This document shows, one piece after another, positions 1 through 64,000 of a DNA stretch of 64,000 nt. The notes beneath the pieces were generated by a model. That model saw nothing but the letters and a program-made list of their open reading frames with translations, was not told the DNA's origin and did not search any database. The translations under genes and the position numbers were made by a program. Location of the stretch: NCBI RefSeq assembly GCF_013155125.1, contig NZ_CP053564.1, positions 5,959,501-6,023,500 of the forward strand, written 5' to 3'. The stretch is from Pseudonocardia broussonetiae (lineage in GTDB: Bacteria > Actinomycetota > Actinomycetes > Mycobacteriales > Pseudonocardiaceae). Position 1 is the stretch's first letter; every line of letters begins with the position of its first letter.

Positions 1-43
1 GCCGCAGGGCCTGCGCCTGACGGCCTGATGCCCGAGCCCGGGC
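1..43. other. window edge, non-coding; small palindrome
   Basis: Forty-three bases lie beyond the stop codon of the ATPase gene. They contain GAGCCCGGGCTC (33-44), a perfect 12-base palindrome that runs into that stop codon and could contribute to a terminator stem. No gene can be read here. Confidence 0.3.
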
Positions 44-793
44 TCAGGGCTCGCGCAGCGCCGCCAGCACCTCCGCCTCGACCGCCGCGAAGGCGGGCGA
101 GAGCACGGACTCCGTCGTGCGCGGGCGCGGCAGGTCGACGGTGACCTCGCGCCGCACCCGGGTCGGCCGCGGCGCGAGCACGACGACGCGGTCGGAGAGC
201 CGCACGGCCTCGCGGATGTCGTGGGTGACGAGCAGGACGGTCCAGCCGAAGCCGGCGCGCACGTCGTCGAGCCAGGCCTGCAGGTCGGCGCGGGTGAGCG
301 AGTCGAGCGCGCCGAAGGGCTCGTCGAGCAGCAGCACCGCCCGGTCCTGCACGACGGTCCGCAGCAGCGCGGCGCGCTGGCGCATGCCGCCCGACAGCTC
401 CGCGGGCCGGGCCCGCTCGAATCCCGCCAGGCCGAAGGGGCCGAACAGCTCCCCCGCCCGCCGCCGGGCCTCGCGCCGCGGGACGCCGGCGACCTCCAGC
501 CCGAGCGCGGTGTTGTCGAGCACCGTGCGCCACGGGAACAGCAGGTCCTGCTGGGGCATGTAGGCGAAGGGGTCGACGCGGCCGGTCGCGTCCTCCCCGT
601 CGACGACGACCCGCCCGGCGTCGGGCCGGCGCAGCCCCGCGATCACGTCGAACAGCGTCGACTTGCCGCAGCCGCTGGGCCCGACCAGCGACACGAACTC
701 CCCCGGCGCCACGTCGAACGCGACGCCATCGAGGACGGGCAGGTCGCCGAACGCGAGGTGGACGTGGTCGACGAGCAGCTTCGACTCAGACAT
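44..793 (-). CDS. thiZ: ABC transporter ATP-binding protein, thiamin-precursor (HMP) type
   Basis: A 249-residue ABC ATPase that would energise uptake of a thiamin pyrimidine precursor at the cytoplasmic membrane. Walker A is GPSGCGKST (38-46), followed by a Q-loop (MPQQD), signature LSGGMRQR, Walker B VLLLDEPFGALD and a THD switch histidine. All catalytic elements are present and the length is normal. It is the last gene of a three-gene operon and its ATG lies inside the end of the permease gene (8-base overlap). The NitT/TauT-type ATPase could serve other small molecules. The thiamin assignment rests on the TPP riboswitch and the NMT1-type binding protein upstream, so it is inference from context. 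Confidence 0.8.
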   Translation of the reverse strand: MSESKLLVDHVHLAFGDLPVLDGVAFDVAPGEFVSLVGPSGCGKSTLFDVIAGLRRPDAGRVVVDGEDATGRVDPFAYMPQQDLLFPWRTVLDNTALGLEVAGVPRREARRRAGELFGPFGLAGFERARPAELSGGMRQRAALLRTVVQDRAVLLLDEPFGALDSLTRADLQAWLDDVRAGFGWTVLLVTHDIREAVRLSDRVVVLAPRPTRVRREVTVDLPRPRTTESVLSPAFAAVEAEVLAALREP

Positions 794-1604
794 CCCGGCT
801 CCCCCCGTCGCGGCTCCACGGGGCCACCAGCCGCTGCACGAGGAACGTCAGCGCGAACAGCGCCACCGACAGCAGCGCCGTGACGACGACGGCGGCGAGG
901 ACCAGGTCGGTGCGGAAGGAGTTCTTCTGCACGCTCATGAAGATGCCGAGCCCGGCCGTCGCGCCGACGTACTCGGCGAAGATCGCGCCGGTCACGGCGT
1001 AGGTGATGCCGATGCGCAGGGCCGTGAAGAACGAGGGCATCGCCCCGGGCAGCCGCACGTGCCGGAACTGCGCCCAGCGCGAGGCGCCCATGCTCCGCAG
1101 CAGGCTGGTGGCCTGGCGCGGCGTGGACGCGAAGCCCTCGATCAGCCCCACCGCCATCGGGAAGAACGTCACCAGCGCGATGACGACGACCTTGGGCGCC
1201 AGCCCGAACCCCAGCCAGATGATCAGCAGCGGCGCGATCGCGATGATCGGCAGCGTCTGGGACGCCACCAGCAGCGGGGTGAGCGCGCGGCGCAGCCACG
1301 GGGAGAAGTCGACGGCGACGGCGAGCGTCCAGGCCAGCGCGAGCGACACCGTGAACCCGACGGCCGTGGCCTGCAGCGTCGGCACGGTGTTCTCCCAGAT
1401 CGGCCCGCGGTAGGCCCACCCCTGCTCCACGACCCGCAGCGGCGAGGGCAGGACCTGCGGCCGCACGCCCGAGGCGTCGACGCCGACCTGCCAGGCCACG
1501 AGCCCGAGCGCGACGAGCAGCAGCGCGGGCCACACCAGCCCGACCCCCCCGCGGGTCGGGGTGCTGCTGCGCGCGAGTCGGGTCGTCGCGATCCGGGTCG
1601 TCAC
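786..1604 (-). CDS. thiX: ABC transporter permease, thiamin-precursor type
   Basis: A 272-residue inner-membrane permease of the BPD_transp_1 class with about six hydrophobic segments and the cytoplasmic EAA-like loop (around ASTPRQATSLLRSMGASRW). I start it at the GTG at 1604 because that gives a GTGA overlap with the binding-protein stop. A start at 1631 would add nine residues. It would form the transmembrane channel with the downstream ATPase and receive substrate from the upstream lipoprotein. Expression would follow the TPP riboswitch at the head of the operon. Confidence 0.8.
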   Translation of the reverse strand: MTTRIATTRLARSSTPTRGGVGLVWPALLLVALGLVAWQVGVDASGVRPQVLPSPLRVVEQGWAYRGPIWENTVPTLQATAVGFTVSLALAWTLAVAVDFSPWLRRALTPLLVASQTLPIIAIAPLLIIWLGFGLAPKVVVIALVTFFPMAVGLIEGFASTPRQATSLLRSMGASRWAQFRHVRLPGAMPSFFTALRIGITYAVTGAIFAEYVGATAGLGIFMSVQKNSFRTDLVLAAVVVTALLSVALFALTFLVQRLVAPWSRDGGSRDV

Positions 1605-2602
1605 GGCGCCAGGTACTCGTTGGTGAACCACGTCGCGAAGTCCGGGCGCTCGGTCACCGGGCTCCCGTCGGGCCCCGTCAGCGACCCGGAGTCGACGACG
1701 AACCCGGAGTAGCCGCTCCAGCGCTCCAGCGTCTGCGGGCCCACCGCGCCCGACTCGTCGCGCAGGTACTCCGCGGCCAGCAGGTCCTGGCTGCGCGTCA
1801 CGAGCTCGGGCTCGGCGAAGACGCCGGGGTTGGCGTCCATGAGCAGCTGCGCGGCGCGCGCGGGGTCGTCGGCACCCAGCTGGTAGCCGCGCTGCGCGGC
1901 CTGCACGAACGCGCGGGCCTCCTCGGGATGGCCGGCGAGCCAGGGCGAGTTGCCGATCAGCAGCACGCTGTAGGCGTCGGGGAAGCCGTAGTCGGTGTAG
2001 GCGAACGTCTTGAGCGGCTCGCCGCGCAGCTCCGCCTCGATGCCCTCCCAGGCGACGAAGGGCTCGGTGAAGTCGACGTCGCCGGAGTACAGCGCCTCGT
2101 AGGCCGACGTGCCGAGCACGACCGTCTCGAACTCGCCCACCCCGCCCGCACCGCGGATCACCGCCTGCATCTTCGGCGCCTCGCCCGGCCCGCCGAAGCC
2201 GCCGTAGACGGAGCCGTCGAGGTCGGCGGGGCTGGTGATGTCGGCGCGGTCGGCGCGCACCGCGATCTCGCTGCCCCAGTGCTGCAGCACGGCCATCACC
2301 GAGGTGATGTCGGCGCCGGCGGCCTTGGAGTAGGTGAAGGAGTCCTGGAAGGAGATGCCGAACTCCGCGGCACCGGCCGACACGAGCGTGTCGGGCGAGG
2401 TGGAGTTGTAGGGCAGGAACTCCACGTCGAGGCCGGCCTCGGCGAACCAGCCCTCCACCTGGGCGACGTAGAGGCCGGTGTGGTTGGTGTTGGGCGTCCA
2501 GTCCAGCGCCACCCGGATCGGGGTCCGCCCGGGCGGCGCGCCGGAGCAGGCGGCCAGGACGAGCGAGAGCGTCGCGAGCAGGACAGCGAGAGCACGGGCC
2601 AT
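1601..2602 (-). CDS. thiY: NMT1/THI5-like substrate-binding lipoprotein
   Basis: A 333-residue extracytoplasmic binding protein. The N-terminus is a lipoprotein signal with lipobox LAAC (cysteine ~19). The mature part contains VALDWTPNTNHTGLYVA, the typical opening of NMT1/THI5-like proteins that bind formylaminopyrimidine or HMP. It is the first gene of the operon and starts 8 bases after the conserved 3' end of a TPP riboswitch. This supports thiamin-precursor uptake over the nitrate, sulfonate or taurine roles of related proteins. The ligand itself is inferred. Confidence 0.85.
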   Translation of the reverse strand: MARALAVLLATLSLVLAACSGAPPGRTPIRVALDWTPNTNHTGLYVAQVEGWFAEAGLDVEFLPYNSTSPDTLVSAGAAEFGISFQDSFTYSKAAGADITSVMAVLQHWGSEIAVRADRADITSPADLDGSVYGGFGGPGEAPKMQAVIRGAGGVGEFETVVLGTSAYEALYSGDVDFTEPFVAWEGIEAELRGEPLKTFAYTDYGFPDAYSVLLIGNSPWLAGHPEEARAFVQAAQRGYQLGADDPARAAQLLMDANPGVFAEPELVTRSQDLLAAEYLRDESGAVGPQTLERWSGYSGFVVDSGSLTGPDGSPVTERPDFATWFTNEYLAP

Positions 2603-2607
2603 GACGG

Positions 2608-2703
2608 TCCTCCCTACGCCGGTGCTAACCGGGTCAGGTTCGAACGGTCGACGGCCGTGTCCTGCCGCCCTCTCAGCCTCGGATCGTGGGCTCCCGCGGG
2701 TCG
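2608..2703 (-). promoter_or_regulatory. TPP riboswitch (THI element)
   Basis: Read on the minus strand, the leader contains the THI-box landmarks in order: CGCGGGAGCCC, GGCTGAGAGGG (P2/J2-4 region), then GAACCTGACCCGGTTAGCACC and GCGTAGGGA just before the binding-protein start. These are the conserved thiamin-pyrophosphate contact segments. TPP binding would be expected to repress thiYXZ. The element overlaps the ribosome-binding area (AGGGAGGACC), so control of translation initiation is plausible in this GC-rich host. Confidence 0.92.
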
Positions 2704-2816
2704 GCCCGGACTCTACGCGGCGCGCCTGGACCCCGCCACGCGCCGGGACCCCTCCCGGCCCCGTGCCCGAGACTGGGCCGCGTCACACCCCGACCCGACC
2801 TGATCCGGAGAGTCCC

Positions 2817-3134
2817 GTGCGCGCCCGCGTCGTCCTCGTCGTCCTGTCCGCCCTGCTCGCCCTCGGCGCCTGCACGGGCACGTCCCGCTCCAGCAGCTGC
2901 TCAGGCGGCGTCTGCTCGATCTCGCTGTCCGGAGAGCAGACCGTCGAGGTCGAGATCGGCTCGCTGGAGCGCGACCTGCGGGTCTCGGCCATCACCCCGA
3001 CGGCGGTCACGGTGTCGGCCCGCGGCGACTCCGCGACGCTGGCCCCCGGTGGGAGCGCCCCGGTGGCGGGCCTGCTCGTGCGGGTCGACGCGATCGAGGG
3101 GCGCGACGTCGAGCTGAACGTCACCCGGGCCTAG
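2817..3134 (+). CDS. small predicted lipoprotein
   Basis: A 105-residue protein of unknown function. The N-terminus is a classical lipoprotein signal (MRARVVLVVLSALLALGAC, lipobox LGAC, Cys 19). It is followed by a short Ser/Cys-rich linker with two further cysteines and a region with a beta-strand-like pattern. I chose the GTG at 2817 because it gives a clean signal peptide, although the frame stays open upstream to 2478. It would be membrane-anchored on the outer face. Its TAG stop is also the first TAG of the 168-bp palindromic repeat that follows. Confidence 0.75.
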   Translation: MRARVVLVVLSALLALGACTGTSRSSSCSGGVCSISLSGEQTVEVEIGSLERDLRVSAITPTAVTVSARGDSATLAPGGSAPVAGLLVRVDAIEGRDVELNVTRA

Positions 3135-3298
3135 GAGGGTGCTGAAGGCTCCGGCCGTAGCGAGCGGCGTCCAGGTGGTGTCCTCGCAAGGCGCGCGGAT
3201 GCAGCGATACCGCTGTTGTATCGACGTATCCGCGCAACGCCGCGAGGGCGCCGCCTGGGCGTCGCGCAGTAGGCCCGAGCTTTTCAGCGCGCTCCTAG
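3131..3298. repeat. 168-bp near-palindromic interspersed repeat, copy 1
   Basis: The element begins CTAGGAGGGTGCTGAA and ends TTCAGCGCGCTCCTAG. The two ~70-base arms are imperfect inverted copies of each other along their whole length. At the centre are the better-paired GCGGAT/ATCCGC and GCGATAC/GTATCG segments around a short loop. Copy 2 (17175-17342) is almost identical in inverted orientation. It lies between convergent genes, and its leading TAG is the stop codon of the lipoprotein gene. It could be a MITE-like element, a bidirectional terminator, or both. Confidence 0.85.
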
Positions 3299-3310
3299 AC
3301 GGCACGGGTC

Positions 3311-4501
3311 TCAGACGGCGCCCAGCACCGGTTCGAAGGCCAGCTCCGCCGCCCCGACGAGCTTGGCGTCGCGGCCCAGCGGGCTGGTCTCGATCCGCGT
3401 CCCGCCGACCGCCCGGCTGACCAGGCTGCGCTCGTGCACCAGCGTGCGGACGTGCCCGACCACCCCGGGCGGCAGCGCGGTGAACAGGTCGCCGAGCACC
3501 ACGAGCTCGGGCGCCATCATGTTGACGACGGTCACGAGCCCGGTGGCCAGCCACTCCGCGAACTCGTCGAGCGGGCCGGGCACCGGCGCCGTCTCCAGCG
3601 ACCGCAGCTCCGCGACGACGACCCCGCGCGGGGTGTCCTCCGGCATCCCGAGCGCGCGGCACAGCGCCGCCTCCCCCACCTCGGTCTCCCAGCAGCCGCG
3701 CGACCCGCAGTAGCAGGGCCGCCCGCCGGGCCGCACGACCAGGTGGCCGAGCTCGCCGACGTAGCCGCGGGTGCCGCGCAGCGGCCGTCCCGAGGAGATG
3801 ACGCCGCCGCCGACGCCCTTGTCCGCCGAGATGTAGACGAGGTCGGCGACCTCCCGCGCGACGCCCCTCACGTGCTCGGCCAGCGCGCCCATCTCGGCGT
3901 CGTTGGCCACCTGCACGGGCAGCCGGAGCACCGCCGCGAGCCGGGCGCCGAGCGCGATGTCGCGCCACTCGAGGTTGGGCGCCTCGTGCACCCAGCCGTC
4001 GTCGCGGCGGACGACGCCGGGCACCGAGATGCCCGCGCCCGACGGGGTCACGGCCAGCTCCTCGGCGAGGAGCTGCGCCGACTCCGCGACGTGGGTGATC
4101 ACCTCGCCCGGCGTGCGGGTGGAGCGGCGCAGGTTCCAGCTGTGCCGCCCGATCACCTGGCCGCCGAGCCCGACCATGGACATCGCGACCTGCTCCACCC
4201 GGACGTCGACGGCGAGCACCACCGCCGACTCGGGCTGCGGCAGCACCATCAGCGACGGCCGCCCGGCGCCCGTGCGGCGCGCCGGGACGGCCTCGGTGAC
4301 GACACCGGACTCCGCCAGGCCGTCCACCACCGCCTTGATCGTGCTGCGGTTGAGCCCCAGCTCCGCGGCCAGCACGGCCCGGGTGCAGGGCCCGTCGACG
4401 TGCAGCCGGCGCAGGAGCGCGGCCCGGTTGTGCCGGCGCGCCTCGTCGGGGCGGGCCCCCGACGAGCCGCTGCCGTGCTCTCCCACCCAGGCCCGGTTCA
4501 C
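3311..4501 (-). CDS. ROK-family transcriptional regulator
   Basis: A 396-residue ROK repressor. Residues ~20-80 form a winged helix (RRHNRAALLRRLHVDG, then LGLNRSTIKAVVDGL). The rest is a sugar-kinase-fold domain with the cysteine cluster CYCGSRGCWE that binds structural zinc in this family. It lies downstream of and on the same strand as the xylose-type ABC operon, 28 bases after the permease gene. It therefore probably represses that operon and is relieved by the transported sugar or a derivative. Stand-alone glucokinases share the fold but lack the N-terminal DNA-binding domain. Confidence 0.88.
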   Translation of the reverse strand: MNRAWVGEHGSGSSGARPDEARRHNRAALLRRLHVDGPCTRAVLAAELGLNRSTIKAVVDGLAESGVVTEAVPARRTGAGRPSLMVLPQPESAVVLAVDVRVEQVAMSMVGLGGQVIGRHSWNLRRSTRTPGEVITHVAESAQLLAEELAVTPSGAGISVPGVVRRDDGWVHEAPNLEWRDIALGARLAAVLRLPVQVANDAEMGALAEHVRGVAREVADLVYISADKGVGGGVISSGRPLRGTRGYVGELGHLVVRPGGRPCYCGSRGCWETEVGEAALCRALGMPEDTPRGVVVAELRSLETAPVPGPLDEFAEWLATGLVTVVNMMAPELVVLGDLFTALPPGVVGHVRTLVHERSLVSRAVGGTRIETSPLGRDAKLVGAAELAFEPVLGAV

Positions 4502-4529
4502 CGCCGATCCCCGGGCCCGTCGGCGGTGT

Positions 4530-5984
4530 TCACCTGCCGGCGACCGCAGACCGCCGCCGCGAGAGGACGTCGACCGACGCCGCCAGCAGCAGCACCAGCC
4601 CGGTCACCACGAACACCACGGCCGCAGGCTGCCGGAGCAGGCCCAGGCCGTTCTCGACGGTCGCGAGGACCGCGCCGCCGATCACCGCGTTGCTGATCCG
4701 CCCGCGCCCGCCGAACAGCGACGTGCCGCCGATGACGGCCGCGCCGACCGCGAACAGCAGCGTGTTGCCGCCACCCGCGCCGGGGCTGACCGACCCGACC
4801 TTCGACGAGTAGACGATCGCGCCGATCGCCGCGAACGCCGAGGCGATGACGAACACCGACGCCCGGATGCGCACGACGTCGATACCTGCGCGCCGTGCGG
4901 CCTCCCGGTTGCCGCCGACGGCGTAGACGTGCCGGCCGAAGCGGGTGCGGTCGAGCACGTAGGTGCCGATGACCAGCAGCGCCAGCACGATCGGCACCAC
5001 GAAGGGCACGCCCTCGATGAGGGTGTCGCCCGGTGAGCGGTTCAGCGTGAGCAGGAACGTGGCGATCGCGCCCAGCACGACGACGGCGCCGACCTTGATC
5101 AGCACCAGCCCGGTGGGCTGGGCCACCAGGCCGAGCTTGCGCCGCGAGACCTGCCGGTTGAGCAGGACGGCCGCGTAGCCGCCCGCGGCGACGACGAACA
5201 GCACCCAGCTGCCCAGCGTCGACAGGTTGCCGTTGGCGACCGCGTTGATCACCGGGTCGCGCAGGCCGAGCGTGCCGCCGTCGCCGATGAGCGCCAGGAT
5301 GATGCCCTGCCAGGCGATGAACAGCGCCAGCGTGACGACGAACGACGGCATGCCGACCCGCGCCACCAGGAACCCGGTGATGCAGCCGATGACGACGCCG
5401 ACGCACACCGCGAGCAGCATCTGCAGCCACGGGTTCGGCGGGAAGCCGATCACCAGGAGCAGCAGGGCCACGGCGCTGAGCACGGCCCCCGCCCAGATCC
5501 TCAGCAGCAGCGCCAGCACGATCGCCAGCACCACGACCAGCAGGAACAGCACGAACACCGTGGTGCCCATGCCGCCGAGCAGGTTGCCGCCGCTGACCAG
5601 GTGCAGCGCCATCACCGCGGCCGCGAGCCCGGAGGCCGTGCCGGCCGCGAGGTCGATCTCGCCGGTGAGCAGGACGAACACCAGGCCCATCGCGATGATC
5701 GTGCGCCCGGCGCCCTGCTGGAGCAGGTTGGCCAGGTTGAGCAGGCTCGGGAACGTGCCGGTGGAGTCGAGCACGCTGAACAGGACGAGCAGCACCAGCA
5801 GGCCGAGCAGCGCGGGCAGCGCGCCCAGCTCGCCGGTGCGCAGGCCGCGCAGGTAGGCCGCGACGGCCTGGCCCGTCGTGCGGGCGGTGGTGTCGATGCC
5901 GAAGTCGGCCGCGCGGCTCGACGCCGGCGCGGCGCGCTCGGCCGCCGACTTCTTCTCGAGGTCGGGCTTCTCGGGGGCGCTCAT
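4530..5984 (-). CDS. sugar ABC transporter permease, xylose (XylH) type
   Basis: A 484-residue multi-pass permease. I start it at MSAPEKPD because this ATG overlaps the ATPase stop by one base (TGATG), although the same frame is open further upstream. Hallmarks of the XylH/RbsC group are LTGEIDLAAGT near the N-terminal third, AVGGNREAARRAGI and GGGNTLLFAVGAAVIGGTSLFGGRG near the end. It is longer than RbsC (~320 residues) and shows the inserted hydrophobic segments typical of XylH-like proteins. The substrate is inferred as a pentose or related monosaccharide. Confidence 0.85.
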   Translation of the reverse strand: MSAPEKPDLEKKSAAERAAPASSRAADFGIDTTARTTGQAVAAYLRGLRTGELGALPALLGLLVLLVLFSVLDSTGTFPSLLNLANLLQQGAGRTIIAMGLVFVLLTGEIDLAAGTASGLAAAVMALHLVSGGNLLGGMGTTVFVLFLLVVVLAIVLALLLRIWAGAVLSAVALLLLVIGFPPNPWLQMLLAVCVGVVIGCITGFLVARVGMPSFVVTLALFIAWQGIILALIGDGGTLGLRDPVINAVANGNLSTLGSWVLFVVAAGGYAAVLLNRQVSRRKLGLVAQPTGLVLIKVGAVVVLGAIATFLLTLNRSPGDTLIEGVPFVVPIVLALLVIGTYVLDRTRFGRHVYAVGGNREAARRAGIDVVRIRASVFVIASAFAAIGAIVYSSKVGSVSPGAGGGNTLLFAVGAAVIGGTSLFGGRGRISNAVIGGAVLATVENGLGLLRQPAAVVFVVTGLVLLLAASVDVLSRRRSAVAGR

Positions 5985-6757
5985 CAGACCGTCACCGCCT
6001 CGGGGCGCTGCAGGCCCAGGTCGCCGGAGCGGCCGGCCGTGATGAGCTCCACGACCTGGCCGTGGCTGACGTCCTTCGTCGGCACCTGGGCCACCATCCG
6101 TCCGAGGTAGAGGCACGCGATCCGGTCGGAGACCTCGAACACGTCGGCCATGTTGTGGCTGATCAGCACGACGCCGAGACCCTGCTCGGCGAGGCGGCGG
6201 ACCAGGTCGAGCACCTGGCGGGTCTGGGCGACGCCCAGCGCGGCGGTCGGCTCGTCGAGGAGCACGACCTTGGAGTCCCACAGCACGGCCTTGGCGATGG
6301 CGACGGTCTGCCGCTGCCCGCCCGAGAGCGCCGCGACGGGCATCCGGACGGAGGTGACCGTGCGCACCGACAGCGACGCGAGGGTGTCGCGGGCCGCCTG
6401 CTCCATGTCGGCCTCGTCGAGCAGCCAGGGCTTCCCGCGCTCGCGGCCGAGGAACATGTTCTGCACGATGTCGAGGTTGTCGGCCAGCGCGAGGTCCTGG
6501 TAGACGACCTCGATGCCGAGCTTGGCGGCGTCGGCCGGGGCTGCGACCGTCGCCGGCTGCCCGTCGAACAGCACCTCGCCGCTGTCGGTGGGGTGGATGC
6601 CCGCGACGCACTTGACCAGCGTGGACTTGCCGGCGCCGTTGTCGCCGACGAGCGCGGTGACCTCACCGGCCCGCACCGTGAAGTCGACGTCGTGCAGCAC
6701 CTGCACGGCGCCGAAGCTCTTGTTCACCCCGCGCAACTGCAGGATCGGGTCGCTCAT
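5984..6757 (-). CDS. sugar ABC transporter ATP-binding protein, xylose type
   Basis: A 257-residue single-domain ABC ATPase: Walker A GDNGAGKST, signature LSGGQRQ, Walker B VVLLDEPTAALG, and H-loop SHN. Single-domain ATPases of this CUT2 kind (rather than double-domain RbsA/XylG) are common in actinobacteria. The start at 6757 is set by GGAGGTGCCGC just upstream. It sits between the binding-protein gene, from which it is separated by a strong hairpin, and the permease gene. Confidence 0.88.
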   Translation of the reverse strand: MSDPILQLRGVNKSFGAVQVLHDVDFTVRAGEVTALVGDNGAGKSTLVKCVAGIHPTDSGEVLFDGQPATVAAPADAAKLGIEVVYQDLALADNLDIVQNMFLGRERGKPWLLDEADMEQAARDTLASLSVRTVTSVRMPVAALSGGQRQTVAIAKAVLWDSKVVLLDEPTAALGVAQTRQVLDLVRRLAEQGLGVVLISHNMADVFEVSDRIACLYLGRMVAQVPTKDVSHGQVVELITAGRSGDLGLQRPEAVTV

Positions 6758-6774
6758 GCGGCACCTCCGTGCCT

Positions 6775-6814
6775 GTGCGCGGGAACCGTGGCCGGGGCCA
6801 CGGTTCCCGCGCAC
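6775..6814 (-). terminator. 19-bp-stem hairpin between binding-protein and ATPase genes
   Basis: GTGCGCGGGAACCGTGGCC and GGCCACGGTTCCCGCGCAC are perfect inverted repeats separated by two bases. They lie 13 bases after the binding-protein stop and just before the ATPase ribosome-binding site. There is no T-run. Such intercistronic stems usually stabilise the upstream message or attenuate the downstream one, so that the binding protein is made in excess. Confidence 0.7.
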
Positions 6815-6827
6815 GAGGGGTAGTGGG

Positions 6828-7943
6828 TCAGCTGATGCCGAGCTCGGTGCAGACCGCGGCCAGGTCGGCGACGCAGACCTCGGACGCGGGGACCGCGCCG
6901 TCGTCGATCACGGTCTTGACGTTGTCACGGGTGATCAGCTGCGGGGTGAGCAGGACCGACTTGACCTGGCGGTTGCCCTCCGGGTCGTCGACGGTGTCGG
7001 TCGCGATGGCGTCGGCGGCCGCGGTGTCGTCCTTGGCCAGTGCGGCGGCGAGCTCCGCGGTGGCCTGGGCCTCCTCCTGGATCGGCTTGTAGACCGTCAT
7101 GTACTGGTCGCCGCGCAGGATGGCCTGCAGGCCGTCCGGGGTGGCGTCCTGGCCGGTGACGGGCACGGAGCCGTTCAGGCCGTACTTCTGCAGCACGGTG
7201 ATGATCGCGCCGGCGAGGCCGTCGTTGGCGGCGAGCACGCCGCCGACCTGGCCGCCGTTGCTGGTGAGCAGCTGCTCGAAGGTGGTGCCGCCGATCTGGT
7301 TGTCCCAGTCCTCGATCGGCTGGCTGGCGACCAGGCTGAGCGCGCCCGAGTCGTAGAGCGGCTTGAGCACCGTCTGCGCGCCGTTGTAGAACAGCGTCGC
7401 GTTGTTGTCGGTGGGCGCGCCGCGGATCTCGATGACCTGGGCGCCCTGCGCCCCGGTCAGCGCCTGGGCCAGGCCCTCGCCCTGCAGCGCGCCGACGCCC
7501 TCGTTGTCGAAGGACACGTAGTAGTCGCTGGAGCCGCCGAGGCTCAGGCGGTCGTAGTCGATCGTCGGGATGCCCTGGGCCTTGGCCTTGGCGGCCACGG
7601 CGGCACCGGACTCGCTGGTGATCGCGGCGATGACGAGGACGTCCACGCCGCTGGCGATGAAGCCGTCGGCCAGCGTGGTGAAGGTCTGCTCGTCGCCCTG
7701 CGCGTTCTGGATGTCGGCGTCGAGGCCGGCCTCGGCCATCGCGGCGGTGAGCAGGGGCCGGTCGAAGCCCTCCCAGCGGGCGGAGCTCTCGGTCTCCGGG
7801 AGGATGACGCCGACGCGCGGCGCGTCCTCGGCCACCTCGGCGCCGGGCGCGGCGGTCGGCGCGGCGGCGTTCTGACCGCACGCGGCCAGCGTGAGGGCTA
7901 CTCCCAGCCCGAGTGCGAGCTGAGCGGTTCTCCTGGTGCGCAT
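6828..7943 (-). CDS. xylose-type sugar-binding lipoprotein
   Basis: A 371-residue periplasmic-binding-protein-like lipoprotein. I start it at MRTRRTAQ (7943), which gives a proper signal with lipobox LAAC. The mature part carries VGVILPETESSARWEGFD, ASGVDVLVIAAITSESGAA and IPTIDYDRL, typical of the XylF/ChvE branch. It would capture a sugar outside the membrane and hand it to the permease encoded two genes on. It heads the operon. A candidate promoter (TTGGCA, 17 bases, ATACGT) lies upstream near 7990-8020, but this is weak evidence. Confidence 0.87.
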   Translation of the reverse strand: MRTRRTAQLALGLGVALTLAACGQNAAAPTAAPGAEVAEDAPRVGVILPETESSARWEGFDRPLLTAAMAEAGLDADIQNAQGDEQTFTTLADGFIASGVDVLVIAAITSESGAAVAAKAKAQGIPTIDYDRLSLGGSSDYYVSFDNEGVGALQGEGLAQALTGAQGAQVIEIRGAPTDNNATLFYNGAQTVLKPLYDSGALSLVASQPIEDWDNQIGGTTFEQLLTSNGGQVGGVLAANDGLAGAIITVLQKYGLNGSVPVTGQDATPDGLQAILRGDQYMTVYKPIQEEAQATAELAAALAKDDTAAADAIATDTVDDPEGNRQVKSVLLTPQLITRDNVKTVIDDGAVPASEVCVADLAAVCTELGIS

Positions 7944-8214
7944 GCTGTGGGACCTTCCACGTCGTCGGAGGAGGGGAATGTTGTGACCGGCAACGTATGC
8001 CCCCACCTGGAGTGGTGCCAAGCACACTGGATCGTTCAAGTCGTCGCGTTTCGGTCACGTTCTGGTGACAACGGCCCGAGTTTGTTGTGAGTGACACTCA
8101 GGGCTACTCCGTTCGGACCAGTAGTCCCGGCGACGGGAGCGGCGCGGGTGTGACGACCGCACGCGTCCATGCGGCGTTCACCGTCCGGCCATCCCGACCG
8201 GCGATCGTGCGCGC

Positions 8215-9153
8215 GTGGACCTCCCCGACCTCCTCGCCGACCACTCGGCCCTGCGCGTCGACGACTCCGACGACGACGACCCCGTGCTCGTCGGCCCCGA
8301 CGGCGCCCACGTCGACACCTGGCGCGAGGGCTACCCGTACGACGAGCGGCTCTCGCGCGCCGAGTACGACCGCGGCAAGCGGCTGCTGCAGATCGAGCTG
8401 CTCAAGCTGCAGAACTGGGTCAAGGAGACCGGACAGCGGGTCGTCATCCTGTTCGAGGGGCGCGACGCGGCCGGCAAGGGTGGCACGATCAAGCGCTTCA
8501 TGGAGCACCTCAACCCGCGCGGCGCCCGGGTCGTCGCGCTGGAGAAGCCGACCGAGCGCGAGTCCACGCAGTGGTACTTCCAGCGCTACGTGGCCCACCT
8601 GCCTGCCGCCGGCGAGATCGTCCTGTTCGACCGCAGCTGGTACAACCGCGCGGGCGTCGAACGCGTCATGGGGTTCGCCGAGGCGCGCGAGTACATGGAG
8701 TTCATGCGGGAGGCGCCGGAGCTGGAGCGGATGTTCGTCCGCAGCGGGATCCACCTGGTCAAGCTGTGGTTCTCGGTGTCGCAGAACGAGCAGCGCACCC
8801 GCTTCACGATCCGCCAGGTCGACCCGGTGCGGCAGTGGAAGCTCAGCCCGATGGACCTCGCGTCGCTCGACAAGTGGGCCGCCTACACCGAGGCGAAGGA
8901 GGCGATGTTCTTCTACACCGACACCGCCGACGCGCCCTGGACGGTGATCAAGAGCAACGACAAGAAGCGCGCGCGGCTCGAGGCGATGCGCCACGTGCTG
9001 CGCCTGTTCGACTACCCGGGCAAGGACCTCGACGTCGCCACGGACCCCGACCGGCTCATCGTCGGGCCGGCCGCGGAGGTCTTCGAGTTCGGCGAGCGGC
9101 CGGGGCACTTCCCGGCGCTGTCGGCGCGGCTGCGCACTCCCGGGCCGGGCTGA
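8215..9153 (+). CDS. ppk2: polyphosphate kinase 2
   Basis: A 312-residue PPK2 that transfers phosphate between inorganic polyphosphate and nucleotides in the cytoplasm. The P-loop EGRDAAGKGGT (81-91), Walker B-like FDRSWYNRAG (138-147) and the lid region around VSQNEQRTRFTIRQVDP are intact. The N-terminal ~35 residues are acidic. Start is the GTG at 8215. It is monocistronic, divergent from the sugar transporter operon. Subclass (NDP- or NMP-using) cannot be settled by eye. Confidence 0.92.
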   Translation: MDLPDLLADHSALRVDDSDDDDPVLVGPDGAHVDTWREGYPYDERLSRAEYDRGKRLLQIELLKLQNWVKETGQRVVILFEGRDAAGKGGTIKRFMEHLNPRGARVVALEKPTERESTQWYFQRYVAHLPAAGEIVLFDRSWYNRAGVERVMGFAEAREYMEFMREAPELERMFVRSGIHLVKLWFSVSQNEQRTRFTIRQVDPVRQWKLSPMDLASLDKWAAYTEAKEAMFFYTDTADAPWTVIKSNDKKRARLEAMRHVLRLFDYPGKDLDVATDPDRLIVGPAAEVFEFGERPGHFPALSARLRTPGPG

Positions 9154-9256
9154 CACCCCGCCGGAGGCGTCCGCATGCTGGGATCCGGGTTGGCGCGAAC
9201 GGGTCGACCTCGGTGACGCAGCGTCACAACGGAGCGGACTACGGTCCGTGAACGGG
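9154..9256. terminator. convergent gap with small palindrome
   Basis: Between the convergent ppk2 and exporter genes lies GTGACGC-A-GCGTCAC (9213-9227), a perfect 7-base-arm palindrome. It could act as a weak two-way terminator or a protein site. There is no T-run. Confidence 0.35.
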
Positions 9257-10132
9257 TTACCGGGGGTCCGCGTCCGGGACCACGTCGCCGTCGCGGGAGC
9301 GCAGCGCCACGGCGGCGATGACCGCCGCGATGCCGGCCCCCTCGAGCAGGCCGGGCACCTGCGCGAGGGCGACCAGCCCGACGACGGTCGCCGTGGCCGG
9401 GAGCAGCGCGAGGAGCACCGCGAAGCGGGCCTGCCCGACGCGGCGGAGCACGAGCTGGTCCAGGACGTAGGGCACGACGCTGGACAGCACGCCCACGCCG
9501 ACGGCCAGCAGCAGCACGGCCGGGTCGGCGAGCGCGCCGAGCGCGGTGGGGCCGCCGACCATCAGCAGCGGCGAGAGCAGGACGGCGGCCACGGTGAAGC
9601 CGACCGCCATGTCGTCGAGCCCGTTGCCCGCGGTCGCGACGCGCTTGCCGAGCAGGATGTAGGCCGCCCACATGCCCGCCGCCGCGAGCGCCCACAGCAC
9701 TCCGGACGGGCTCCCTGACCAGCGCACATCCGCGATGAGCGCCACACCCAGGGCGGCCAGCGCGACGGCGGCGACGTCCCGGGGCCGCCGCGAGGCCACC
9801 GCCGCGACCGCCACCGGGCCGACGAACTCGACAGCCACGGCCGTGCCCAGCGGCAGCCGGGCTATGGCCTCGTAGAACGCGAGGTTCATCAGGGCGGTGG
9901 CCAGTCCGAAGGCGGAGGCCCGCGCCAGACGTGATCCGCGCCACGCCGCGCGGCCCGGGCGGCGCCAGGCGAGCAGCACCGCGGCGGCCCCCAGGAGGCG
10001 CAGAAGGGCCACCACGGTGGGCGGGAGGACGTCGAACAGGCCCACGGCCAGGGCAGCCCCGACGTACATCGAGAGGCCGCCCGCGACGAACAGCACGGGC
10101 GCGGGGACCCGCTGGTGGGTGGCGGTGACCAT
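9257..10132 (-). CDS. EamA/RhtA-type drug/metabolite exporter
   Basis: A 291-residue integral membrane protein with about ten helices and the duplicated EamA arrangement. GGLSMYVGAALAVGLFDVLPP resembles the opening helix of RhtA (threonine/homoserine exporter). I prefer the ATG at 10132, where GGAG lies close upstream. A GTG at 10159 would add nine residues. It would export an amino acid or metabolite. The substrate is unknown. Confidence 0.75.
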   Translation of the reverse strand: MVTATHQRVPAPVLFVAGGLSMYVGAALAVGLFDVLPPTVVALLRLLGAAAVLLAWRRPGRAAWRGSRLARASAFGLATALMNLAFYEAIARLPLGTAVAVEFVGPVAVAAVASRRPRDVAAVALAALGVALIADVRWSGSPSGVLWALAAAGMWAAYILLGKRVATAGNGLDDMAVGFTVAAVLLSPLLMVGGPTALGALADPAVLLLAVGVGVLSSVVPYVLDQLVLRRVGQARFAVLLALLPATATVVGLVALAQVPGLLEGAGIAAVIAAVALRSRDGDVVPDADPR

Positions 10133-10159
10133 GACTCCAGAACGTAACAAGCAGGCCAC

Positions 10160-10412
10160 ACTTCTTCAGCGGCGCCACCTTGCGGTGTCACTTCCGGGCA
10201 CGCATCATTCACTCGTAGTCAACGAAGGTCCCGCACAGGCCACCTGGGCGTTGCCGCACCGGTCACTCACCGTCAAACGTGACGACCGTCGCGACTCGCC
10301 CCGGGAACACGTGCGGGGGTGTGCAACGTCTGGGAGAGTGGACACACCGCGCGAGCGGTCGTCCAGGAACGCGGCTCCGGGCCTACCGGAGCCGAGACGG
10401 AGGGAGACCGCC
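10160..10412. promoter_or_regulatory. divergent promoter region
   Basis: The 253-base gap between divergent genes presumably holds both promoters. On the plus strand GGGAAC (~10303) is followed about 19 bases later by GTC, a near match to extracytoplasmic-sigma promoters of the GGAAC/GTT kind. A GGCTCCGG-GCCTA-CCGGAGCC stem (10373-10393) lies in the probable leader of the small downstream gene. Confidence 0.3.
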
Positions 10413-10598
10413 ATGCAGCCAGGAACCCTGACCCGGCCCGAGTTGACCCTTGCCGACCGCTGCGACCGATGCGGAGCGGCTGCGAAGGTCCGTGCCATCC
10501 TGCCGTCCGGCGGAGAACTGCTGTTCTGCGGGCACCACGGCCGGGCACACGCCGACAAGCTCCGCGAGCTCGAAGCGAGCGTCGAGACCGGCAGCTGA
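10413..10598 (+). CDS. DUF7455-like small zinc-ribbon protein
   Basis: A 61-residue protein with a CDRCGAAA motif and a second CGHHGR motif about 25 residues later, consistent with one metal site. Such proteins occur widely in actinobacteria as DUF7455 and their role is unknown. Start at MQPGTLTR is supported by GGAGGGAGACC directly upstream, although the frame is open further back. A strong terminator and then a 22-bp repeat array follow the stop codon. Confidence 0.75.
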   Translation: MQPGTLTRPELTLADRCDRCGAAAKVRAILPSGGELLFCGHHGRAHADKLRELEASVETGS

Positions 10599-10641
10599 CC
10601 GGCGCCGGCCCGGACGCCGGCACACCACCCACACACGACAC

Positions 10642-10678
10642 CCGGAGGGGCGGGGACCACACGGTCCCCGCCCTCCGG
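10642..10678 (+). terminator. terminator hairpin after the DUF7455 gene
   Basis: CCGGAGGGGCGGGGACC and GGTCCCCGCCCTCCGG form a 16-17-base stem with one bulge around an ACAC loop, 44 bases after the stop codon. There is no T-run, as is usual in GC-rich actinobacteria. Confidence 0.65.
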
Positions 10679-10706
10679 CGTGCGCAGCCCCTCCCACCCC
10701 CCCACC

Positions 10707-11075
10707 CCCGGCGAGTTTGCGGCTCACGCCCGGCGAGTTTGCGGTTCACGCCCGGCGAGTTTGCGGCTCACGCCCGCCGAGTCCGCGGCCCACCCCCGGC
10801 GAGTTTGCGGTTCACGCCCGGCGAGTTTGCGGCTCGCACCCGGCGAGTTCGCCGCTCGCGCCCTACGAGTTCGCCGCTTGCGCCCGGCGAGTCCGCTTCT
10901 CGCGTCGGGCCTGTTCGCCGCCGGCGCTCCGCGTGTTCGCTCTCCACGCAGGCCGCCTCGGCCGTCGGCGCTCGTCGACTTCACCGCTGACGCCGGCCAA
11001 TCGGCCGCGGCGCCCGCGAGCCCGCCGCTGACGCCGAGTCCGCCGCTCACGACGGGCGGGTTCGCCGCCCGCGCT
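10707..11075 (+). repeat. 22-bp tandem array A (core GGCGAGTTTGC)
   Basis: Nine consecutive 22-base units run without a break from 10707 to 10904, consensus CCCGGCGAGTTTGCGGCTCACG. They continue with progressive decay to about 11075 (roughly 16 units in all). They are in the sense orientation of the gene upstream. The period is not a multiple of three, and codon-like content in this stretch is an artefact of the repeats, so I call no gene here. Confidence 0.85.
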
Positions 11076-11195
11076 CGGTCAACGGGCCGGTGGGACCGGC
11101 CGAGCTTAGGGACGGGCAGGGTGATCGCCGCTGTCCTCCCGTCGCGATCGGTCGGGAGGGCGCGGCCCGGCCGGGGTCCCACTCCGCCCGTTGCC

Positions 11196-11345
11196 CTTGA
11201 CCACCGAGACCGTCACAGGAGGGTCGCGGCGAGGGCAGTCACGTCACACTCCCGGCGATCACCGCTCACCCTCTGCCCTTGATCACCGAGACCGTGACGG
11301 GAAGGTCGCGGCGAGGGCTGTCAGGTCACACTCCCGGCGATCACG
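11196..11345. repeat. two copies of the ~70-bp GATC-ended repeat
   Basis: Two adjacent units, 11196-11265 and 11277-11345, share CTTGA(C/T)CACCGAGACCGT at one end and CACACTCCCGGCGATCAC at the other. The ends pair as TGATC(G)CCG/CGGCGATCA. The same family occurs at 48709-49697 and 59066-59640. Confidence 0.75.
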
Positions 11346-11432
11346 GGCACCGCCGGAGCGTCCCGCGGCGGGCTCGTGCAGCTCGGTCGCCCGCCCACGC
11401 CCGTCGGAGACGGCCATCTCCGGGCGCCGATG

Positions 11433-11776
11433 GCCAACTCGCCGAGCGCCCCCGGCCAACTCGCCGGGCGCCGCCGGCCGACGCGCCACGCGCCCCCGGC
11501 CGCCTCGCCGGGCGCGCCCGGCAAACTCGCGAGGCACCACCGCCAAACTCGCGGGGCGCACCGCCAACTCGCGGGGCGTCACTCGCAAACTCGGCGGGCC
11601 ACCGGCAAACTCGCGGAGCGTCACGGCAAACTCGCCGAGCGTGGGCGGCCAACTCGCCGGGCGCCAACGGCAAACCCGCCGGGCGCCACAGCCAACTCGC
11701 CGGGCGTGGGCGGCAAACTCGCCGGGTGTCATCGCAAACTCGCGGGGCCTGACGCCACACCCGCCGGGGTGTGGGG
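11433..11776 (-). repeat. 22-bp tandem array B (same family as A)
   Basis: About sixteen degenerate units of 20-22 bases. On the plus strand each contains a variant of GCAAACTCGCCGGGCG. On the minus strand, which is the sense of the helicase gene that ends right here, they read GGCGAGTTTGC as in array A. The array abuts the helicase stop codon directly. Confidence 0.8.
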
Positions 11777-13489
11777 TCAGCGCCAGCTGCGGAGGGTCGC
11801 GATCCGCTCCTCCAGCTGCTCCATGTTGGCCATCGCCGTGGGCGGGCCTCCACACAGCGTCCGCAGCTCGTTGTGGATCTTCCCGTGCGGCTTGTTGGTG
11901 CGGTGGTGGTGCAGCGCGACGAGGGTGTTGAGCTCCTTGCGCAGCGCCGCGATCCGCTCCCGCACCGACTGCTGCGGGCGCTCGGCCGGCTCGGCGACCG
12001 GGGGTGCGACGACCGCCGGGGCCTTGCGGCCCGACCGCGACAGCCACTCCGTCTGCCGCTGGTTGAGCAGCGTGCGCACCTGGTCGGGCTCGAGCAGCCC
12101 GGGCAGGCCCAGGTAGTCCTCCTCGTCCGCGGAGAAGGAGGTGCCCTCGTAGATGAGCTGGTCGAGCTCGGCGTTGGCGCCCAGCGCGGTGAACGACGGC
12201 TCGTCCTCCCCCGGCTCGTCCTCCTGCCGGTTGGCCGCCGCCAGCTCCTCGTCGTTCCACTGCTCCTCGGCGCGGTGCGGCTTGCCCAGGACGTGGTCGC
12301 GCTGGGCCTCCAGCTCGCTCGCCAGGCCCAGCAGGACCGGCACGCTGGGCACGAACACCGACGCCGTCTCCCCCGGCCGCCGCGACCGCACGAAGCGCCC
12401 GATCGCCTGCGCGAAGAACAGCGGCGTCGACGCGCTCGTGGCGTAGACCCCGACGGCGAGCCGCGGGACGTCGACGCCCTCGGACACCATCCGCACCGCG
12501 ACCATCCACCGGTCCGTCGACGCGCTGAACCGCGCGATCCGCTCCGAGGACCCGGCCTCGTCGGACAGGACGAGCACCGGCGGCGTGCCGGTGACGTCGG
12601 TGAGGATCGCCGCGTAGGCCCGCGCGGTGGTCTGGTCGGAGGCGATGACGAGGCCGCCGGCGTCGGGCATGCCGCCGAGGCGGTGCCCGGTGAGCCGCTT
12701 GTCGGCGGCGGCGAGGACGGCGGGGATCCACTCGCCGCCCGGGTCGAGCGCGGTGCGCCAGGCCCGCGCCGTCTGCTCGGCCGTCAGCGGCTCGCCCAGC
12801 CGGGCGGTGATCTCCTCGCCCGCGCTGGTGCGCCAGCTCGAGACGCCGGAGTAGGCCAGGAACACCACCGGCCGGACCACGCCGTCGGCGAGGGCCTCCG
12901 CGTAGCCGTAGGAGTGGTCCGAGCGGCTGCGCAGGGCCCCGTCGGCGTCGGGGAGGTAGTCGACGAACGGGATGGGGTTGTCGTCGGAGCGGAACGGGGT
13001 CCCGGTGAGCGTCAGGCGCCGCGCGGCGGGGTCGAACGCCTCCTTGACGGCGTCGCCCCACGACCGCGCGTCGCCCGCGTGGTGGACCTCGTCGAGGACG
13101 ACGAGCGTGCGCCGGCTCTCCGTGCGGGCCCGGTGCAGCAGCGGGTGCGCCGCGACGCCGGCGTAGGTGACGACGATGCCCGTGTAGTCCGACGACGTGC
13201 CGCCCGCGGAGTTGCGGAACTCCGGGTCGAGCGCGATGCCGACGGCCGCCGCGGCCTGGCTCCACTGGTACTTGAGGTGCTCGGTGGGCGCGACGACCGT
13301 GATGTTCGAGATCGTGCGGTCGGCGAGCAGCTCCGACGCGACGCGCAGCGCGAACGCCGTCTTCCCCGCGCCCGGCGTGGCGACGGCGAGGAAGTCCTGG
13401 GGACCGGCGGCGAGGTAGCGGCTCAGCGCCTTGCGCTGCCAGGCGCGCATCGGGCGGGCCGACGCAGCCAGCTGGGGGGCCTGGGACAC
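11777..13489 (-). CDS. DEAD/DEAH-box helicase
   Basis: A 570-residue superfamily-2 helicase. Motif I is ATPGAGKT (37-44), motif II is DEVHH (133-137), motif III is the TGTPFR segment, and a C-terminal helicase domain contains a RMVSEGVDVPRL segment and the QAIGRFVR arginine finger. This XPB/type-III-restriction-like group is widespread in actinobacteria, and duplex-nucleic-acid remodelling is expected. No restriction or methylase partner lies nearby, so I do not call it a defence gene. The C-terminal ~120 residues after VPVLLGLASELEAQRD are charged and unassigned. Start is a GTG. Confidence 0.85.
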   Translation of the reverse strand: MSQAPQLAASARPMRAWQRKALSRYLAAGPQDFLAVATPGAGKTAFALRVASELLADRTISNITVVAPTEHLKYQWSQAAAAVGIALDPEFRNSAGGTSSDYTGIVVTYAGVAAHPLLHRARTESRRTLVVLDEVHHAGDARSWGDAVKEAFDPAARRLTLTGTPFRSDDNPIPFVDYLPDADGALRSRSDHSYGYAEALADGVVRPVVFLAYSGVSSWRTSAGEEITARLGEPLTAEQTARAWRTALDPGGEWIPAVLAAADKRLTGHRLGGMPDAGGLVIASDQTTARAYAAILTDVTGTPPVLVLSDEAGSSERIARFSASTDRWMVAVRMVSEGVDVPRLAVGVYATSASTPLFFAQAIGRFVRSRRPGETASVFVPSVPVLLGLASELEAQRDHVLGKPHRAEEQWNDEELAAANRQEDEPGEDEPSFTALGANAELDQLIYEGTSFSADEEDYLGLPGLLEPDQVRTLLNQRQTEWLSRSGRKAPAVVAPPVAEPAERPQQSVRERIAALRKELNTLVALHHHRTNKPHGKIHNELRTLCGGPPTAMANMEQLEERIATLRSWR

Positions 13490-13614
13490 ACGACTCCAAG
13501 ACTGCGGGGCTTCCGGGGGGACCGTCGATCAGGGTAACGGGGTGGTCTCGCCCGGCTCGCCGAGACCCGTCGCGCCCGGCGCGGGCGCCCCCCGTGGTCC
13601 ATCCTGGGCGCACC

Positions 13615-14652
13615 ATGAGTGACGCGCCGACCAGCAGCGACCCCGCCCCGACGTGGCGACGGGTGGTCGGCCGGACGCTCGGTGGCGCCTGGGACAAGGA
13701 CATCTTCTCCCACTCTGCGCAGGCGGCCTTCTGGCAGGCGCTTTCCCTGCCCCCGCTGTTCCTCGCGCTGCTGGGGTCGCTGGGCTACGTCGGCGACTGG
13801 TTCGGCAACGACACCGTGCGGGTGGTGGAGGAGTCCATCGTCACGTTCGCGCGGCAGGTGTTCACCCCCGAGGTCGTCGACGAGATCATCGCGCCGACCG
13901 CGTCGAGCATCCTGACCAACGGCCGTGCCGACGTGGTGTCGGTCGGGTTCGTCATCGCGCTGTGGGCGGGGTCGTCGGCCATCGCCTCGCTCGTCGACTC
14001 GATCACCGAGGCGCACGGCCAGAAACTCGTGCGCCACCCCGTGTGGCAGCGGATCTTCTCGCTGCTGGTCTACCTGCTCGCGCTCGTCGTCGCGATCGTC
14101 ACGCTGCCCGTCATCGCGCTGGGCCCCGACCTGCTCCCCCAGGTCCTGCCCGCGTCGTGGCGGGGCGCGGCGACGTCGCTGATCGGGGCGTTCTACTACC
14201 CCGGCGCCGCCCTCATCACGGTGCTCGTGCTCACGGCGATGTACCGCCTCGCGCTGCCGCACACGCTGCCCTGGCGGCGCCTGCTGCCCGGGGCGCTGCT
14301 CGCGATGGTGGTGTTCATCGCGAGCGCGACCGGCCTGCGCGTCTACATCGCCGTGCTGACGAGCACCGGCTACACCTACGGCGCACTGGCGACGCCGATC
14401 GCGTTCCTGCTGTTCGGGTTCCTGCTCGGCCTCTCGATCGTGCTCGGCGCGCACCTCAACAACGCCGTCGAGGAGGCCTGGCCCGCGCGCCCCGAGCCCC
14501 GGCCGCGCCGCTCGGACCGCCTGCGCGCCATGCGCACCCATCCGGCCATGCCCCCGGTCGCCGACGAGCCCGGCCCCGACTTGCCGGTGACCGCCCCCGC
14601 CGCCCATGCTGCGAGGACGACCGCCTCCGACAGCACGAAGGAGCCACGATGA
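13615..14652 (+). CDS. YihY/BrkB-like membrane protein
   Basis: A 345-residue polytopic membrane protein with about six hydrophobic segments, a conserved early segment (SHSAQAAFWQALSLPPLFLALLG) and a long disordered Pro/Arg-rich cytoplasmic tail after residue ~290. The family was once called ribonuclease BN, but the proteins are membrane transporters or envelope factors of uncertain role. I start at MSDAPTSS (13615). The stop overlaps the ATG of the PHA synthase gene (ATGA), so the two are translationally coupled. Confidence 0.82.
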   Translation: MSDAPTSSDPAPTWRRVVGRTLGGAWDKDIFSHSAQAAFWQALSLPPLFLALLGSLGYVGDWFGNDTVRVVEESIVTFARQVFTPEVVDEIIAPTASSILTNGRADVVSVGFVIALWAGSSAIASLVDSITEAHGQKLVRHPVWQRIFSLLVYLLALVVAIVTLPVIALGPDLLPQVLPASWRGAATSLIGAFYYPGAALITVLVLTAMYRLALPHTLPWRRLLPGALLAMVVFIASATGLRVYIAVLTSTGYTYGALATPIAFLLFGFLLGLSIVLGAHLNNAVEEAWPARPEPRPRRSDRLRAMRTHPAMPPVADEPGPDLPVTAPAAHAARTTASDSTKEPR

Positions 14653-16349
14653 CGGCCGAGCAGTCCGCCGATCCCGACGTCGCCACCGGCCTCGACATGC
14701 TGCTGTCCGACGGCGCGCTGGGCCCGCTGCGCCGGATCCTGCCGGGCGGGGCGGGCCTGCGGATGGCCGCCAAGCTGGCCACGAAGCCGGTCACGCTCAC
14801 CCGCCGCGGCGCCGGCCTCGCCGCCGAGCTCGCGAAGATCGGCGTCGGCGCCTCGGCGCTCGAGCCGGGCCCCAAGGACAAGCGCTACGCCGACCCGGCG
14901 TGGACGGAGAACCCGCTGCTGCACCGGCTCGTGCAGACCCACATCGCCGCCGGCGGCACCGCGGCCGACCTCGTCGAGGACGCCGGGCTCGACTGGGCCG
15001 ACCACGAGCGCATCCAGTTCGCCGTGAGCAACGTCGTCGACGCGCTGGCCCCCAGCAACAGCCTGCTCAACCCCGCGCTGTGGCAGGAGGCGCGCAAGAC
15101 CGGCGGCGCGAGCATCGTCAGCGGCGTCCGGCGGCTCGTCGGCGACCTCGCGACGAAGCCGCGCGTCCCCTCGATGGTCGAGCCCGACGCGTTCACCGTC
15201 GGCGAGGACGTCGCGTGCACCCCGGGCGCGGTCGTGCTGCGCACCCCGGTGTTCGAGCTGATCCAGTACCTGCCGCAGACCCCGACGGTCCGCGAGGTGC
15301 CGCTGCTGATCGTCCCGCCGACGATCAACAAGTACTACGTCGCCGACCTCGCGCCGGGCCGCAGCATCGTCGAGAACCTCCTGAAGTCCGGCCAGCAGGT
15401 GTTCCTCATGTCGTGGCGCAACCCCACCGAGGAGCACGCGGCCTGGGACCTCGACACCTACGGCTCCGCGATCCTCGACGCCATGACGGCCTGCGAGAAG
15501 ATCAGCCGGCAGCCCAGCACGGCGCTCATGGCGTTCTGCTCGGGCGGGATCATCACCTCGATGCTGCTGGGCCACCTCGCCGCCACCGGCGCGCAGGAGC
15601 GCGTGGCGTCGGTGACGTTCGCCGTCACCGTTCTCGACCAGGCCCAGTCCGGCACCACCGGCGCGCTGCTCGACCCGGACACCGCGCGCCAGGCCGTGGA
15701 GGCGTCGCAGAAGAAGGGCTACCTCGACGGCCGCACGCTCGCCGAGGTGTTCGCCTGGCTGCGGCCCAACGACCTCATCTGGTCCTACTGGGTGAACAAC
15801 TACCTCAAGGGCCGCCCGCCCAAGGCGTTCGACATCCTGTTCTGGAACGCCGACACCACCCGCATGACGGCCGGGCTGCACCGCGACTTCATCGACATCG
15901 CCGTCGCGAACGCGCTGGTCGTGCCCAACGCCACCACCATGCTGGGCACGCCGGTGGACCTGTCGAAGGTCGACCGCGACATGTACGTCATCGCGGGCAT
16001 CGCCGACCACCTCTGCGCCTGGCAGTCCTGCTTCCGCACCACGCAGCTCCTGGGTGGCGAGAGCCGGTTCGTGCTGTCGACGAGCGGGCACATCGCCTCG
16101 CTGGTCAACCCGCCGGGCAACCCGAAGGCCAGCTTCCGCGTGGCGCCCCCGGCGTCGCGGACGCCGACGCCGATCAACGCCGACGCGTGGCTGGCCGTCG
16201 CGGAGACCGTCAAGGGGTCGTGGTGGCCCGACCACGCCGACTGGCTGGGTCAGCGCTGCGGCGGTGAGGTCGACGCCCCGGCGGAGCTGGGCGGGCGCGG
16301 GCTGCCGGCCCTCGTCCCCGCCCCCGGCGACTACGTGCGTGCCACGTGA
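14649..16349 (+). CDS. phaC: PHA synthase (PhaC-like)
   Basis: A 566-residue polyhydroxyalkanoate synthase that polymerises hydroxyacyl-CoA on granule surfaces. The nucleophile sits in AFCSGG (Cys ~297), with the aspartate in ADHLCAW (~453) and histidine in SGHIAS (~481). The N-terminal ~100 residues are family-specific and helical. It is a paralogue of the synthase at 41577-43319 but not a close copy, and the two may prefer different monomers. It is coupled to genes on both sides by 4-base overlaps. The ATG at 14649 is chosen for the ATGA overlap. Confidence 0.88.
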   Translation: MTAEQSADPDVATGLDMLLSDGALGPLRRILPGGAGLRMAAKLATKPVTLTRRGAGLAAELAKIGVGASALEPGPKDKRYADPAWTENPLLHRLVQTHIAAGGTAADLVEDAGLDWADHERIQFAVSNVVDALAPSNSLLNPALWQEARKTGGASIVSGVRRLVGDLATKPRVPSMVEPDAFTVGEDVACTPGAVVLRTPVFELIQYLPQTPTVREVPLLIVPPTINKYYVADLAPGRSIVENLLKSGQQVFLMSWRNPTEEHAAWDLDTYGSAILDAMTACEKISRQPSTALMAFCSGGIITSMLLGHLAATGAQERVASVTFAVTVLDQAQSGTTGALLDPDTARQAVEASQKKGYLDGRTLAEVFAWLRPNDLIWSYWVNNYLKGRPPKAFDILFWNADTTRMTAGLHRDFIDIAVANALVVPNATTMLGTPVDLSKVDRDMYVIAGIADHLCAWQSCFRTTQLLGGESRFVLSTSGHIASLVNPPGNPKASFRVAPPASRTPTPINADAWLAVAETVKGSWWPDHADWLGQRCGGEVDAPAELGGRGLPALVPAPGDYVRAT

Positions 16350-17167
16350 CCGCGGTGACGGGTGACGAGCTGTTCGAGATCGACGTCCGGGGCCGCTGCC
16401 TGCGCGTGTCGGTGCGCCGGGCCGCCGGGCCGGGCTCACGGGTGCCGCTGCTGCTGATGAACGGCATCGGGGCGAGCCTCGAGCTGCTGCAGCCCTTCGT
16501 CGACGAGCTGCCGCCCGAGCTGGAGGTCATCCGGTTCGACGTGCCCGGCATCGGCGGCTCGCCGATGCCGCGGCTGCCGTACCACATGTCGACGTTCGCG
16601 CCGCTGATCGGAACCCTGGTGCGCCGCCTGGGCTACGGCGAGGTCGACGTCATGGGCTTCTCCTGGGGCGGCGGGCTCGCCCAGCAGTTCGCGGCGGCGC
16701 AGCGCAAGCAGTGCCGCCGGCTCGTGCTGGCCGCCACCGGCACCGGCTCGCTCATGGTGCCCGCCCGGCCGAACGTGCTGGCCAAGATGCTCACGCCGCG
16801 CCGCCACCGCGACCCGGAGTACGCCCGCACGATCGCCGGGGAGATCTACGGCGGCACGATGCGCACGCATCCCGAGCGGGCGTCGGAGGTGCTGCACACC
16901 TACACCCGCAAGGGCCCCAAGCGCGGCTACTACTACCAGCTCCTCGCCGGCGCGGGCTGGAGCAGCCTGCCCGGCCTGCCGCTGATCCGGCAGCCCACGC
17001 TGATCGTGGCCGGGGACGACGACCCGATCATCCCGGTGGTCAACGCCCGGATCATGCACCGCGGCATCCCGAACTCGCGCCTGCACATCTACTCGGGCGG
17101 CCACCTGGCGCTGCTCACCGAGGCGAAGGAGCTCGCCCCGGTGATCGACCGGTTCCTGACGGAGTGA
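16346..17167 (+). CDS. alpha/beta hydrolase, intracellular PHA depolymerase type
   Basis: A 273-residue alpha/beta hydrolase with the nucleophile elbow GFSWGG (Ser 106), acid in GDDDPIIPV and histidine in SGGHLAL. LLMNGIGASLELLQPF and the FDVPGIGGSP segment are characteristic of medium-chain PHA depolymerases. Position directly after phaC with a GTGA overlap supports a role in mobilising the polymer. A general lipase/esterase is the alternative. The GTG start is set by the overlap. Confidence 0.85.
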   Translation: MTAVTGDELFEIDVRGRCLRVSVRRAAGPGSRVPLLLMNGIGASLELLQPFVDELPPELEVIRFDVPGIGGSPMPRLPYHMSTFAPLIGTLVRRLGYGEVDVMGFSWGGGLAQQFAAAQRKQCRRLVLAATGTGSLMVPARPNVLAKMLTPRRHRDPEYARTIAGEIYGGTMRTHPERASEVLHTYTRKGPKRGYYYQLLAGAGWSSLPGLPLIRQPTLIVAGDDDPIIPVVNARIMHRGIPNSRLHIYSGGHLALLTEAKELAPVIDRFLTE

Positions 17168-17174
17168 AGCGGCC

Positions 17175-17342
17175 CTAGGAGCGCGCTGAAAAGCTCGGGC
17201 CTACTGCGCGACGCCCAGGCGGCGCCCTCGCGGCGTTGCGCGGATACGTCGATACAACAGCGGTATCGCCGCATCCGCCCGCCTTGCGAGGACACCACCT
17301 GGACGCCGCTCGCTACGGCCGGAGCTTTTCAGCACCCTCCTA
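17175..17342. repeat. 168-bp near-palindromic repeat, copy 2 (inverted), cut by IS630
   Basis: This is the inverted counterpart of 3131-3298, nearly identical over its full length when reverse-complemented. It starts CTAGGAGCGCGCTGAAAAGC eight bases after the depolymerase stop. It ends CAGCACCCTCCTA, where the IS630 element has inserted at the terminal TA. Without the IS it would end in CTCCTAGG, placing its TAG exactly on the stop codon of the convergent methyltransferase gene (18510-18512). Confidence 0.85.
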
Positions 17343-18432
17343 GTGTCCTGAGTCAGAGATTCGCTGGCAGTAGTGGGCGAGGCTGTCGAGGATCTCGTCG
17401 GCGGTCTTGTGCCAGATGAATGGTTTCGGGTTCTCGTTCCACATCGTGGTCCAGGTGCGGATCGCGGCGACGAGTTCCTTGGTAGAACGGTGCGTGCCCC
17501 GGCGCAGCCAGCGGTGGGTGAGCTCGGCGAACCAGCGCTCGACGAGGTTGAGCCAGCTGCTGTAGGTCGGGGTGAAGTGCAGGACGAACCGGGGGTGTCG
17601 GGCCAGCCAGCGCTTGATCATCGGGGTCTTGTGGGTGGAGCTGTTGTCCACGATCACGTGCACCGCCAGGTCGGCGGGTACCGAGCGGTCGATCAGGGCC
17701 AGGAAGCGGCGGAACTCCTCGGCCCGGTGCCGCACGGTCAAACGAGGTCAGCACGTTGCCCGAGGCGACGTCGAGGGCGGCGTAGAGGTTCGTGGTGCCG
17801 TGCCGGATGTAGTCGTGGGTGGCCCGAGCCGGCGTCCCGGGCAGCATCGGCAGCACCGGCGCGGTCCGGTCCAGCGCCTGGATCTGGGTCTTCTCGTCCA
17901 CGCACAGCACCACCGCCGCGTCGGGCGGGTTCAGATACAACCCGACGACGTCGCGGACTTTGTCGATGAACTGCGGGTCCGGGGACAGCTTGAACGACTC
18001 GACCTGATGGGGTTTGAGACCGAACGCCCGCCAGATCCGCGACACCGCGGACTGGCTCATCCCGGTCGCCGCGGCCATCGACCTCGTCGACCAGTGCGTC
18101 GCATCGCGCGGGGTCTGCTCGAGGGTGGCCACGATGACCCGCTCGACATCGGCGTCGGTGATCGTGCGAGGCGCTCCCGGTCGGGGTTCGTCCCACAGCC
18201 CGTCGATCCCGTCGGCGACGAACCGGGCCCGCCATTTCCCGACCGTCACCTTGTGACAGCCCAGCTTTTCCGCGATCTCGGTGTTCGACAACCCGTCCGC
18301 CGCGGCCAGCACGATCTTGCACCGCAGCGCCAGAGCCTGCGCCGAACTCGGCCGCCGCGCCCACCGCTCCAACACCTCACGGTCCTCGACGCCGAGCACC
18401 ACCACCGCCACCGGCCGACCCCGTACCGCCAC
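17340..18432 (-). pseudogene. IS630 transposase, frameshifted
   Basis: The N-terminal part carries a helix-turn-helix region (ALALRCKIVLAAADGLSNTE, then LGCHKVTVGKWR) and the first catalytic aspartate in VVLCVDEKTQIQ. The frame breaks at 17740-17742 (AAA on the plus strand where AA is expected). The rest continues in another frame with HVIVDNSSTHKTP (second Asp) and YSSWLNLVERWFAELT (Glu), completing the DDE triad. It is either a mutated copy or one expressed by +1 frameshifting. The downstream frame runs through the inverted repeat and stops at a TAG formed by the TA target and the next flanking base. Confidence 0.85.
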
Positions 18433-18512
18433 CGCCGCCTCCCCTCGTCACCGACGACAGGAGTCTGCACCGCGACAGCGTTTAACTGAGGGATTTCCGA
18501 CTCAGGACACTA
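17341..18512 (-). mobile_element. IS630-family insertion sequence
   Basis: A 1168-base element (17343-18510) flanked by TA target duplications at 17341-17342 and 18511-18512, the target used by IS630/Tc1-mariner elements. The terminal inverted repeats are GTGTCCTGAGTCAGAGATTC and GTGTCCTGAGTCGGAAATCC, matching at 17 of 20 positions. It encodes one transposase on the minus strand, split by a frameshift. It landed in the last TA of palindromic repeat copy 2. Confidence 0.92.
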
Positions 18513-19151
18513 GGCGGCCGCGCGCTTGCCCCCGTCGGGCACCGCCACGGCGAGGCGGTAGGACGAGGACCGGGTGGTGCCCAGGGTGACGAGCTCCACG
18601 ACCTGGAGGTCGGCGGCGGCCAGCACCCGGCGGAACTCGTCCTCGTAGGTGACCGTGCCGAAGTCGATCGTGGTGACGTGGCGCATCAGCGGCTTGACCT
18701 TCTCCCGCAGCGGCGAGCGCCGGTGGTGGAAGGTCTGGGTGAAGAACAGCTGGCCCTCGGGCGCGAGCAGGCCGGAGACGTGGCGCAGCGCGGCGACCGG
18801 GTCGGGCAGCAGCATCAGGCTGGCGCTGAAGTAGGCGGCGTCGTAGGGGCCGTCGCGGTGGTCGTACACCGACTCCAGCTTCGGCGTGACGTGCTCCGAG
18901 AGCCCGGCGCGGGCCATCTCCTCGACGCAGCGGCAGAGGTAGTCGCGGTCGATGTCGAGACCCGTGATCTGCAGGTTCTTCCGCCGGACGGTCTCACCGC
19001 CGCGGGCGAGCGCGGTGCCGGTGCCGATGCCGACGTCGAGGATGCGGGCGCCGTCGGGGAGCCGTTCGAACACGGCGCGGTACCAGCCGGCCGTGAGGCC
19101 CGTGATCGCGCGGTCGTACAACCAGCCACGCACGGCGGCTCGTGTGGGCAC
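18510..19151 (-). CDS. class I SAM-dependent methyltransferase
   Basis: A 213-residue Rossmann methyltransferase with motif I ILDVGIGTGTAL, an acidic ribose-binding position in ITGLDIDRDYL and PYDAAYFSASLMLLPDP as the motif IV-V region. The N-terminal WLYDRAITGLTAGWYRAVFE resembles phospholipid or quinone methyltransferases, but I cannot name a substrate. Its TAG stop falls within the TA target duplication of the IS630 element, which therefore left the gene intact. Confidence 0.8.
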   Translation of the reverse strand: MPTRAAVRGWLYDRAITGLTAGWYRAVFERLPDGARILDVGIGTGTALARGGETVRRKNLQITGLDIDRDYLCRCVEEMARAGLSEHVTPKLESVYDHRDGPYDAAYFSASLMLLPDPVAALRHVSGLLAPEGQLFFTQTFHHRRSPLREKVKPLMRHVTTIDFGTVTYEDEFRRVLAAADLQVVELVTLGTTRSSSYRLAVAVPDGGKRAAA

Positions 19152-19158
19152 CCGCGGC

Positions 19159-19407
19159 TCAGTCGTCGCCGCCGGGCCGCAGCCCGTCGAAGATCTTCTT
19201 GCAGTCCGGGCAGACCGGGGAGCCGGGCTTGGGCGAGCGCGTGACCGGGAACGTCTCCCCGCACAGGGCCTGCACCATGTTGCCCAGCACCGCGCTCTCG
19301 GCGATCCGGTTCTTCTTGACGTAGTGGAACATCTTGGGCTCGTCGGTGCCCGTGCTGTCGGTGCCCTCGGGCCGCGTCTCGACGTCGGGCAGAACCTGGG
19401 TCGCCAT
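19159..19407 (-). CDS. DUF3039 family small zinc-binding protein
   Basis: An 82-residue actinobacterial protein of unknown function. FHYVKKNRIAESAVLGNMVQALCGE followed by CPDCKKIF is the family signature, and the CGE plus CPDC cysteines probably bind zinc. I start at MATQVLPD (19407). An ATG three codons upstream (19416) is possible. Either start leaves almost no space before the divergent psuG start. Confidence 0.82.
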   Translation of the reverse strand: MATQVLPDVETRPEGTDSTGTDEPKMFHYVKKNRIAESAVLGNMVQALCGETFPVTRSPKPGSPVCPDCKKIFDGLRPGGDD

Positions 19408-19417
19408 GTCGTCCATG

Positions 19418-20344
19418 ATGCCCCACGTGTCCCGTTCCGTCTCGTTCCCCGCCCTGTCCCGTGACGTGGCCGACGCGCTCGCGTCCGGCGGTGCCGTCGT
19501 CGCGCTGGAGAGCACGATCCTCGCGCACGGCCTGCCCGCGCCGCAGAACCGCGACGCCGCCGACGAGCTGGAGGAGGAGGTGCGCGCGCACGGCGCGGTG
19601 CCGGCGACGGTCGCCGTGCTCGACGGGGTGCCGCGCGTCGGGCTCAACGCCGCCGAGCTCGACCGCGTCTGCGGCGGCGATCTCGACAAGCTCTCGGTCC
19701 GCGACCTCGGCGTCGCCGTCGGCCTCGGCCGCGACGGCGCCACGACGGTGGCCGCCACCGCCGCGCTCGCCGCGGCCGCGGGCGTGCCCCTCTTCGCCAC
19801 CGGCGGGCTGGGCGGGGTGCACCGCGGGGCGCGCGACACCTGGGACGTCTCGGCCGACCTCGCCGCGCTCGCCCGAACCGGTGTGCTCGTCGTGTGCTCC
19901 GGGGTGAAGTCGATCCTCGACGTCGCCGCCACCCTCGAGGTGCTGGAGACCGAGTCGGTGCCCGTGCTGGGCTACGGCACCGACGCCTTCCCCGGCTTCT
20001 ACCGCCGCGACTCCGGCCACGCCGTGCCGTGGCGCGTCGACTCCCCCGCCGAGGCCGCCGCCGTCTGGCGCGCCCACCGCGACCTCTCCCCCGGCGTCGG
20101 TGCGGTGCTGGCCCAGCCCGTGCCCGTCGACGACGAGCTCGACGCCGCCCTGCACGACCGCCTGCTGACCGAGGGGCTCGCGCTGCTGGCCGAGCGCGGG
20201 ATCACCGGCAAGGACGTCACGCCGGCCCTGCTGGAGCACTTCCACGCCGGCAGCGACGGCGCGAGCCTGCGCACGAACCTCGCCCTGGTGCGCGCGAACG
20301 CCGGGCTGGCCGCGCGGGTGGCCGTGGCGCTGGCCGGAGGGTGA
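19418..20344 (+). CDS. psuG: pseudouridine-5'-phosphate glycosidase
   Basis: About 308 residues. The enzyme cleaves pseudouridine 5'-phosphate to uracil and ribose 5-phosphate. Diagnostic segments are VALESTILAHGLPAPQN near the N-terminus, FATGGLGGVHRGA and VVCSGVKSILDVAATLE. The start is one of the ATGs at 19415/19418 or the GTG at 19427; the frame is open further upstream but is not credible there. It is followed by the kinase gene with a GTGA overlap, the usual psuG-psuK pairing. Confidence 0.9.
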   Translation: MPHVSRSVSFPALSRDVADALASGGAVVALESTILAHGLPAPQNRDAADELEEEVRAHGAVPATVAVLDGVPRVGLNAAELDRVCGGDLDKLSVRDLGVAVGLGRDGATTVAATAALAAAAGVPLFATGGLGGVHRGARDTWDVSADLAALARTGVLVVCSGVKSILDVAATLEVLETESVPVLGYGTDAFPGFYRRDSGHAVPWRVDSPAEAAAVWRAHRDLSPGVGAVLAQPVPVDDELDAALHDRLLTEGLALLAERGITGKDVTPALLEHFHAGSDGASLRTNLALVRANAGLAARVAVALAGG

Positions 20345-21186
20345 CCCCGGTCGTCGTCGTCGGCGACCTGGGCGTCGACGTGCTCGTGACGCCGTCGACG
20401 CCACCCGTCCCCGGGGCCGACGTCCCCGCCCGCATCCGGACGACGGCGGGCGGGGCGGGCGCGAACACCGCCGCCTGGCTCGCCCACCTCGGCGCGCCGG
20501 TGACGCTCGTGGCCCGCGTCGGCGACGACGGGCCCGGACGGGCGGCGGTGGCCGAGCTGGGGGCGTCCGGGGTGCGGGTGGCCGCGGCGGTGGACCCGGA
20601 CGCGCCGACGTGCACGGTCGTCGTCCTGCTCGACGGCGACCGCACGATGCTGTCCGACCGCGGTGCCGCCGCCCGCCTCTCCCCCGACGACCTGCCGCCG
20701 CTCACCGGACGCGGGCACCTGCACCTGTCCGGGTACGTGCTGCTCGACCCGCCGTCGCGCCCCGCGGGCCTGGCCGCGCTGGCCGCCGCGCGCGCCGCCG
20801 GGTGGACGACCTCGGTCGACCCCCAGGCCGCGCCGGCGCTGACGCCGGAGTTCCTGCGGTGGGTGCGCGGGGTCGACCTGCTGCTGCCCAACGCCGACGA
20901 GCTCGCCGCGCTGGGCGGGTCGGCGCGGGCGCTGCTCGACGTGGTCGGCGCCGTGGCCGTCACCGACGGGGGGCGCGGGGCGCGCTGGGTCGACCGTTCC
21001 GGGACCTGGTCGGTCGTGCCGCGGGCCGTCACCCCGGTCGACCCGACGGGCGCCGGCGACGCGTTCGACGCCGGGCTGCTGGCCGCCCGGCTGGCGGGCG
21101 CGGGCCCGGAGGAGGCGCTGGCGGCCGGTTGCGCCGCCGGCGCTGCCGCCGTGCGGCACCCGGGCGCCCGGCCCCTCACACCCTGA
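20341..21186 (+). CDS. psuK: PfkB-family kinase, probable pseudouridine kinase
   Basis: A 281-residue ribokinase-fold protein. AGGAGANTAAWLAHLG is the first PfkB motif and DPTGAGDAFDAGLL the second, containing the catalytic aspartate. It would phosphorylate pseudouridine for PsuG. The substrate is inferred from gene order. GTG start at 20341 overlaps the psuG stop. It converges on the minus-strand operon that ends at 21176, overlapping it by 11 bases. Confidence 0.85.
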   Translation: MTPVVVVGDLGVDVLVTPSTPPVPGADVPARIRTTAGGAGANTAAWLAHLGAPVTLVARVGDDGPGRAAVAELGASGVRVAAAVDPDAPTCTVVVLLDGDRTMLSDRGAAARLSPDDLPPLTGRGHLHLSGYVLLDPPSRPAGLAALAAARAAGWTTSVDPQAAPALTPEFLRWVRGVDLLLPNADELAALGGSARALLDVVGAVAVTDGGRGARWVDRSGTWSVVPRAVTPVDPTGAGDAFDAGLLAARLAGAGPEEALAAGCAAGAAAVRHPGARPLTP

Positions 21187-21502
21187 GGTGGCCCAGGTCG
21201 ACGAGGACCACCGCGCTCAGGTTGGGGGTGCGCGAGCAGGTCGGCTGCACCTGCGGACCACCGGAGTAGTGGCGGCGCAGCTCCTCGGAGAACCCGACGG
21301 CACCGACCTGCGCCCCGCGGTCCCCCAGCAGGTCCAGCGCCACCTGCAGCTCCGAGCGCGTCACCTCGGCCCGCCAGAGCCGCTGGGTGACGACCAGCGC
21401 GTCGCCGTCGACCTCCACCCGCAGCGTCGAGCTCCCGACGAGCGGGCGCACGGTCCGGCCACCGCGGTAGCGGTCCAGCACCGAGGCCCAGTCGAGACTC
21501 AT
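21176..21502 (-). CDS. small DW-RY family protein C
   Basis: A 108-residue protein of unknown function and the most divergent of three paralogues here. It shares the opening MSLDWASVLDRYRGG, the central TLRV segment, RLWR, and an ending in DLGHLRV, compared with DLGYLE/D in the other two. I see no catalytic motif, signal peptide or membrane segment. It is the last gene of the fmd/tubulin-like operon, overlapping its neighbour's stop by four bases, and its 3' end overlaps psuK. Confidence 0.65.
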   Translation of the reverse strand: MSLDWASVLDRYRGGRTVRPLVGSSTLRVEVDGDALVVTQRLWRAEVTRSELQVALDLLGDRGAQVGAVGFSEELRRHYSGGPQVQPTCSRTPNLSAVVLVDLGHLRV

Positions 21503-21798
21503 TCCAGGTAGCCCAGGTCCTTGAGCACGTGCGCCGCCGACGTCGCCCGCACGTCGGCCACCAGCGCCCGGTACTCCTCGACGAAGAGCCCGGCGTGCCG
21601 GCTCATCCGGTCGGACTCGATCAGCCCGGCGGCCTTCTCCAGGTGCTCGCGCGCGAGCACGTCGCGCCACAGCGAGTTGCGGATGTGCACGCCGGTGTCG
21701 TCGACCCCGGTGATCTCCAGCGTCTTGCCGCCCGCGACCGTCGGGATCCTCACCCCGCCGTCGTAGCGGTCCATGACCCGTGTCCAGTCCAGTGGCAC
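21499..21798 (-). CDS. small DW-RY family protein B
   Basis: A 99-residue protein, clear paralogue of 24095-24394. Shared features are DW-x2-V-x2-RY near the N-terminus, G-x-TL-x(2)TG around residue 30, SLWRD/RLWKD, AREHLEKA/TRAHLEKA, and the terminal LKDLGYL. The distribution suggests a small alpha/beta adaptor, but that is a guess. GTG start at 21798 lies two bases after the stop of the previous gene. The second copy of this family lies between the two tubulin-like genes, so partnership with those proteins is likely. Confidence 0.7.
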   Translation of the reverse strand: MPLDWTRVMDRYDGGVRIPTVAGGKTLEITGVDDTGVHIRNSLWRDVLAREHLEKAAGLIESDRMSRHAGLFVEEYRALVADVRATSAAHVLKDLGYLE

Positions 21799-21800
21799 CG

Positions 21801-22310
21801 TCAGCCCCTCTCCACCCGCACCGGCGCCGTGCCGGGTCGGACCAGCTCCTCCACGTGCGCGAGCATCGCCTCGTGGCGGCCCTCGGCCAGTGCCACGTCG
21901 CACGACAGCACCGCCGCGAGCTCCTCGACGTCACCTCCGCGCAGGCAGGTCACCACGAAGGGCTCGCGGTGCTCCTGGGGCAGGTCCGCGATCCGGTCGC
22001 GCAGCTCGGGCCAGCCGCACACGACGGCCAGCCCACCGGCGTCGGCCGTGGCGATCAGCCCCTCGGCCAGCTTCGCGATCCGGCCGGAGAACGGCAGCCC
22101 GAAGTACCGGAACACCGCGGGTCGGGCCACCATCCCCGCGACCACCTGCACGCTCACCTGCTCGGCCAGCGTCGGATCGGCGAGGCGGTGGGTGCAGGTG
22201 AACCGCACGGCCTCGAAGAGCGCACCGACCCGGCCGAGCCACTCGTCGAACTCCTGCGCGCAGTCCGCCCCGGTCACGGCGTCGGGGGCCCTGTCTCCCA
22301 TGGCGGGCAT
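21801..22310 (-). CDS. unknown protein in the fmd/tubulin-like operon
   Basis: A 169-residue, mostly helical, soluble protein that I do not recognise. A segment HRLADPTLAEQVSVQVVAG faintly resembles the region-2 helices of small sigma factors or their relatives, but no promoter-binding second domain is evident. GLPFSGRIAKLAEG and ADLPQEHREPFVV follow. Start ATG at 22310 has AGGAG seven bases upstream. It lies between the first tubulin-like protein and two small paralogues, with 69 bases before it and 2 after it. Confidence 0.6.
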   Translation of the reverse strand: MPAMGDRAPDAVTGADCAQEFDEWLGRVGALFEAVRFTCTHRLADPTLAEQVSVQVVAGMVARPAVFRYFGLPFSGRIAKLAEGLIATADAGGLAVVCGWPELRDRIADLPQEHREPFVVTCLRGGDVEELAAVLSCDVALAEGRHEAMLAHVEELVRPGTAPVRVERG

Positions 22311-22379
22311 GGCTGTCTCCTGGGCGTGGCGGAGGGGACAGGGCCGGCCGGCGCCGAGCGCCGGCCGGCCCGGTACCGG

Positions 22380-24035
22380 TCAGGGGGTCGGGACGACCGT
22401 CTTGACCATCATCGCGATGTGCTCGGCCTGCACGATGGTGACGTCCTTCGAGATCGGGGCGTCGCCGCGGATGGCCTCGTGCGGGATGACGACCCAGCAC
22501 GCGCAGCCCCAGATGCACTCGCCCGCCATGCCGTCGAACCGGATCGACTGCTCGGACAGGAGCACGCCGAGGTCGAGGAGCCAGGAGTGCATCATCAGCT
22601 TCTCGTCCCACGACTCGATCGCGTCGTAGGCGTCGCGGGCCGCGTAGAAGGCCGTGAAGTCGGTCTTCGCCACACCCGGGATGATGATGTTCGAGTACGC
22701 GGTCAGCTCGTCGAAGAACTCGCCGACCGAGGTGTTGACCGTGCCGTCGTCACCGTCGAGGACGAAGCCCTGCAGCGTCTCCTTGAGCTTGGTCTCCAGC
22801 GTCTCGTTCCACAGCTCGCGCGGAGCCACGGTGTGCGCCTCGATGTAGTCGGTCTTGAAACCCTCCTTGAGGCCCGACCACTGCGGGATGTAGCCGATCC
22901 ACTTGCTGACGACCGCGCGCCACTTGCTGCGCGGCTCGCCGGGCAGCACCTCCACGCCCGGGTGGGTGTACTTCGCGACGTCGAAGACCGTCCACGTGCG
23001 GTCGCCGGAGATGTTGCGCTCGTGCGGGGCCCCGGTGAAGCCCATCGGGCGCAGCATCTTGAACAGCAGGCGGCCGTAGTCCTGCACGACGAAGCGCATG
23101 AAGGAGTCGTTCACGAACTTCCGCGTGACGCCCTTGCGGAGCGCGTCGCGGATCGCCGGCCTGCCGGTCTTCGTGTACGAGCCCAGGCGCTGCCAGGAGT
23201 GCTCCTGCGGCAGCGCGAAGAAGCCGCCGGTGAACGGGTTCTTGTAGAGGTCGCCCCACACCGCCATGACGCCCTGGTTCTTGGCGTCGTCGAGCATGCA
23301 GTCGATCTCGTTCATCGTCGGGTACAGCGCGGCGTCGCCGCCGACGTGCGCCTCGTCGCCGGAGAACGGCATGGCCGCCACGCCGACCACCGGGATGCGG
23401 CGGCCGAGCTTGACGTTGGACAGGTGCCGCGCCAGGTCGACGACCATGCCCGATCCGGTGCCGCCGGACAGGGAGAAGAACACGAGCACGAGCGACGGGA
23501 GCTTGGTCTGGTTGATGCTCGCGACGAAGTCGTCGAGCTCCTTCTCCAGCGACTTGTCCTCGCCGTAGTAGTAGTGCCCGTAGATGGCCTTGGCGATGGC
23601 GCGGGGGATGGAGTCCCCGGCCTTCGGCATCTCGGTGTCGCTGGGCAACCACGGCTCGTAGTTCGGGTTCCAGTAGTACCGGGGGTACTCCATCTTGAGG
23701 TACTCGCGCCAGCGGTTGAGGCTGGTCATGAGGTCCTTCTTCTCCGGCACGTCCAGCGACACGGTGCGGACCTGGGCCCGCTCGGTCGGGATGCCGCGCT
23801 CCGCGAGGCGCTGGTCGAAGCCGCTCACGTACTCCTTGAGCTCGTGCTGGTCCTGGTCGCCGATGTCGATCGAGAGGCCGGTGAACCGGGCGCGCGGGTC
23901 CTCCAGCATGTCCTCGATCTCGCCGGTGCGCAGCAGCGCCTCCACCATGTAGGCACCCATCTTGCCGATGCCGATCGCGTGGATGCAGTGCGGCGACTGC
24001 GCGCCGGTCGCACTGTGGTACATGGACAGTCCCAT
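22380..24035 (-). CDS. tubulin/FtsZ-like protein with intact nucleotide loop
   Basis: A 551-residue protein of the bacterial tubulin-like group. AIGIGKMGAYM (20-30) fits the N-terminal glycine loop (T1), and FFSLSGGTGSGMVVD (187-200) contains the tubulin signature GGTGSG at 191-196. Between them is EYPRYYWNPNYEPWLP (116-131), shared word for word with the paralogue at 24394-25881. MAVWGDLYKNPFTGGFF follows the core. The C-terminus carries GECIWGCACWVV with a C-x3-C-x-C pattern (507-513). Predicted role: GTP-binding, possibly polymerising partner of the second protein. No membrane segment. AGGAGG precedes the start. Function in amide metabolism is unknown. Confidence 0.72.
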   Translation of the reverse strand: MGLSMYHSATGAQSPHCIHAIGIGKMGAYMVEALLRTGEIEDMLEDPRARFTGLSIDIGDQDQHELKEYVSGFDQRLAERGIPTERAQVRTVSLDVPEKKDLMTSLNRWREYLKMEYPRYYWNPNYEPWLPSDTEMPKAGDSIPRAIAKAIYGHYYYGEDKSLEKELDDFVASINQTKLPSLVLVFFSLSGGTGSGMVVDLARHLSNVKLGRRIPVVGVAAMPFSGDEAHVGGDAALYPTMNEIDCMLDDAKNQGVMAVWGDLYKNPFTGGFFALPQEHSWQRLGSYTKTGRPAIRDALRKGVTRKFVNDSFMRFVVQDYGRLLFKMLRPMGFTGAPHERNISGDRTWTVFDVAKYTHPGVEVLPGEPRSKWRAVVSKWIGYIPQWSGLKEGFKTDYIEAHTVAPRELWNETLETKLKETLQGFVLDGDDGTVNTSVGEFFDELTAYSNIIIPGVAKTDFTAFYAARDAYDAIESWDEKLMMHSWLLDLGVLLSEQSIRFDGMAGECIWGCACWVVIPHEAIRGDAPISKDVTIVQAEHIAMMVKTVVPTP

Positions 24036-24094
24036 TGCGGATCCTCCTGTTTCGGGCGTGCGTCAGCGCGGTACGTCCTGGTGGGTGCGGACGG

Positions 24095-24394
24095 TCAGTC
24101 GAGGTAGCCGAGGTCCTTGAGGATGGTGGCGGCCGTCGTCGGCCGTTCGTCGGCGATGTAGGTGCGGTAGTGGTCGATGACGTCGCCGTAGTTGCGGGTC
24201 ATCTTCCCCTCGTCGAGCAGCGTCATCGCCTTCTCGAGGTGGGCGCGGGTGATTCGGTCCTTCCAGAGCCGGTGCGAGACGTAGACGTAGCCCTCGTCGG
24301 CGCCGGTGACCTTGAGCGTGCGGGCCCCCGGCATCGACGGGAGCTCGGCACCGTCCCGGTAGCGCGTGACGACGTCGGCCCAGTCGGTGGCCAT
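24095..24394 (-). CDS. small DW-RY family protein A
   Basis: A 99-residue soluble protein, paralogue of B (21499-21798) and more distantly C (21176-21502). It opens MATDWADVVTRYRDG, has TLKVTG, RLWKDRITRAHLEKA and ends LKDLGYLD. Its ATG overlaps the stop of the second tubulin-like gene by one base (TGATG), and the first tubulin-like gene follows 59 bases on. No enzymatic motif. A cognate binding partner or regulator of the tubulin-like proteins is the simplest reading, by position only. Confidence 0.7.
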   Translation of the reverse strand: MATDWADVVTRYRDGAELPSMPGARTLKVTGADEGYVYVSHRLWKDRITRAHLEKAMTLLDEGKMTRNYGDVIDHYRTYIADERPTTAATILKDLGYLD

Positions 24395-25881
24395 CAGCCG
24401 GACGCCGCCACACCGGCGCCGGAGGTGGCGATGGCCGCGACCTCCGCGTCGGTGATCGGGGAGGCGACGGACTCCCCGCGGATCGCGGCGTGCGGGACGA
24501 CGACCCAGCAGGCGCAGCCCCAGATGCACTCGCCGCCCATGCCGTCGAACCGGATGGACGGCTCGCAGAGCATCACGCCGAGGTCGAGGATCCACGAGTG
24601 CAGGAGCAGCTTGTCGTCCCACTCCAGCGGGTCGTAGAGGTCGCGGGACGGGACGAACGCCTCCAGGTCGAGCTTGGTGGCGCGCGGCAGGACGACGCTG
24701 ACGAAGTCGGCCCCCGCCGCGGTCTTGACGACGGGATCCACACGGGTGGTGGCGACCTCGCCGATCGCGCCCGCCACGGCCTCCGCCGCAGCCGCGGCCG
24801 CCTCGCCGGAGCCGAACACGCGGGCTTCGGCGTACTCCGTCGAGAAGCCCTTGACCAGGCCCAGGTCACCGAGCGTGCCGGCGTCGTCCAGCGTCGAGAC
24901 GGCCAGGATGTTGAGCCACTTGTCGCTCTGCTCGCCCCGGATGGCGGGGTGCCACTGGTCGCCGGGGACGGCGAGCCAGTTGAGCGCCTTGAGCGACTCG
25001 TAGAGGTCCTTGCCACCGCCGGCGGACAGGAACTTCGCGACGCCGGGGACGACGTCCGCACCGGGTGCCTCGGGAACGGCGAAGAAGCCGCCGGTGAACG
25101 GGTTCTTGTAGAGGTCGCCCCACACCGCCATGACGCCCTGGTTCTTCGGAGTGTCGATCATGCAGTCGAGTTCGTTGATCACCGGGAAGAACTCGGCGGA
25201 CGGCGTGGTCGGGGTGATGCCGACGCCGACCACCCACGGGCGGCGCCCCAGCTTGATGGACGACAGGTGGCGGGCGATGTCGACGACCAGCCCGCTGCCG
25301 ATGCTGTCGCCGAGCGAGAACGGGATCACCACGACGGGCGTCTTGTCGCTGGCGAGGACGCCCGCGGCGAACGCCTCCATCGCCGTCGTGATCTCCTGGT
25401 TCTGGTAGTACTCGCAGTTGTAGATCGCCTTGGCGACCGCCCGCGGCACGAGCTCCCCCGGGCCGGGCAGCGCCAGGTCACCGGGCAGCCACGGCTCGTA
25501 GTTCGGGTTCCAGTAGTAGCGCGGGTACTCCATCTTGAGGAACTCGCGGTACCGGTTGAGCGACGCCGACAAACCGGCCCGGCTCGGGATGGGCAGGTCC
25601 ACCGTGACGATGCCCGGCGTCTCCCCCGCCGCGGCGCGGACGGCCGCGAGCGGCCCGTCCCCGATGTTGACCGCCAGCGCGGTGAAGCCCTCGGGGGCGT
25701 CCTTGAGCATCTCCGCGACGACGGCCGCACCGGGTGCGCCCAGGCCGAGGACGTGCAGGGAGAACGGGCCCTCGTGGTCCCCGGCGTGGTGGACGTTCTC
25801 CTTGCTCAGCGCCTCGATGCGAGCCAGCGTCGTGTCGTGGGGATCGTCGTGTCCGTGTCCGTGTCCGTGGTCGTCCGACAT
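24394..25881 (-). CDS. tubulin/FtsZ-like paralogue with degenerate nucleotide loop
   Basis: A 495-residue paralogue of 22380-24035. It begins with a histidine-rich stretch (MSDDHGHGHGHDDPHD), then GLGAPGA at the T1 position (46-52). The signature loop reads FSLGDSIGSG (188-197), where the other protein has FSLSGGTGSG, so the GGT of the tubulin motif is replaced by DSI. EYPRYYWNPNYEPWLP, NQGVMAVWGDLYKNPFTGGFF and the C-terminal GECIWGCACWVV are retained. This looks like a pseudo-nucleotide-binding partner in a heterodimer. Start at 25881 is set by GAGGAG upstream and the paralogue alignment; the frame is open beyond it. Confidence 0.7.
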   Translation of the reverse strand: MSDDHGHGHGHDDPHDTTLARIEALSKENVHHAGDHEGPFSLHVLGLGAPGAAVVAEMLKDAPEGFTALAVNIGDGPLAAVRAAAGETPGIVTVDLPIPSRAGLSASLNRYREFLKMEYPRYYWNPNYEPWLPGDLALPGPGELVPRAVAKAIYNCEYYQNQEITTAMEAFAAGVLASDKTPVVVIPFSLGDSIGSGLVVDIARHLSSIKLGRRPWVVGVGITPTTPSAEFFPVINELDCMIDTPKNQGVMAVWGDLYKNPFTGGFFAVPEAPGADVVPGVAKFLSAGGGKDLYESLKALNWLAVPGDQWHPAIRGEQSDKWLNILAVSTLDDAGTLGDLGLVKGFSTEYAEARVFGSGEAAAAAAEAVAGAIGEVATTRVDPVVKTAAGADFVSVVLPRATKLDLEAFVPSRDLYDPLEWDDKLLLHSWILDLGVMLCEPSIRFDGMGGECIWGCACWVVVPHAAIRGESVASPITDAEVAAIATSGAGVAASG

Positions 25882-25928
25882 CGTCTGCAAGCTCCTCGCG
25901 GCTGGTGGTTCTCGGACTTCTGGGGCGT

Positions 25929-26714
25929 TCAGGAGGCGCGGGTCATGGCCCGCGTCCGCAGCGTGCTTTCCAGCAGTGACCGCCCGGCCCGGGCCCGGCG
26001 CAGAGCGCTGACCGACAGCTCGGCGTACTGGAACTCGTACTCCTCGTCGCCGCACTCGCCGAGGGTGACGCCGTCGAAGCCCACGATCGCGGAGTGGCCC
26101 GACCAGCGACGCCCACCCGCGTGGCCGGCCGCGTTCGGGGCCACGACGTAGCAGGTGCCCATCCACGCCGCCGCCCGCGCGGCCAGCACCTGTGCGTAGG
26201 CGGGCACGTCGGGCTCGGCCTGGTAGCGGACCAGCAGTTCCGCGCCGCGGAACTGGCAGCCCTCGCCGACGGCGCTGTCGTCGCGGCAGATGCTCAGGCC
26301 GGTCCGCAGCCCGCCCGGCCCGCTGACGACGTCGGGCGGATCGCCGCCGCGGCGGCCGGCGGCCCGGCTGTGCCGCAGCACCACCTCGCCCCGGTCGTCG
26401 ATGAGCACCACGGTGTGGTCGGGATCGGGTCGGCTGCGGCCGCCGCTGACCGAGAACACGCCCCAGACCGCGGCGGCGCGACAGGCCCTCGCGAAGACCG
26501 CGACGTCCTCGCCGGGCATCGTCAGTGCGTCCCGACCGGGGGGGCCGAACCCGTGCGTGCCGTGCTCGGGGAAGACGATCAGGTCGAGGCCGGGCTCACC
26601 GTGTTTCATGCCGACGACGAGGTCGGCGATCTGCAGGTAGTTGCGCCGCACGTCCGCGCGGGTGCGCGGCGCCGGAACGGTGTGGCTGAGCACCGCGACC
26701 CCGACCCGGTTCAC
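25929..26714 (-). CDS. nitrilase-superfamily aliphatic-amidase homologue, catalytic Lys missing
   Basis: A 261-residue protein related to AmiE/AmiF (about 340 residues), lacking their C-terminal arm. The catalytic glutamate is present in FPEHGTHGF and the cysteine in [33 protein letters not shown] aligns with the amidase core. The expected catalytic-lysine motif (YRK-x2-P) reads LRHSRAAG, and the following EG-x-YP loop is absent. It may be inactive, altered in specificity, or a binding subunit. It overlaps the formamidase gene stop by four bases. Confidence 0.75.
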
Positions 26715-27958
26715 GTCGAGACCGCACAGGCCCCGCGGTCGGCCATGATCGGACCGGACGCCGACGGGGTGATGTCGAAGTCGAAGATCGCGGTGGGCAG
26801 GTAGAGCGAGCAGCAGGCGTTCGGGATGTCGACGACGCCGCTGACCCGGCCCTCGATCGGGGCCGATCCGAGCAGCAGGTACGCCTGCGGGCCGGAGTAC
26901 CCGAACTTCTTGAGGTACTCGATCGCGTTGAGGCAGGCGTTGCGGTAGGCGACCGTGGCGTCGTTGTAGTGGTTGGTGTTGGTCTCGTGGTCGACCGAGA
27001 TGCCGATGAACGTCACGAACTCGCTGTAGCGCGGCTCGACGTTGCCGGGCATCAGGATCGGGTTGGTGGTGACGCCGTAGGTCTCCATTCCGCCCTTGAT
27101 CAGGTCGACGTGGAAGTCGATGAACCCGCCCATCTCGATGGCCCCGCAGAAGGTGATCTCGCCGTCGCCCTGGGAGAAGTGCAGGTCACCGCCGGAGAAC
27201 AGGGCGCCGCGGTGGTGCACCGGGTAGAAGACCCGCGAGCCGCGCGTGAAGTTCTTGATGTCGTGGTTGCCGCCGTTCTCGCGCGGGGGGACGGTGCGGG
27301 CCCCGTCGCGGGCGATCCCGGAGAGCATCTCGCCGGTGGCGGTACCGCCCAGGACGGCCGCCTCCAGGGGCGGCAGTGCGAGCGGGGGCACGCGGTCCGG
27401 GTCGGTGGCGATCAGGGCGCGCTCCCGCTCGTTCCACCTCGCGAGCAGCTGCGGCGACGGCGCGGTGCCGAACAGCCCCGGATGCGTGATCCCGGTGTAG
27501 CTGACGCCGGGGATGTGCCGCGAGGTCGCCTTCTGCCCGCTGAAGTCCCAGATGGCCTTGTACGCGTCGGGGTACTGGTCGGTGAGGAAGCCGCCGCCGT
27601 TGGCCTTGGAGAAGATGCCGGTGTAGCCCCAGCCCTGCCCGGGTGCGTCACCGATCTCCTGCGGGACCGGTCCGAGGTCGAGGATGTCGACGACGAGCAG
27701 GTCTCCCGGCTCCGCGCCCTCGATCGCGATGGGGCCCGACAGCATGTGGCAGCCGTCGAGGTACACGTCGCGGACGTCGTCGGCGGAGTCGTTGTTGCCG
27801 ATCTGGGCGTCCGTCCACTCGCGGCACTCGATGCGGATCGACGAACCCGGCTTCACCGTGGCGGCGGGCGGGATGTCGGGGTGCCAGCGGTTGTGACCGG
27901 GGACGACCTGGTCACGCATCGACTTGGCCTGGTCCACGCTGAAGACGACGTCGGGCAC
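26711..27958 (-). CDS. fmdA: acetamidase/formamidase
   Basis: A 415-residue FmdA-type amidohydrolase that releases ammonia from formamide or acetamide in the cytoplasm. The start [26 protein letters not shown] and [14 protein letters not shown] are family hallmarks, and [20 protein letters not shown] belongs to the conserved core. GTG start at 27958 follows a perfect AGGAGG. Length matches the family. It is the second gene of the operon after fmdB and overlaps the nitrilase homologue. Confidence 0.93.
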
Positions 27959-28013
27959 GGCGAACCTCCTGGGAGTACCACTCGGGCGGGGGGGACGGGC
28001 GACGCAGCGGGGG

Positions 28014-28298
28014 CTACGGGCGAGGCAGGCGCAGCTGCCGGGGGTCGGTCGCGCGGCGCTGGGTGCGACCGGGCCGGCCCGGCAGCGACGTGACGACCCG
28101 GGGAGCGTCGGCACTGCGGTACTGGGCGTCGAGCGCGCCGCGCAGACCGGCGGGCAGCGCGCGCAGCGCCGGAGCCCCGAACACCCGGCGGGACGGTTCG
28201 GTGCAGGTCGGGCAGGTGGCGTCCGCAGCGGACTCGCGCATCGGACGGATCACGTCGAAGGGCCCGCACCGCACGCAGGTGTGCTGGTAGGTCGGCAT
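28014..28298 (-). CDS. fmdB: FmdB-type zinc-ribbon regulator
   Basis: A 94-residue FmdB-like protein. MPTYQHTCVRCGPFDVI with a second CPTC pair forms the zinc ribbon, and the C-terminal ~40 residues are basic and probably disordered. In the original amide-utilisation locus fmdB is a putative regulator of fmdA, and here it is the first gene of the operon. The ATG is preceded by GAGAGGGG and a good sigma-A-type promoter. Confidence 0.88.
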   Translation of the reverse strand: MPTYQHTCVRCGPFDVIRPMRESAADATCPTCTEPSRRVFGAPALRALPAGLRGALDAQYRSADAPRVVTSLPGRPGRTQRRATDPRQLRLPRP

Positions 28299-28332
28299 GG
28301 GGACCCCTCTCGACGACCATTACTGTCATCTG

Positions 28333-28361
28333 AAACTATATCTGCCGGAAGTAGGTGTCAA
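28333..28361 (-). promoter_or_regulatory. candidate promoter of the fmdB operon
   Basis: On the minus strand TTGACA (28361-28356) is followed 17 bases later by TAGTTT (28338-28333) and overlaps TATAGT at 15-base spacing. It lies 35 bases before the fmdB ATG. The stretch is unusually AT-rich for this genome. The spacer contains CTACTTCCGGCAG, which resembles part of the promoter region at 29345-29372. Confidence 0.6.
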
Positions 28362-28376
28362 CCCCGTCCGGCCCGT

Positions 28377-28607
28377 TCACCGGCCGGCCAGCAGGGCGCG
28401 GCCGAGCGCGGTCAGGGAGAGCCCGATCCCGGCGAACAGCCCGGCCGGGCTCACGGCCACGACCCCCACCACCATGACGAGCAGACCCGCGGTCAGCAGC
28501 GTCGCGGGCGTCGGGCCGGCCGACGGCGCCAGGAGGCCCCGTTCCATCCGACCGAGCTCCAGGCGCTCCCGCTCGGTGAGCCGCACCCGGTCGTGGGCGG
28601 GGATCAC
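28377..28607 (-). CDS. DUF3040-like membrane protein
   Basis: A 76-residue protein with LTERERLELGRMERGL at the N-terminus, the pattern of actinobacterial DUF3040 proteins, followed by two adjacent hydrophobic segments. Function unknown, probably inner membrane. GTG start at 28607 overlaps the stop of a 33-codon frame upstream (GTGA), which supports both. Confidence 0.6.
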   Translation of the reverse strand: MIPAHDRVRLTERERLELGRMERGLLAPSAGPTPATLLTAGLLVMVVGVVAVSPAGLFAGIGLSLTALGRALLAGR

Positions 28608-28705
28608 GCGCCGACCCCCGGACGCACCGGGCCGGAGATCCGGCCGAGGAGCACGCGGCGGTGGTCGCACCCCGGCCGGGGGACGATCGGGTTCGTGGTC
28701 GTCAT
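28604..28705 (-). CDS. 33-residue small ORF coupled to the DUF3040 gene
   Basis: An ATG at 28705 opens a 33-codon frame (MTTTNPIVPRPGCDHRRVLL, then GRISGPVRPGVGA). Its TGA overlaps the GTG of the next gene. GAGGAG lies about ten bases before the ATG. The precise GTGA coupling argues for a translated leader or small peptide. No known family is recognised. Confidence 0.4.
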   Translation of the reverse strand: MTTTNPIVPRPGCDHRRVLLGRISGPVRPGVGA

Positions 28706-28744
28706 CTGCTGCTGCTCCTCGTCGGCGGGACGGGCACGTGCGGT

Positions 28745-29317
28745 TCAGGGGCGGCGACGACCGGGCCGCAGCCAGTCGGCGGTGCGCCGGTGCCGGCCGA
28801 GCCCGGCGACGACGAACTCGTCGCTGCGGCCGGCGGCCACGACCCCGAGTTCGCGCAGCGCCACGGAGACGGGAGCGGTGGACGACACGAACTCCTCCTG
28901 GCGCCCCAGCAGCAGAGGGCCGGTCACGAGGCTCCCCGCACGCCACACCGCGGCCGTCTGGTGCCCGACCAGGCCCAGGTAGTCGGCCTCGACGTAGGCG
29001 AGCGAGCCCCGCGTCGACGCGGCCTCCAGCAGTGCGACCAGGCCGGGCGTCAGGACGGAGAACCCCGACTCCGGGCCGGTCAACCAGGTCTCCCTGCGCT
29101 GCGCCGCCTGGGGCGTGCCGCCCGGCATGGCGTCCATCCCGAGCGCGCACAGGGCGGCCGGCGTGACCTGCGCGGCCAGCTCCGCCGTGACCGGCAGCAG
29201 CACGAGGTCCGCCGCGTCGAGCGGCACGGCCTCGATCCCGAGCACCGCGGCGGCGCCGGAGAGCGCGTCGGCGCCGCCGATCACGCCGGCCAGCTCGTAG
29301 CGCAGGCCGGTCACCAC
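28745..29317 (-). CDS. unknown soluble protein
   Basis: A 190-residue protein without signal, membrane segment or motif I can name. It is rich in Ala, Leu and Val and reads as an alpha/beta fold (VTGLRYELAGVIGGADAL, then a Pro/Thr-containing TPGLVALLEAA region). The frame is open upstream into the MarR gene, but GAGG six bases before the GTG at 29317 sets the start. It is divergent from the MarR gene and precedes the small ORF and DUF3040 gene, so MarR control is plausible. Confidence 0.6.
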   Translation of the reverse strand: MVTGLRYELAGVIGGADALSGAAAVLGIEAVPLDAADLVLLPVTAELAAQVTPAALCALGMDAMPGGTPQAAQRRETWLTGPESGFSVLTPGLVALLEAASTRGSLAYVEADYLGLVGHQTAAVWRAGSLVTGPLLLGRQEEFVSSTAPVSVALRELGVVAAGRSDEFVVAGLGRHRRTADWLRPGRRRP

Positions 29318-29451
29318 ACCGCACCTCGGTTCCGTCGCACAGATACAGTCTATCGGAATAGTGTCGAACGGAAATACCTCGGAGGTGTCCTTTGCTTTAC
29401 GATGACCGTGCTCCTGGCCTCCGGGCCGGGAGCGCGACGGCAGGAGGCGAC
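29318..29451. promoter_or_regulatory. divergent promoter region between the unknown gene and marR-type gene
   Basis: AT-rich for this genome. On the minus strand TTCGAC-17-TATCTG could be a promoter for the 190-residue gene. The segment ATTTCCGTTCGACACTATTC (minus strand, 29372-29353) contains two TTCCG half sites. It resembles the CTACTTCCGG spacer before fmdB and the CTTCCGTTCGGAAG palindrome at 31514-31527. A MarR operator here is a reasonable guess. Confidence 0.4.
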
Positions 29452-29886
29452 GTGACGGCGACGGGGCAGGACTCGGGACGACGTGCCCCGCTGGATCGAC
29501 TGCTCGGCCGGGCCGAATACCTCGTGGCACGCCGCATCGAGGCCGTCGTGGCCACCGACGGGCTGACCATCGACCAGTGGCGGGTGCTCGACCTGCTCTC
29601 CGACGGCGGGGGCCACACAATGTCCGGCATCGCAGCGGCCGTCGGAGTGCCGAGCCCGACGCTCACCAAGCTCGTCGACCGGCTCGTCGACACGGCCCGG
29701 GTCTACCGCCTCGCGGACGCGCGCGACCGCAGGCGCGTCCTGGTGTTCCTGTCCGACGAGGGTCACGCCGTGCACACGCGCCTGTCCCCCGCGGTGCGGG
29801 ACGTCGAGGCCGACGTGCTCGGCGGGGTCGGTGGCGACGCACCGGCGCTGCTCGACCTGCTCGACCAGCTCGTCTCGGGCGGCTGA
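29452..29886 (+). CDS. MarR-family transcriptional regulator
   Basis: A 144-residue winged-helix regulator. The recognition region is MSGIAAAVGVPSPTLTKLVD and the wing is the basic DARDRRRVLVFLSDEG. GTG start at 29452 has GGAGG five bases upstream, and an earlier in-frame start at 29392 is less likely. It lies between the unknown gene/fmd operon and the AmiC-like sensor, so amide-locus regulation is inferred from position. Confidence 0.85.
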   Translation: MTATGQDSGRRAPLDRLLGRAEYLVARRIEAVVATDGLTIDQWRVLDLLSDGGGHTMSGIAAAVGVPSPTLTKLVDRLVDTARVYRLADARDRRRVLVFLSDEGHAVHTRLSPAVRDVEADVLGGVGGDAPALLDLLDQLVSGG

Positions 29887-29913
29887 ACGCCCCGACGACC
29901 GGGCGTGCCCGGC

Positions 29914-30978
29914 TCAGGCGCCGCCGCTGAGCTCGGCGAGCACGTCGAACTCCAGGCCGTCGGCCCTCGCCAGGTAGATGCGCTGCATCAGGTGCCTGTC
30001 GTGCATCCGCACGGCGCCCCGTGGACCCTCGTAGGTGACCGACTCCGCGGTCGCGCTGATCGGCGCCACATCGGTGCTCCGCGCCGCCGCCGCGAGGTGC
30101 GACAGCAGGGTCATCCCCTCGAAGCACGACTCGCCCGGCGAGGTGATCGCCGGGGCGGTGGACCCCAGCCGATCGAGGTAGCGGCGCTCGAAGTCGAGGC
30201 CGTGCGGGGTGCCGAGCGCCTCGAAGAACCCCGCGGCGGAGTACAGCTCATGGGTGTTGGCGGCCCCGGTGGCCAGGAGCATGTTCTCGTCCATCAGCGG
30301 GCTCAGCCGGACGCAGTGGTCGTGCAGGCGCATCTCGGTGAACGCCCGGTTGAACTGCACGGCGTCGGAACCCAGGAGGAACATCAGCACGCCCTGCGCG
30401 CGCGAACGCTCCACGCGGCGCAGCGTCGGGCCGAACTCCTCGGTACCCAGGCCCACGTAGATCTCGTCACGGATCTCCGCGCCCACCGACGCGGCGAACG
30501 TCCGAGCCACCCGGGCCGACGCCCGCGGCCAGACGTAGTCGTTGCCGACGATGCACCAGCTCCGGACGCCCAGCTCGCCCGCCATCCAGCGGAGTGCGGG
30601 CAGCAGTTGTCCGGCCGGGGTCTCGCCCGTCAGGAACACTCCCGGCGTCCGCTCCCCGCCCTCGTAGAGCGCGGTGTAGACGTAGGCCACCCGCCCCTCC
30701 AGGCGTGGCGCGACGGCCTGCCGGACGGCGGAGGTGTGCCACCCCGCGACGGCGCCGACAGCCCCGCTCGCCACCAGCGACCCGACCTCGGCGGCCACCT
30801 CCTGCGGCGACCGCCCGCCGTCGACCGAGCGCAGCCGGACCTCACGACCGAGGATGCCACCGTCCTCGTTGATCTCCGAGACGGCCAGCCGCCCGCTCGC
30901 CCAGCAGGACGGGCCGTAGATTCCGGACGGCCCGCTGCTCGGGACGACGAAGGCGACGTCGAGCGTCTCGGCGACCAT
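29914..30978 (-). CDS. AmiC-like amide/urea-binding sensor protein
   Basis: A 354-residue type-I periplasmic-binding-protein fold of the AmiC/urea-short-chain-amide group: VVPSSGPSGIYGPSCWASG at the start, GAVGAVAGWHTSAVRQA and SWCIVGNDYVWPRASA in the core. There is no signal peptide or lipobox. I start at MVAETLDVAF (30978), which has GGGAGGTCCCC before it. It is therefore probably cytoplasmic like Pseudomonas AmiC, which senses amides and holds the antiterminator AmiR. No AmiR/ANTAR gene is visible here, so its output partner may be the MarR protein or a gene elsewhere. Confidence 0.82.
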   Translation of the reverse strand: MVAETLDVAFVVPSSGPSGIYGPSCWASGRLAVSEINEDGGILGREVRLRSVDGGRSPQEVAAEVGSLVASGAVGAVAGWHTSAVRQAVAPRLEGRVAYVYTALYEGGERTPGVFLTGETPAGQLLPALRWMAGELGVRSWCIVGNDYVWPRASARVARTFAASVGAEIRDEIYVGLGTEEFGPTLRRVERSRAQGVLMFLLGSDAVQFNRAFTEMRLHDHCVRLSPLMDENMLLATGAANTHELYSAAGFFEALGTPHGLDFERRYLDRLGSTAPAITSPGESCFEGMTLLSHLAAAARSTDVAPISATAESVTYEGPRGAVRMHDRHLMQRIYLARADGLEFDVLAELSGGA

Positions 30979-31028
30979 GGGGACCTCCCCGGCTGCTCCC
31001 GGGGCCGGAAGCTGCACCAGTCTGGGAG

Positions 31029-31043
31029 CACGGTATTACCGTG
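31029..31043. promoter_or_regulatory. perfect palindrome before the AmiC-like gene
   Basis: CACGGTA-T-TACCGTG is a perfect 7-1-7 inverted repeat, 51 bases upstream of the AmiC-like ATG and in the gap shared with the divergent ferredoxin-like gene. It is a good operator candidate. Its regulator is not identified. Confidence 0.5.
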
Positions 31044-31107
31044 ATGTTGACGGCGCCTGCGCCGTTCGAGTGGTATCTGCGCAGGTGTGCATGCATAGGG
31101 TGGATTC

Positions 31108-31509
31108 ATGTCACGCCGCCGCAACTCCCCCTCGCTCCCGGCCGGGTGCACCGTCACCGTCTGCCGCGGATGCTGCTGCGGCACCGAGCGCAAGCACCCG
31201 GGCGTCGACCACGCGGGCCAGGTCGCGGCACTCCGGGACGGCGTCGGCGGGGCCGGGCGCGTGCGCGTCACCGACTGCCTCGACGCCTGCGAGCGGTCCA
31301 ACGTCGTGGTCGTCGGCCCCTCCCCGGCGGGCCGGGCCGCAGGGGCCAGGCCGGTCTGGCTGGCCAACGTGCTGCACCCGGAGACGGTGGACGAGGTCGT
31401 CGCCTGGGTGCAGGCGGGCGGGCCCGGCGTCGACGACCCGCCCGGCCTGCTCGACCTGTGCGTGTTCACGCCGTCGCGCCGCGCGCGGGCCGAGGCCGGC
31501 GAGATCTAG
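31108..31509 (+). CDS. (2Fe-2S) ferredoxin-like protein
   Basis: A 133-residue protein with the thioredoxin-like [2Fe-2S] ferredoxin pattern: TVCRGCCCGTERKHP near residue 20 and DCLDACERSNVVVV about 35 residues later supply the four cluster cysteines. WLANVLHPETVDEVVAWV matches the C-terminal helix of the fold. Small electron carrier, partner unknown. Start ATG at 31108. Confidence 0.82.
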   Translation: MSRRRNSPSLPAGCTVTVCRGCCCGTERKHPGVDHAGQVAALRDGVGGAGRVRVTDCLDACERSNVVVVGPSPAGRAAGARPVWLANVLHPETVDEVVAWVQAGGPGVDDPPGLLDLCVFTPSRRARAEAGEI

Positions 31510-31513
31510 AATC

Positions 31514-31527
31514 CTTCCGTTCGGAAG
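31514..31527. promoter_or_regulatory. inverted repeat CTTCCG-TT-CGGAAG
   Basis: A 6-2-6 inverted repeat sits just behind TAGAAT (31507-31512) and 15 bases before the ATG of the next gene. Its half site TTCCG recurs in the promoter regions at 28345 and 29355-29372, suggesting a shared regulator. Confidence 0.4.
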
Positions 31528-31542
31528 CATTAGCATGGCGGC

Positions 31543-31956
31543 ATGACCCCACCACCCGTCGTCGACGAGATCGCGGCGTCCGCGCGCACCGACCCCTCCG
31601 GGCCGAACCTCGTCCGGCTGTGGGAGGCCGTCTACGGCCTGGAGCACTGGTGGCTGCTGCCGACCGGCACGGCCGAGGACCCGAGGCCGCTGGTGGGCGT
31701 CGTCGGGGAGCAGCGCTTCCTGCTCGCGTTCACCGGTCGGCACCACGTGGCCGCGTTCGCGGGAGCACGCGACGGCGCCGGGTCCGCGGGCGCCACCGCC
31801 GCCATGACCATCACGCCCGCCGACCTCACCGGACTCGCCCCGACCCTCGCCGCCGGGGGCATCGCGGGTGTCCTGTTCGACCAGGGGGTGCACGACCTGG
31901 TCGCGCCCGTCACCGGCCTGTCGTCCCTGTGGACGCGTTTCGGACAGGCCGCCTGA
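31543..31956 (+). CDS. unknown protein, SseB-like
   Basis: A 137-residue soluble protein. LVRLWEAVYGLEHWWLLP and GEQRFLLAFTGRHHVAAF, followed by ITPADLTGLAPTLAAGGIAG, loosely match SseB/secretion-associated domains that occur in actinobacteria. I would not assign function. It has its own short promoter region with an inverted repeat. Confidence 0.5.
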   Translation: MTPPPVVDEIAASARTDPSGPNLVRLWEAVYGLEHWWLLPTGTAEDPRPLVGVVGEQRFLLAFTGRHHVAAFAGARDGAGSAGATAAMTITPADLTGLAPTLAAGGIAGVLFDQGVHDLVAPVTGLSSLWTRFGQAA

Positions 31957-31976
31957 GCGGCCGCCCCGGCGGGGAC

Positions 31977-32000
31977 GCACCCGGCGCAGCGCCCGGGTGC
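31977..32000. terminator. two-way terminator hairpin
   Basis: GCACCCGG and CCGGGTGC flank an 8-base loop between convergent genes (31956 plus, 32014 minus). Short and GC-rich with no T-run. Confidence 0.45.
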
Positions 32001-32013
32001 AGCCGCCCGGGCC

Positions 32014-32349
32014 TCAGTCCTCCTGGTCGATCACGCGGTGCTCGACCGCGCGCGCCGCGGGGGCCTCGATCTGCGGGCGGTCGGCCTGGAAGCGGCTGAC
32101 CTCCTCGCGCTTCTTCGGCAGCCGGTCGTTCGCGATCAGCACGGCCATCCAGGGCAGCGGGATCGAGATGACGAGCAGGGCGACCGCGAGCCAGGGGATC
32201 GTGTAGAACACGCCCGCGAGGACCATGAGCGGGATCCGCATCCCCATCATGATCTTGTACCGGTGCTTGCGCGCGGCGAGCTCCTCCTCGTAGGACATCG
32301 CCGCGTCCGTGATCAGGACCGGGTTCGCCGCATGCTGCGGGTCGGCCAC
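32014..32349 (-). CDS. DUF3099 membrane protein
   Basis: A 111-residue actinobacterial protein with two closely spaced transmembrane segments (MMGMRIPLMVLAGVFYTI, then WLAVALLVISIPLPWMAVLI). The conserved N-terminal LITDAAMSYEEELAARKHRY fits DUF3099. The C-terminal tail is charged. GTG at 32349 has GGAG five bases before it. Function unknown. Confidence 0.78.
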   Translation of the reverse strand: MADPQHAANPVLITDAAMSYEEELAARKHRYKIMMGMRIPLMVLAGVFYTIPWLAVALLVISIPLPWMAVLIANDRLPKKREEVSRFQADRPQIEAPAARAVEHRVIDQED

Positions 32350-32453
32350 GGTGACTCCTTCGCCGGCGCCGTGAGGCGCCCTCACCGGCGGCGCTGGGAA
32401 CCAGCGGTGGCCACGGGAGACGGGCCACTCGACCGCCGACTCCATGGTGCCAC

Positions 32454-33320
32454 TCACCCCTGCGGGGCGCCCGTCGACCCTGCCCCTGCAGAGGTGGTCT
32501 GCACCACGGCGGCGAGGAGTTCGTGCAGCTCGGCGGCCGTGCGCGGGCGTGCGCCGGACCCCGCGGCGGCGAGCAGGCGGTGCACCGCGGGCGCCCACGC
32601 CGGGCCGAGGCGGGCGGCGCGCAGCAGGGCGGCGTCGCCGAGGACCTCCGACGTCTCCCCGGTGACGACCCGGCCGTCGACGACGACCGCGACCTCGTCG
32701 GCGAAGCGGTGCGCGAGGTCGACGTCGTGGGTCGACAGGACGGGCGTGGTGCCGGTGGCGTGCAGCCCGGCGAGGGTCTCGAGCAGCTCCTCGACGCCGG
32801 CCGGGTCGAGACCCGCGGTGGGCTCGTCGAGCACCAGCAGCCGGGGCGCCATCGCGACCGCCCCCGCGATGGCCACCCGCTTCTTCTGCCCGAACGACAG
32901 CATGTGTGTGGGCCGGTCGGCGAGGCCGGTGATGCCCAGCGCGAGCAGGGCGGCGTCGACGCGGGCGCGCACCTCGTCGGCGGGCAGGCCCATGTTGACC
33001 GGCCCGAACGACACGTCCTGCCCGACGCTGGCGGAGAACAGCTGGTCGTCGGGGTCCTGCAGGACCAGCTGCACCTGCGTGCGCAGCGCGGTGAGCCCGC
33101 GGCGGGTGCGCCGCACGGGTTCGCCGTCGAGCAGCACCTCCCCCGCACCGGGCGCGAGCGCGCCGGCGAGCAGGCGGAACAGCGTCGTCTTGCCGCCGCC
33201 GTTGGGTCCGAGCACGGCGACCCGGCGGCCGGCGTGCAGCGCGAGGTCGGCGCCGTCGAGGACCGGCCGGCCCGCCTCGTAGGCGAAGCAGAGGCCCCGG
33301 GCCTCCAGGACGGGCGTCAC
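32454..33320 (-). CDS. cbiO: cobalt/nickel ECF transporter ATPase
   Basis: A 288-residue CbiO-type ATPase with Walker A GPNGGGKTT, LQDPDDQLF (the Q-loop typical of ECF ATPases), signature LSFGQKKRVAIAG and Walker B LLVLDEPTAGLD. The C-terminal ~60 residues beyond the ATPase core are Ala-rich and unassigned. GTG start overlaps the cbiQ stop (GTGA). It drives metal uptake with CbiM, N and Q. Confidence 0.9.
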   Translation of the reverse strand: MTPVLEARGLCFAYEAGRPVLDGADLALHAGRRVAVLGPNGGGKTTLFRLLAGALAPGAGEVLLDGEPVRRTRRGLTALRTQVQLVLQDPDDQLFSASVGQDVSFGPVNMGLPADEVRARVDAALLALGITGLADRPTHMLSFGQKKRVAIAGAVAMAPRLLVLDEPTAGLDPAGVEELLETLAGLHATGTTPVLSTHDVDLAHRFADEVAVVVDGRVVTGETSEVLGDAALLRAARLGPAWAPAVHRLLAAAGSGARPRTAAELHELLAAVVQTTSAGAGSTGAPQG

Positions 33321-34051
33321 GCCAGCACCAGCGTCACGGTGACGACGGCCCCGACCAGCACCGCCGAGGCGACGACGAACGGCACCGACAGCGGCCGCTC
33401 GTCGACCTGCACCCGCAGCGACCCGGTGTAGCCGCGCAGCGCGAGCCCCTGCTCGAGGCGCCGGGCCCGGTCGAACGCCCCGACGAAGACCGCAGCGGCC
33501 TGCCCCGCGACGCAGCGGTAGGTGGTGCGCCAGGTCCGGAAGCCCAGCCGCCCGGCCTGCGCCTCGCGGACGGTGCCGGCCGTCTCCAGCAGGAGGAACA
33601 GCAGCCGGTAGACCAGCGCCGCCACCTCGGTGACGGCGGCGGGCACGCCGAGGCGCTCCAGCCGCGGCAGCGCGTCGGCCAGCGGGGTGCTGGCCGCGAA
33701 CAGGACGAGGCAGAGCAGCGCGGCGGTGGCGCGCCCGGCCAGTGCGACGGCGGGGCCGAGGCCCTCCGGGGCCCAGCGCACCAGCGGGTCGCCGCCGACG
33801 GCGACGAGCAGCGGCACCGACCCGACGACGACGAACACGAGCGGTGCCCGCACCGCGCGCAGCACCTGCCCGGGCCGCAGGCGCAGCGGGCCGAGCAGCA
33901 GCGCGAGCGCCACCGCCCCGACGACGAGCGCGCCCGGCCACGGCGGCAGCGCGACCGCCGCGCCGACCAGCCCGAGGGCCAGCAGCGCCTTCTCCCCCGG
34001 GTGCCGCCGCCGCCAGGGCGTCGTCTGCGCGAGGGTGTCCAGCCCGTGCAT
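33317..34051 (-). CDS. cbiQ: cobalt/nickel ECF transporter T component
   Basis: A 244-residue membrane protein with five to six helices. The coupling-helix motifs LAGRATAALLCLVLFAASTP and VFVGAFDRARRLEQGLALRG (Ala-Arg-Gly type) are those of CbiQ/EcfT. It links the ATPase to CbiM. Start ATG overlaps the cbiN stop by one base. Confidence 0.9.
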   Translation of the reverse strand: MHGLDTLAQTTPWRRRHPGEKALLALGLVGAAVALPPWPGALVVGAVALALLLGPLRLRPGQVLRAVRAPLVFVVVGSVPLLVAVGGDPLVRWAPEGLGPAVALAGRATAALLCLVLFAASTPLADALPRLERLGVPAAVTEVAALVYRLLFLLLETAGTVREAQAGRLGFRTWRTTYRCVAGQAAAVFVGAFDRARRLEQGLALRGYTGSLRVQVDERPLSVPFVVASAVLVGAVVTVTLVLA

Positions 34052-34377
34052 CAGGCCCGGTCGTCGGGCTGTGCGTCCGCGACGGCGGCCGGGCGGGCCA
34101 GCCGGCGCCGGGTGTTCAGGGTGCCGAACAGGTAGCCCAGGAAGCCCGCGCCGACGGCCGCCTGCAGCGCGAACAGCGTCGACGCCGTCTCCGCCTCCGG
34201 CTGGAAGACCGGCGTGAACCAGGGCTCGTAGCCGGGGTGGTCGGCCTCGATCTGCTCGACGGCCAGCCCGTCGGCGCCGCCGAACTCGGTGTCGCTGCCG
34301 ATGAACACCAGCGGGACGGCGGCGATCACCACCACGGCGAGCACGAGCAGCCAGTTGACCAGTGCGGAGCGCGACAC
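34051..34377 (-). CDS. cbiN: cobalt transporter accessory subunit
   Basis: A 108-residue protein with one N-terminal and one central membrane segment and an extracytoplasmic loop containing DTEFGGADGLAVEQIEADHP and YEPWF, typical of CbiN. It helps load metal into CbiM. GTG start one base after the cbiM stop. Confidence 0.85.
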   Translation of the reverse strand: MSRSALVNWLLVLAVVVIAAVPLVFIGSDTEFGGADGLAVEQIEADHPGYEPWFTPVFQPEAETASTLFALQAAVGAGFLGYLFGTLNTRRRLARPAAVADAQPDDRA

Positions 34378-34378
34378 G

Positions 34379-35071
34379 TCAGGCCTCCTGCGGGGCGGGG
34401 GTCGTGGCGGGGCGGCGCAGGACGCCGAGGCGGAGCAGCTCCGCGGGGCTGACCTTCACCAGCAGCCGCACGATCAGCACCGTCAGCAGCCCCTCGCAGA
34501 CCGCGAGCGGGATCTGGGTGATCGAGAAGATCGCGCCGAACTTGACGATCGAGCCGAGCACGCCGGAGGCCGCGTCGGGGTAGGCCAGCGCGAGCTGCAC
34601 CGAGGTGGTCGAGTAGGTGGCGAGGTCGGCCAGCGAGGCCGCGAGGAACACCCCGACCGACAGGCCGCCCCCGAGCTTCCCGACCAGCACGAACACCCCG
34701 TAGGCGACCCACGGCCCGACGATCGCCATCGAGAACGCGTTCGCGCCCAGCGTCGTGATGCCTCCGTGGGCGATCAGCAGGGCCTGGAACAGCAGCACGA
34801 TCGTGCCGAGCAGCGCCATCACCGGGGGCCGGAACAGGATCGCCCCCAGGCCGGTGCCGGTGGGGTGCGAGCTCGACCCGGTGACCGACGGGATCTTCAG
34901 CGCCGACAGCACGAACGCGAACGCGCCGGCCGCGCCGAGGAGCAGCTTCGTGTCGGGGTCCTCGCGGACCTGGCGCACGACGGCCCGGGCGCCGTGGACG
35001 ACGAACGGCGCCGCCGCCACCGTCCAGGCGGCCGCGTGCAGCGGGGGGAGGTACCCCTCGGCGATGTGCAT
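34379..35071 (-). CDS. cbiM: cobalt/nickel ECF transporter S component
   Basis: A 230-residue polytopic protein beginning [10 protein letters not shown]; the N-terminal histidine is the metal ligand in this family. [16 protein letters not shown] is the second conserved metal-site region. It is the substrate-binding subunit. Cobalt versus nickel cannot be decided by eye, but the CbiN subunit suggests cobalt. It lies 107 bases after a divergent-looking but same-strand ArsR gene. No cobalamin riboswitch is seen. Confidence 0.9.
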
Positions 35072-35178
35072 GGCGCGACTCCCGGGTCGTGACGGCGACG
35101 GTCGGTCGACCCTAGGACCCGGACGGGCGCGCCTGCAAGCATGAACAGGTCTTCAATCTTTGACGTTCTTGTTTCCGT
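35072..35178 (-). promoter_or_regulatory. leader/operator region of cbiMNQO
   Basis: On the minus strand, TTGAAGACCTGTTCATG contains TGAAGA-CC-TGTTCA, an imperfect inverted repeat of the TGAACA type bound by ArsR/SmtB metal sensors. It lies 75-90 bases before cbiM, where the ArsR protein encoded just upstream could act. No B12-box was found. Confidence 0.4.
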
Positions 35179-35580
35179 TCAGCTGTCGGCGGCGTGGCCG
35201 TGCGCGTGCAGCGCGACCTCCCCGACCACCCCGACGGAGACGACGTCGAGCAGCCGCTCGGTGAGCGCGCCCGTGACGCGGTAGCGCACCAGCCGGCCCT
35301 CGCGGCTCGCGAGCACCATCCCGTGGGCGCGCAGCAGGCGCAGGGCGTGCGAGACCGCGCTGTCGCTCATCCCGACGGCGAAGGCGAGGTCGGAGACGCA
35401 CAGGTCGCCGGCGTGGTGCAGGGCGAGCAGGATCGACAGGCGGTTGACGTCGCCGAGCGCGTCGAGCACGGCCGCGGCGTGCTGCACCTGCTCGGTGTCG
35501 GCGAGCACGGCGGTGGCGTCGCAGACCTGGTCGGGATCGACGACCCGCACGTCGCGGAGCTTCTCGGGGACCTGGTGCAC
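35179..35580 (-). CDS. ArsR/SmtB-family metal sensor
   Basis: A 133-residue winged helix. LCVSDLAFAVGMSDSAVSHALR is the recognition segment and SREGRLVRYRVT the wing. The C-terminus (EVALHAHGHAADS) is histidine-rich, like the alpha-5 metal sites and tails of NmtR/KmtR nickel-cobalt sensors. Upstream of cbiMNQO on the same strand, it would repress import when metal is plentiful. GTG start ten bases after the HhH-GPD stop. Confidence 0.83.
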   Translation of the reverse strand: MHQVPEKLRDVRVVDPDQVCDATAVLADTEQVQHAAAVLDALGDVNRLSILLALHHAGDLCVSDLAFAVGMSDSAVSHALRLLRAHGMVLASREGRLVRYRVTGALTERLLDVVSVGVVGEVALHAHGHAADS

Positions 35581-35589
35581 GTCCCGGCC

Positions 35590-36165
35590 CTACTTCGCGG
35601 ACTTCGCGGCGGCCTTCGCGGCCTGCTTGAACTCCCGCACCTTGAGCAGCGACTCGGGGTCGCGGACGTCGGCCACCGAGCGGTGCGCGCCCTCGTCGCC
35701 GTAGGAGCCGGCCGCCTCGCGCCACCCGGGAGGGGTGACGCCCCGCTGCTTGCCCAGCAGCGCGGTGAAGATCTGCGCCTTCTGCTTGCCGAACCCGGGG
35801 AGGGCGACGAGCCGGGCCACCAGCTCCTTCCCGTCCTCGACACCGGTCCAGACGAGCGTGACGTCGCCGTCGTAGGTCTCGACGAGCGCCGCGCACAGCG
35901 CCTGCACCCGCCCGGCCATCGACTTCGGGTAGCGGTGCAGCGCCCGCGGCGTCGCGAACAGGGCGACGAGGGCGTCGGGGTCGTGCGCGGCGATCTCGCG
36001 GGCGTCGAGCCGGTCGCGGCCCAGCCGGCGGGCGAGCTCGGCGGGCGCCCAGAACGCGTGCTCCATCGGGATCTGCTGGTCGAGCAGCATCCCGATCAGG
36101 AGGGCGAGGGGGTCGCGGTCGAGCAGCGCGTCGGAGTCGGCGTCCTGGCTCAGCTGCAGCGGCAC
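35590..36165 (-). CDS. HhH-GPD-type base-excision repair protein
   Basis: A 191-residue actinobacterial HhH-GPD protein. LIGMLLDQQIPMEHAF fits the N-terminal helices and LVALPGFGKQKAQIF the helix-hairpin-helix. No iron-sulfur cluster cysteines. The C-terminus is Lys/Ala-rich. Expected role is DNA lesion recognition, although the catalytic aspartate is not obvious. GTG start at 36165 (frame open upstream). Confidence 0.8.
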   Translation of the reverse strand: MPLQLSQDADSDALLDRDPLALLIGMLLDQQIPMEHAFWAPAELARRLGRDRLDAREIAAHDPDALVALFATPRALHRYPKSMAGRVQALCAALVETYDGDVTLVWTGVEDGKELVARLVALPGFGKQKAQIFTALLGKQRGVTPPGWREAAGSYGDEGAHRSVADVRDPESLLKVREFKQAAKAAAKSAK

Positions 36166-36300
36166 GCCCCCGAGCGTAGCGGCGTCGCCCGTCCGGGCCG
36201 AACCGCTGGACCCCGGAGCAACGAACCCGCGACGACCGCTCGGCACGGTCACGACCCGCCCGGCACCGCCGGACGGGCACGACGACGGCGGGAGGCCGAC
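36166..36300. other. divergent intergenic region
   Basis: 135 bases between divergent genes. I see no convincing -10/-35 pair, riboswitch or inverted repeat; promoters for both sides must lie here. Confidence 0.3.
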
Positions 36301-36963
36301 GTGCGGCACCCCGACCCGGACCGGCTGGCGCTCGCCGCGCTGCCCTCGCACAGCGTGGATGCGCAGGTGGAGCGCCACCTGGCACGCTGCCCGCTGTGCC
36401 GCGCGCACGTCGAGGAGCTGCGGCGCACGGTCGACCTCGCCGCGTCCGGCGGGGCCGCCGCCGACGACGAGCCGCCGCCCGACCGCATCTGGACCGCGAT
36501 CACGGGCGAGCTCGGCCACGGACCGCGGCCGCGACGGTGGGCTCCTCCCGTCGCGGCCGCCCTGGTCGCGCTGCTCGTGGGGTTCGCGGCCGGGCGGTGG
36601 GTCGACGACGAGCCGTCCGCCGGACGTCCGCTGGCCGTGCTCGCCGCCGTCGACGGGACGGGCGCGACCGGCTCGGCGTCGCTGGTGGAGCGCGACGGCG
36701 TGCGCGCGATCGTGGTGCACGTGCAGGGCGTCGTGGCCGCACCCGAGGACGACTACCTCGAGGCGTGGCTGACCGACGGCCTCGGCGTCCGGATGCTCTC
36801 CCTCGGCGCCCTGGCCCGCGACGGCGGCGGCTACGACGGCGAGTTCACCGTCCCGTCGGACCTGCCGATGGGGGTGTTCCCGACACTGGAGGTGTCGGCC
36901 GAGCGGTTCGACGGCGTCGCCGCGCACTCGCGCGACAGCCTGCTGCGCGGCCCCGTGCGCTGA
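36301..36963 (+). CDS. anti-sigma factor (zinc-finger/RskA type)
   Basis: A 220-residue single-pass membrane protein. Residues ~20-35 (VERHLARCPLCRAHVEEL) hold the H-x3-C-x2-C zinc anti-sigma motif. One membrane helix follows (VAAALVALLVGFAAG), then an extracytoplasmic anti-sigma-K-like domain (EDDYLEAWLTDGLGVRMLSL, PTLEVSAERFDG). GTG start with GGGAGGCC upstream. No sigma gene is adjacent, so its target is elsewhere or has been lost. Confidence 0.82.
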   Translation: MRHPDPDRLALAALPSHSVDAQVERHLARCPLCRAHVEELRRTVDLAASGGAAADDEPPPDRIWTAITGELGHGPRPRRWAPPVAAALVALLVGFAAGRWVDDEPSAGRPLAVLAAVDGTGATGSASLVERDGVRAIVVHVQGVVAAPEDDYLEAWLTDGLGVRMLSLGALARDGGGYDGEFTVPSDLPMGVFPTLEVSAERFDGVAAHSRDSLLRGPVR

Positions 36964-36997
36964 GGGCGTCCGCGCGGATCCCTGCTTGGATCACCGG

Positions 36998-38470
36998 GTG
37001 GATGCCGCCGTCACCGATGCCCTCCGGACCGCCCTCACCCGCCACCGCTACACCACCGACGCCGTGCGCGACCTGCTCGGCGCGGGCGCGCACGCGGCGC
37101 TGGGCCGGGGCGAGGTCGAGCCCGCGCACCGGGCCGCGCGCGACGCGGGCGAGCTGGGCGTGCTGGTGCGGCTGCTGCTGCTCGGGGCCGTCGAACCGGA
37201 CGCCGCGGTGGCCGCCGCGCTCGCGCCCCTGTCCCCCGCCGACGCCGCCACGGCCGGGCTGCTGCGGGCCGTCGACGGCGGGTGGGCGGCGGCACTCGAC
37301 CTGCGCCCCTACGGCGTCGACGACCCCGACGACCCCGCGGAGTGGTGGGTGCTGTCGGACCTCGACGCGCGCCGCCAGGAGCGCGACCACGTCACCGGCG
37401 TCGGCGGGGCGTCGCTGACGCTGGCCTCGGCCACCGACCGCCGCCCCGTCGGGACCCTGCTCGACCTCGGCACCGGCTGCGGTGTGCAGGCGCTGCACGC
37501 CACCCGGCACGCCCGCGCCGTCACCGCCACCGACGTGGCGCCGCGCGCGCTCGCGCTGGCCCGGGCCACGTTCGCGCTCAACGGGCTCGACGTCGAGCTG
37601 CTGGACGGGCCGTGGCTCGAACCCGTCGCCGGGCGCCGGTTCGACCGGATCGTCTCCAACCCGCCGTTCGTGCCCGGCCCCGCGCGCGTCGACTACGTCT
37701 ACCGCGACTCCGGCCGCGCCGGCGACGAGGCGCTCGCCGCGCTGGTGGCCGACCTGCCCGCGCACCTGGAGCCGGGCGGGGTGGCGCAGCTGCTCGGGTC
37801 GTGGCTGCACGTGCGCGGCGAGGACTGGCCCGACCGCGTCCGCTCGTGGCTCCCGCCCGGCGTCGACGCGTGGATCGTGCAGCGGGAGGTCGCCGACCCG
37901 GCGCTGCACGTCGGGACGTGGCAGCGCGACGCCGGGCTCGACCTCACCTCGCCCGCCGCCCGCGCGCAGGCCGGGGCGTGGCTGGACTGGATGGAGTCGG
38001 CCGACGTCGAGGCCGTCGGGTTCGGGTACCTGGTGCTGCGCCGCACCGACGGCGCGCCGGAGGTCGTGGTCGAGGACCTGCTCACCGAGGTGTCCGACCC
38101 GCTGGGCCCGGAGGTGGCCGGCTGGCTCGACCGCGTCGACTGGCTGCGCGCCCACGCCGCCGACGACGTCCTGCTCGGCGCCCGCCTCGCCGTGGCGCCC
38201 GGTGTGGTCCTGGAGAGCTGGTCGGAGCCGGGCGAGGAGGGCTGGACCGACGCCGGGTCGGCCGTCGCCCGGCTCGACGGCCCGCGCTGGCGGCACGAGG
38301 TCGACGCCCCCGCCGCTGCCCTGCTGGCCGGGTGCCGGGGCGCGCTGCCGCTCGACGAGCTGCTGGAGCTGCTGGCCTTCGCCCACGACCGGCCGGTCGG
38401 TGAGCTCGTCGCGGCCACCCTGCCCGCCGTGCGCGAGCTCGTGCGGCACGGGCTGCTGGTGCCGGCGTGA
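36998..38470 (+). CDS. class I methyltransferase with PrmC/RsmC-like NPPF motif
   Basis: A 490-residue protein. The N-terminal ~150 residues are helical, followed by a Rossmann domain with [15 protein letters not shown] and [11 protein letters not shown]. The NPPF motif marks amino-methyl transfer to Gln, Asn, Ade or Gua. The C-terminal ~150 residues are specific to an actinobacterial family (DUF7782-like). Substrate probably protein release factor, ribosomal or rRNA, but unproved. GTG at 36998; a TTG at 36986 is possible. Couples to dtd by GTGA. Confidence 0.82.
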
Positions 38471-38892
38471 GGGCGGTGGCGGCGCGGGTCGCGCGGGCGT
38501 CGGTGACGGTCGACGGCGCGGTCGTCGGCTCGATCACCGGGCCCGGGCTGCTGGTCCTGCTCGGGGTGCACCGCGACGACACCCCTGCCGCCGTCCCGGT
38601 GATGGCCCGGAAGCTGCACGAGCTGCGGATCCTGTCCGGGGAGCGGTCGTGCGCGGAGCTCGGGGCGCCGTTGTTGGTCGTCAGCCAGTTCACGCTCTAC
38701 GGCGACACGCGCAAGGGGCGTCGGCCGTCGTGGTCCTTCGCCGCTCCGCCCGGCGTTGCGGAGCCCCTGGTCGACGCCGTCGTGGCGGCGTTGCGGGAGC
38801 GGGGGGCGGTGGTGGAGACCGGGGTGTTCGGGGCGGAGATGGCGGTGGAATCGGTGAACGACGGGCCGTTCACGCTGCTCGTCGAGTCCTGA
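38467..38892 (+). CDS. dtd: D-aminoacyl-tRNA deacylase
   Basis: A 141-residue DTD that hydrolyses D-aminoacyl-tRNA as a proofreading step. Both signature motifs are present: [16 protein letters not shown] and NDGPFT (cross-subunit Gly-cisPro). Full length. Start GTG overlaps the previous stop. Followed within 12 bases by repeat array C. Confidence 0.95.
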
Positions 38893-38903
38893 CTCCCCCT
38901 CCC

Positions 38904-38969
38904 GGGCGAGTTTGCCGTTCCCGCTCGGCGAGTTCGCCGTTCCCGCCCGGCGAGTTTGCCTCCTGTTTT
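38904..38969 (+). repeat. 22-bp tandem array C (core GGCGAGTTTGC)
   Basis: Two and a half units (38904-38925, 38926-38947, 38948-) of CGGCGAGTTTGCCGTTCCCGCC, the same family and period as arrays A and B. Again immediately behind a gene (dtd) and in its sense orientation. Confidence 0.75.
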
Positions 38970-38990
38970 CGCTGCTCAAAGCCTATTTAA

Positions 38991-39012
38991 CGAACGTATG
39001 TTCGAGTAGGAT
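38991..39012 (+). promoter_or_regulatory. LexA (SOS) box and -10 of the HNH gene
   Basis: CGAAC-GTAT-GTTCG (38991-39004) is a perfect actinobacterial LexA operator (CGAAC-N4-GTTCG). A TAGGAT -10-like hexamer follows at 39007-39012, 7 bases before the ATG. The arrangement predicts DNA-damage induction and a nearly leaderless transcript. HNH/DUF222 (13E12-type) genes in mycobacteria are known to carry SOS boxes. Confidence 0.85.
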
Positions 39013-39018
39013 CAGGGC

Positions 39019-40276
39019 ATGGCTCCGGGTCCACTTCTCGCTGATGCGCTCGACGAGCCGGCCTCGGTTGTCGCCACCGGGTCGGAGACTGAGCTCCTCT
39101 CGCTGTTGGCCCTGTGCGAGGGCGTCACCCGTCGCGTGGATGCGATCTCCACGTCCGCCATCGCCACGCTCGACGACCAGGGCGCTTTCCTCACCCGCGG
39201 CTATCGGTCCGCCGCCCGTGCGCTCTCGGATCTGCTGTCGTGGGACTACGTCGAGGCCCGCCGTCGTGCAGCCGTTGCCGTCGATGTCCACGCCCGGACC
39301 ACGCTCGACGGGACGCCTCTGCCCGCTCGCCTGCCTTCTGCTGCGGCCGCCTTCGCTGCGGGGGAGATTGCGCTGCGGCACGTCGAAGTGATCGGGCGGA
39401 TCCTGTCCACCGACGCCGCCGGCCGACTCTCACCCGAGCAGTGGGCCGGGGTCGAAGCCCAACCCGCCTCGGATGCCGCCCGCCTCAACCCTTCCGAGCT
39501 CCAGACCCTCGGCACCGCTTTGGTCGCGCTGCTCGACCAGGACGGCGCCGAACCCGACGACCACACCCCGGCCCCGGTCAACGAACTGCGCCTCACCCGC
39601 CACGCGTCCGGTGGGTCGATCAAGGGCCGGTTCGAGGACCCCGCCCTCTACGACGCCATCGCCGCGGTCATCGACGCCAAGTCGGCACCACTGACCGCGG
39701 ACGACGACCGCCCCGCGCCGCAGCGCCAGGCCGAAGCCCTCGCCGACATCTGCGGGTACGTCCTCGACCACGGCGACCTCCCCGACACCGGCGGCCGCCG
39801 ACCCCTGCTGACCGTGATCGTCCGGCTCGAGGACCTGGAGAACCGGGCCCGGTCGGCGATGCTGGAGTTCGGCGGCTCGCTGACACCGGCCGCGCTGCGG
39901 ACGCTGGCCTGCGACGCCGGCGTCATCCCCGTGGTCATGAACGGCGCCGGACAACCCTCGACATCGGCCGCGCCACCCGCACCATCCCCGACGGCCTGCG
40001 CCGCGCGGTCACCGCCCGGGACCGCGGCTGCGCCCACCCCGGCTGCGACCGACCCCCTCCTGGTCGGAGGTCCACCACATCCACCACTGGGAACACGGCG
40101 GACCCACCGCCCTGCACAACCTGGTGATGCTGTGCAAGGCCCACCACCGCCAGATCCACCACACCGACTGGCAGGTCCGCATCCGGGACGGCCCGCCCGA
40201 GTTCCTGCCCCCGAAGTGGATCGACCCGCACCAGACACCGCGCCGCAAAGCCCTCGCCCACCCCGCAGCGGCCTGA
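39019..40276 (+). pseudogene. DUF222/HNH endonuclease (13E12 type), two frameshifts
   Basis: The DUF222 N-terminal domain is intact for ~310 residues. At 39955-39957 a CCC run should be CCCC for the frame to continue into LDIGRATRTIPDGLRRAV and CAHPGCDRP. At 40053-40057 a run of five C should be six to reach SWSEVHHIHHWEHGGPT and LVMLCKAHH, the HNH core, ending at 40274-40276. Both breaks are in C runs, so sequencing error or recent decay are equally possible. Repaired, it would be ~419 residues. It is preceded by a LexA box. Confidence 0.82.
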
Positions 40277-40306
40277 ACCCCGCCCAAGATCACCAAGAAT
40301 GGTGCC

Positions 40307-40328
40307 AGGCGGTCATCGGTGACCGCCT
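40307..40328 (+). terminator. terminator hairpin after the HNH gene
   Basis: AGGCGGTCA and TGACCGCCT pair around TCGG, 31 bases after the HNH stop. Nine-base perfect stem, no T-run. Confidence 0.5.
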
Positions 40329-40957
40329 CACACCACTCCTGACGATCATGACGCCCGCGCGCCCCGAACCCCGGCCCACTCCGCCCTATCCCACTCCGCC
40401 CTGCCCCACTCCGCCCTGCCCCGCTCCGCCCGGCGCCCGCCCTGCCCCGCCCCCCTGCCCCGCCCTGCCCTGATCCCGCCCTGCCCTGATCCCGCCGATC
40501 AAGGGCAGATGGTCGCTAGTGGATCACCCACCACGGCCATCTCCCCTCGATCACCGGGCGGGGCGGGAGCCGGCGGCGACGACGGCGGGACCGCGCCGGG
40601 CGGGGGTGCGCCGGACAGGCCGCGCCGGGCCGGGGTGCGCCGGGCCGGGTGAGCTGCACCAAGCCAGGCCGGACGGGCGATGGCCAGGCCGAGCCGGACG
40701 GGGGCGAGCTGCGCGGTGCCCACCGCGAGCCGGGCCGGGGCGAGGGCCAGGGCCGACCGGGCCGAGCAAGGGCCGAACCGGGCCGAACCTCCCCAGCTCC
40801 TCCTCCACCTGACCACCCAACCAACAGAACCTCACCCGGGGAACCTCTCCGAGCGAGGCCGGGTCCGGGCAGCGCCCGGCCCCCGGAGGGAACCGGCCCG
40901 CCAGGGCCGGCGCAGGAGAACCGACGCACGGGCACACCGGACCCGGGGAACCAGAAA
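40329..40957. other. non-coding gap with C-rich repeats and an inverted repeat
   Basis: 40375-40480 is a simple repeat of CCCACTCCGCCCT-like units. 40497-40554 holds an inverted repeat (GATCAAGGGCAGATGG against CCATCTCCCCTCGATC) whose GATC ends recall the 70-bp family. 40560-40957 is very GC-rich with GCCGGG/CGGGCC runs. Long open frames here are composition artefacts: none has a ribosome-binding site or a recognisable protein. Confidence 0.5.
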
Positions 40958-41098
40958 GGTCTCTCCTCGCGTCGGCGCCCACAGAACCCGCTCGGGTTCC
41001 GGCGGTGGTCCAGGCAAGGCGACCGCGCAGCGGCCGCAGGGCCTGGACCACCGCCGGGTTCCCGAGCAACCGTCCCAGCGCCGACGCGAGGAGAGACC
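40958..41098. repeat. 141-bp near-perfect hairpin
   Basis: The outer arms GGTCTCTCCTCGCGTCGGCGC and its exact complement (40958-40978, 41078-41098) match over 21 bases. The inner arms from ~40989 (GCTCGGGTTCCGGCGGTGGT) pair with 41041-41067 with one or two changes, around a ~25-base loop. The outer motif GCGAGGAGAGACC recurs at 41139-41152. It lies behind the XRE regulator gene on the minus strand and after the HNH gene, so it may be a two-way terminator or a structured RNA. Confidence 0.75.
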
Positions 41099-41177
41099 CC
41101 ACCCGGCAGCCCGCCGACCGCGCACCCCCCGCAGCGCCGCGAGGAGAGACCCCGCCGCTCGGCGAACACCCGACAGT

Positions 41178-41552
41178 TCAGGACTCGTCGTCCACGAAGC
41201 TCCGGTAGACCGACAGCAGCGCCGCCCGTTGCGCCGGAGTCAGGCGCGGGTCGCGGGCGATGACGTCCTCCGTCGACTCCGGGTCCGGCGTCGGGCCCGC
41301 GTCACGCCAGCCGGCCTGGATCAGCAACTGCTCCGTCGAGAGCTGCAAGGCGTCGGCGATCGAGTGCAGCACCTTGAGCGAGGGCTGGTGCAGCCCCCGC
41401 TCGACCTGGCTCAGGTAGGCGTTCGAGACGCTCGTCATGGCGGCCATCTCGCGCAGCGACAGCTTCGCCAGCTGCCGCTGCGCACGGATGAACCGGCCCA
41501 GCGCGTTGATCGACCACGAGCCCGACGGTTCGGGCTGCTCTGCCGCACTCAT
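41178..41552 (-). CDS. XRE-family helix-turn-helix regulator
   Basis: A 124-residue protein with a Cro/CI-type domain at ~15-75 (LREMAAMTSVSNAYLSQVER is helices 2-3). The short C-terminal helix (TPAQRAALLSVYRSFVDDES) is probably for dimerisation. It follows phaC by 24 bases on the same strand, so it likely regulates PHA synthesis. The divergent region upstream of phaC has three similar inverted repeats. Confidence 0.82.
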   Translation of the reverse strand: MSAAEQPEPSGSWSINALGRFIRAQRQLAKLSLREMAAMTSVSNAYLSQVERGLHQPSLKVLHSIADALQLSTEQLLIQAGWRDAGPTPDPESTEDVIARDPRLTPAQRAALLSVYRSFVDDES

Positions 41553-41576
41553 GCCCGCATCATGACGGCTCGCGCC

Positions 41577-43319
41577 TCAGGTTCCCAAGACGTAGCTCCC
41601 CGGCGCGGCCTGCAGGACCGGGTAGGAGTCGCTGCCGAGCCGGGGCGGGTCGGTCTTCTCGCCGGCGCGCTCGCCGATCCACGGCGACCAGTCCTCCCAC
41701 CAGCTCGCGCGGTGCTCACCGGCGTCGTCGCGCCAGTCGTCGGCGCTCTCGGGGAGGTCGGCGCCCTCGCCGAACCAGTGCTTCGACTTCGGCGACGGCG
41801 GGTTGACCACACCCGCGATGTGCCCGGAGTTCGACAGCACGAACCGGACGGTGCCGCCCAGGTGGCGCAGTCCCTTGTAGACCGAGCGCCACGGCGCGAT
41901 GTGGTCGGCCTCCGCGCTGACGACGTACGCGTCCTGCGTGACCGCGCCCAGGTCCAGCCGCTCCCCCGCGAGCTCCATCTTGCCCTCGACGAGCTGGTTG
42001 TCGAGGTAGAGGTTGCGCAGGTACTCGGTCTGCATCGCGGCCGGCATGCGGGTGGAGTCGGCGTTCCACGCGAGCATGTCGAACGGCGCGGGCTCCTCGC
42101 CGAGCAGCCAGTCGTTGATGACGTAGTTCCACACGAGGTCGGTGGCGCGCAGCAGGTCGAACGTGGTCTTCATGCTGCTCGCGGGCAGGTAGCCGGTGCG
42201 GCGCATCGTGTGCTCGAGCCGGTTGACCGTGGTCTCGTCGGTGAAGACGCCGAGCCGGCCGGGCTCGCTGAAGTCGAGCAGCGTGTTCATCAGCGTGATC
42301 GAGTTGATCCGCTGGTCGCCGCGCGCGGCCAGCCAGGCGGCGGTGGCCGCGGCGAGGGTGCCGCCCAGGCACAGGGCCGCGACGTTGACCTTGTCGGAGC
42401 CGGTGATGTCCTGCACCACGTCGAGCGCGGCGAGCGGGCCGTCCTGCATGTAGTCGGCCATCACGACGTCGCGCATGCTCTCGTCGGGGTTGCGGTAGGA
42501 GATGACGAACACGGTGTGCCCGTGCTGCACCGCCCACTCGACGAGGCTCTTCTGCGGCGCGAGATCCATGATGTAGTACTTGTTGATCCACGGCGGCGAG
42601 AGCAGCAGCGGGATCTCGTGCACCTGCTCGGTCTGCGGCTTGTACTGGATGAGCTCCATCAACCGGTTGCGGTGCACCACGACGCCGGGCGTCGCGGCGA
42701 GGTCCTTGCCCACCTCGAACTCGCCGGGCGTGGTCTGGCGCGGCATGCCGCCACCGCCGACGACGTCGCGCAGCAGGTTGCGGCCCCCGCGGAACAGGCT
42801 CTGACCGCCGGTCTCGAACGCCTTCTTCACCATCGTCGGGTTCGACCACGGCCAGTTGACCGGGGACGTGGCCTCGACGGCCTGCTGGACCAGGAAGTCG
42901 ATCTTCCGGCGGGAGACGGGCGGCAGCTCGACGCCCTGCGCGACGGCCGCCAGGTACTCCGCGAACAGCGCGTGCTGCTGACGCAGCAGGTAGTAGTAGG
43001 CGTTGCCCTCCCACGCCGGGTCGGCGTAGCGGCGGTCCTTGTCGGGCAGCGGCGCCGGTCCGGCGCCGTGGCCGCCGACGCTGCGGGCGAGCGCGGCCAG
43101 CGCGGCCCGGCCCGAGCCCGCGGCCAGCCCGGCGGTGCGGCGCGCCACCGGCAGCGGGTGCGACAGCAGTCCCTTCGCGACGTCGCCGAGCGCCCCGCCG
43201 AACGCCACGGGGTCGATCCGGGCGGCCAGTGCACCGGGGTCGAGCAGGTCGCGCACGCCGTCCACCACCCCCGATGCGGTCCGCTGCAGCGTGCTGGTCG
43301 GGTCGCTCGTTCGGGTCAC
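41577..43319 (-). CDS. phaC: class I PHA synthase
   Basis: A 580-residue PHA synthase. The nucleophile box is ALCLGG (Cys 317), with SAEADHIAPW (Asp) and SNSGHIAGVVNPP (His) completing the triad. SPPWINKYYIMDLAPQKSLV and VFVISYRNPDES are typical of short-chain class I enzymes. The N-terminus (~90 residues) is variable. Second PhaC in the window and distinct from 14649-16349. Start ATG at 43319; divergent from a DUF3141 hydrolase. Confidence 0.93.
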   Translation of the reverse strand: MTRTSDPTSTLQRTASGVVDGVRDLLDPGALAARIDPVAFGGALGDVAKGLLSHPLPVARRTAGLAAGSGRAALAALARSVGGHGAGPAPLPDKDRRYADPAWEGNAYYYLLRQQHALFAEYLAAVAQGVELPPVSRRKIDFLVQQAVEATSPVNWPWSNPTMVKKAFETGGQSLFRGGRNLLRDVVGGGGMPRQTTPGEFEVGKDLAATPGVVVHRNRLMELIQYKPQTEQVHEIPLLLSPPWINKYYIMDLAPQKSLVEWAVQHGHTVFVISYRNPDESMRDVVMADYMQDGPLAALDVVQDITGSDKVNVAALCLGGTLAAATAAWLAARGDQRINSITLMNTLLDFSEPGRLGVFTDETTVNRLEHTMRRTGYLPASSMKTTFDLLRATDLVWNYVINDWLLGEEPAPFDMLAWNADSTRMPAAMQTEYLRNLYLDNQLVEGKMELAGERLDLGAVTQDAYVVSAEADHIAPWRSVYKGLRHLGGTVRFVLSNSGHIAGVVNPPSPKSKHWFGEGADLPESADDWRDDAGEHRASWWEDWSPWIGERAGEKTDPPRLGSDSYPVLQAAPGSYVLGT

Positions 43320-43556
43320 GGCAACTCCTTCGTCGTCGATGTCGGTGCTCGTGGCACGAGGGGACTACCCCAGGGTGACGGCTTACCCACGGGTAGACAT
43401 AACTGCTGGTCACAGGTCACGTGCGAGCGTGGTCACGTGCCTGCTTGGTATCCCGATCGCTACCTCCGGGTAGGCCAGCGGTTGCGTCACATGCCTAACG
43501 CCACTTACCGTCCGGTAACGACGGCGACGCTGCCGTCCCGCACCCGGGAGCCCGTC
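43320..43556. promoter_or_regulatory. divergent control region of the second PHA locus
   Basis: Three inverted repeats share a TACC/GGTA theme: TACCC-AC-GGGTA (43384-43395), CTACC-TCCG-GGTAG (43460-43473) and TTACCG-TC-CGGTAA (43505-43518). A direct repeat GGTCACGTGC occurs at 43415-43424 and 43431-43440, 16 bases apart. Together they suggest a well-regulated promoter pair, perhaps by the XRE protein. Confidence 0.55.
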
Positions 43557-44812
43557 ATGACCGCACCCACTTCCACCGGAATCGGTGACGCCCTGCGCCA
43601 CCTCGCGGCCTACAACGCCACCGCGGCGGCCCGCACGACCGTCGAGCTCACGCGCTCGGCGGGCAACCTGTGGCTCGACGCCGTGACCCGCCCCCGGACC
43701 CCGCTGGCGAACCTCGCCCGCGGCGCGCTGTGGTGGAGCACGATGGCCGACCGCCGCGAGCCCCGCTGGCACCGGGACAACACGATCACGCTGTCGACGC
43801 CGTTCGCACACCTGCGGGACTTCACCGCACCCGCCGACGTCGACGACGACGTCGTGCCGACCCTGGTGCTACCGCCCCAGGCCGGCCACTCGAGCCACGT
43901 CATCGACTTCTCGCCGCGCCAGAGCCAGCTCGCCGTGCTCGCGGCCGCCGGGCTGACGAAGCTGTACGCGCTGGAGTGGCGCGCGGCCACCACCGCCACC
44001 CGCGACGTCGGCGTCACCGACTACCTCGACCTCATCGACCGGTCGGTCCGGCGCATGGGCGGGCGCGCCAACCTCGTCGGCGACTGCCAGGGCGGCTGGC
44101 TGGCCGCGATCTACGCGGCCCTGCACCCCGAGCGCGTCCACACCCTGACCCTCGCGGGCGCGCCCATCGACTTCCACGCCGGCGAGTCGGTGATCGCCTC
44201 GTCGACCCGCGCGATGACCGGCGCCCTGGGACTCGCCCCTACCGCGCGCTGGTGCGCATGGGCGGGGGCAACATGCCCGGCGGTGCGGTGCTCGCCAACT
44301 TCATCGCGATCCAGCCGCAGTCGGAGGTGTCGCGGCAGCTGCAGCTCCTGGAGAACATCGACGACGCCGCGCACGTCGAGCGCTACCGCGTGTTCGAGGA
44401 CTGGTTCAAGCACACCCAGGACATCCCCGGCGCGTTCTACCTGTGGCTCGTCGAGCACCTGTTCCACGGCAACGAGCTGATCTCGGGCGACCTCGTCGTC
44501 GACGGCCGCCGCGCCGACCTCGCCAACATCACGTGCCCGCTGTTCCTGCTGGCCGGGTCGACCGACCACATCACGCCGCCCGCGCAGCTGTTCGCCGCGG
44601 CCGACGCCGTCGGCACCCCGGCCGCGCAGGTCACGCGCCGCACGGCGACCGGCGGGCACCTGGGGCTGTTCATGGGCCGCGACGCCCTGCGCGACGACTG
44701 GCCCCCGCTCATGGAGGCCGTCTACGCCCTGTCCGCCCCGGGAGCCCCGCGCCGCGAGCGCGCGGGCGCGGTGGCCGACCCCGGCGACACGCCCCGCCTC
44801 CCGGCCCCGTGA
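43557..44812 (+). pseudogene. DUF3141/PhaC-like alpha/beta hydrolase, one frameshift
   Basis: The first part holds VIDFSPRQSQLAVLAAAGL, LYALEWRAAT and the nucleophile region LVGDCQGGWLAAIYAALHP (GDCQGGW is typical of DUF3141). At 44236-44239 a run of four C should be five for the frame to continue as YRALVRMGGGNMPGG. The C-terminus has LFLLAGSTDHITPP (Asp) and TGGHLGLFMG (His). Repaired it would be ~419 residues. Homopolymer position makes a sequencing error likely. Probably a PHA-related hydrolase divergent from phaC. Confidence 0.8.
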
Positions 44813-44868
44813 CCGGGGCCGCATCGCTGAGGATGCGCTGAGGGTGCACGAGAGCGCGCCCGGAGTCG

Positions 44869-44894
44869 GGAACGATTCCCGGCACGGGCGCGTT
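44869..44894 (+). promoter_or_regulatory. ECF-type promoter of sigB (GGAAC-18-GTT)
   Basis: GGAAC (44869-44873) is followed after exactly 18 bases by GTT (44892-44894), the consensus for SigE/SigH/SigR-class promoters. It lies 75 bases before the sigma gene start. Stress-dependent transcription of sigB by an ECF sigma is known in mycobacteria, which fits. Confidence 0.7.
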
Positions 44895-44968
44895 CAACTG
44901 CGTGAGAGCCCCGGCGACGACGGACCACAGATCCGTGTCGCCCGGGCCGCGCAGGGGAGGAAGACACC

Positions 44969-46051
44969 ATGACAGCGCCCACGAAGGCCCGCCCGGCCAC
45001 CGCCGGCCGCACCGTCCCGAGCCAGCGTACCGGCTCCCGCACCGTCGCCGACTCCGCCGAGCCGGTGGCGTCGGTGTTCGCCTCGGCGGCGCCCGGGGAG
45101 CGCCCCGAGATGTCCGCCGAGGACCTCGATGCGCAGAGCCCCGCGGCCGACCTCGTCCGCGTCTACCTCAACGGCATCGGCAAGACGGCGCTGCTCACCG
45201 CGGCGCAGGAGGTCGACCTGGCCAAGCGCATCGAGGCCGGCGTGTTCGCCAAGCACGTGCTCGACAGCGCCGAGACGCCGCTGGAGAAGCAGTACGCCGC
45301 CGACCTGCGCGCGATCGTGCGCGACGGCGAGCGCGCCCGCAACCACCTGCTCGAGGCCAACCTGCGGCTGGTCGTCTCGCTGGCCAAGCGCTACACCGGC
45401 CGCGGGATGCCGCTGCTCGACCTCATCCAGGAGGGCAACCTGGGGCTGATCCGCGCGGTCGAGAAGTTCGACTACGCCAAGGGCTTCAAGTTCTCGACCT
45501 ACGCCACCTGGTGGATCCGGCAGGCGATCACGCGCGGCATGGCCGACCAGGCCCGCACGATCCGGCTGCCCGTGCACCTCGTCGAGCAGGTCAACAAGCT
45601 GGCCCGGATCAAGCGCGACCTGCACCAGAAGCTGGGCCGCGACGCCACCCACGAGGAGCTCGCGGAGGAGTCCGGCATCCCCGAGGGCAAGATCGCCGAC
45701 CTGCTCGACCACGCGCGCGACCCGGTGAGCCTCGACATGCCGGTGGGGTCCGAGGAGGAGGCGCCGCTGGGCGACTTCATCGAGGACGGCGAGGCCACCG
45801 ACGCCGAGACCACGGTGATCTCGCACCTGCTGCACGACGACCTGCGGCGCGTGCTCTCCACGCTGGAGGACCGCGAGCAGCACGTCATCCGCATGCGCTA
45901 CGGCCTCGACGACGGCCAGCCGCGCACGCTCGACCAGATCGGCCGCCGCTTCGGGCTCTCCCGCGAGCGCGTCCGCCAGATCGAGCGCGAGGTCATGGCC
46001 AAGCTGCGGATCGGCGAGCGCGCCGACCGCCTGCGGGCCTACGCCAGCTGA
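44969..46051 (+). CDS. sigB: principal-like RNA polymerase sigma factor, SigB type
   Basis: A 360-residue group 2 sigma-70. Regions 1.2-2 ([73 protein letters not shown]), region 3 and region 4 ([19 protein letters not shown]) are all complete. The N-terminal extension is short (~60 residues), so it is not the primary SigA. It would transcribe stress and stationary-phase genes. The stop overlaps the probable CTG start of the next gene. Confidence 0.9.
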
Positions 46052-47019
46052 GCACGCCGATCGACACCGGCACCGACCGCCGCGAGACCGACCGCCCGGG
46101 CACCGACCGCCTGGGCATCGGGCTCGCGGCGGTCGCGCGTCCGGCGTACATCACGTCCGGGCGCGCGACCGACCTCGGCGACCACCGCGACGTCGACGCC
46201 CTGCGCGCCCGCACCCACGCCGTGCTCGACGCGGCGTGGGCGGCGGGCGTCCGCTACGTCGACGTGGCCCGGTCCTACGGCCGCGCGGAGGAGTTCGTCG
46301 CCTCGTGGCGCGCGGCGCACCCCGACCGTGCCGTGCGCGTCGGGTCGAAGTGGGGCTACCGCTACGTCGGCGAGTGGCGCCTCGACGCCGACGTGCACGA
46401 GGTGAAGGACCACTCGCTCGCCGCGTTCACCGCGCAGTGGGCGCAGACGCGGGCCGTGCTCGGCGTCCCCGCGATCTACCACGTGCACTCCGCCACGCTC
46501 GAGACCGGCGTGCTCGCCGACGCCCCGCTGCACGGCGCGCTGGCGGGCCTGCGGGAGCAGGGCGTGCGCGTCGGCGTCTCGACGTCCGGGCCGGCCCAGG
46601 CCGACGCGGTGCGGCGCGCGCTGGAGGTCGTCGTCGACGGGGAGCCGCTGTTCACCTCGGTCCAGTCGACGTGGAACGTCCTGGAGCCCTCGCCCGGGCC
46701 CGCGCTCGCCGAGGCGCACGCGGCGGGCGCGCTGGTGATCGTCAAGGAACCGGTGGCCAACGGCCGGCTCGCGCCCGTGCCCGACGCCGACCCGCGGGCC
46801 GCGGCACTCGCGCAGCGGGCCGGTGTGCCGCTGGACCGGCTCGCGATCGCCGCCGCTCTCGCGCAGCCGTGGGCCGGGCTGGTGCTCTCGGGGGCCGTCG
46901 ACGCCCGGCAGGTGGCGAGCAACGTCGCCGCCCTGTCGGTCCCGGGTGACGTGCTCGACGTGCCGGCCGAGGACCCCGCCGCCTACTGGGCGGCCCGCTC
47001 GGCGCGGGCGTGGAGCTGA
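46048..47019 (+). CDS. aldo/keto reductase, probable CTG start
   Basis: About 323 residues. The barrel motifs are [15 protein letters not shown] (Asp and Tyr), [11 protein letters not shown] (Lys) and AIYHVHSAT (His), giving the AKR tetrad, with [17 protein letters not shown] later. The conserved opening [22 protein letters not shown] lies only ~25 codons after the sigB stop and no ATG, GTG or TTG precedes it in frame. A CTG at 46048 overlaps the sigB TGA (CTGA) like the ATGA/GTGA couplings elsewhere. Substrate unknown. Confidence 0.75.
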
Positions 47020-47031
47020 GGGAGAACCCTG

Positions 47032-47076
47032 ACCGGCGCCGCCCGTCGGGCTCCCCTGAGCACGGGCGGCGCCGGT
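47032..47076. terminator. two-way terminator
   Basis: ACCGGCGCCGCCCGT and ACGGGCGGCGCCGGT are perfect 15-base arms around a 15-base loop, 13 bases after the aldo/keto reductase stop and before the convergent flavin reductase gene. Confidence 0.75.
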
Positions 47077-47184
47077 CGACGGCATGTCTACTCCCCCGAC
47101 GGCCCAGGCGCCGCACGCCGCGCCGAGCCGAACTGGAGTTCACTCCACCGTGCGGTGATCAGCGCCTGAGCAGCACCGACGGAC

Positions 47185-47691
47185 TCAGCCGAGGTCGCCC
47201 GGGTCGGCCGTGACGCCGTACCGGCCGCGGTAGAACAGCAGCGGCATGCGGGCGGGATCGGCGCCCAGGTCCTGGACGTGCCCGATCGCGATGGTGTGGT
47301 CGCCGCCGTCGTGCTCGCCCCAGAGGGTGCAGTCGACCCAGGCGCTGACGCCCTCGAGCAGCGGAGCCCCCGACGGGCCCGGTCGCCAGGCGACGCCCGC
47401 GAACTTGTCGGTGCCCGACCGGGCGAACCCGGCCGAGATCTCCTGGTGGTCGGCGGCGAGGACGTTGACGCAGAACGCGCCGACCTCGCGGATCCGCGGC
47501 CACGTCGTCGACGAGCGCGCCGGGGCGAAGCTCACCAGCGGCGGGTCCAGGGACAGCGAGGAGAAGGACTGGCACGTGAAGCCCAGCGGACCGTCCGGTC
47601 CGGCGGCGGTGATCACGACGATCCCGGACACGAAGTGTCCGAGCACGTCGCGCATGACCGCGGGCGAGACCGGTCCCGGAGGCGCACTCAT
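47185..47691 (-). CDS. flavin reductase family protein
   Basis: A 168-residue FMN-binding split-barrel protein. LGHFVSGIVVITAAGPDGP and GFTCQSFSSLSLDPPLVSF are the standard flavin-reductase motifs. It may supply reduced flavin to a two-component monooxygenase; none is adjacent. ATG at 47691. Confidence 0.88.
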   Translation of the reverse strand: MSAPPGPVSPAVMRDVLGHFVSGIVVITAAGPDGPLGFTCQSFSSLSLDPPLVSFAPARSSTTWPRIREVGAFCVNVLAADHQEISAGFARSGTDKFAGVAWRPGPSGAPLLEGVSAWVDCTLWGEHDGGDHTIAIGHVQDLGADPARMPLLFYRGRYGVTADPGDLG

Positions 47692-47781
47692 GGGCCGAGC
47701 CTAACCACGGAGCCCGCTCCTGGGGAGGTGTGACGGCGATCATCACGTCACGCGCGGGCCCCGGACGCAGAAAACGCCCGA

Positions 47782-47806
47782 GCCGGGCCGCGAATCGCGG
47801 CCCGGC
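47782..47806 (-). terminator. terminator of the small secreted-protein gene
   Basis: GCCGGGCCGCG and CGCGGCCCGGC form an 11-base stem with a 3-base loop. On the minus strand a TTTT run follows, making a rare intrinsic-type terminator here. Confidence 0.7.
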
Positions 47807-47854
47807 ACGGGCTCCCCGGTCGAACTAACGGGGACAGGAGTCCCCGGCGCGAGG

Positions 47855-48205
47855 TCAGTCCTCGAAGTTCGCCTGGTTCACGCTGTCGTCGTTCACGCAC
47901 GCGGCGGCACCGTCGGCGTCGGCGTCGGCTCCGCCGGCGCCCAGGATCCCGAGGATGTTGCCGATGCCCGCGGCGACGGGGATCGCCGGGCAGACGTTGA
48001 CGTCGTTGAGGGCGTTGACGTCGCCCACGTTGACGAGGCCGGTCTGGGCGCTGTCGCGGTCGTTGTCGACGCGGTTGACCTGGCGGTCACCGTCGCTGTC
48101 GCCGTGTCCGTCCCAGCCGCCCTTGTCGCCGGCGAAGGCGAGCGGGCTCACCGCGAGCAGACCCGCGGCGGTTGCGGCAACCAGGATGCCAGCCTTCTTC
48201 AGCAC
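47855..48205 (-). CDS. small secreted protein
   Basis: A 116-residue protein with a clear Sec signal (MLKKAGILVAATAAGLLAVS, cleavage probably after AFA). The mature part is acidic and Asn/Asp/Val-rich with VNRVDNDRDSAQTGLVNVGD, two cysteines ~40 residues apart, and a glycine-rich GIGNILGILGAGGAD. The style recalls chaplin/rodlin-like surface proteins, but I cannot assign it. GTG start at 48205 with AGGAGAA upstream. Confidence 0.72.
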   Translation of the reverse strand: MLKKAGILVAATAAGLLAVSPLAFAGDKGGWDGHGDSDGDRQVNRVDNDRDSAQTGLVNVGDVNALNDVNVCPAIPVAAGIGNILGILGAGGADADADGAAACVNDDSVNQANFED

Positions 48206-48708
48206 AGTACTTCTCCTGTCGAGTGATCCGAATGCCAGCCTGTGAGGGGGAGCCTCGCTGACATGGAGAACGCTATCCGGATTCACCCGCAGCACCGCTA
48301 TCAACTACCACTATCGGATGACCACAAATACTCGACGTGAGGATATTGCTCTTTTACGGGCGTCCGCAGCTCCCGAGTTCCCCCCAGGTCACCGCGTTAC
48401 CGTCACGCTCTGCAAGATCACATCACCCGATCGTCCGAACATCGGATCCCGGAACTACGCACCGTGATCCACCCCCCGAACGGGCATCACCCGTCACCCG
48501 CTCCGAAGGACCCCGAAAAGGGCGTTGACGGCCCGGAATCACCATGCGTCGACGATCCGCGCACTGTTTCGTGGGGGATCGGGTGCGTGAGGTCGAGGGC
48601 GGCGGGGTGATGGCTGTCGAGCGGGCGCTGGTGGTCGTCGGGACCGTCGCGACACGGTCGGGGTGCGGGGGTGTGGTGGCGCACTCCGGGTGATCACCGC
48701 TGACCCAC
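48206..48708. other. promoter region and non-coding gap
   Basis: The first ~200 bases are relatively AT-rich (e.g. ATCAACTACCACTATCGGAT) and should contain the promoter of the secreted-protein gene. The remainder to 48708 shows no gene or clear repeat. Confidence 0.4.
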
Positions 48709-49697
48709 CGGCCCTGATCGCCGAGACTGTCGCGTCAGGGTCGCGGCGGGGCCGCGAGGTCGCACTCCCGGCGCACACCATCAGCCCTTGATCGGCGAGA
48801 CCGTCGCGTCACGGTCGCGGCGAGGGCCGGCACGTCGCACTTCCGGCGGTCGCCATCCACCACGAGCTCTTGATCGCCGAGACCGTCGCGCCACGGTCGC
48901 GGCGAGGGCCGCCACGTCGCACTTCCGGCGGTCACCGCACACCAGCCGACCCGTGATCACTGGTCACGGTCGTCTCCCCCCACCCTTCCCGCGCGCTGAA
49001 CATGCTCTCGCGCGCCCCCGGGGCCGCGCAGGAGCCGGAAACGCGCGCGACAGGCGGGAACGCGCGCGGCAGGCGGGAACGCGCGCGGGAAGCCGGCGGT
49101 CCCGCTCACCCGGCCGACATCCGCGCAGGCCGCTCTTGATCGCCAGGACCGACACGCCACGGTTGCGACGAGGGCCGCCACGTCGCACTCCCGGCGATCA
49201 CCGCGGACCATCAGCCCTTGATCGGCGAGACCGTCCCACCACGGCCGCGGCGAGGACCGCAAGGTCGCGCTCCCGGCGATCATCGCGAACCATCAGCCCT
49301 TGATCGACGAAACCGGCGCGTCACGGTCGGGGCGAGGGCCGCCACGTCACACTCCCGGCGATCACCGCACACCAGCCGACCCGTGATCACCGATCACGGG
49401 TCGGCTCGCCCGCACTCCCGCGCGCCGAACATGCTCCCGCGCGCCCCCGGGGACGCGCAGGAGCCAGAAACGTGCGCGGCAGGCGGGAACGCGCGCGGGA
49501 AGGCCGTCGGTCCCGCTCACCCGGCCGACGTCAGCGCAGGCCGCTCTTGATCGCCAGGACCGTCACGTCACGGTTGCGGCGAGGACCGCCACGTCACACT
49601 CCCCCGCGATCACCGCGAACCACGTGCCCTTGATCGCCGAGACCGCCACACCAGAGTCGCGGCGAGGACCGTGGCGTCGCACTTCCGGCGATCATGG
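48709..49697. repeat. cluster of eight ~70-bp GATC-ended repeats
   Basis: Units begin near 48709, 48785, 48867, 49134, 49215, 49296, 49547 and 49627, each about 70 bases: TTGATCGCCGAGACCGTCGC at one end, then CACGGTCGCGGCGAGG, then CGCACTTCCGGCGATCACCG. Ends can pair TGATCGCCG with CGGCGATCA. They are separated by unrelated short spacers except for the 430-bp duplication. No gene is supported here. This lies behind idi. Confidence 0.8.
48781..49640 (+). repeat. ~430-bp direct tandem duplication
   Basis: TCAGCCCTTGATCGGCGAGA starts at 48781 and again at 49211; CACACCAGCCGACCCGTGAT at 48936 and 49367; CGCTCTTGATCGCCAGGACC at 49131 and 49542. The second copy lacks one ~20-base unit of a GCGGGAACGCGCGCGGCAG run. 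Each copy carries three 70-bp repeats. Confidence 0.75.
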
Positions 49698-49726
49698 ACG
49701 CGGGCCGGCCGCCGGAAGTGCAGCGA

Positions 49727-50272
49727 TCAGCCGGTCCGCCGCGTCCGCGGGTCGACGGTGTCGGCCAGCAGGGGGGCCTGCAGCGCCGCCCACGGCGACA
49801 GCTCCCCACCCGCGGCGGCGTCGAGGAACCGCTCCCAACCCCACCACTCCCAGGTCTCGACCTCGTCGGGGCGGGGGTCGGGGTCGCCGTCGAGCGAGCA
49901 GACGAACACGGGGCAGAACTCGTGCTCCTCCACCCCGTTCACGTCCGACGCGCGGTAGGAGAAGTCGGGCAGCACCAGGCGCAGGTCGTGGGCGCGGACG
50001 CCGAGCTCGTGCTCGAGGCGCCGGTGCACGGCGTCGGCCATGTCCTCCCCCGGCGCCGGGTGCCCGCAGCAGGTGCCGGTCCAGACCAGGGGGAACGCGC
50101 GCTTGCCGCGGGCGCGCCGGGTGACCAGCACGCGGCCGGCCGCGTCGAAGCCGTAGCAGGAGAACGCCAGGTGGCGGGGGGTGCGGCGGCCGTGCACGGT
50201 GGCCTTCTCGGCGACGCCCACCGGGCGCCCCGCGTCGTCGACGAGCACGACCTGCTCGGGAGTGGGCACCAC
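49727..50272 (-). CDS. idi: isopentenyl-diphosphate delta-isomerase, type I
   Basis: A 181-residue Nudix-fold isomerase interconverting IPP and DMAPP. The catalytic cysteine region TGTCCGHP, the HRRLEHELGV helix with metal-binding glutamates and FEYRA-like FSYRASDVNGVEEHEF are present, as is WEWWGWERF near the end. GTG start one base after the DinB-like gene stop. Confidence 0.93.
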   Translation of the reverse strand: MVPTPEQVVLVDDAGRPVGVAEKATVHGRRTPRHLAFSCYGFDAAGRVLVTRRARGKRAFPLVWTGTCCGHPAPGEDMADAVHRRLEHELGVRAHDLRLVLPDFSYRASDVNGVEEHEFCPVFVCSLDGDPDPRPDEVETWEWWGWERFLDAAAGGELSPWAALQAPLLADTVDPRTRRTG

Positions 50273-50273
50273 G

Positions 50274-50789
50274 TCAGCCTGCCATCCGTCGTGCGATCCC
50301 GCGAAGCAGCGCGGCCTGGCCCACGTGCTGCAGGTCGTCGTTGAGCACGCTCACCAGCCGGACCCCCACGGTGACGGGCGGATCCCAGTCCTCGTCGACG
50401 ACGCGGTCGAGGTCGGTGTCGGTCAGGGTGCGCAGGTGCTCCCCCGTGCGGTCGAGGACGGCGTCGAGGTAGCCGGTGAGGAGGTCGGCCGAGCCGGGGC
50501 GCACCGCGGCGACGTCGGCGGCGTCCTGGCCGTAGCCGATCTCGCCGTCGTCGAACGGGAGCGCGAACCGCTCCGCCCACCCGTCGCGCGTCCACACCTG
50601 CGGGCTCCCGGCGACGCCCGCCACGTGGTCGTCCTGCACGCGGGCCAGGTGCCAGAGCAGCCAGGCGACGGTGTTGGCCTCCGGGTCGGCGCGCCAGGTG
50701 AGCTGGTCGGGGGTCAGGTCCGCCACGGCGGCGTGCGCGCTCTCGCGCAGGCGCGAGAACCCGTCTGCCAGGACGTCGATGCCGTTCAT
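50274..50789 (-). CDS. DinB-like/mycothiol-transferase family protein (DUF664)
   Basis: A 171-residue four-helix-bundle protein. The metal histidines are in WLLWHLARVQDDHV and LNDDLQHVGQA, at the usual DinB positions. Actinobacterial members are mycothiol-dependent transferases or detoxifying enzymes. Precise role unknown. ATG at 50789, 28 bases after the LuxR gene on the same strand. Confidence 0.82.
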   Translation of the reverse strand: MNGIDVLADGFSRLRESAHAAVADLTPDQLTWRADPEANTVAWLLWHLARVQDDHVAGVAGSPQVWTRDGWAERFALPFDDGEIGYGQDAADVAAVRPGSADLLTGYLDAVLDRTGEHLRTLTDTDLDRVVDEDWDPPVTVGVRLVSVLNDDLQHVGQAALLRGIARRMAG

Positions 50790-50817
50790 GTCCCCACTGT
50801 GCCCGCGACGGGCCGGT

Positions 50818-52332
50818 CTAAAGCGGGCCGCGGCTGTCGCGCACCCACGCCGCGATCGCGACCCGCGACGGGCGGTCGAGCTTGCGCATGATGTGGCTGA
50901 CGTGGTTCTCGACGGTGCGCTCCGACAGCGTCAGCCGCTGCGCGATGGCCCGGTTGGCGAGGCCGTCGGCGACCAGCGCCGCGATCTCGGTCTCCCGGGG
51001 CGAGAGCGGACCGCGGCTCGGGCCGCGCTGCGGGGCGAGCGCCGCGACCTGCGCCACCAGCGGCGCCATGCCCAGCCGGGCGGCCAGCGCGGCGGCCGCC
51101 TCCGCGTGGACGCCCGACCCGGCACCGCCGAGCCGGGCGAGCTCCAGGTGCGCCTGCGCGACGTGCGGGAGGGCGTGGGTCCGCTCGGCGGCCCGCAGCG
51201 CGGCCGTCAGGTGCGACCGGGCCTGCGCCGTGCGCCCGAGCAGTGCCGCGAGCCGGCCGAGCGGCAGCGCCACCGGGCCCTCGTTCGGCGCGTCGGCGCC
51301 GGCCACCACGAACAGGTCGGCCCAGGGCGCCAGCTCGTCGTACACCTCGGCCGCGGTCTGCGCGTCGCCGAGCAGGACGGCCAGCGCGGCGTGCCCGACG
51401 CCGGCGATCAACCACTCCGGCGACTCGCGGGGCACCTCGCGCACGTGCGGCGCGATCGCCCGCCACAGCTCGCGCGCCTCGTCGAGGCGGCCCAGCGCGG
51501 CGAGGACCTGCGCGTGCCACGCCCGCGCCATGTAGGGCAGGTCGTCGACGGCGGCGCGCACCTCGCTCTCGACGTCGTCGAGCCCCTCCCCGGTCAGCAC
51601 CGCCAGGTGCGAGGCCACCACCAGCGCGACGAAGCCGGACTCCCCGGCGACGAGCGCCCGCGCGTCGGCGAACCGCCCGTCGGCCATGAGCAGGCAGGCG
51701 CGCGTCAGGGCGAGGCGCGGGCGCCAGCCCGGTACCCGTCCCCCGTCGACGACGGCCGCGAGCGCGGCCACCTCCGCGTCCTGCTCCCACCGCCGCCCGC
51801 TCTGCCCGAGCGCCTCGATCCGCCAGGCGAGGCCGGTCGCGGTGTACTCGTCCGAGCCGGACGCGTGCCCCAGCGCCACCACCTCGTCGGCGATGCGGAG
51901 CCGCCGCTCCACGTGGGCGACGTGCCGGCACTGCGCGTGCTCGGCGTGCAGCGCCAGGAACCGGGCGTCCGGGTCCCCGTCCGGGGTCTCGACGGGGACG
52001 GACGGACGGCCCCACGGGCTGCGGGTCGCCTCCAGCTGGGCGGTGACCCGGGCGCGGCGCACCGGGTCGGCGTCGCCCCGGGCCTCGCGGTCGGCCAGCG
52101 CGGCCAGCGCCTCGACGCAGAGCCGGTGGATGCGCCCGGCCAGCGGTGAGGGCCCCACGTCGCGGACGACCGTGGCGGCGTCGGCGAGCGCGGCGGCGTC
52201 GCCCGACGCGCGGGCCAGCCCGGCGGCCTCGGCGCACGCCTCCCACGCCTGCCCCGTCCGGCCCTCCCGGAAGTGGGACGCGGCCAGCGCCAGCAGCGCG
52301 GCGAGCCGGTCGTCGGCGGCGCGCGTCTCCAC
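50818..52332 (-). CDS. LuxR-type regulator with helical-repeat sensor domain
   Basis: A 504-residue protein. The last ~65 residues are a LuxR/NarL helix-turn-helix (LSPRETEIAALVADGLANRA, then LTLSERTVENHVSHIMRKL). The preceding ~430 residues are alpha-helical and TPR-like (AWEACAEAAGLARASGDAAA, then EARELWRAIAPHVREVP), with no receiver or ATPase domain. It is divergent from a membrane-protein gene and probably acts on the gap between them, where a 12-base direct repeat occurs. Confidence 0.85.
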   Translation of the reverse strand: METRAADDRLAALLALAASHFREGRTGQAWEACAEAAGLARASGDAAALADAATVVRDVGPSPLAGRIHRLCVEALAALADREARGDADPVRRARVTAQLEATRSPWGRPSVPVETPDGDPDARFLALHAEHAQCRHVAHVERRLRIADEVVALGHASGSDEYTATGLAWRIEALGQSGRRWEQDAEVAALAAVVDGGRVPGWRPRLALTRACLLMADGRFADARALVAGESGFVALVVASHLAVLTGEGLDDVESEVRAAVDDLPYMARAWHAQVLAALGRLDEARELWRAIAPHVREVPRESPEWLIAGVGHAALAVLLGDAQTAAEVYDELAPWADLFVVAGADAPNEGPVALPLGRLAALLGRTAQARSHLTAALRAAERTHALPHVAQAHLELARLGGAGSGVHAEAAAALAARLGMAPLVAQVAALAPQRGPSRGPLSPRETEIAALVADGLANRAIAQRLTLSERTVENHVSHIMRKLDRPSRVAIAAWVRDSRGPL

Positions 52333-52365
52333 GCGCCCACGCTAGACCGGCGAGGGGGACGCCGG

Positions 52366-52389
52366 GATGAGTACCCGGATGAGTACCCG
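52366..52389 (+). promoter_or_regulatory. tandem 12-bp repeat GATGAGTACCCG x2
   Basis: GATGAGTACCCG occurs twice without spacing in the ~100-base gap between the divergent LuxR and membrane-protein genes, near the LuxR start. A plausible LuxR-type binding site or autoregulatory element. Confidence 0.45.
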
Positions 52390-52432
52390 TACCGATGCCT
52401 GCGGCGGGCCGTCGTCCCTACCGTCCCCGGCC

Positions 52433-53038
52433 ATGGACACCGCACCCGCCGTCGCCCGGCGGCACCCCCCGACCAGGACCCGCACCGCCGGGCTGGTCCT
52501 GCTGTGGGGAGGGATCGTCGGGGTCGTGCAGGCCGTCGTCATGCTGGCCGTGCCGGCCGTCGTGGGCCCCGACCGCTACAGCTTCCCCTTCACCCCCGGC
52601 GGCTACGCCATCGCCCAGACCACGTTCGCGCTGCAGCACGTGGCGCTCGTCGTCGGGGTGGCCGTGCTCGCCCCGATGGCCGCGACGGCGGTGACGCGGT
52701 GGGCCCTGCACGGCGCGACCGCCGGGTTGGTGCTGCTCACGGTCATGGAGCTGGTCGCGATCACCGCGGCGGGCTCGTCGGTGAGCGACCCGCAGGCCGA
52801 GCTCGTCAACTCCCTGTACGGCATCCCGACGATCCTCACCGGGCTCGGGCTGCTGGTCGGCGGGTTCGGGCTCGCCCGGGGCGCGCTGCGGTGGGTCACC
52901 GTCGGCCTCGGCGCCTACGTCTTCGTGGTCCTGCTCCCGGCGATCGTCGCCCCCTACGCCGCGGGCCGGGTGGCCATCGGCGTCTGGTTGCTGCTGTTCG
53001 GCGTCCTCGGCGCGCTGCTGGCCCGGGGCGAGCGGTGA
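52433..53038 (+). CDS. unknown membrane protein
   Basis: A 201-residue protein with six predicted membrane segments (e.g. GLVLLWGGIVGVVQAVVMLA, FALQHVALVVGVAVLAPMAA). No family recognised. ATG at 52433; in-frame start at 52367 would overlap the direct repeats. It overlaps the VOC gene by GTGA. Confidence 0.7.
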   Translation: MDTAPAVARRHPPTRTRTAGLVLLWGGIVGVVQAVVMLAVPAVVGPDRYSFPFTPGGYAIAQTTFALQHVALVVGVAVLAPMAATAVTRWALHGATAGLVLLTVMELVAITAAGSSVSDPQAELVNSLYGIPTILTGLGLLVGGFGLARGALRWVTVGLGAYVFVVLLPAIVAPYAAGRVAIGVWLLLFGVLGALLARGER

Positions 53039-53487
53039 CGGCCCCCCTCCCGCCGTTCCAGGGCCTCTCGCACCTGGCGCTGTCGGTGGTCGACGTGCCC
53101 GCGGCCATCGCGTTCTGGGTCGGGGTGTTCGGCTTCGAGGTACTGACCGACACCCCGTCGCTGGGCCTCGTGGTGCACCGCCCGACGCGCGTCGCGATCG
53201 CCCTGACCAGCAACAACGGCAGCACCGCCGGCACCTTCGACGAGCGGCACCCCGGCCTCGACCACCTCGCGATCGCCGTGCCCGGCGTCGACGACCTGCA
53301 CGACTGGCACGCCCGCCTCACCGGGCTCGGGGTGCCGTGCTCGCCGGTCACCGACTCCGGGTCGGGCCACCACCTCAACCTGCGCGCCCCCGACGGCGTG
53401 CCGGTCGAGCTCTACGTGATCGACGCCGCGACCGTCGCCGCCCTGGGCCTGGCCGACGCCGGGGAGGCGTTCGCGGGGTCGCGCTGA
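53035..53487 (+). CDS. VOC/glyoxalase-fold protein
   Basis: A 150-residue vicinal-oxygen-chelate protein with two beta-alpha-beta3 modules: LSHLALSVVDVPAAIAFWVG and LDHLAIAVPGVDDLHDWHAR, the metal histidines being the H of SHLA and of DHLA and a glutamate in PVELYVID. Could be glyoxalase, dioxygenase or resistance protein. GTG start coupled to the membrane protein. Confidence 0.82.
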   Translation: MTAPLPPFQGLSHLALSVVDVPAAIAFWVGVFGFEVLTDTPSLGLVVHRPTRVAIALTSNNGSTAGTFDERHPGLDHLAIAVPGVDDLHDWHARLTGLGVPCSPVTDSGSGHHLNLRAPDGVPVELYVIDAATVAALGLADAGEAFAGSR

Positions 53488-53497
53488 GCCGACGGCC

Positions 53498-55867
53498 TCA
53501 GGACAGGTGCATCGGCTGCGGGTGGTCCTTCTCCCCCGCGTCGTCGGACACGCCCTCCTGGCTGCCGGTGCCGTCCGCCGGGCCCGCCGAGCGGGTGAGC
53601 GAGATGATCACCGACTTCGACGCCGGCTGGTGGCTGCCCTCGGCGGTGTGGTCGAGCGGCACGAGCGGGTTGGTCTCCGGGTAGTAGGCCGCCGCCGTGC
53701 CGCGCGGGGTGTCGTAGGCGACGATCCGGAAGTCGCGGGCGCAGCGCTCGACGTCGTCGTCGTCCCAGCGGGTGGTGAGGTCGACGTGGTCGCCGTCGTC
53801 GAAGCCCAGGGCGGCGATGTCCTCGCGGTGCAGGAACACGACGCGCCGCCCGCCCTCGATGCCGCGGTAGCGGTCGGACAGCCCGTAGATCGTGGTGTTG
53901 AACTGGTCGTGGCTGCGCAGCGTCTGCAGCAGCAGGTGCCCGTCGGGGACGTGCAGCACCTCCACCGGCGACACCGCGAACTCCGCCGACCCGGACTCGG
54001 TCGGGAACGTCCGGGTGTCGCGCGGGGGGTGCGGCAGGACGAACCCGCCGGGCCGCCGGGCGTTGACCTCGTAGCTCTCGCAGCCCGGGACGACCCGCGC
54101 GATGTGCTCGCGGATCCGGCGGTAGTCCTGGCGCATCGCGGCCCAGTCGATGCCGTGGCGGTCGCCGATCGTCGCCTCCGCGATGCCGGTGATGATCGCG
54201 ACCTCCGAGCGCAGGTGCGGGCTCGCCGGCGGCAGCGGGCCGCGCGAGGAGTGCACCGAGCACGTCGAGTCCTCGACCGAGATCCACTGCGGCCCCGTGG
54301 CCTGCACGTCCTTCTCGGTGCGCCCGAGGGTGGGCAGGATCAGCGCGGTCTCCCCGCACACCAGGTGGCTGCGGTTGATCTTCGTGGAGATCTGGACGGT
54401 GAGCCGGGTCGAGCGCAGCGCGGCCGCGGTGACGTCGGTGTCGGGCGTCGCCTGGGCGAAGTTGCCGCCCAGCCCGACGAACACCCGGACCTTCCCGTCG
54501 CGCATCGCCCGCACCGAGTCGACGGTGTCGAGCCCGTGCTCGCGCGGCGGGTCGAAGCCGAACTCCTCCTGGACGGAGTCGAGGAACGAGTCGGGCACCC
54601 GCTCCCAGATGCCCATCGTGCGGTCGCCCTGCACGTTGGAGTGCCCGCGGACGGGGAACAGCCCCGCGCCCGGGCGCCCGATGCCGCCCTGGGCCAGCGC
54701 CAGGTTGGTGATCTCCTTGATCGTCGCGACCCCGTTGCGGTGCTGGGTGATGCCCATCGCCCAGCAGAAGACGGTGGAGCCGGAGTCGCGCAGCATCTGC
54801 GCGGCCTCGGTGATCTGCTCGCGCGTGAGGCCCGTCGAGGCGACGACGTCGGCCCAGTCGAGGTCGGCCACGTGGGCCTTCCAGGCGTCGAAGCCGGTGG
54901 TGTGGCGGTCGATGAAGTCGTGGTCCAGCGCGTCCCACTCGACGAGCAGCGCGCCCATCGCCTGGAACAGCGCGAGGTCGCCGTTGACGCGGATCGGCAG
55001 GTGCAGGTCCGACAGCACCGTGCCCGGCCCGACGACGCCCTTGGGCCGCTGCGGGTTCTTGAAGCGGGTGAGCCCGGCCTCGCGCAGCGGGTTGATCGTC
55101 AGGATCTTCGCGCCGCGGTCCTTCGCCATCTCGAGGTGGGTGAGCATCCGCGGGTGGTTCGTGCCGGGGTTCTGGCCGGCGATGACGATCAGGTCGGCGG
55201 TCTCCAGGTCGCTCATCACGACGCTGGCCTTGCCGATGCCGATCGACTCCTGCAGCGCGATCGACGTCGACTCGTGGCACATGTTCGAGCAGTCCGGCAG
55301 GTTGTTCGTGCCGAAGGCGCGCGCGAAGAGCTGGTAGGCGAACGCGACCTCGTTCGACGCCCGGCCGGAGGTGTAGAAGGTGGCCTCGTCGGGGCTGTCC
55401 AGGGCGCGCAGCTCGTCGCCGATCAGGGCGAAGGCGTCGCTCCAGTCGATGGCGCGGTAGTGCGTGTCGCCCGGCCGCTTGACCATGGGGTGGGTGATCC
55501 GGCCCTGCTGCCCGAGCCAGTACTCCGAGCGCGCGTCCAGCTCGGCGATGCTGTGGCGGGCGAAGAAGTCCGGCGTTGCGCGGTCGGTCGTGGCCTCCTC
55601 GGCCACGGCCTTCGCGCCGTTCTCGCAGAACTCGGCGACCGACCGGTGCCCCGGGTCGGGGTCGGGCCACGCGCAGCTCATGCAGTCGAAGCCCTCGGCC
55701 TGGTTGAGCTTCAGCAGCGTGCGGGCCGTGCGCGAGGGACCCATGCGCTCGAGCGACCGCTTCATCGAGACCGCGACGCCGGTGGCGCCGGCGGCCCAGT
55801 CCTCGGGTTCGCCCACGCGCAGGTCCGATTCGTCGTAGTCCGTCGTCCTGCGCTCGGCATGATCCAT
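53498..55867 (-). CDS. FdhF/YdeP-type molybdopterin oxidoreductase
   Basis: A 789-residue molybdopterin enzyme. GFDCMSCAWPDPD near residue 60 is the YdeP-type N-terminal CxxC. ATFYTSGRASNEVAFAYQLF, DCSNMCHESTSIAL and FPVRGHSNVQGDRTMG are core cofactor-binding segments, and a C-terminal dinucleotide-binding domain follows (VVFLHREDIAALGFDDGD). No twin-arginine signal, so cytoplasmic. YdeP is linked to acid resistance in E. coli; the physiological reaction is not known. Monocistronic or first in a run with the hydrolase gene downstream of its own promoter. Confidence 0.88.
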   Translation of the reverse strand: MDHAERRTTDYDESDLRVGEPEDWAAGATGVAVSMKRSLERMGPSRTARTLLKLNQAEGFDCMSCAWPDPDPGHRSVAEFCENGAKAVAEEATTDRATPDFFARHSIAELDARSEYWLGQQGRITHPMVKRPGDTHYRAIDWSDAFALIGDELRALDSPDEATFYTSGRASNEVAFAYQLFARAFGTNNLPDCSNMCHESTSIALQESIGIGKASVVMSDLETADLIVIAGQNPGTNHPRMLTHLEMAKDRGAKILTINPLREAGLTRFKNPQRPKGVVGPGTVLSDLHLPIRVNGDLALFQAMGALLVEWDALDHDFIDRHTTGFDAWKAHVADLDWADVVASTGLTREQITEAAQMLRDSGSTVFCWAMGITQHRNGVATIKEITNLALAQGGIGRPGAGLFPVRGHSNVQGDRTMGIWERVPDSFLDSVQEEFGFDPPREHGLDTVDSVRAMRDGKVRVFVGLGGNFAQATPDTDVTAAALRSTRLTVQISTKINRSHLVCGETALILPTLGRTEKDVQATGPQWISVEDSTCSVHSSRGPLPPASPHLRSEVAIITGIAEATIGDRHGIDWAAMRQDYRRIREHIARVVPGCESYEVNARRPGGFVLPHPPRDTRTFPTESGSAEFAVSPVEVLHVPDGHLLLQTLRSHDQFNTTIYGLSDRYRGIEGGRRVVFLHREDIAALGFDDGDHVDLTTRWDDDDVERCARDFRIVAYDTPRGTAAAYYPETNPLVPLDHTAEGSHQPASKSVIISLTRSAGPADGTGSQEGVSDDAGEKDHPQPMHLS

Positions 55868-55884
55868 GCAGCGGGACTACCCGA

Positions 55885-56724
55885 TCACGCGTCGAGGAAT
55901 GCCGAGACGACCTCGTTGAAGCGCGCCGGGTTCTCCAAGAACGGGAAGTGCGAGCTCGCCTCGTCGACGGGGAAGACGTAGAGCTGCGCCCCGGGGACCT
56001 GCTCGGCGATGTAGCGCTGCGAGCTCGGGCTGACGTGGCTGCCGTCGCATCCGACGACGAGGGTGGGCACGTCGATGCGCGGCAGGACGTCGCGCCAGTC
56101 CTGCGCGCAGTGGTCGAACAGCAGCGGGACGGCCGCGCGCGGCGGGATCTGCCCCAGCTCCGAGACGACGAAGTCCCACACCGCGGGGTCGGTGTCGCCG
56201 CTGAACATGCCGCGCACGAACGCCGTCGTCGCCTTCTCCGACTCCTCGCCCGCCAGGCTGTCGGCGAGCCCGACGAGCGCGGCGACGTCGAAGATCGCGC
56301 CGCTCTCCTGCTGCTCCTGCGTCGACATCCACGGCACGGCCGCGACGGCGGCGGGCTGGTCGACCGCCACGAACCGGCGGATCCGGCCGCTGCCGAACTG
56401 GTCGAGGTAGCTCCACCACACCGACACGCCCATCGACCAGCCCAGGACGTCGGCCTCGTCGACGCCCAGGTGGTCGAGGAACTCCTGCACGTCGCGGGCC
56501 AGGCGGGCGATCCGGTAGCCGTGGTGCGGCTTGGCGGAGCGGCCGTGGCCGCGCTGGTCGAGGGTCACGACGCGGCGGTCCGGCGCGAGATCGGCGAGCT
56601 GGTGGCGGAACATCGCCTGGGTCTGGCCCCAGCCGTGCAGCATCACCAGCGGGACGCCGGTGCCCGCCGGGTCGGTGTCCTCGTAGGCGAGCTCGACGCC
56701 GTCGCGGGTCGTGAAGGTGGGCAT
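55885..56724 (-). CDS. alpha/beta hydrolase
   Basis: A 279-residue alpha/beta hydrolase: LHGWGQTQAMF oxyanion region, nucleophile GWSMG, acid in VVGCDGSHVSP and histidine in EASSHFPFLENP. RGHGRSAKPHHGY fits the haloperoxidase/esterase group. ATG at 56724 follows AGGAGTGGAC. Same strand, 24 bases after the SDR gene, suggesting a shared pathway. Confidence 0.82.
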   Translation of the reverse strand: MPTFTTRDGVELAYEDTDPAGTGVPLVMLHGWGQTQAMFRHQLADLAPDRRVVTLDQRGHGRSAKPHHGYRIARLARDVQEFLDHLGVDEADVLGWSMGVSVWWSYLDQFGSGRIRRFVAVDQPAAVAAVPWMSTQEQQESGAIFDVAALVGLADSLAGEESEKATTAFVRGMFSGDTDPAVWDFVVSELGQIPPRAAVPLLFDHCAQDWRDVLPRIDVPTLVVGCDGSHVSPSSQRYIAEQVPGAQLYVFPVDEASSHFPFLENPARFNEVVSAFLDA

Positions 56725-56748
56725 GTCCACTCCTGTGGGGATCGTGGT

Positions 56749-57543
56749 TCAGACGGCGCGGGCGTGCAGCCCGCCGTCGACGGGCAGCAGCGCGCCCGTC
56801 ACGTAGGCGGCCTCGTCGGAGGCGAGGAAGAGCGCGGCGTGCGCGACGTCGTACGCCGTGCCCATCGCGCCGGTGGGGCTCAGGGCGTCGCGCCGAGCGC
56901 GGACGTCCGCGGGGTCGTCGGCGCCGGCGAGCTGCTGGTAGACCAGCGGGGTGTCGATCAGGCCGGCGAGGATCGCGTTGACCCGCACCCGCCCCGCGTA
57001 CTCCACGGCGAGGCTGCGCGTGAGCTGGTTGACCGCGGCCTTCGCGGCCGCGTAGCCCGGGTAGGGGTAGCCGGTCCAGCGGATCGACGCCGTCGAGGAG
57101 ACGGTGACGATGCAGCCGCGGCGCCGCGCGAGGTGCGGCAGCGCGGCGCGGGCGCTGAGGAAGACGCTGTCGAGGTTGACGGTGACGGCCGCGCGCCACT
57201 CGTCGAGCGTCAGGTCCTCGATGCCGCCGAGGCGGGCGACGCCCACGTTGTTGTGGACGACGTCGAGGCCGCCGTGCTCGCGGACGGTGCGGGCGACGGC
57301 GTCCTCGACCTGCTCGGGCGAGGTCGCGTCGGCGACGACGGCGCAGGCGCGGCCCCCGGCCTCCCGGACCGCGTCGACGGTGCGCTCGGCCGCACCGGCG
57401 TCCCGGTCGACGACGACCACGCGGGCGCCGTGGGCCGCGAACGTCGTGGCGGTGGCGAAGCCGATGCCGGTGGTGCCCGGGGGTCCGCCGGCGTTGTGGC
57501 CGCCGCCGAAGACCAGGGCGGTGCGGCCGTCGAGCCTGCCCAT
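56749..57543 (-). CDS. short-chain dehydrogenase/reductase
   Basis: A 264-residue SDR. The cofactor motif is the unusual GGGHNAGGPPGTTGIGFATA with an insertion, the acidic VVVVDRD suggests NAD, and HNNVG, the serine in VTVSSTAS and YAAAK complete the catalytic set. Members with this GGGxNxGG motif act on hydroxy-acids or sterols. ATG at 57543 has GGGAGGCGCG upstream. Possibly controlled by the PucR-type gene upstream. Confidence 0.85.
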   Translation of the reverse strand: MGRLDGRTALVFGGGHNAGGPPGTTGIGFATATTFAAHGARVVVVDRDAGAAERTVDAVREAGGRACAVVADATSPEQVEDAVARTVREHGGLDVVHNNVGVARLGGIEDLTLDEWRAAVTVNLDSVFLSARAALPHLARRRGCIVTVSSTASIRWTGYPYPGYAAAKAAVNQLTRSLAVEYAGRVRVNAILAGLIDTPLVYQQLAGADDPADVRARRDALSPTGAMGTAYDVAHAALFLASDEAAYVTGALLPVDGGLHARAV

Positions 57544-57684
57544 CGCGCCTCCCTCCGCCGCTTCCGGTGCCGGTGCTGTCGACGGCAGCGTGCTCCGCGT
57601 CACGCCCGCGCCGCGACCGCGATCCGTAGCGAGTCTCGCGATCCGGCGTGCTCGTTCTGTCGAAGAGCGCAGGTGGGACGTAGG

Positions 57685-58872
57685 TCAGCGCTCGGGGCGC
57701 AGCGCCTCCAGGCGCAGCCCCAGGTGCAGGACGAGCCGGTCGCGGCCGTCGGAGAGGTCCATGCCGGTGATCTCCTCGATGCGGCGCAGCCGGTGGTAGA
57801 GCGAGGTCCGGTGCAGCATCAGCGCCTTCGCCGTGCGGGGGGCGGAGCCGGCGTGGTCGAGGTAGGCGGCGAGGGTCTCGCGGAGCCGGTCGCCGGAGTC
57901 GTGGGCGGCCAGGGCGCGCAGGGCGCGGGCCGCCGGGGCGTCGGGCGGCAGGTCGTCGGGCAGGCAGAGCAGGGTCGCGAGCTCGCGCAGGCCCTCCCAG
58001 ACGGCGACGCCGGCCGGGTCGCGGCGGGCGGCGCGCACCGCCACCTCGGCCTGGCGCGCCGACTGCCAGGCCGCGCCCGCGTCCACCGCTCCCCCGACGC
58101 CGACCGCCACCCGCGCGGCCGGCCCGAGCGCCCGGCACACCGCGTCGCGCAGCGCGGCGGCGTCGGCGGTGAGCCGGTCGGGGTCGGCGGCGGGACGGAC
58201 GCGGACCGCGCGGGGGCCGTCGACCGCGCCCGTGCCCCGCCCGGCCGTGCCGCGCAGCACGACCTCACCCAGGGCGACCTCGGCCAGCGCCGCGTCGGTC
58301 GGGTCGCCGTGCCCCGCCACCTCGACGGCGACGACCACGCATCGTGCCGGCAGGACCGTCCCGAGCTCGGCGACGGCGGCGTCGCGGGCGTCCGGGTCGG
58401 CGCCGAGCAGGGCACGGACGGCGCGCTCCCGCCCGGCGCGGCCCGCGGCGGCCGACGCGGCGCGGGCGGCGAGCAGCGCGGCGACGGCCCCCGCGGCGTC
58501 GGCGACCAGCGCCCGCTCCCGGTCGGTGACGCTGCCGTCGGCGTCGATCACCATGAGCGTGCCGAGGTACTCCCCGCGCACCCGCAGCGGCGCGCAGAGC
58601 CGGGGCAGCAGGCCGAGTGCGGGGGCGCCGGGCACCGTCGCGGGGGCGGTCCAGCGGGCGACGCCGTGCCCGAGGACGTGGGCGCGGACCTCGTCGCCGG
58701 GGTCGCGCTGGAGGATCGCCCGGATCCGCACGGGGTCGGCGTCGCCGAAGTGGCGGCTGGTGCACAGCGGGCGGACGAGCGGGTCGTTGACGACGACCGA
58801 GCGCCCCAGCTCCTCGGCCAGCTCGTCGACGAGGACCTGCACCTCGTCGGCCGCCCCGGACCAGCCCGTCAT
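57685..58872 (-). CDS. PucR/CdaR-type regulator with GAF-like domain
   Basis: A 395-residue protein. Residues ~25-140 look like a GAF domain (GRSVVVNDPLVRPLCTSRHF, APLRVRGEYLGTLMVIDADG). The C-terminal ~60 residues are the PucR helix-turn-helix (LAAYLDHAGSAPRTAKALML, then LHRTSLYHRLRRIEEITG). It precedes the SDR-hydrolase pair on the same strand and probably activates them. ATG at 58872 has GGGAGGTG. Confidence 0.85.
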   Translation of the reverse strand: MTGWSGAADEVQVLVDELAEELGRSVVVNDPLVRPLCTSRHFGDADPVRIRAILQRDPGDEVRAHVLGHGVARWTAPATVPGAPALGLLPRLCAPLRVRGEYLGTLMVIDADGSVTDRERALVADAAGAVAALLAARAASAAAGRAGRERAVRALLGADPDARDAAVAELGTVLPARCVVVAVEVAGHGDPTDAALAEVALGEVVLRGTAGRGTGAVDGPRAVRVRPAADPDRLTADAAALRDAVCRALGPAARVAVGVGGAVDAGAAWQSARQAEVAVRAARRDPAGVAVWEGLRELATLLCLPDDLPPDAPAARALRALAAHDSGDRLRETLAAYLDHAGSAPRTAKALMLHRTSLYHRLRRIEEITGMDLSDGRDRLVLHLGLRLEALRPER

Positions 58873-59856
58873 GCCCCCACCTCCCGTCGGTGCACTCTCC
58901 CGCACCGGGGGCGGTTCGTGTTCTCCCGGTCGGTGCCTGGACCACGGTGGGCGGCGGTGGATGCCGACCTCGCACACCGGCTGCGCACCTCGCACACCGT
59001 CGACGGTGTGTGAGGTCACCACTCGGTGTGCGAGGTGCGGGGGGCGGGGCCGCGGGGGTCGTCGAGGGGCCGTGGCGTCACACTCGCGGCGATCACGGCG
59101 CGGGGCGGCGCGCCCGGAGCCTTGATCGTCGAGAGCGCAACGCCACGGTCGTCAGCAGGGCGCTCACGTCACACTCCCGGCGATCACGGCCGGGGCGGCC
59201 ACCCGGAGGCCTTGATCGTCGAGACCGCACCGCCACGGTCATCGCGCAGGCGGAGTGCCGGCCGCAGCGCCCGGCGAGCCCCACCTCGCACATCCGCCGC
59301 GCACCTCGCACACCGTTGACGCTGTGCGAGGTCACCACTCGGTGTGCGAGGTGGAGGGAGCGGCACCGCGATGGTCGTTGAGGGGGGCCGTGGGGTCCTA
59401 CTCGCGGCGATCACGGCCGGGGGCGCCGCGCCCGGAGGCCTTGATCGTCGAGACCGCACCGCCACGGTCGTCAGCAGGGCGCTCACGTCACATTCTCGGC
59501 GATCACCCCACCCACGGAGCCGGTGATCACCGAAAGCGCCGCCACCGTCGTCGGCAGGGCGCTCACGTCACACTCCCGGCGATCACGGCCGGGGCGGCCG
59601 CCCGGAGGCCTTGATCGTCGAAACCGCACCGCCACGGCCCCCGCGCCGGCCTCGCGCCCGGCGAAGCCGACCTCGCACACCCACCGCGCACCTCGCACAC
59701 CGCCGACGCTGTGCGACGTCACCACCCGGTGTGCGAGGTGGCCGCAGCCGCGCTGCCCGGCCCGGTCACCACACGTAACGGATCACCTCCGATCCGCGAA
59801 TCCCAGACGGCGACGCTCCCCCTTCGCCGCTCGCCCGTGCCCGGAGGAACTCCGCC
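58873..59856. repeat. ~1-kb divergent gap filled with two interleaved repeat families
   Basis: Three copies of a composite palindrome, CACCTCGCACACC...GTGTGCGAGGTG, lie at ~58966-59037, 59281-59353 and 59668-59741. Between them are GATC-ended 70-bp repeats (59121-59190, 59437-59505, 59520-59590) and partial ones (59066-59098, 59211-59250, 59610-59640). No gene. The promoters of the PucR-type and exonuclease genes must lie at its ends. Confidence 0.8.
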
Positions 59857-61644
59857 GTGACCACCGCCCAGATCGACGACCTGCTCGACGCCGGCCACAC
59901 CTTCGCCGTCGTCGACGTCGAGACCACCGGCCTCTACCCCGACCGCAGCCGCGTGCTCTCCGTCGCCGCCGTCGGCCTCGACGCCGCCGGGCGGCCGGAC
60001 GGCCCGCGCTTCAGCTCGCTCGTCGACCCCGGCTGCGACCCCGGGCCTGTGCACGTGCACGGCCTCACCCGGGAGCGGCTGGCCGGGTCGCCGCGGTTCG
60101 AGGAGATCGCCCCGCGCCTGCTGGAGGTGCTCGACGGCCGGATCCTGGTGGCGCACAACGCCGCCTTCGACCACGGGTTCCTCGCCGCCGAGTCCGACCG
60201 GGCCGGGATGAAGCTGCCCGTGGACCGGCGCCTGTGCACGCTCGCACTGAGCCGCCGCCTCGGGATCGACGTCCCGAACCACAAGCTCGCGACCCTCGCC
60301 GAGTACTGGGGCGTCCCGCAGGTCGGCGCGCACACCGCCGACGACGACGCCCACGTGCTGTCGCGGGTGCTCACCCACAGCCTGCTGCTCGCGGCGAACC
60401 TCGGCCTGCCGCTGCCCCTGATCGGCTGCGACGACCGCACCGGCACCCGCTACCCGCCGCACGTCTCCTCCCCGCCGTGCCCGTGGGCCTACCCCGGTCG
60501 CCTGGCGGCGGGCCAACCGCTCGTGCAGGGCATGAAGGTCGCGGTCACCGGATCCACCGGTGTGCCGCGGCTGCGACTGGCCGCCCGGCTCACGGCGGCG
60601 GGCCTCGACGTGCAGAACTCCGTCAGCCGCCTGACCAGCGTCCTGGTCACCAACGAACCCGCCTCCACCACGCGCAAGGCCGCCCGGGCGCGGGCCGAGG
60701 GCATCCCCGTCGTGGACGAGGAGACCCTCCTCCGCCTGCTCGACGCCGTGCAGCCCGGCTCTCCCGTGGAGCCGCGCGCCCTGCGGCGCACCGGTCCCGC
60801 CCGCCAGGTCGTGCGCGGGCCGCTGCACGGCCGGCGCGTGCTGGTCCTGGGCGGCACCCACGCCCAGGCGGCGGCGGTGCGGGCGGAGATCACGGGCGCG
60901 GGAGGGGCGGCGGCGGTCAACCTCACCGCGGGCGTCACCGACGTCGTCCTCATGGCGGGCGGCGAGACCGACCGGCGCCTGCCCCGTGTCCGCGAGGCCG
61001 AGCTGCCCCTGCACCGCGGGGAGGTCGCGCTCGGCATCACCCTGCCCGCCCCGTGCACCGTGCCCGATCCCGGTGACTACGTCGGGCGCCACCGCAGCGC
61101 CGCGCCCGGCGCCGGGGTGCCGGTCCTGCCCCGCGGCGCGGTGCTGGACCTGCCCGCGGAGAGCGTCTGGACCGTCAACGTCGCCTGGCGCGCCGACGCC
61201 CTGGCCACCGGCACGGACGTCGACGTCGTCGCGTTCCTCGTCGACGCCGACGAGCGCGTCATCGCCGACGAGGACTTCGTCTTCTACAACGCGCCGGTCA
61301 GCGAGCACGGCACCGTCGCCGTCAGCACCGACGGCGACAGCGAGCGCAGCGTCCGCATCGACCTCGACCTCGTCTCCGCCCAGCACGACCGGATCGTGGT
61401 GGCGGCCGCGCTGGACGGCGCCGCGACGTTCGGCGACCTGGGCGCGGTGACCCTCAGCGTCGACGGCGACACCGCGACGGCCGCCACCGCCACTCTCGAC
61501 GCCGGCACCACCGAGCGCACGATGCTGCTGGCCGAGGTCTACCGCCGACAGGGCGTGTGGCGGGTGCGCGCCGTCGGCCAGGGCTACGACGACGGGCTCG
61601 CCGAGCTGGCCGTGCGCTACGGGGTGGTGGTCGATGCCGGGTGA
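59857..61644 (+). CDS. DEDDh exonuclease-BRCT-TerD fusion protein
   Basis: A 595-residue multidomain protein. Residues ~15-185 are a DEDDh exonuclease (VVDVETTGL with Asp20/Glu22, HNAAFDHGF, HTADDDAH). Residues ~225-300 and ~325-390 look like two BRCT domains (GMKVAVTGSTGVPRLRLAAR; GRRVLVLGGTHAQAAAVR). Residues ~430-595 are TerD-like (DADERVIADEDFVFYNAP, SVRIDLDLVSAQHDRIVVAA). TerD proteins belong to stress/tellurite systems. The fusion would join nucleic-acid trimming to a Ca-binding scaffold. GTG start with GGAGGAAC upstream. Confidence 0.82.
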   Translation: MTTAQIDDLLDAGHTFAVVDVETTGLYPDRSRVLSVAAVGLDAAGRPDGPRFSSLVDPGCDPGPVHVHGLTRERLAGSPRFEEIAPRLLEVLDGRILVAHNAAFDHGFLAAESDRAGMKLPVDRRLCTLALSRRLGIDVPNHKLATLAEYWGVPQVGAHTADDDAHVLSRVLTHSLLLAANLGLPLPLIGCDDRTGTRYPPHVSSPPCPWAYPGRLAAGQPLVQGMKVAVTGSTGVPRLRLAARLTAAGLDVQNSVSRLTSVLVTNEPASTTRKAARARAEGIPVVDEETLLRLLDAVQPGSPVEPRALRRTGPARQVVRGPLHGRRVLVLGGTHAQAAAVRAEITGAGGAAAVNLTAGVTDVVLMAGGETDRRLPRVREAELPLHRGEVALGITLPAPCTVPDPGDYVGRHRSAAPGAGVPVLPRGAVLDLPAESVWTVNVAWRADALATGTDVDVVAFLVDADERVIADEDFVFYNAPVSEHGTVAVSTDGDSERSVRIDLDLVSAQHDRIVVAAALDGAATFGDLGAVTLSVDGDTATAATATLDAGTTERTMLLAEVYRRQGVWRVRAVGQGYDDGLAELAVRYGVVVDAG

Positions 61645-61651
61645 CGCCGGC

Positions 61652-62560
61652 TCAGCCCAGCTGCGCCGCGATGTCGTCGAGCAGCACCTCGAACCCGCGC
61701 AGCCCGAAGGAGCCGTAGACCAGCTGGTTGTCGACGTAGGCCACCCGGCCGGCGGCGACGGCGGGCAGGCGGGTCCAGACCGGCGAGTCGACGGTGGCGG
61801 CGAACCCGCGCTCCAGCTCGTCGCCGCCGAAGCGCCGGCTGACGATCAGGGTCTCGGCCTCGCCCAGCAGCGTGCCCAGGTTCTCGGCGGACAAGTCCTC
61901 CAGCAGTCCCTCCACCGGCGCCCCGTCGACGGTCGCGGGCACGAGCCGCACGCCGAGGCCGGTGAGCAGCTCGCCGAAGACGCTGTCGGGGCCGGTGACG
62001 TCGACGGTGGCGACGGCCTCGGAGTTCTCCATCCCCACGCCGGCGACCGGCCGATCCGCGAGGCCCAGCTCGGCTCGGCGGGCGGCCAGCACGGCGTCGA
62101 AGCCGGAGATGAGGTCCTCCGCGGCGCCCTCGCGGCCCAGGACCGACGCGACGAAGCGCAGGTGGTCCTGGACGCTCGGCCGCAGCGAGTAGGCGACGGT
62201 GGGCACGATCCGCTGCAGCACCTCGGGGTCGAGGTCGTCCTGGTAGTCCGCGGCGAACAGGATCAGGTCCGGCTCCAGCCCCACGATCGACTCCACGCTC
62301 ACCTGCCCGAGCGGCCCGACCGCCTCGATCCGCGAGGCCGCCTCGCCCAGCAGCGGGGGAAGGTGGTTGGGATCGAGCACGACCACCCGCTGCGGGTCGG
62401 CGGGCACGTCGACGTCGCGGCCGAGGTCGTCGCGCACCCGCCGGACCGCGGCCGGGGCCGGGGCCGGGGGCGCCGCGCACCCGACCGTCAGCAGTCCGGC
62501 GCCGGCGAGCACCGAGAAGAACCGGCGGCGGGTGGCGTCGTCGACGGTGGGGACGAGCAG
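61652..62560 (-). CDS. iron-siderophore-type binding lipoprotein, possible CTG start
   Basis: A FecB/FepB-like binding protein. RDDLGRDVDVPADPQRVVVL is the family opening, and NHLPPLLGEAAS and GLEPDLILFAADYQDD follow. The only standard start, GTG 62512, gives a truncated signal (MLAGAGLLTVGCAAPP). Upstream in the same frame is TRRRFF, a twin-arginine-like sequence, and the only available codon is CTG at 62560, ten bases after the preceding stop. I therefore propose CTG. Lipobox TVGC either way. Substrate inferred. Confidence 0.72.
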   Translation of the reverse strand: MLVPTVDDATRRRFFSVLAGAGLLTVGCAAPPAPAPAAVRRVRDDLGRDVDVPADPQRVVVLDPNHLPPLLGEAASRIEAVGPLGQVSVESIVGLEPDLILFAADYQDDLDPEVLQRIVPTVAYSLRPSVQDHLRFVASVLGREGAAEDLISGFDAVLAARRAELGLADRPVAGVGMENSEAVATVDVTGPDSVFGELLTGLGVRLVPATVDGAPVEGLLEDLSAENLGTLLGEAETLIVSRRFGGDELERGFAATVDSPVWTRLPAVAAGRVAYVDNQLVYGSFGLRGFEVLLDDIAAQLG

Positions 62561-62570
62561 GGCCCTGTGA

Positions 62571-63815
62571 TCAACCCGGCGGCACGGTCGCGAAGCGCTC
62601 GCCGAGCCAGGCGGCGATCTCCTCCCCCGCCAGCGCGTTGCCCGTGGGCTCGCCCTCGGCGATCGCGGCGCCGAAGTGCAGGCCGCGGACGGTGCGGTGG
62701 GTGAGGTCGGCGGCGCCGAGGGCGTCGACCATCCGGCGGGAGTCGGCCGGGAACGCGGCCTGGTCGCCGGTGAGCTCCAGGAACAGCGTCGGGGCGGTGA
62801 CGCCGGGGGCGCAGCGGACGAAGTCGGCGTGCGAGCTCAGGCCCGACCACGTCGACAGCCAGGCCTCCGGTGTCGTGACCCGCCCGAACCCCACCTGCCC
62901 GTAGTTGATCAGGTCGGGGCGACGCCCGAACAGCGAGCCGTAGGGCCGCTCGCTCGGGTCGATCGACAGGTCGACGGTGCGCGGGTCGGCGTCGGTGCGC
63001 GGCACCACCATGATCCGCGGGGCCAGCGCGCGGCGCCGGTCGGCCGCGGAGCCGGTGCGCTTCGCGGCGGCGCGGGCCTCGGCGGCGCGCGCCAGGTGCA
63101 GCCGGGCGACGGCGTCGATGCGGGCGACCCGGTCGCGCTGCGCGGCGCGGTACCGCTCGAGGAAGGCGGCGTCGTAGGACGAGCTGTGCGGCGGCTCGGC
63201 GAACCCGTTGGCCGGGTCGTAGGGGTCGAGGTCGGGCACGACCGAGAGCGGGTCGGACTCGTCGGCCACCGACGGGTCGATGCAGCCCAGCAGGAGCCGG
63301 CCCTGCCCGGGGTGCGGCGCCAGGAACACCGCCCCGTCGACGGCGGGCAGCACGGCGTCGGCGAGCCCGGTCGGGCGCCCGCCCGGCGTCGTCGCGATCC
63401 GGTCGGCGGGCGCCAGCCCGGCCTGCTCCAAGTAGAACGCGTAGAGCGGGCCGCCGCCGGAGTGCCCGAGCGTGACGACCGACGCGAACCGCTCGCGCAT
63501 CAGCGAGAGCCCCGCGGCGACGTCGAGCAGCGCCTGCTCGTGCACGAGCGCGAGGTCGTTGTTGACCGACCGCGTGTGCTGCGTCCACACCGCGACGCCG
63601 GCCTGCAGCAGCACCGGCACCAGCGGGTGGTGGGTGAGGTCCTGGCGCGGGTGCGTGAGGCACACCACCGTGGTGGCGCCCGGGACCGTGGCCAGCACGC
63701 CCCGGACCGTCGCGCCGTCGGCGGTGGTCAGCTCGTGCACCGACGTGGCCGTGGCGTCCGGGCGGGCGCCGGCGTCGAGGTACCGCCCCGCGCCCAGCCG
63801 TTCGGTCGTGGTCAT
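62571..63815 (-). CDS. large alpha/beta hydrolase
   Basis: A 414-residue hydrolase with nucleophile elbow GHSGGGPLYAF, a long insertion (~150 residues, Arg/Ala-rich helices around AARAAAKRTGSAADRRRALA) and C-terminal RGLHFGAAI for the histidine. CLTHPRQDLTHHP near residue 55 is the oxyanion strand. Substrate unknown. It overlaps the next gene's stop and couples to the binding-protein gene. Confidence 0.72.
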   Translation of the reverse strand: MTTTERLGAGRYLDAGARPDATATSVHELTTADGATVRGVLATVPGATTVVCLTHPRQDLTHHPLVPVLLQAGVAVWTQHTRSVNNDLALVHEQALLDVAAGLSLMRERFASVVTLGHSGGGPLYAFYLEQAGLAPADRIATTPGGRPTGLADAVLPAVDGAVFLAPHPGQGRLLLGCIDPSVADESDPLSVVPDLDPYDPANGFAEPPHSSSYDAAFLERYRAAQRDRVARIDAVARLHLARAAEARAAAKRTGSAADRRRALAPRIMVVPRTDADPRTVDLSIDPSERPYGSLFGRRPDLINYGQVGFGRVTTPEAWLSTWSGLSSHADFVRCAPGVTAPTLFLELTGDQAAFPADSRRMVDALGAADLTHRTVRGLHFGAAIAEGEPTGNALAGEEIAAWLGERFATVPPG

Positions 63816-64000
63816 GCCGGCTCCACCCGCAGCGCGTCCTTGTCGTGCTGGGTGATCCGACTGCCCCGCTCCACCCCGGCGACCGAGCTGTACCAGACGG
63901 CGTGCCGGCAGCCGGTGGCCCGGCGGTCGATCACGATGGGCCCGTCGGCGGCGATCGCGAAGTAGGGCCCGATCCGGTCGACGGTGACGGTCGGGTCCTG
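63812..64000 (-). CDS. partial gene at window edge
   Basis: The last 62 codons of a gene running off the right edge, ending RITQHDKDALRVEPA. VDRIGPYFAIAADGPIVIDR precedes a HAVWYSS segment. I cannot recognise a family from this piece. The TGA overlaps the ATG of the hydrolase gene, so they are one operon. Confidence 0.6.
   Translation of the reverse strand, partial: QDPTVTVDRIGPYFAIAADGPIVIDRRATGCRHAVWYSSVAGVERGSRITQHDKDALRVEPA

Follow-up and report, generated by a model that had tools for sequence, protein, structure and literature searches.

The window, by which we mean the whole 64,000-nucleotide stretch of Pseudonocardia broussonetiae DNA that was analysed, contains genes for two tubulin-like proteins, hereafter B (P0001) and A (P0002), among genes connected with amides and cobalt (Table 1). 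Both reading frames are open on the minus strand, at the places given in an earlier note on this DNA. The paralogy and long common segments which it described are equally evident: 205 of 542 columns are identical when A and B are aligned (E 3e-115), and the stretches EYPRYYWNPNYEPWLP and MAVWGDLYKNPFTGGFF are the same in both. The tubulin signature GGTGSG that it noted is present in B, the corresponding position in A being occupied by GDSIGSG, and the T4 motif GG[TS]G[ST]G is found in the B protein of the window and not in its A protein.

The amide-operon context was also seen correctly, since fmdA, an amidase-like gene and a gene for an FmdB-type zinc ribbon lie upstream of the pair on the same strand. 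Absent from that account were a 99-residue AnhE-type gene, which overlaps the end of the A gene by one base, its two extra copies, and the cbiMNQO-type cobalt transporter genes, which span 32454-35071.

Table 1. Features of the tubulin-like locus and its surroundings, in window coordinates.
Feature	Position	Strand	Remarks
Third, divergent AnhE-like protein	21176..21502	-	Profile match 1.4e-18; start chosen by analyst
Second AnhE-like protein	21499..21798	-	Profile match 6.6e-43; start chosen by analyst
Conserved protein, 169 aa, cluster c5	21801..22310	-	Without Pfam family; cluster in 21/58 loci
AnhB-type tubulin-like protein P0001 (B), 551 aa	22380..24035	-	ORF; predicted beta subunit
ECIWGCACW (CxxxCxC), B residues 506-514	22494..22520	-	Candidate cobalt site
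GGTGSG, T4 nucleotide loop, B residues 191-196	23448..23465	-	Exact in 51/56 B proteins
AnhE-type protein, 99 aa	24095..24394	-	Predicted cobalt chaperone; 62% identity to RHA1 99-aa protein
AnhA-type tubulin-like protein P0002 (A), 495 aa	24394..25881	-	ORF; predicted alpha subunit, ANHase-type nitrile hydratase
ECIWGCACW (CxxxCxC), A residues 451-459	24505..24531	-	Candidate cobalt site
GDSIGSG, degenerate T4 loop, A residues 191-197	25291..25311	-	Exact GGTGSG in 24/56 A proteins
His-rich N-terminus of A, MSDDHGHGHGHDDPHD	25834..25881	-	RHA1 homologue begins MPDHGHDHGHNHD
Shortened amidase-like (CN_hydrolase) protein, 261 aa	25929..26714	-	Pfam PF00795
FmdA formamidase	26711..27958	-	NCBIfam equivalog NF045496, 638 bits (cut-off 500)
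FmdB-type zinc ribbon protein	28014..28298	-	PF09723, 39.2 bits (cut-off 34.4)
Divergent MarR-family regulator	29392..29886	+	PF12802 / PF01047
Substrate-binding protein, amide/urea/branched-chain type	29914..31017	-	PF13458, 249.9 bits; related protein in 36/58 loci
CbiO-type ATPase, approximate start	32454..33320	-	PF00005, 105 bits
CbiQ	33317..34051	-	PF02361, 121.4 bits
CbiN	34051..34377	-	PF02553, 77.8 bits
CbiM cobalt uptake protein	34379..35071	-	PF01891, 180.8 bits

Predicted fold and comparison with tubulin families

Proteins of the tubulin superfamily are known as GTPases that form polymers. Both large proteins of the window are predicted to adopt the tubulin/FtsZ fold, in agreement with the superfamily membership that had been proposed for them together with structure prediction as its check. 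The AF2 models have pLDDT 86.4 and pTM 0.90 for B, and pLDDT 88.8 and pTM 0.89 for A. Foldseek/VIA matched the A model to FtsZ, CetZ and tubulin, and the B model likewise to structures of the tubulin superfamily; TM-scores were modest (0.25-0.60 among the matches listed), and the structural alignments listed between the pair and CetZ, FtsZ, TubZ or BtubAB show 7-16% identity. The longest tubulin alignments extend to residue 542 of 551 in B and 471 of 495 in A.

In Pfam, B barely exceeds the cut-off of PF13809 (Tubulin_2; 27.6 bits against 27) and stays below that of PF00091 (Tubulin; 26.2 against 33), which the homologous B protein of R. jostii RHA1 passes with 33.5 bits; for A, no family is matched at E ≤ 1. 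Among relatives, PF00091 is matched at E ≤ 0.01 by 42 of 43 B proteins and 19 of 50 A proteins, and PF13809 by 38 and 32, respectively. When the PDB was searched by sequence alone, matches were weak. The best hit of B was a proteasome subunit (E 0.23), with a CetZ1 entry at 0.47, and CetZ1 4b46 was the best match of the profiles of both the B set (E 0.056) and the A set (E 0.0081); the evidence for the fold therefore rests on predicted models and Pfam.

With CetZ, FtsZ, TubZ and BtubAB the pair shares the predicted fold, the T1-like glycine loop and, in B, the T4 loop, and, with BtubAB, the arrangement as paralogous A and B proteins. It differs from them in the conserved EYPRYYWNPNYEPWLP stretch, a C-terminal Cys hairpin and a metal/amide gene context, as well as in the degeneration of the T4 loop in many A proteins of the family. 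The weak profile match brings to mind FtsZl1 (Tubulin_2, PF13809), a family described by Makarova and Koonin in 2010 (PMC2875224). In most of its members an FtsZ domain is followed by an extended coiled coil and a C-terminal domain that is largely helical, and the neighbouring genes encode vWA, kinase, GTPase and OmpA proteins; the window genome also has a true FtsZ. Membership was rejected on architecture, since the tubulin alignments run nearly to the C-terminus of the pair, whose C-terminal domain is predicted to be tubulin-like; its neighbours are cobalt and amide genes. A cell-division role was rejected as well, FtsZ_C (PF12327) being absent from both proteins and matched once in the genome, by a separate gene at C1:6249507-6249791.

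The RHA1 trio and acetonitrile hydratase

A homologous trio (RHA1_RS41530, RS41535 and RS41540) lies on plasmid pRHL2 of R. jostii RHA1. Genes for an amidase and a binding protein are found upstream of it, and one for a NicO metal transporter follows downstream. Identities of the window proteins to its members are 53% for A (a 514-residue protein), 62% for the 99-residue protein and 56% for B (a 568-residue protein). The amidase-like protein of the window is 44% identical to the RHA1 amidase, the Lys of YRKILPW being replaced by Arg and the following six residues absent.

RHA1 is also the strain from which acetonitrile hydratase (ANHase) was reportedly purified in 2007, an enzyme reported to lack relatives among known nitrile hydratases. 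The computed mass of the middle pRHL2 protein, 11,093 Da, fits the 11.1 kDa of AnhE. PMC3511329 and PMC3680314 give the ANHase gene order as alpha-AnhE-beta and describe AnhE as a cobalt metallochaperone. The pRHL2 trio would fit the published anh genes, to judge by the organism, the order of the genes, the mass of the middle protein and the neighbouring genes. Its database names are 'tubulin-like doman-containing protein' or 'hypothetical protein', and no anh name was found among them; nor did open-licence PMC papers yield a mention of tubulin kinship for ANHase, or any paper in which 'nitrile hydratase' and 'tubulin-like' occur together.

The window resembles the RHA1 locus in the order A, 99-residue protein, B, in the amidase-type gene upstream and in nearby Co/Ni transporter genes. 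It differs in that the RHA1 B protein has lost a CxxxCxC motif which the B protein of the window has, and in additionally containing a formamidase gene, two extra AnhE-like genes and CbiMNQO. Sequence searches of the PDB gave no clear relative of AnhE: the window protein reached E 0.04 at best, and the RHA1 protein 0.0079, with an uncharacterised protein. A point against the ANHase reading is that PMC7329996 has ANHase maturing by subunit swapping, whereas PMC3511329 states that AnhE is not a swapping chaperone.

Membership in the classical nitrile hydratases was tried through PF02979 and rejected, there being no match in A or B at E ≤ 1; in the RHA1 pair there is none at E ≤ 0.01. Soon after naming RHA1 ANHase, PMC7329996 attributes a CxLCSC motif to every known alpha subunit of a nitrile hydratase. 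Neither RHA1 protein contains it, which speaks against equating the pRHL2 trio with the anh genes; the window pair has CIWGCAC instead of C-x-L-C-S-C.

Relatives and their gene neighbourhoods

Matches at E ≤ 0.001 exceeded chance for both proteins (1011 of 7995 scored candidates for B, 642 of 7999 for A). The tubulin-like gene occurs in 9 of 60 genomes, its own included, all of one genus, and in 2 of 296 in a phylum-wide sample, again including its own; the family as a whole was found across several phyla. By the rule applied, 53 of the 55 pairs, that of the window included, have an AnhE-like ORF separating A from B; in L036 and L072 one was placed at the A/B border.

The block of fmdA and tubulin-like genes, whose recurrence in other genomes had been proposed as a check, does recur, but FmdA itself is near just 10 of 58 relatives; an amidase is near 34, and one or the other is found at 38 loci. 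CobW is present at 28 of the 58 loci, a Co/Ni transporter at 26 and either at 41. At 17 loci neither was found. The counts of cobalt genes are lower bounds because 29 of the 58 stretches are shorter than 20 kb and the window, counted among the 17, was represented by a piece ending at 34000, before cbiM. No amidase of the two counted families (CN_hydrolase-type amidase and FmdA) was found at 20 of the 58 loci, many of them on short stretches, and the six such loci of at least 20 kb all retain the trio, CobW and a Co/Ni transporter.

The earlier note, which knew of no link between tubulin-like polymers and amide metabolism, had suggested a scaffolding filament or a sensing polymer. A filament driven by GTP and serving to scaffold or position the enzymes of amide degradation would accord with the tubulin fold of the models, with GGTGSG intact in 51 of 56 B proteins and with the amidase or FmdA genes at 38 of 58 loci. 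We nevertheless judge it improbable, since loci at which no amidase was found still combine the trio with cobalt genes and since the RHA1 trio fits a known two-subunit enzyme; the T4 loop, moreover, is degenerate in many A proteins (exact in 24 of 56). The context of the RHA1 trio, with its amidase upstream and NicO downstream, and the cobalt genes that accompany many relatives point instead to an amide-making enzyme. Most likely the pair forms the two subunits of an ANHase-type cobalt nitrile hydratase, which would convert nitriles to amides, with A and B presumably associating as an alpha/beta heterodimer; ANHase is then probably the link that had been missing. Against this reading count the 17 loci with neither CobW nor a transporter found and the strong classical NHase_alpha matches that the genome already has.

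In another view, ANHase would be just one member of a family of similarly built cobalt or nickel enzymes, and the pair would in this lineage catalyse a different reaction or act mainly on a different substrate, such as cyanide; this strikes us as unlikely. The spread across several phyla, the classical NHase_alpha genes in the same genome and the occurrence of FmdA both in the window and near some of the relatives, which would suit formamide formed from cyanide, speak in its favour. Yet the trio is shared with RHA1 at 53-62% identity, and since hydrating cyanide already amounts to hydrating a nitrile, it may be that only the substrate differs. The rest of the genome has four strong matches to classical NHase_alpha; together with the His-rich A N-terminus and the cobalt transport genes, these might also suggest a GTP-dependent cobalt store or sensor governing metal supply to those classical enzymes. 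This is very improbable: plasmid pRHL2, which bears the trio, has no NHase_alpha match (the plasmid alone was searched), and RHA1 ANHase, with the same gene order, is reported as an enzyme.

The CxxxCxC motif and a proposed reaction

Assuming an ANHase-type nitrile hydratase, the C-terminal CxxxCxC motif is a candidate cobalt site. Classical nitrile hydratase and thiocyanate hydrolase (PF02979) would share with the pair the reaction and a cobalt claw made of three Cys, with C-x-C at its end; the pair differs in its tubulin-like predicted fold, its far longer subunits and the one additional residue between the first two Cys. The motif is present in at least one subunit of all 55 pairs, and in the RHA1 pair also. 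The 58 stretches were reduced to 55 pairs by omitting L075 and L078, in which B is truncated by the contig end, and L080, which has no A; some A proteins incomplete at the start were retained because their C-terminus is present. Across 56 pairs, 11 A and 8 B proteins have lost the motif and no pair has lost both, which by itself is weak evidence because about 1.6 such pairs are expected under independence. Three losses on the tree each fall in a different lineage. Where the Cys residues are lost together, it could instead be a structural or redox site that has disappeared. Proteobacterial A proteins lacking CxxxCxC exist; they lie outside the protein set, whose motif count is biased in being drawn from the best matches of actinobacterial queries.

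In the proposed scheme, cobalt would enter through CbiMNQO (NicO or CbtAB, with CobW handling, in other lineages) and be passed by AnhE to the Cys claw of one subunit or of both. Once bound, the metal would activate water or the nitrile carbon, R-CN would become R-CONH2, and the amide would then be hydrolysed by FmdA or an amidase to the acid and ammonia. GTP is probably still bound by the AnhB-type subunit, where it would serve to assemble the dimer or to load cobalt; of all the steps this is the least certain. We lean slightly towards the fuller view that a branch of the tubulin superfamily became a cobalt enzyme, an obligate A/B heterodimer with GTP in B. Nitriles would be hydrated at its C-terminal CxxxCxC claw, arisen independently of the classical one, a single claw in either subunit being enough. 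If true, the tubulin fold would have been turned to metal catalysis, ANHase would gain a fold as well as a candidate metal site and would belong to a family across several phyla, and database proteins named only 'tubulin-like' or 'hypothetical' would acquire a function. As to cobalt uptake, the genome of the window has two CbiM genes.

A recurrent pair of tubulin-like genes

The two tubulin-like proteins of the earlier note, P0001 (551 residues, here B, the predicted beta subunit) and P0002 (495 residues, here A, the predicted alpha subunit), are encoded on the minus strand of this 7.29 Mb genome at the positions which that note had given (Table), and their closest named matches come from Pseudonocardia. 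The paralogy claimed for them is confirmed by 38% identity across 542 aligned columns, with both of the shared segments that had been cited complete in each protein. The GGTGSG tubulin signature was likewise found in P0001, its place in P0002 being taken by GDSIGSG instead. P0001 scores 27.6 bits with Pfam Tubulin_2 (cut-off 27) and falls short for Tubulin (26.2 against 33), while the Pfam search of P0002 matched no family. A tubulin fold is predicted for both. The T4 loop reads GGTGSG in 51/56 B proteins versus 24/56 A proteins; GTP binding is plausible for B and doubtful for P0002.

A 99-residue ORF, absent from the earlier note, lies between the two genes, overlapping the 3' end of the P0002 gene by one base and ending 59 bases ahead of the P0001 gene. 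Two further copies of this AnhE-like gene are found downstream.

A scan of species genomes yielded 57 related loci, including Pseudonocardia, Actinomycetospora, Williamsia, Gordonia, Mycobacterium, Rubrobacter and others, as well as cyanobacteria, alpha-, beta- and gammaproteobacteria and Paenibacillus (MAG labels as in the records). Together with a piece of the window these gave 58 stretches and 55 usable A/B pairs. By a position rule, the AnhE-like ORF stands between A and B in 53/55 pairs; in the other two (L036 and L072) it is at the A/B border. The spread is patchy: the gene is present in 9/60 relatives searched (one genus only) and 2/296 genomes of the phylum, own genome counted in both.

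Relationship to acetonitrile hydratase

On plasmid pRHL2 of Rhodococcus jostii RHA1, genes for a binding protein and for an aliphatic amidase lie ahead of such a trio; a divergent MarR gene stands upstream, and after the trio come a small HTH gene and a NicO transporter gene. The window proteins are 53% (A), 62% (99 residues) and 56% (B) identical to their pRHL2 counterparts, whose computed masses are 55,757, 11,093 and 63,018 Da. A 2010 abstract on the RHA1 acetonitrile hydratase (ANHase) reportedly gives AnhE as 11.1 kDa, names AnhA as the recipient of cobalt, and describes the enzyme as sharing no significant sequence identity with known nitrile hydratases. Within RHA1, pRHL2 alone was searched for NHase_alpha, and none matched.

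Excerpts of PMC3511329 and PMC3680314 describe ANHase as a cobalt nitrile hydratase acting on small aliphatic nitriles, with genes ordered alpha-AnhE-beta and AnhE as the metallochaperone supplying its cobalt; an excerpt of PMC7193024 reports the R. jostii enzyme with Co, Cu and Zn. Given the gene order, neighbours, masses and this literature, we regard anhA-anhE-anhB as the very likely identity of the pRHL2 trio and, with it, the window trio as very likely their homologue. Counting against this identification, an excerpt of PMC7329996 that names RHA1 ANHase shortly before places a CxLCSC motif in the alpha subunit of every known nitrile hydratase, and the pRHL2 A and B proteins lack it.

The window's own genome also holds, on contig C1, four strong classical NHase_alpha matches (C1:404263, 926228, 1563556 and 2071204) and a weak one (C1:1561123); the organism would thus have two unrelated nitrile hydratase types.

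A candidate metal site

Near the C-terminus both P0001 and P0002 carry E-C-I-W-G-C-A-C-W. Its CxxxCxC pattern occurs in both subunits of 37 of the 55 pairs, in A only in 7, in B only in 11 and in neither in 0; RHA1 adds one pair with the motif in A only. In a phylogeny of 119 sequences all A proteins group together in a single clade (56/56, support 1.0). Visual reading of this tree gives one loss of the motif in A (11 proteobacterial sequences) and two in B, in a Rhodococcus/Gordonia/Williamsia/Mycobacterium/P. sulfidoxydans clade and in Paenibacillus with Alicyclobacillaceae. None of the three Cys remains at the aligned columns in 16 of the 19 proteins without the motif. Larger, actinobacteria-centred sets with a readable C-terminus keep it in 155/155 A-type and 105/110 B-type proteins. 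Independence would predict about 11 x 8 / 56 = 1.6 pairs lacking both motifs; with this expectation and so few independent losses, the observed zero is suggestive, not proof, and the claw may be regarded as a candidate metal site. Classical nitrile hydratases have a similar claw, CxxCxC, one residue shorter and on a different fold, so the present one, if real, would be convergent.

Neighbouring genes and a proposed pathway

Representatives of recurring neighbour clusters match CobW, NicO, CbiM, CbtA/CbtB, amidase (CN_hydrolase), FmdA, an amide-type binding protein, AmiR, peroxiredoxin, a CbbQ-type ATPase and a VWA protein. Profile searches place CobW in at least 28/58 loci, a Co/Ni transporter in at least 26, either in at least 41, and amidase or FmdA in at least 38; these are raw counts, and lower bounds because 29/58 stretches are shorter than 20 kb. 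The window's CbiM is one of two in its genome, and since other genes intervene we claim no single transcript for cbi genes and trio.

Compared with the RHA1 amidase, the amidase-like product is shorter by 84 residues; the Lys of YRKILPW, which we take to be catalytic, is replaced by Arg, and the six residues that follow are absent. The protein may thus be altered or inactive, and FmdA may for these reasons be the working amide hydrolase.

In the scheme proposed here the genes, the homology and the motif pattern are observed and the fold is predicted; we infer the A/B dimer, its cobalt, the reaction and GTP. Cobalt would enter through CbiMNQO and be loaded by AnhE-type chaperones, the A/B dimer would turn a small nitrile into its amide by hydration, and this amide would then be hydrolysed by FmdA. 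ANHase is an already known enzyme class, and homologues of A and B bear a tubulin label in databases; a search of open-licence papers found none equating the two. If correct, a tubulin-superfamily pair would be working as a cobalt enzyme.

A third tubulin-like protein (401-451 residues), a B-subunit relative without the Cys hairpin, occurs at seven loci and in two separate positions on the tree. CbbQ-type ATPase and VWA genes are present at 6/7 of these loci, which suggests an activase-like partner. Other recurring families include two of unknown family in the window (clusters c5 and c10, in 21/58 and 12/58 loci), c5 having a very weak likeness to RNA polymerase sigma factors (E 0.049), and small Cys-rich proteins without clear Pfam match (c9, 14/58 related loci).

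Table. Coordinates of features in the window and, with L prefixes, in related loci of other genomes
Feature	Position	Strand
Transposase-looking gene (by eye), apparently split across two reading frames	17340-18432	minus
AnhE-like copy	21176-21502	
AnhE-like copy	21499-21798	
c5 protein	21801-22310	
P0001 (B)	22380-24035	minus
99-residue ORF	24095-24394	
P0002 (A)	24394-25881	minus
Amidase-like gene	25929-26714	
c10 protein (approximate start)	28745-29320	minus
ORF with CRGCCCG cluster, small ferredoxin-type by eye	31108-31509	plus
CbiM, CbiN, CbiQ, CbiO-type ATPase	32454-35071	minus, as trio
Third tubulin-like protein	L052:14221-15477	
Third tubulin-like protein	L055:14241-15503	
Third tubulin-like protein	L061:14562-15767	
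Third tubulin-like protein	L063:14629-15975	
Third tubulin-like protein	L065:7048-8400	
Third tubulin-like protein	L074:14188-15543	
Third tubulin-like protein	L079:3347-4672
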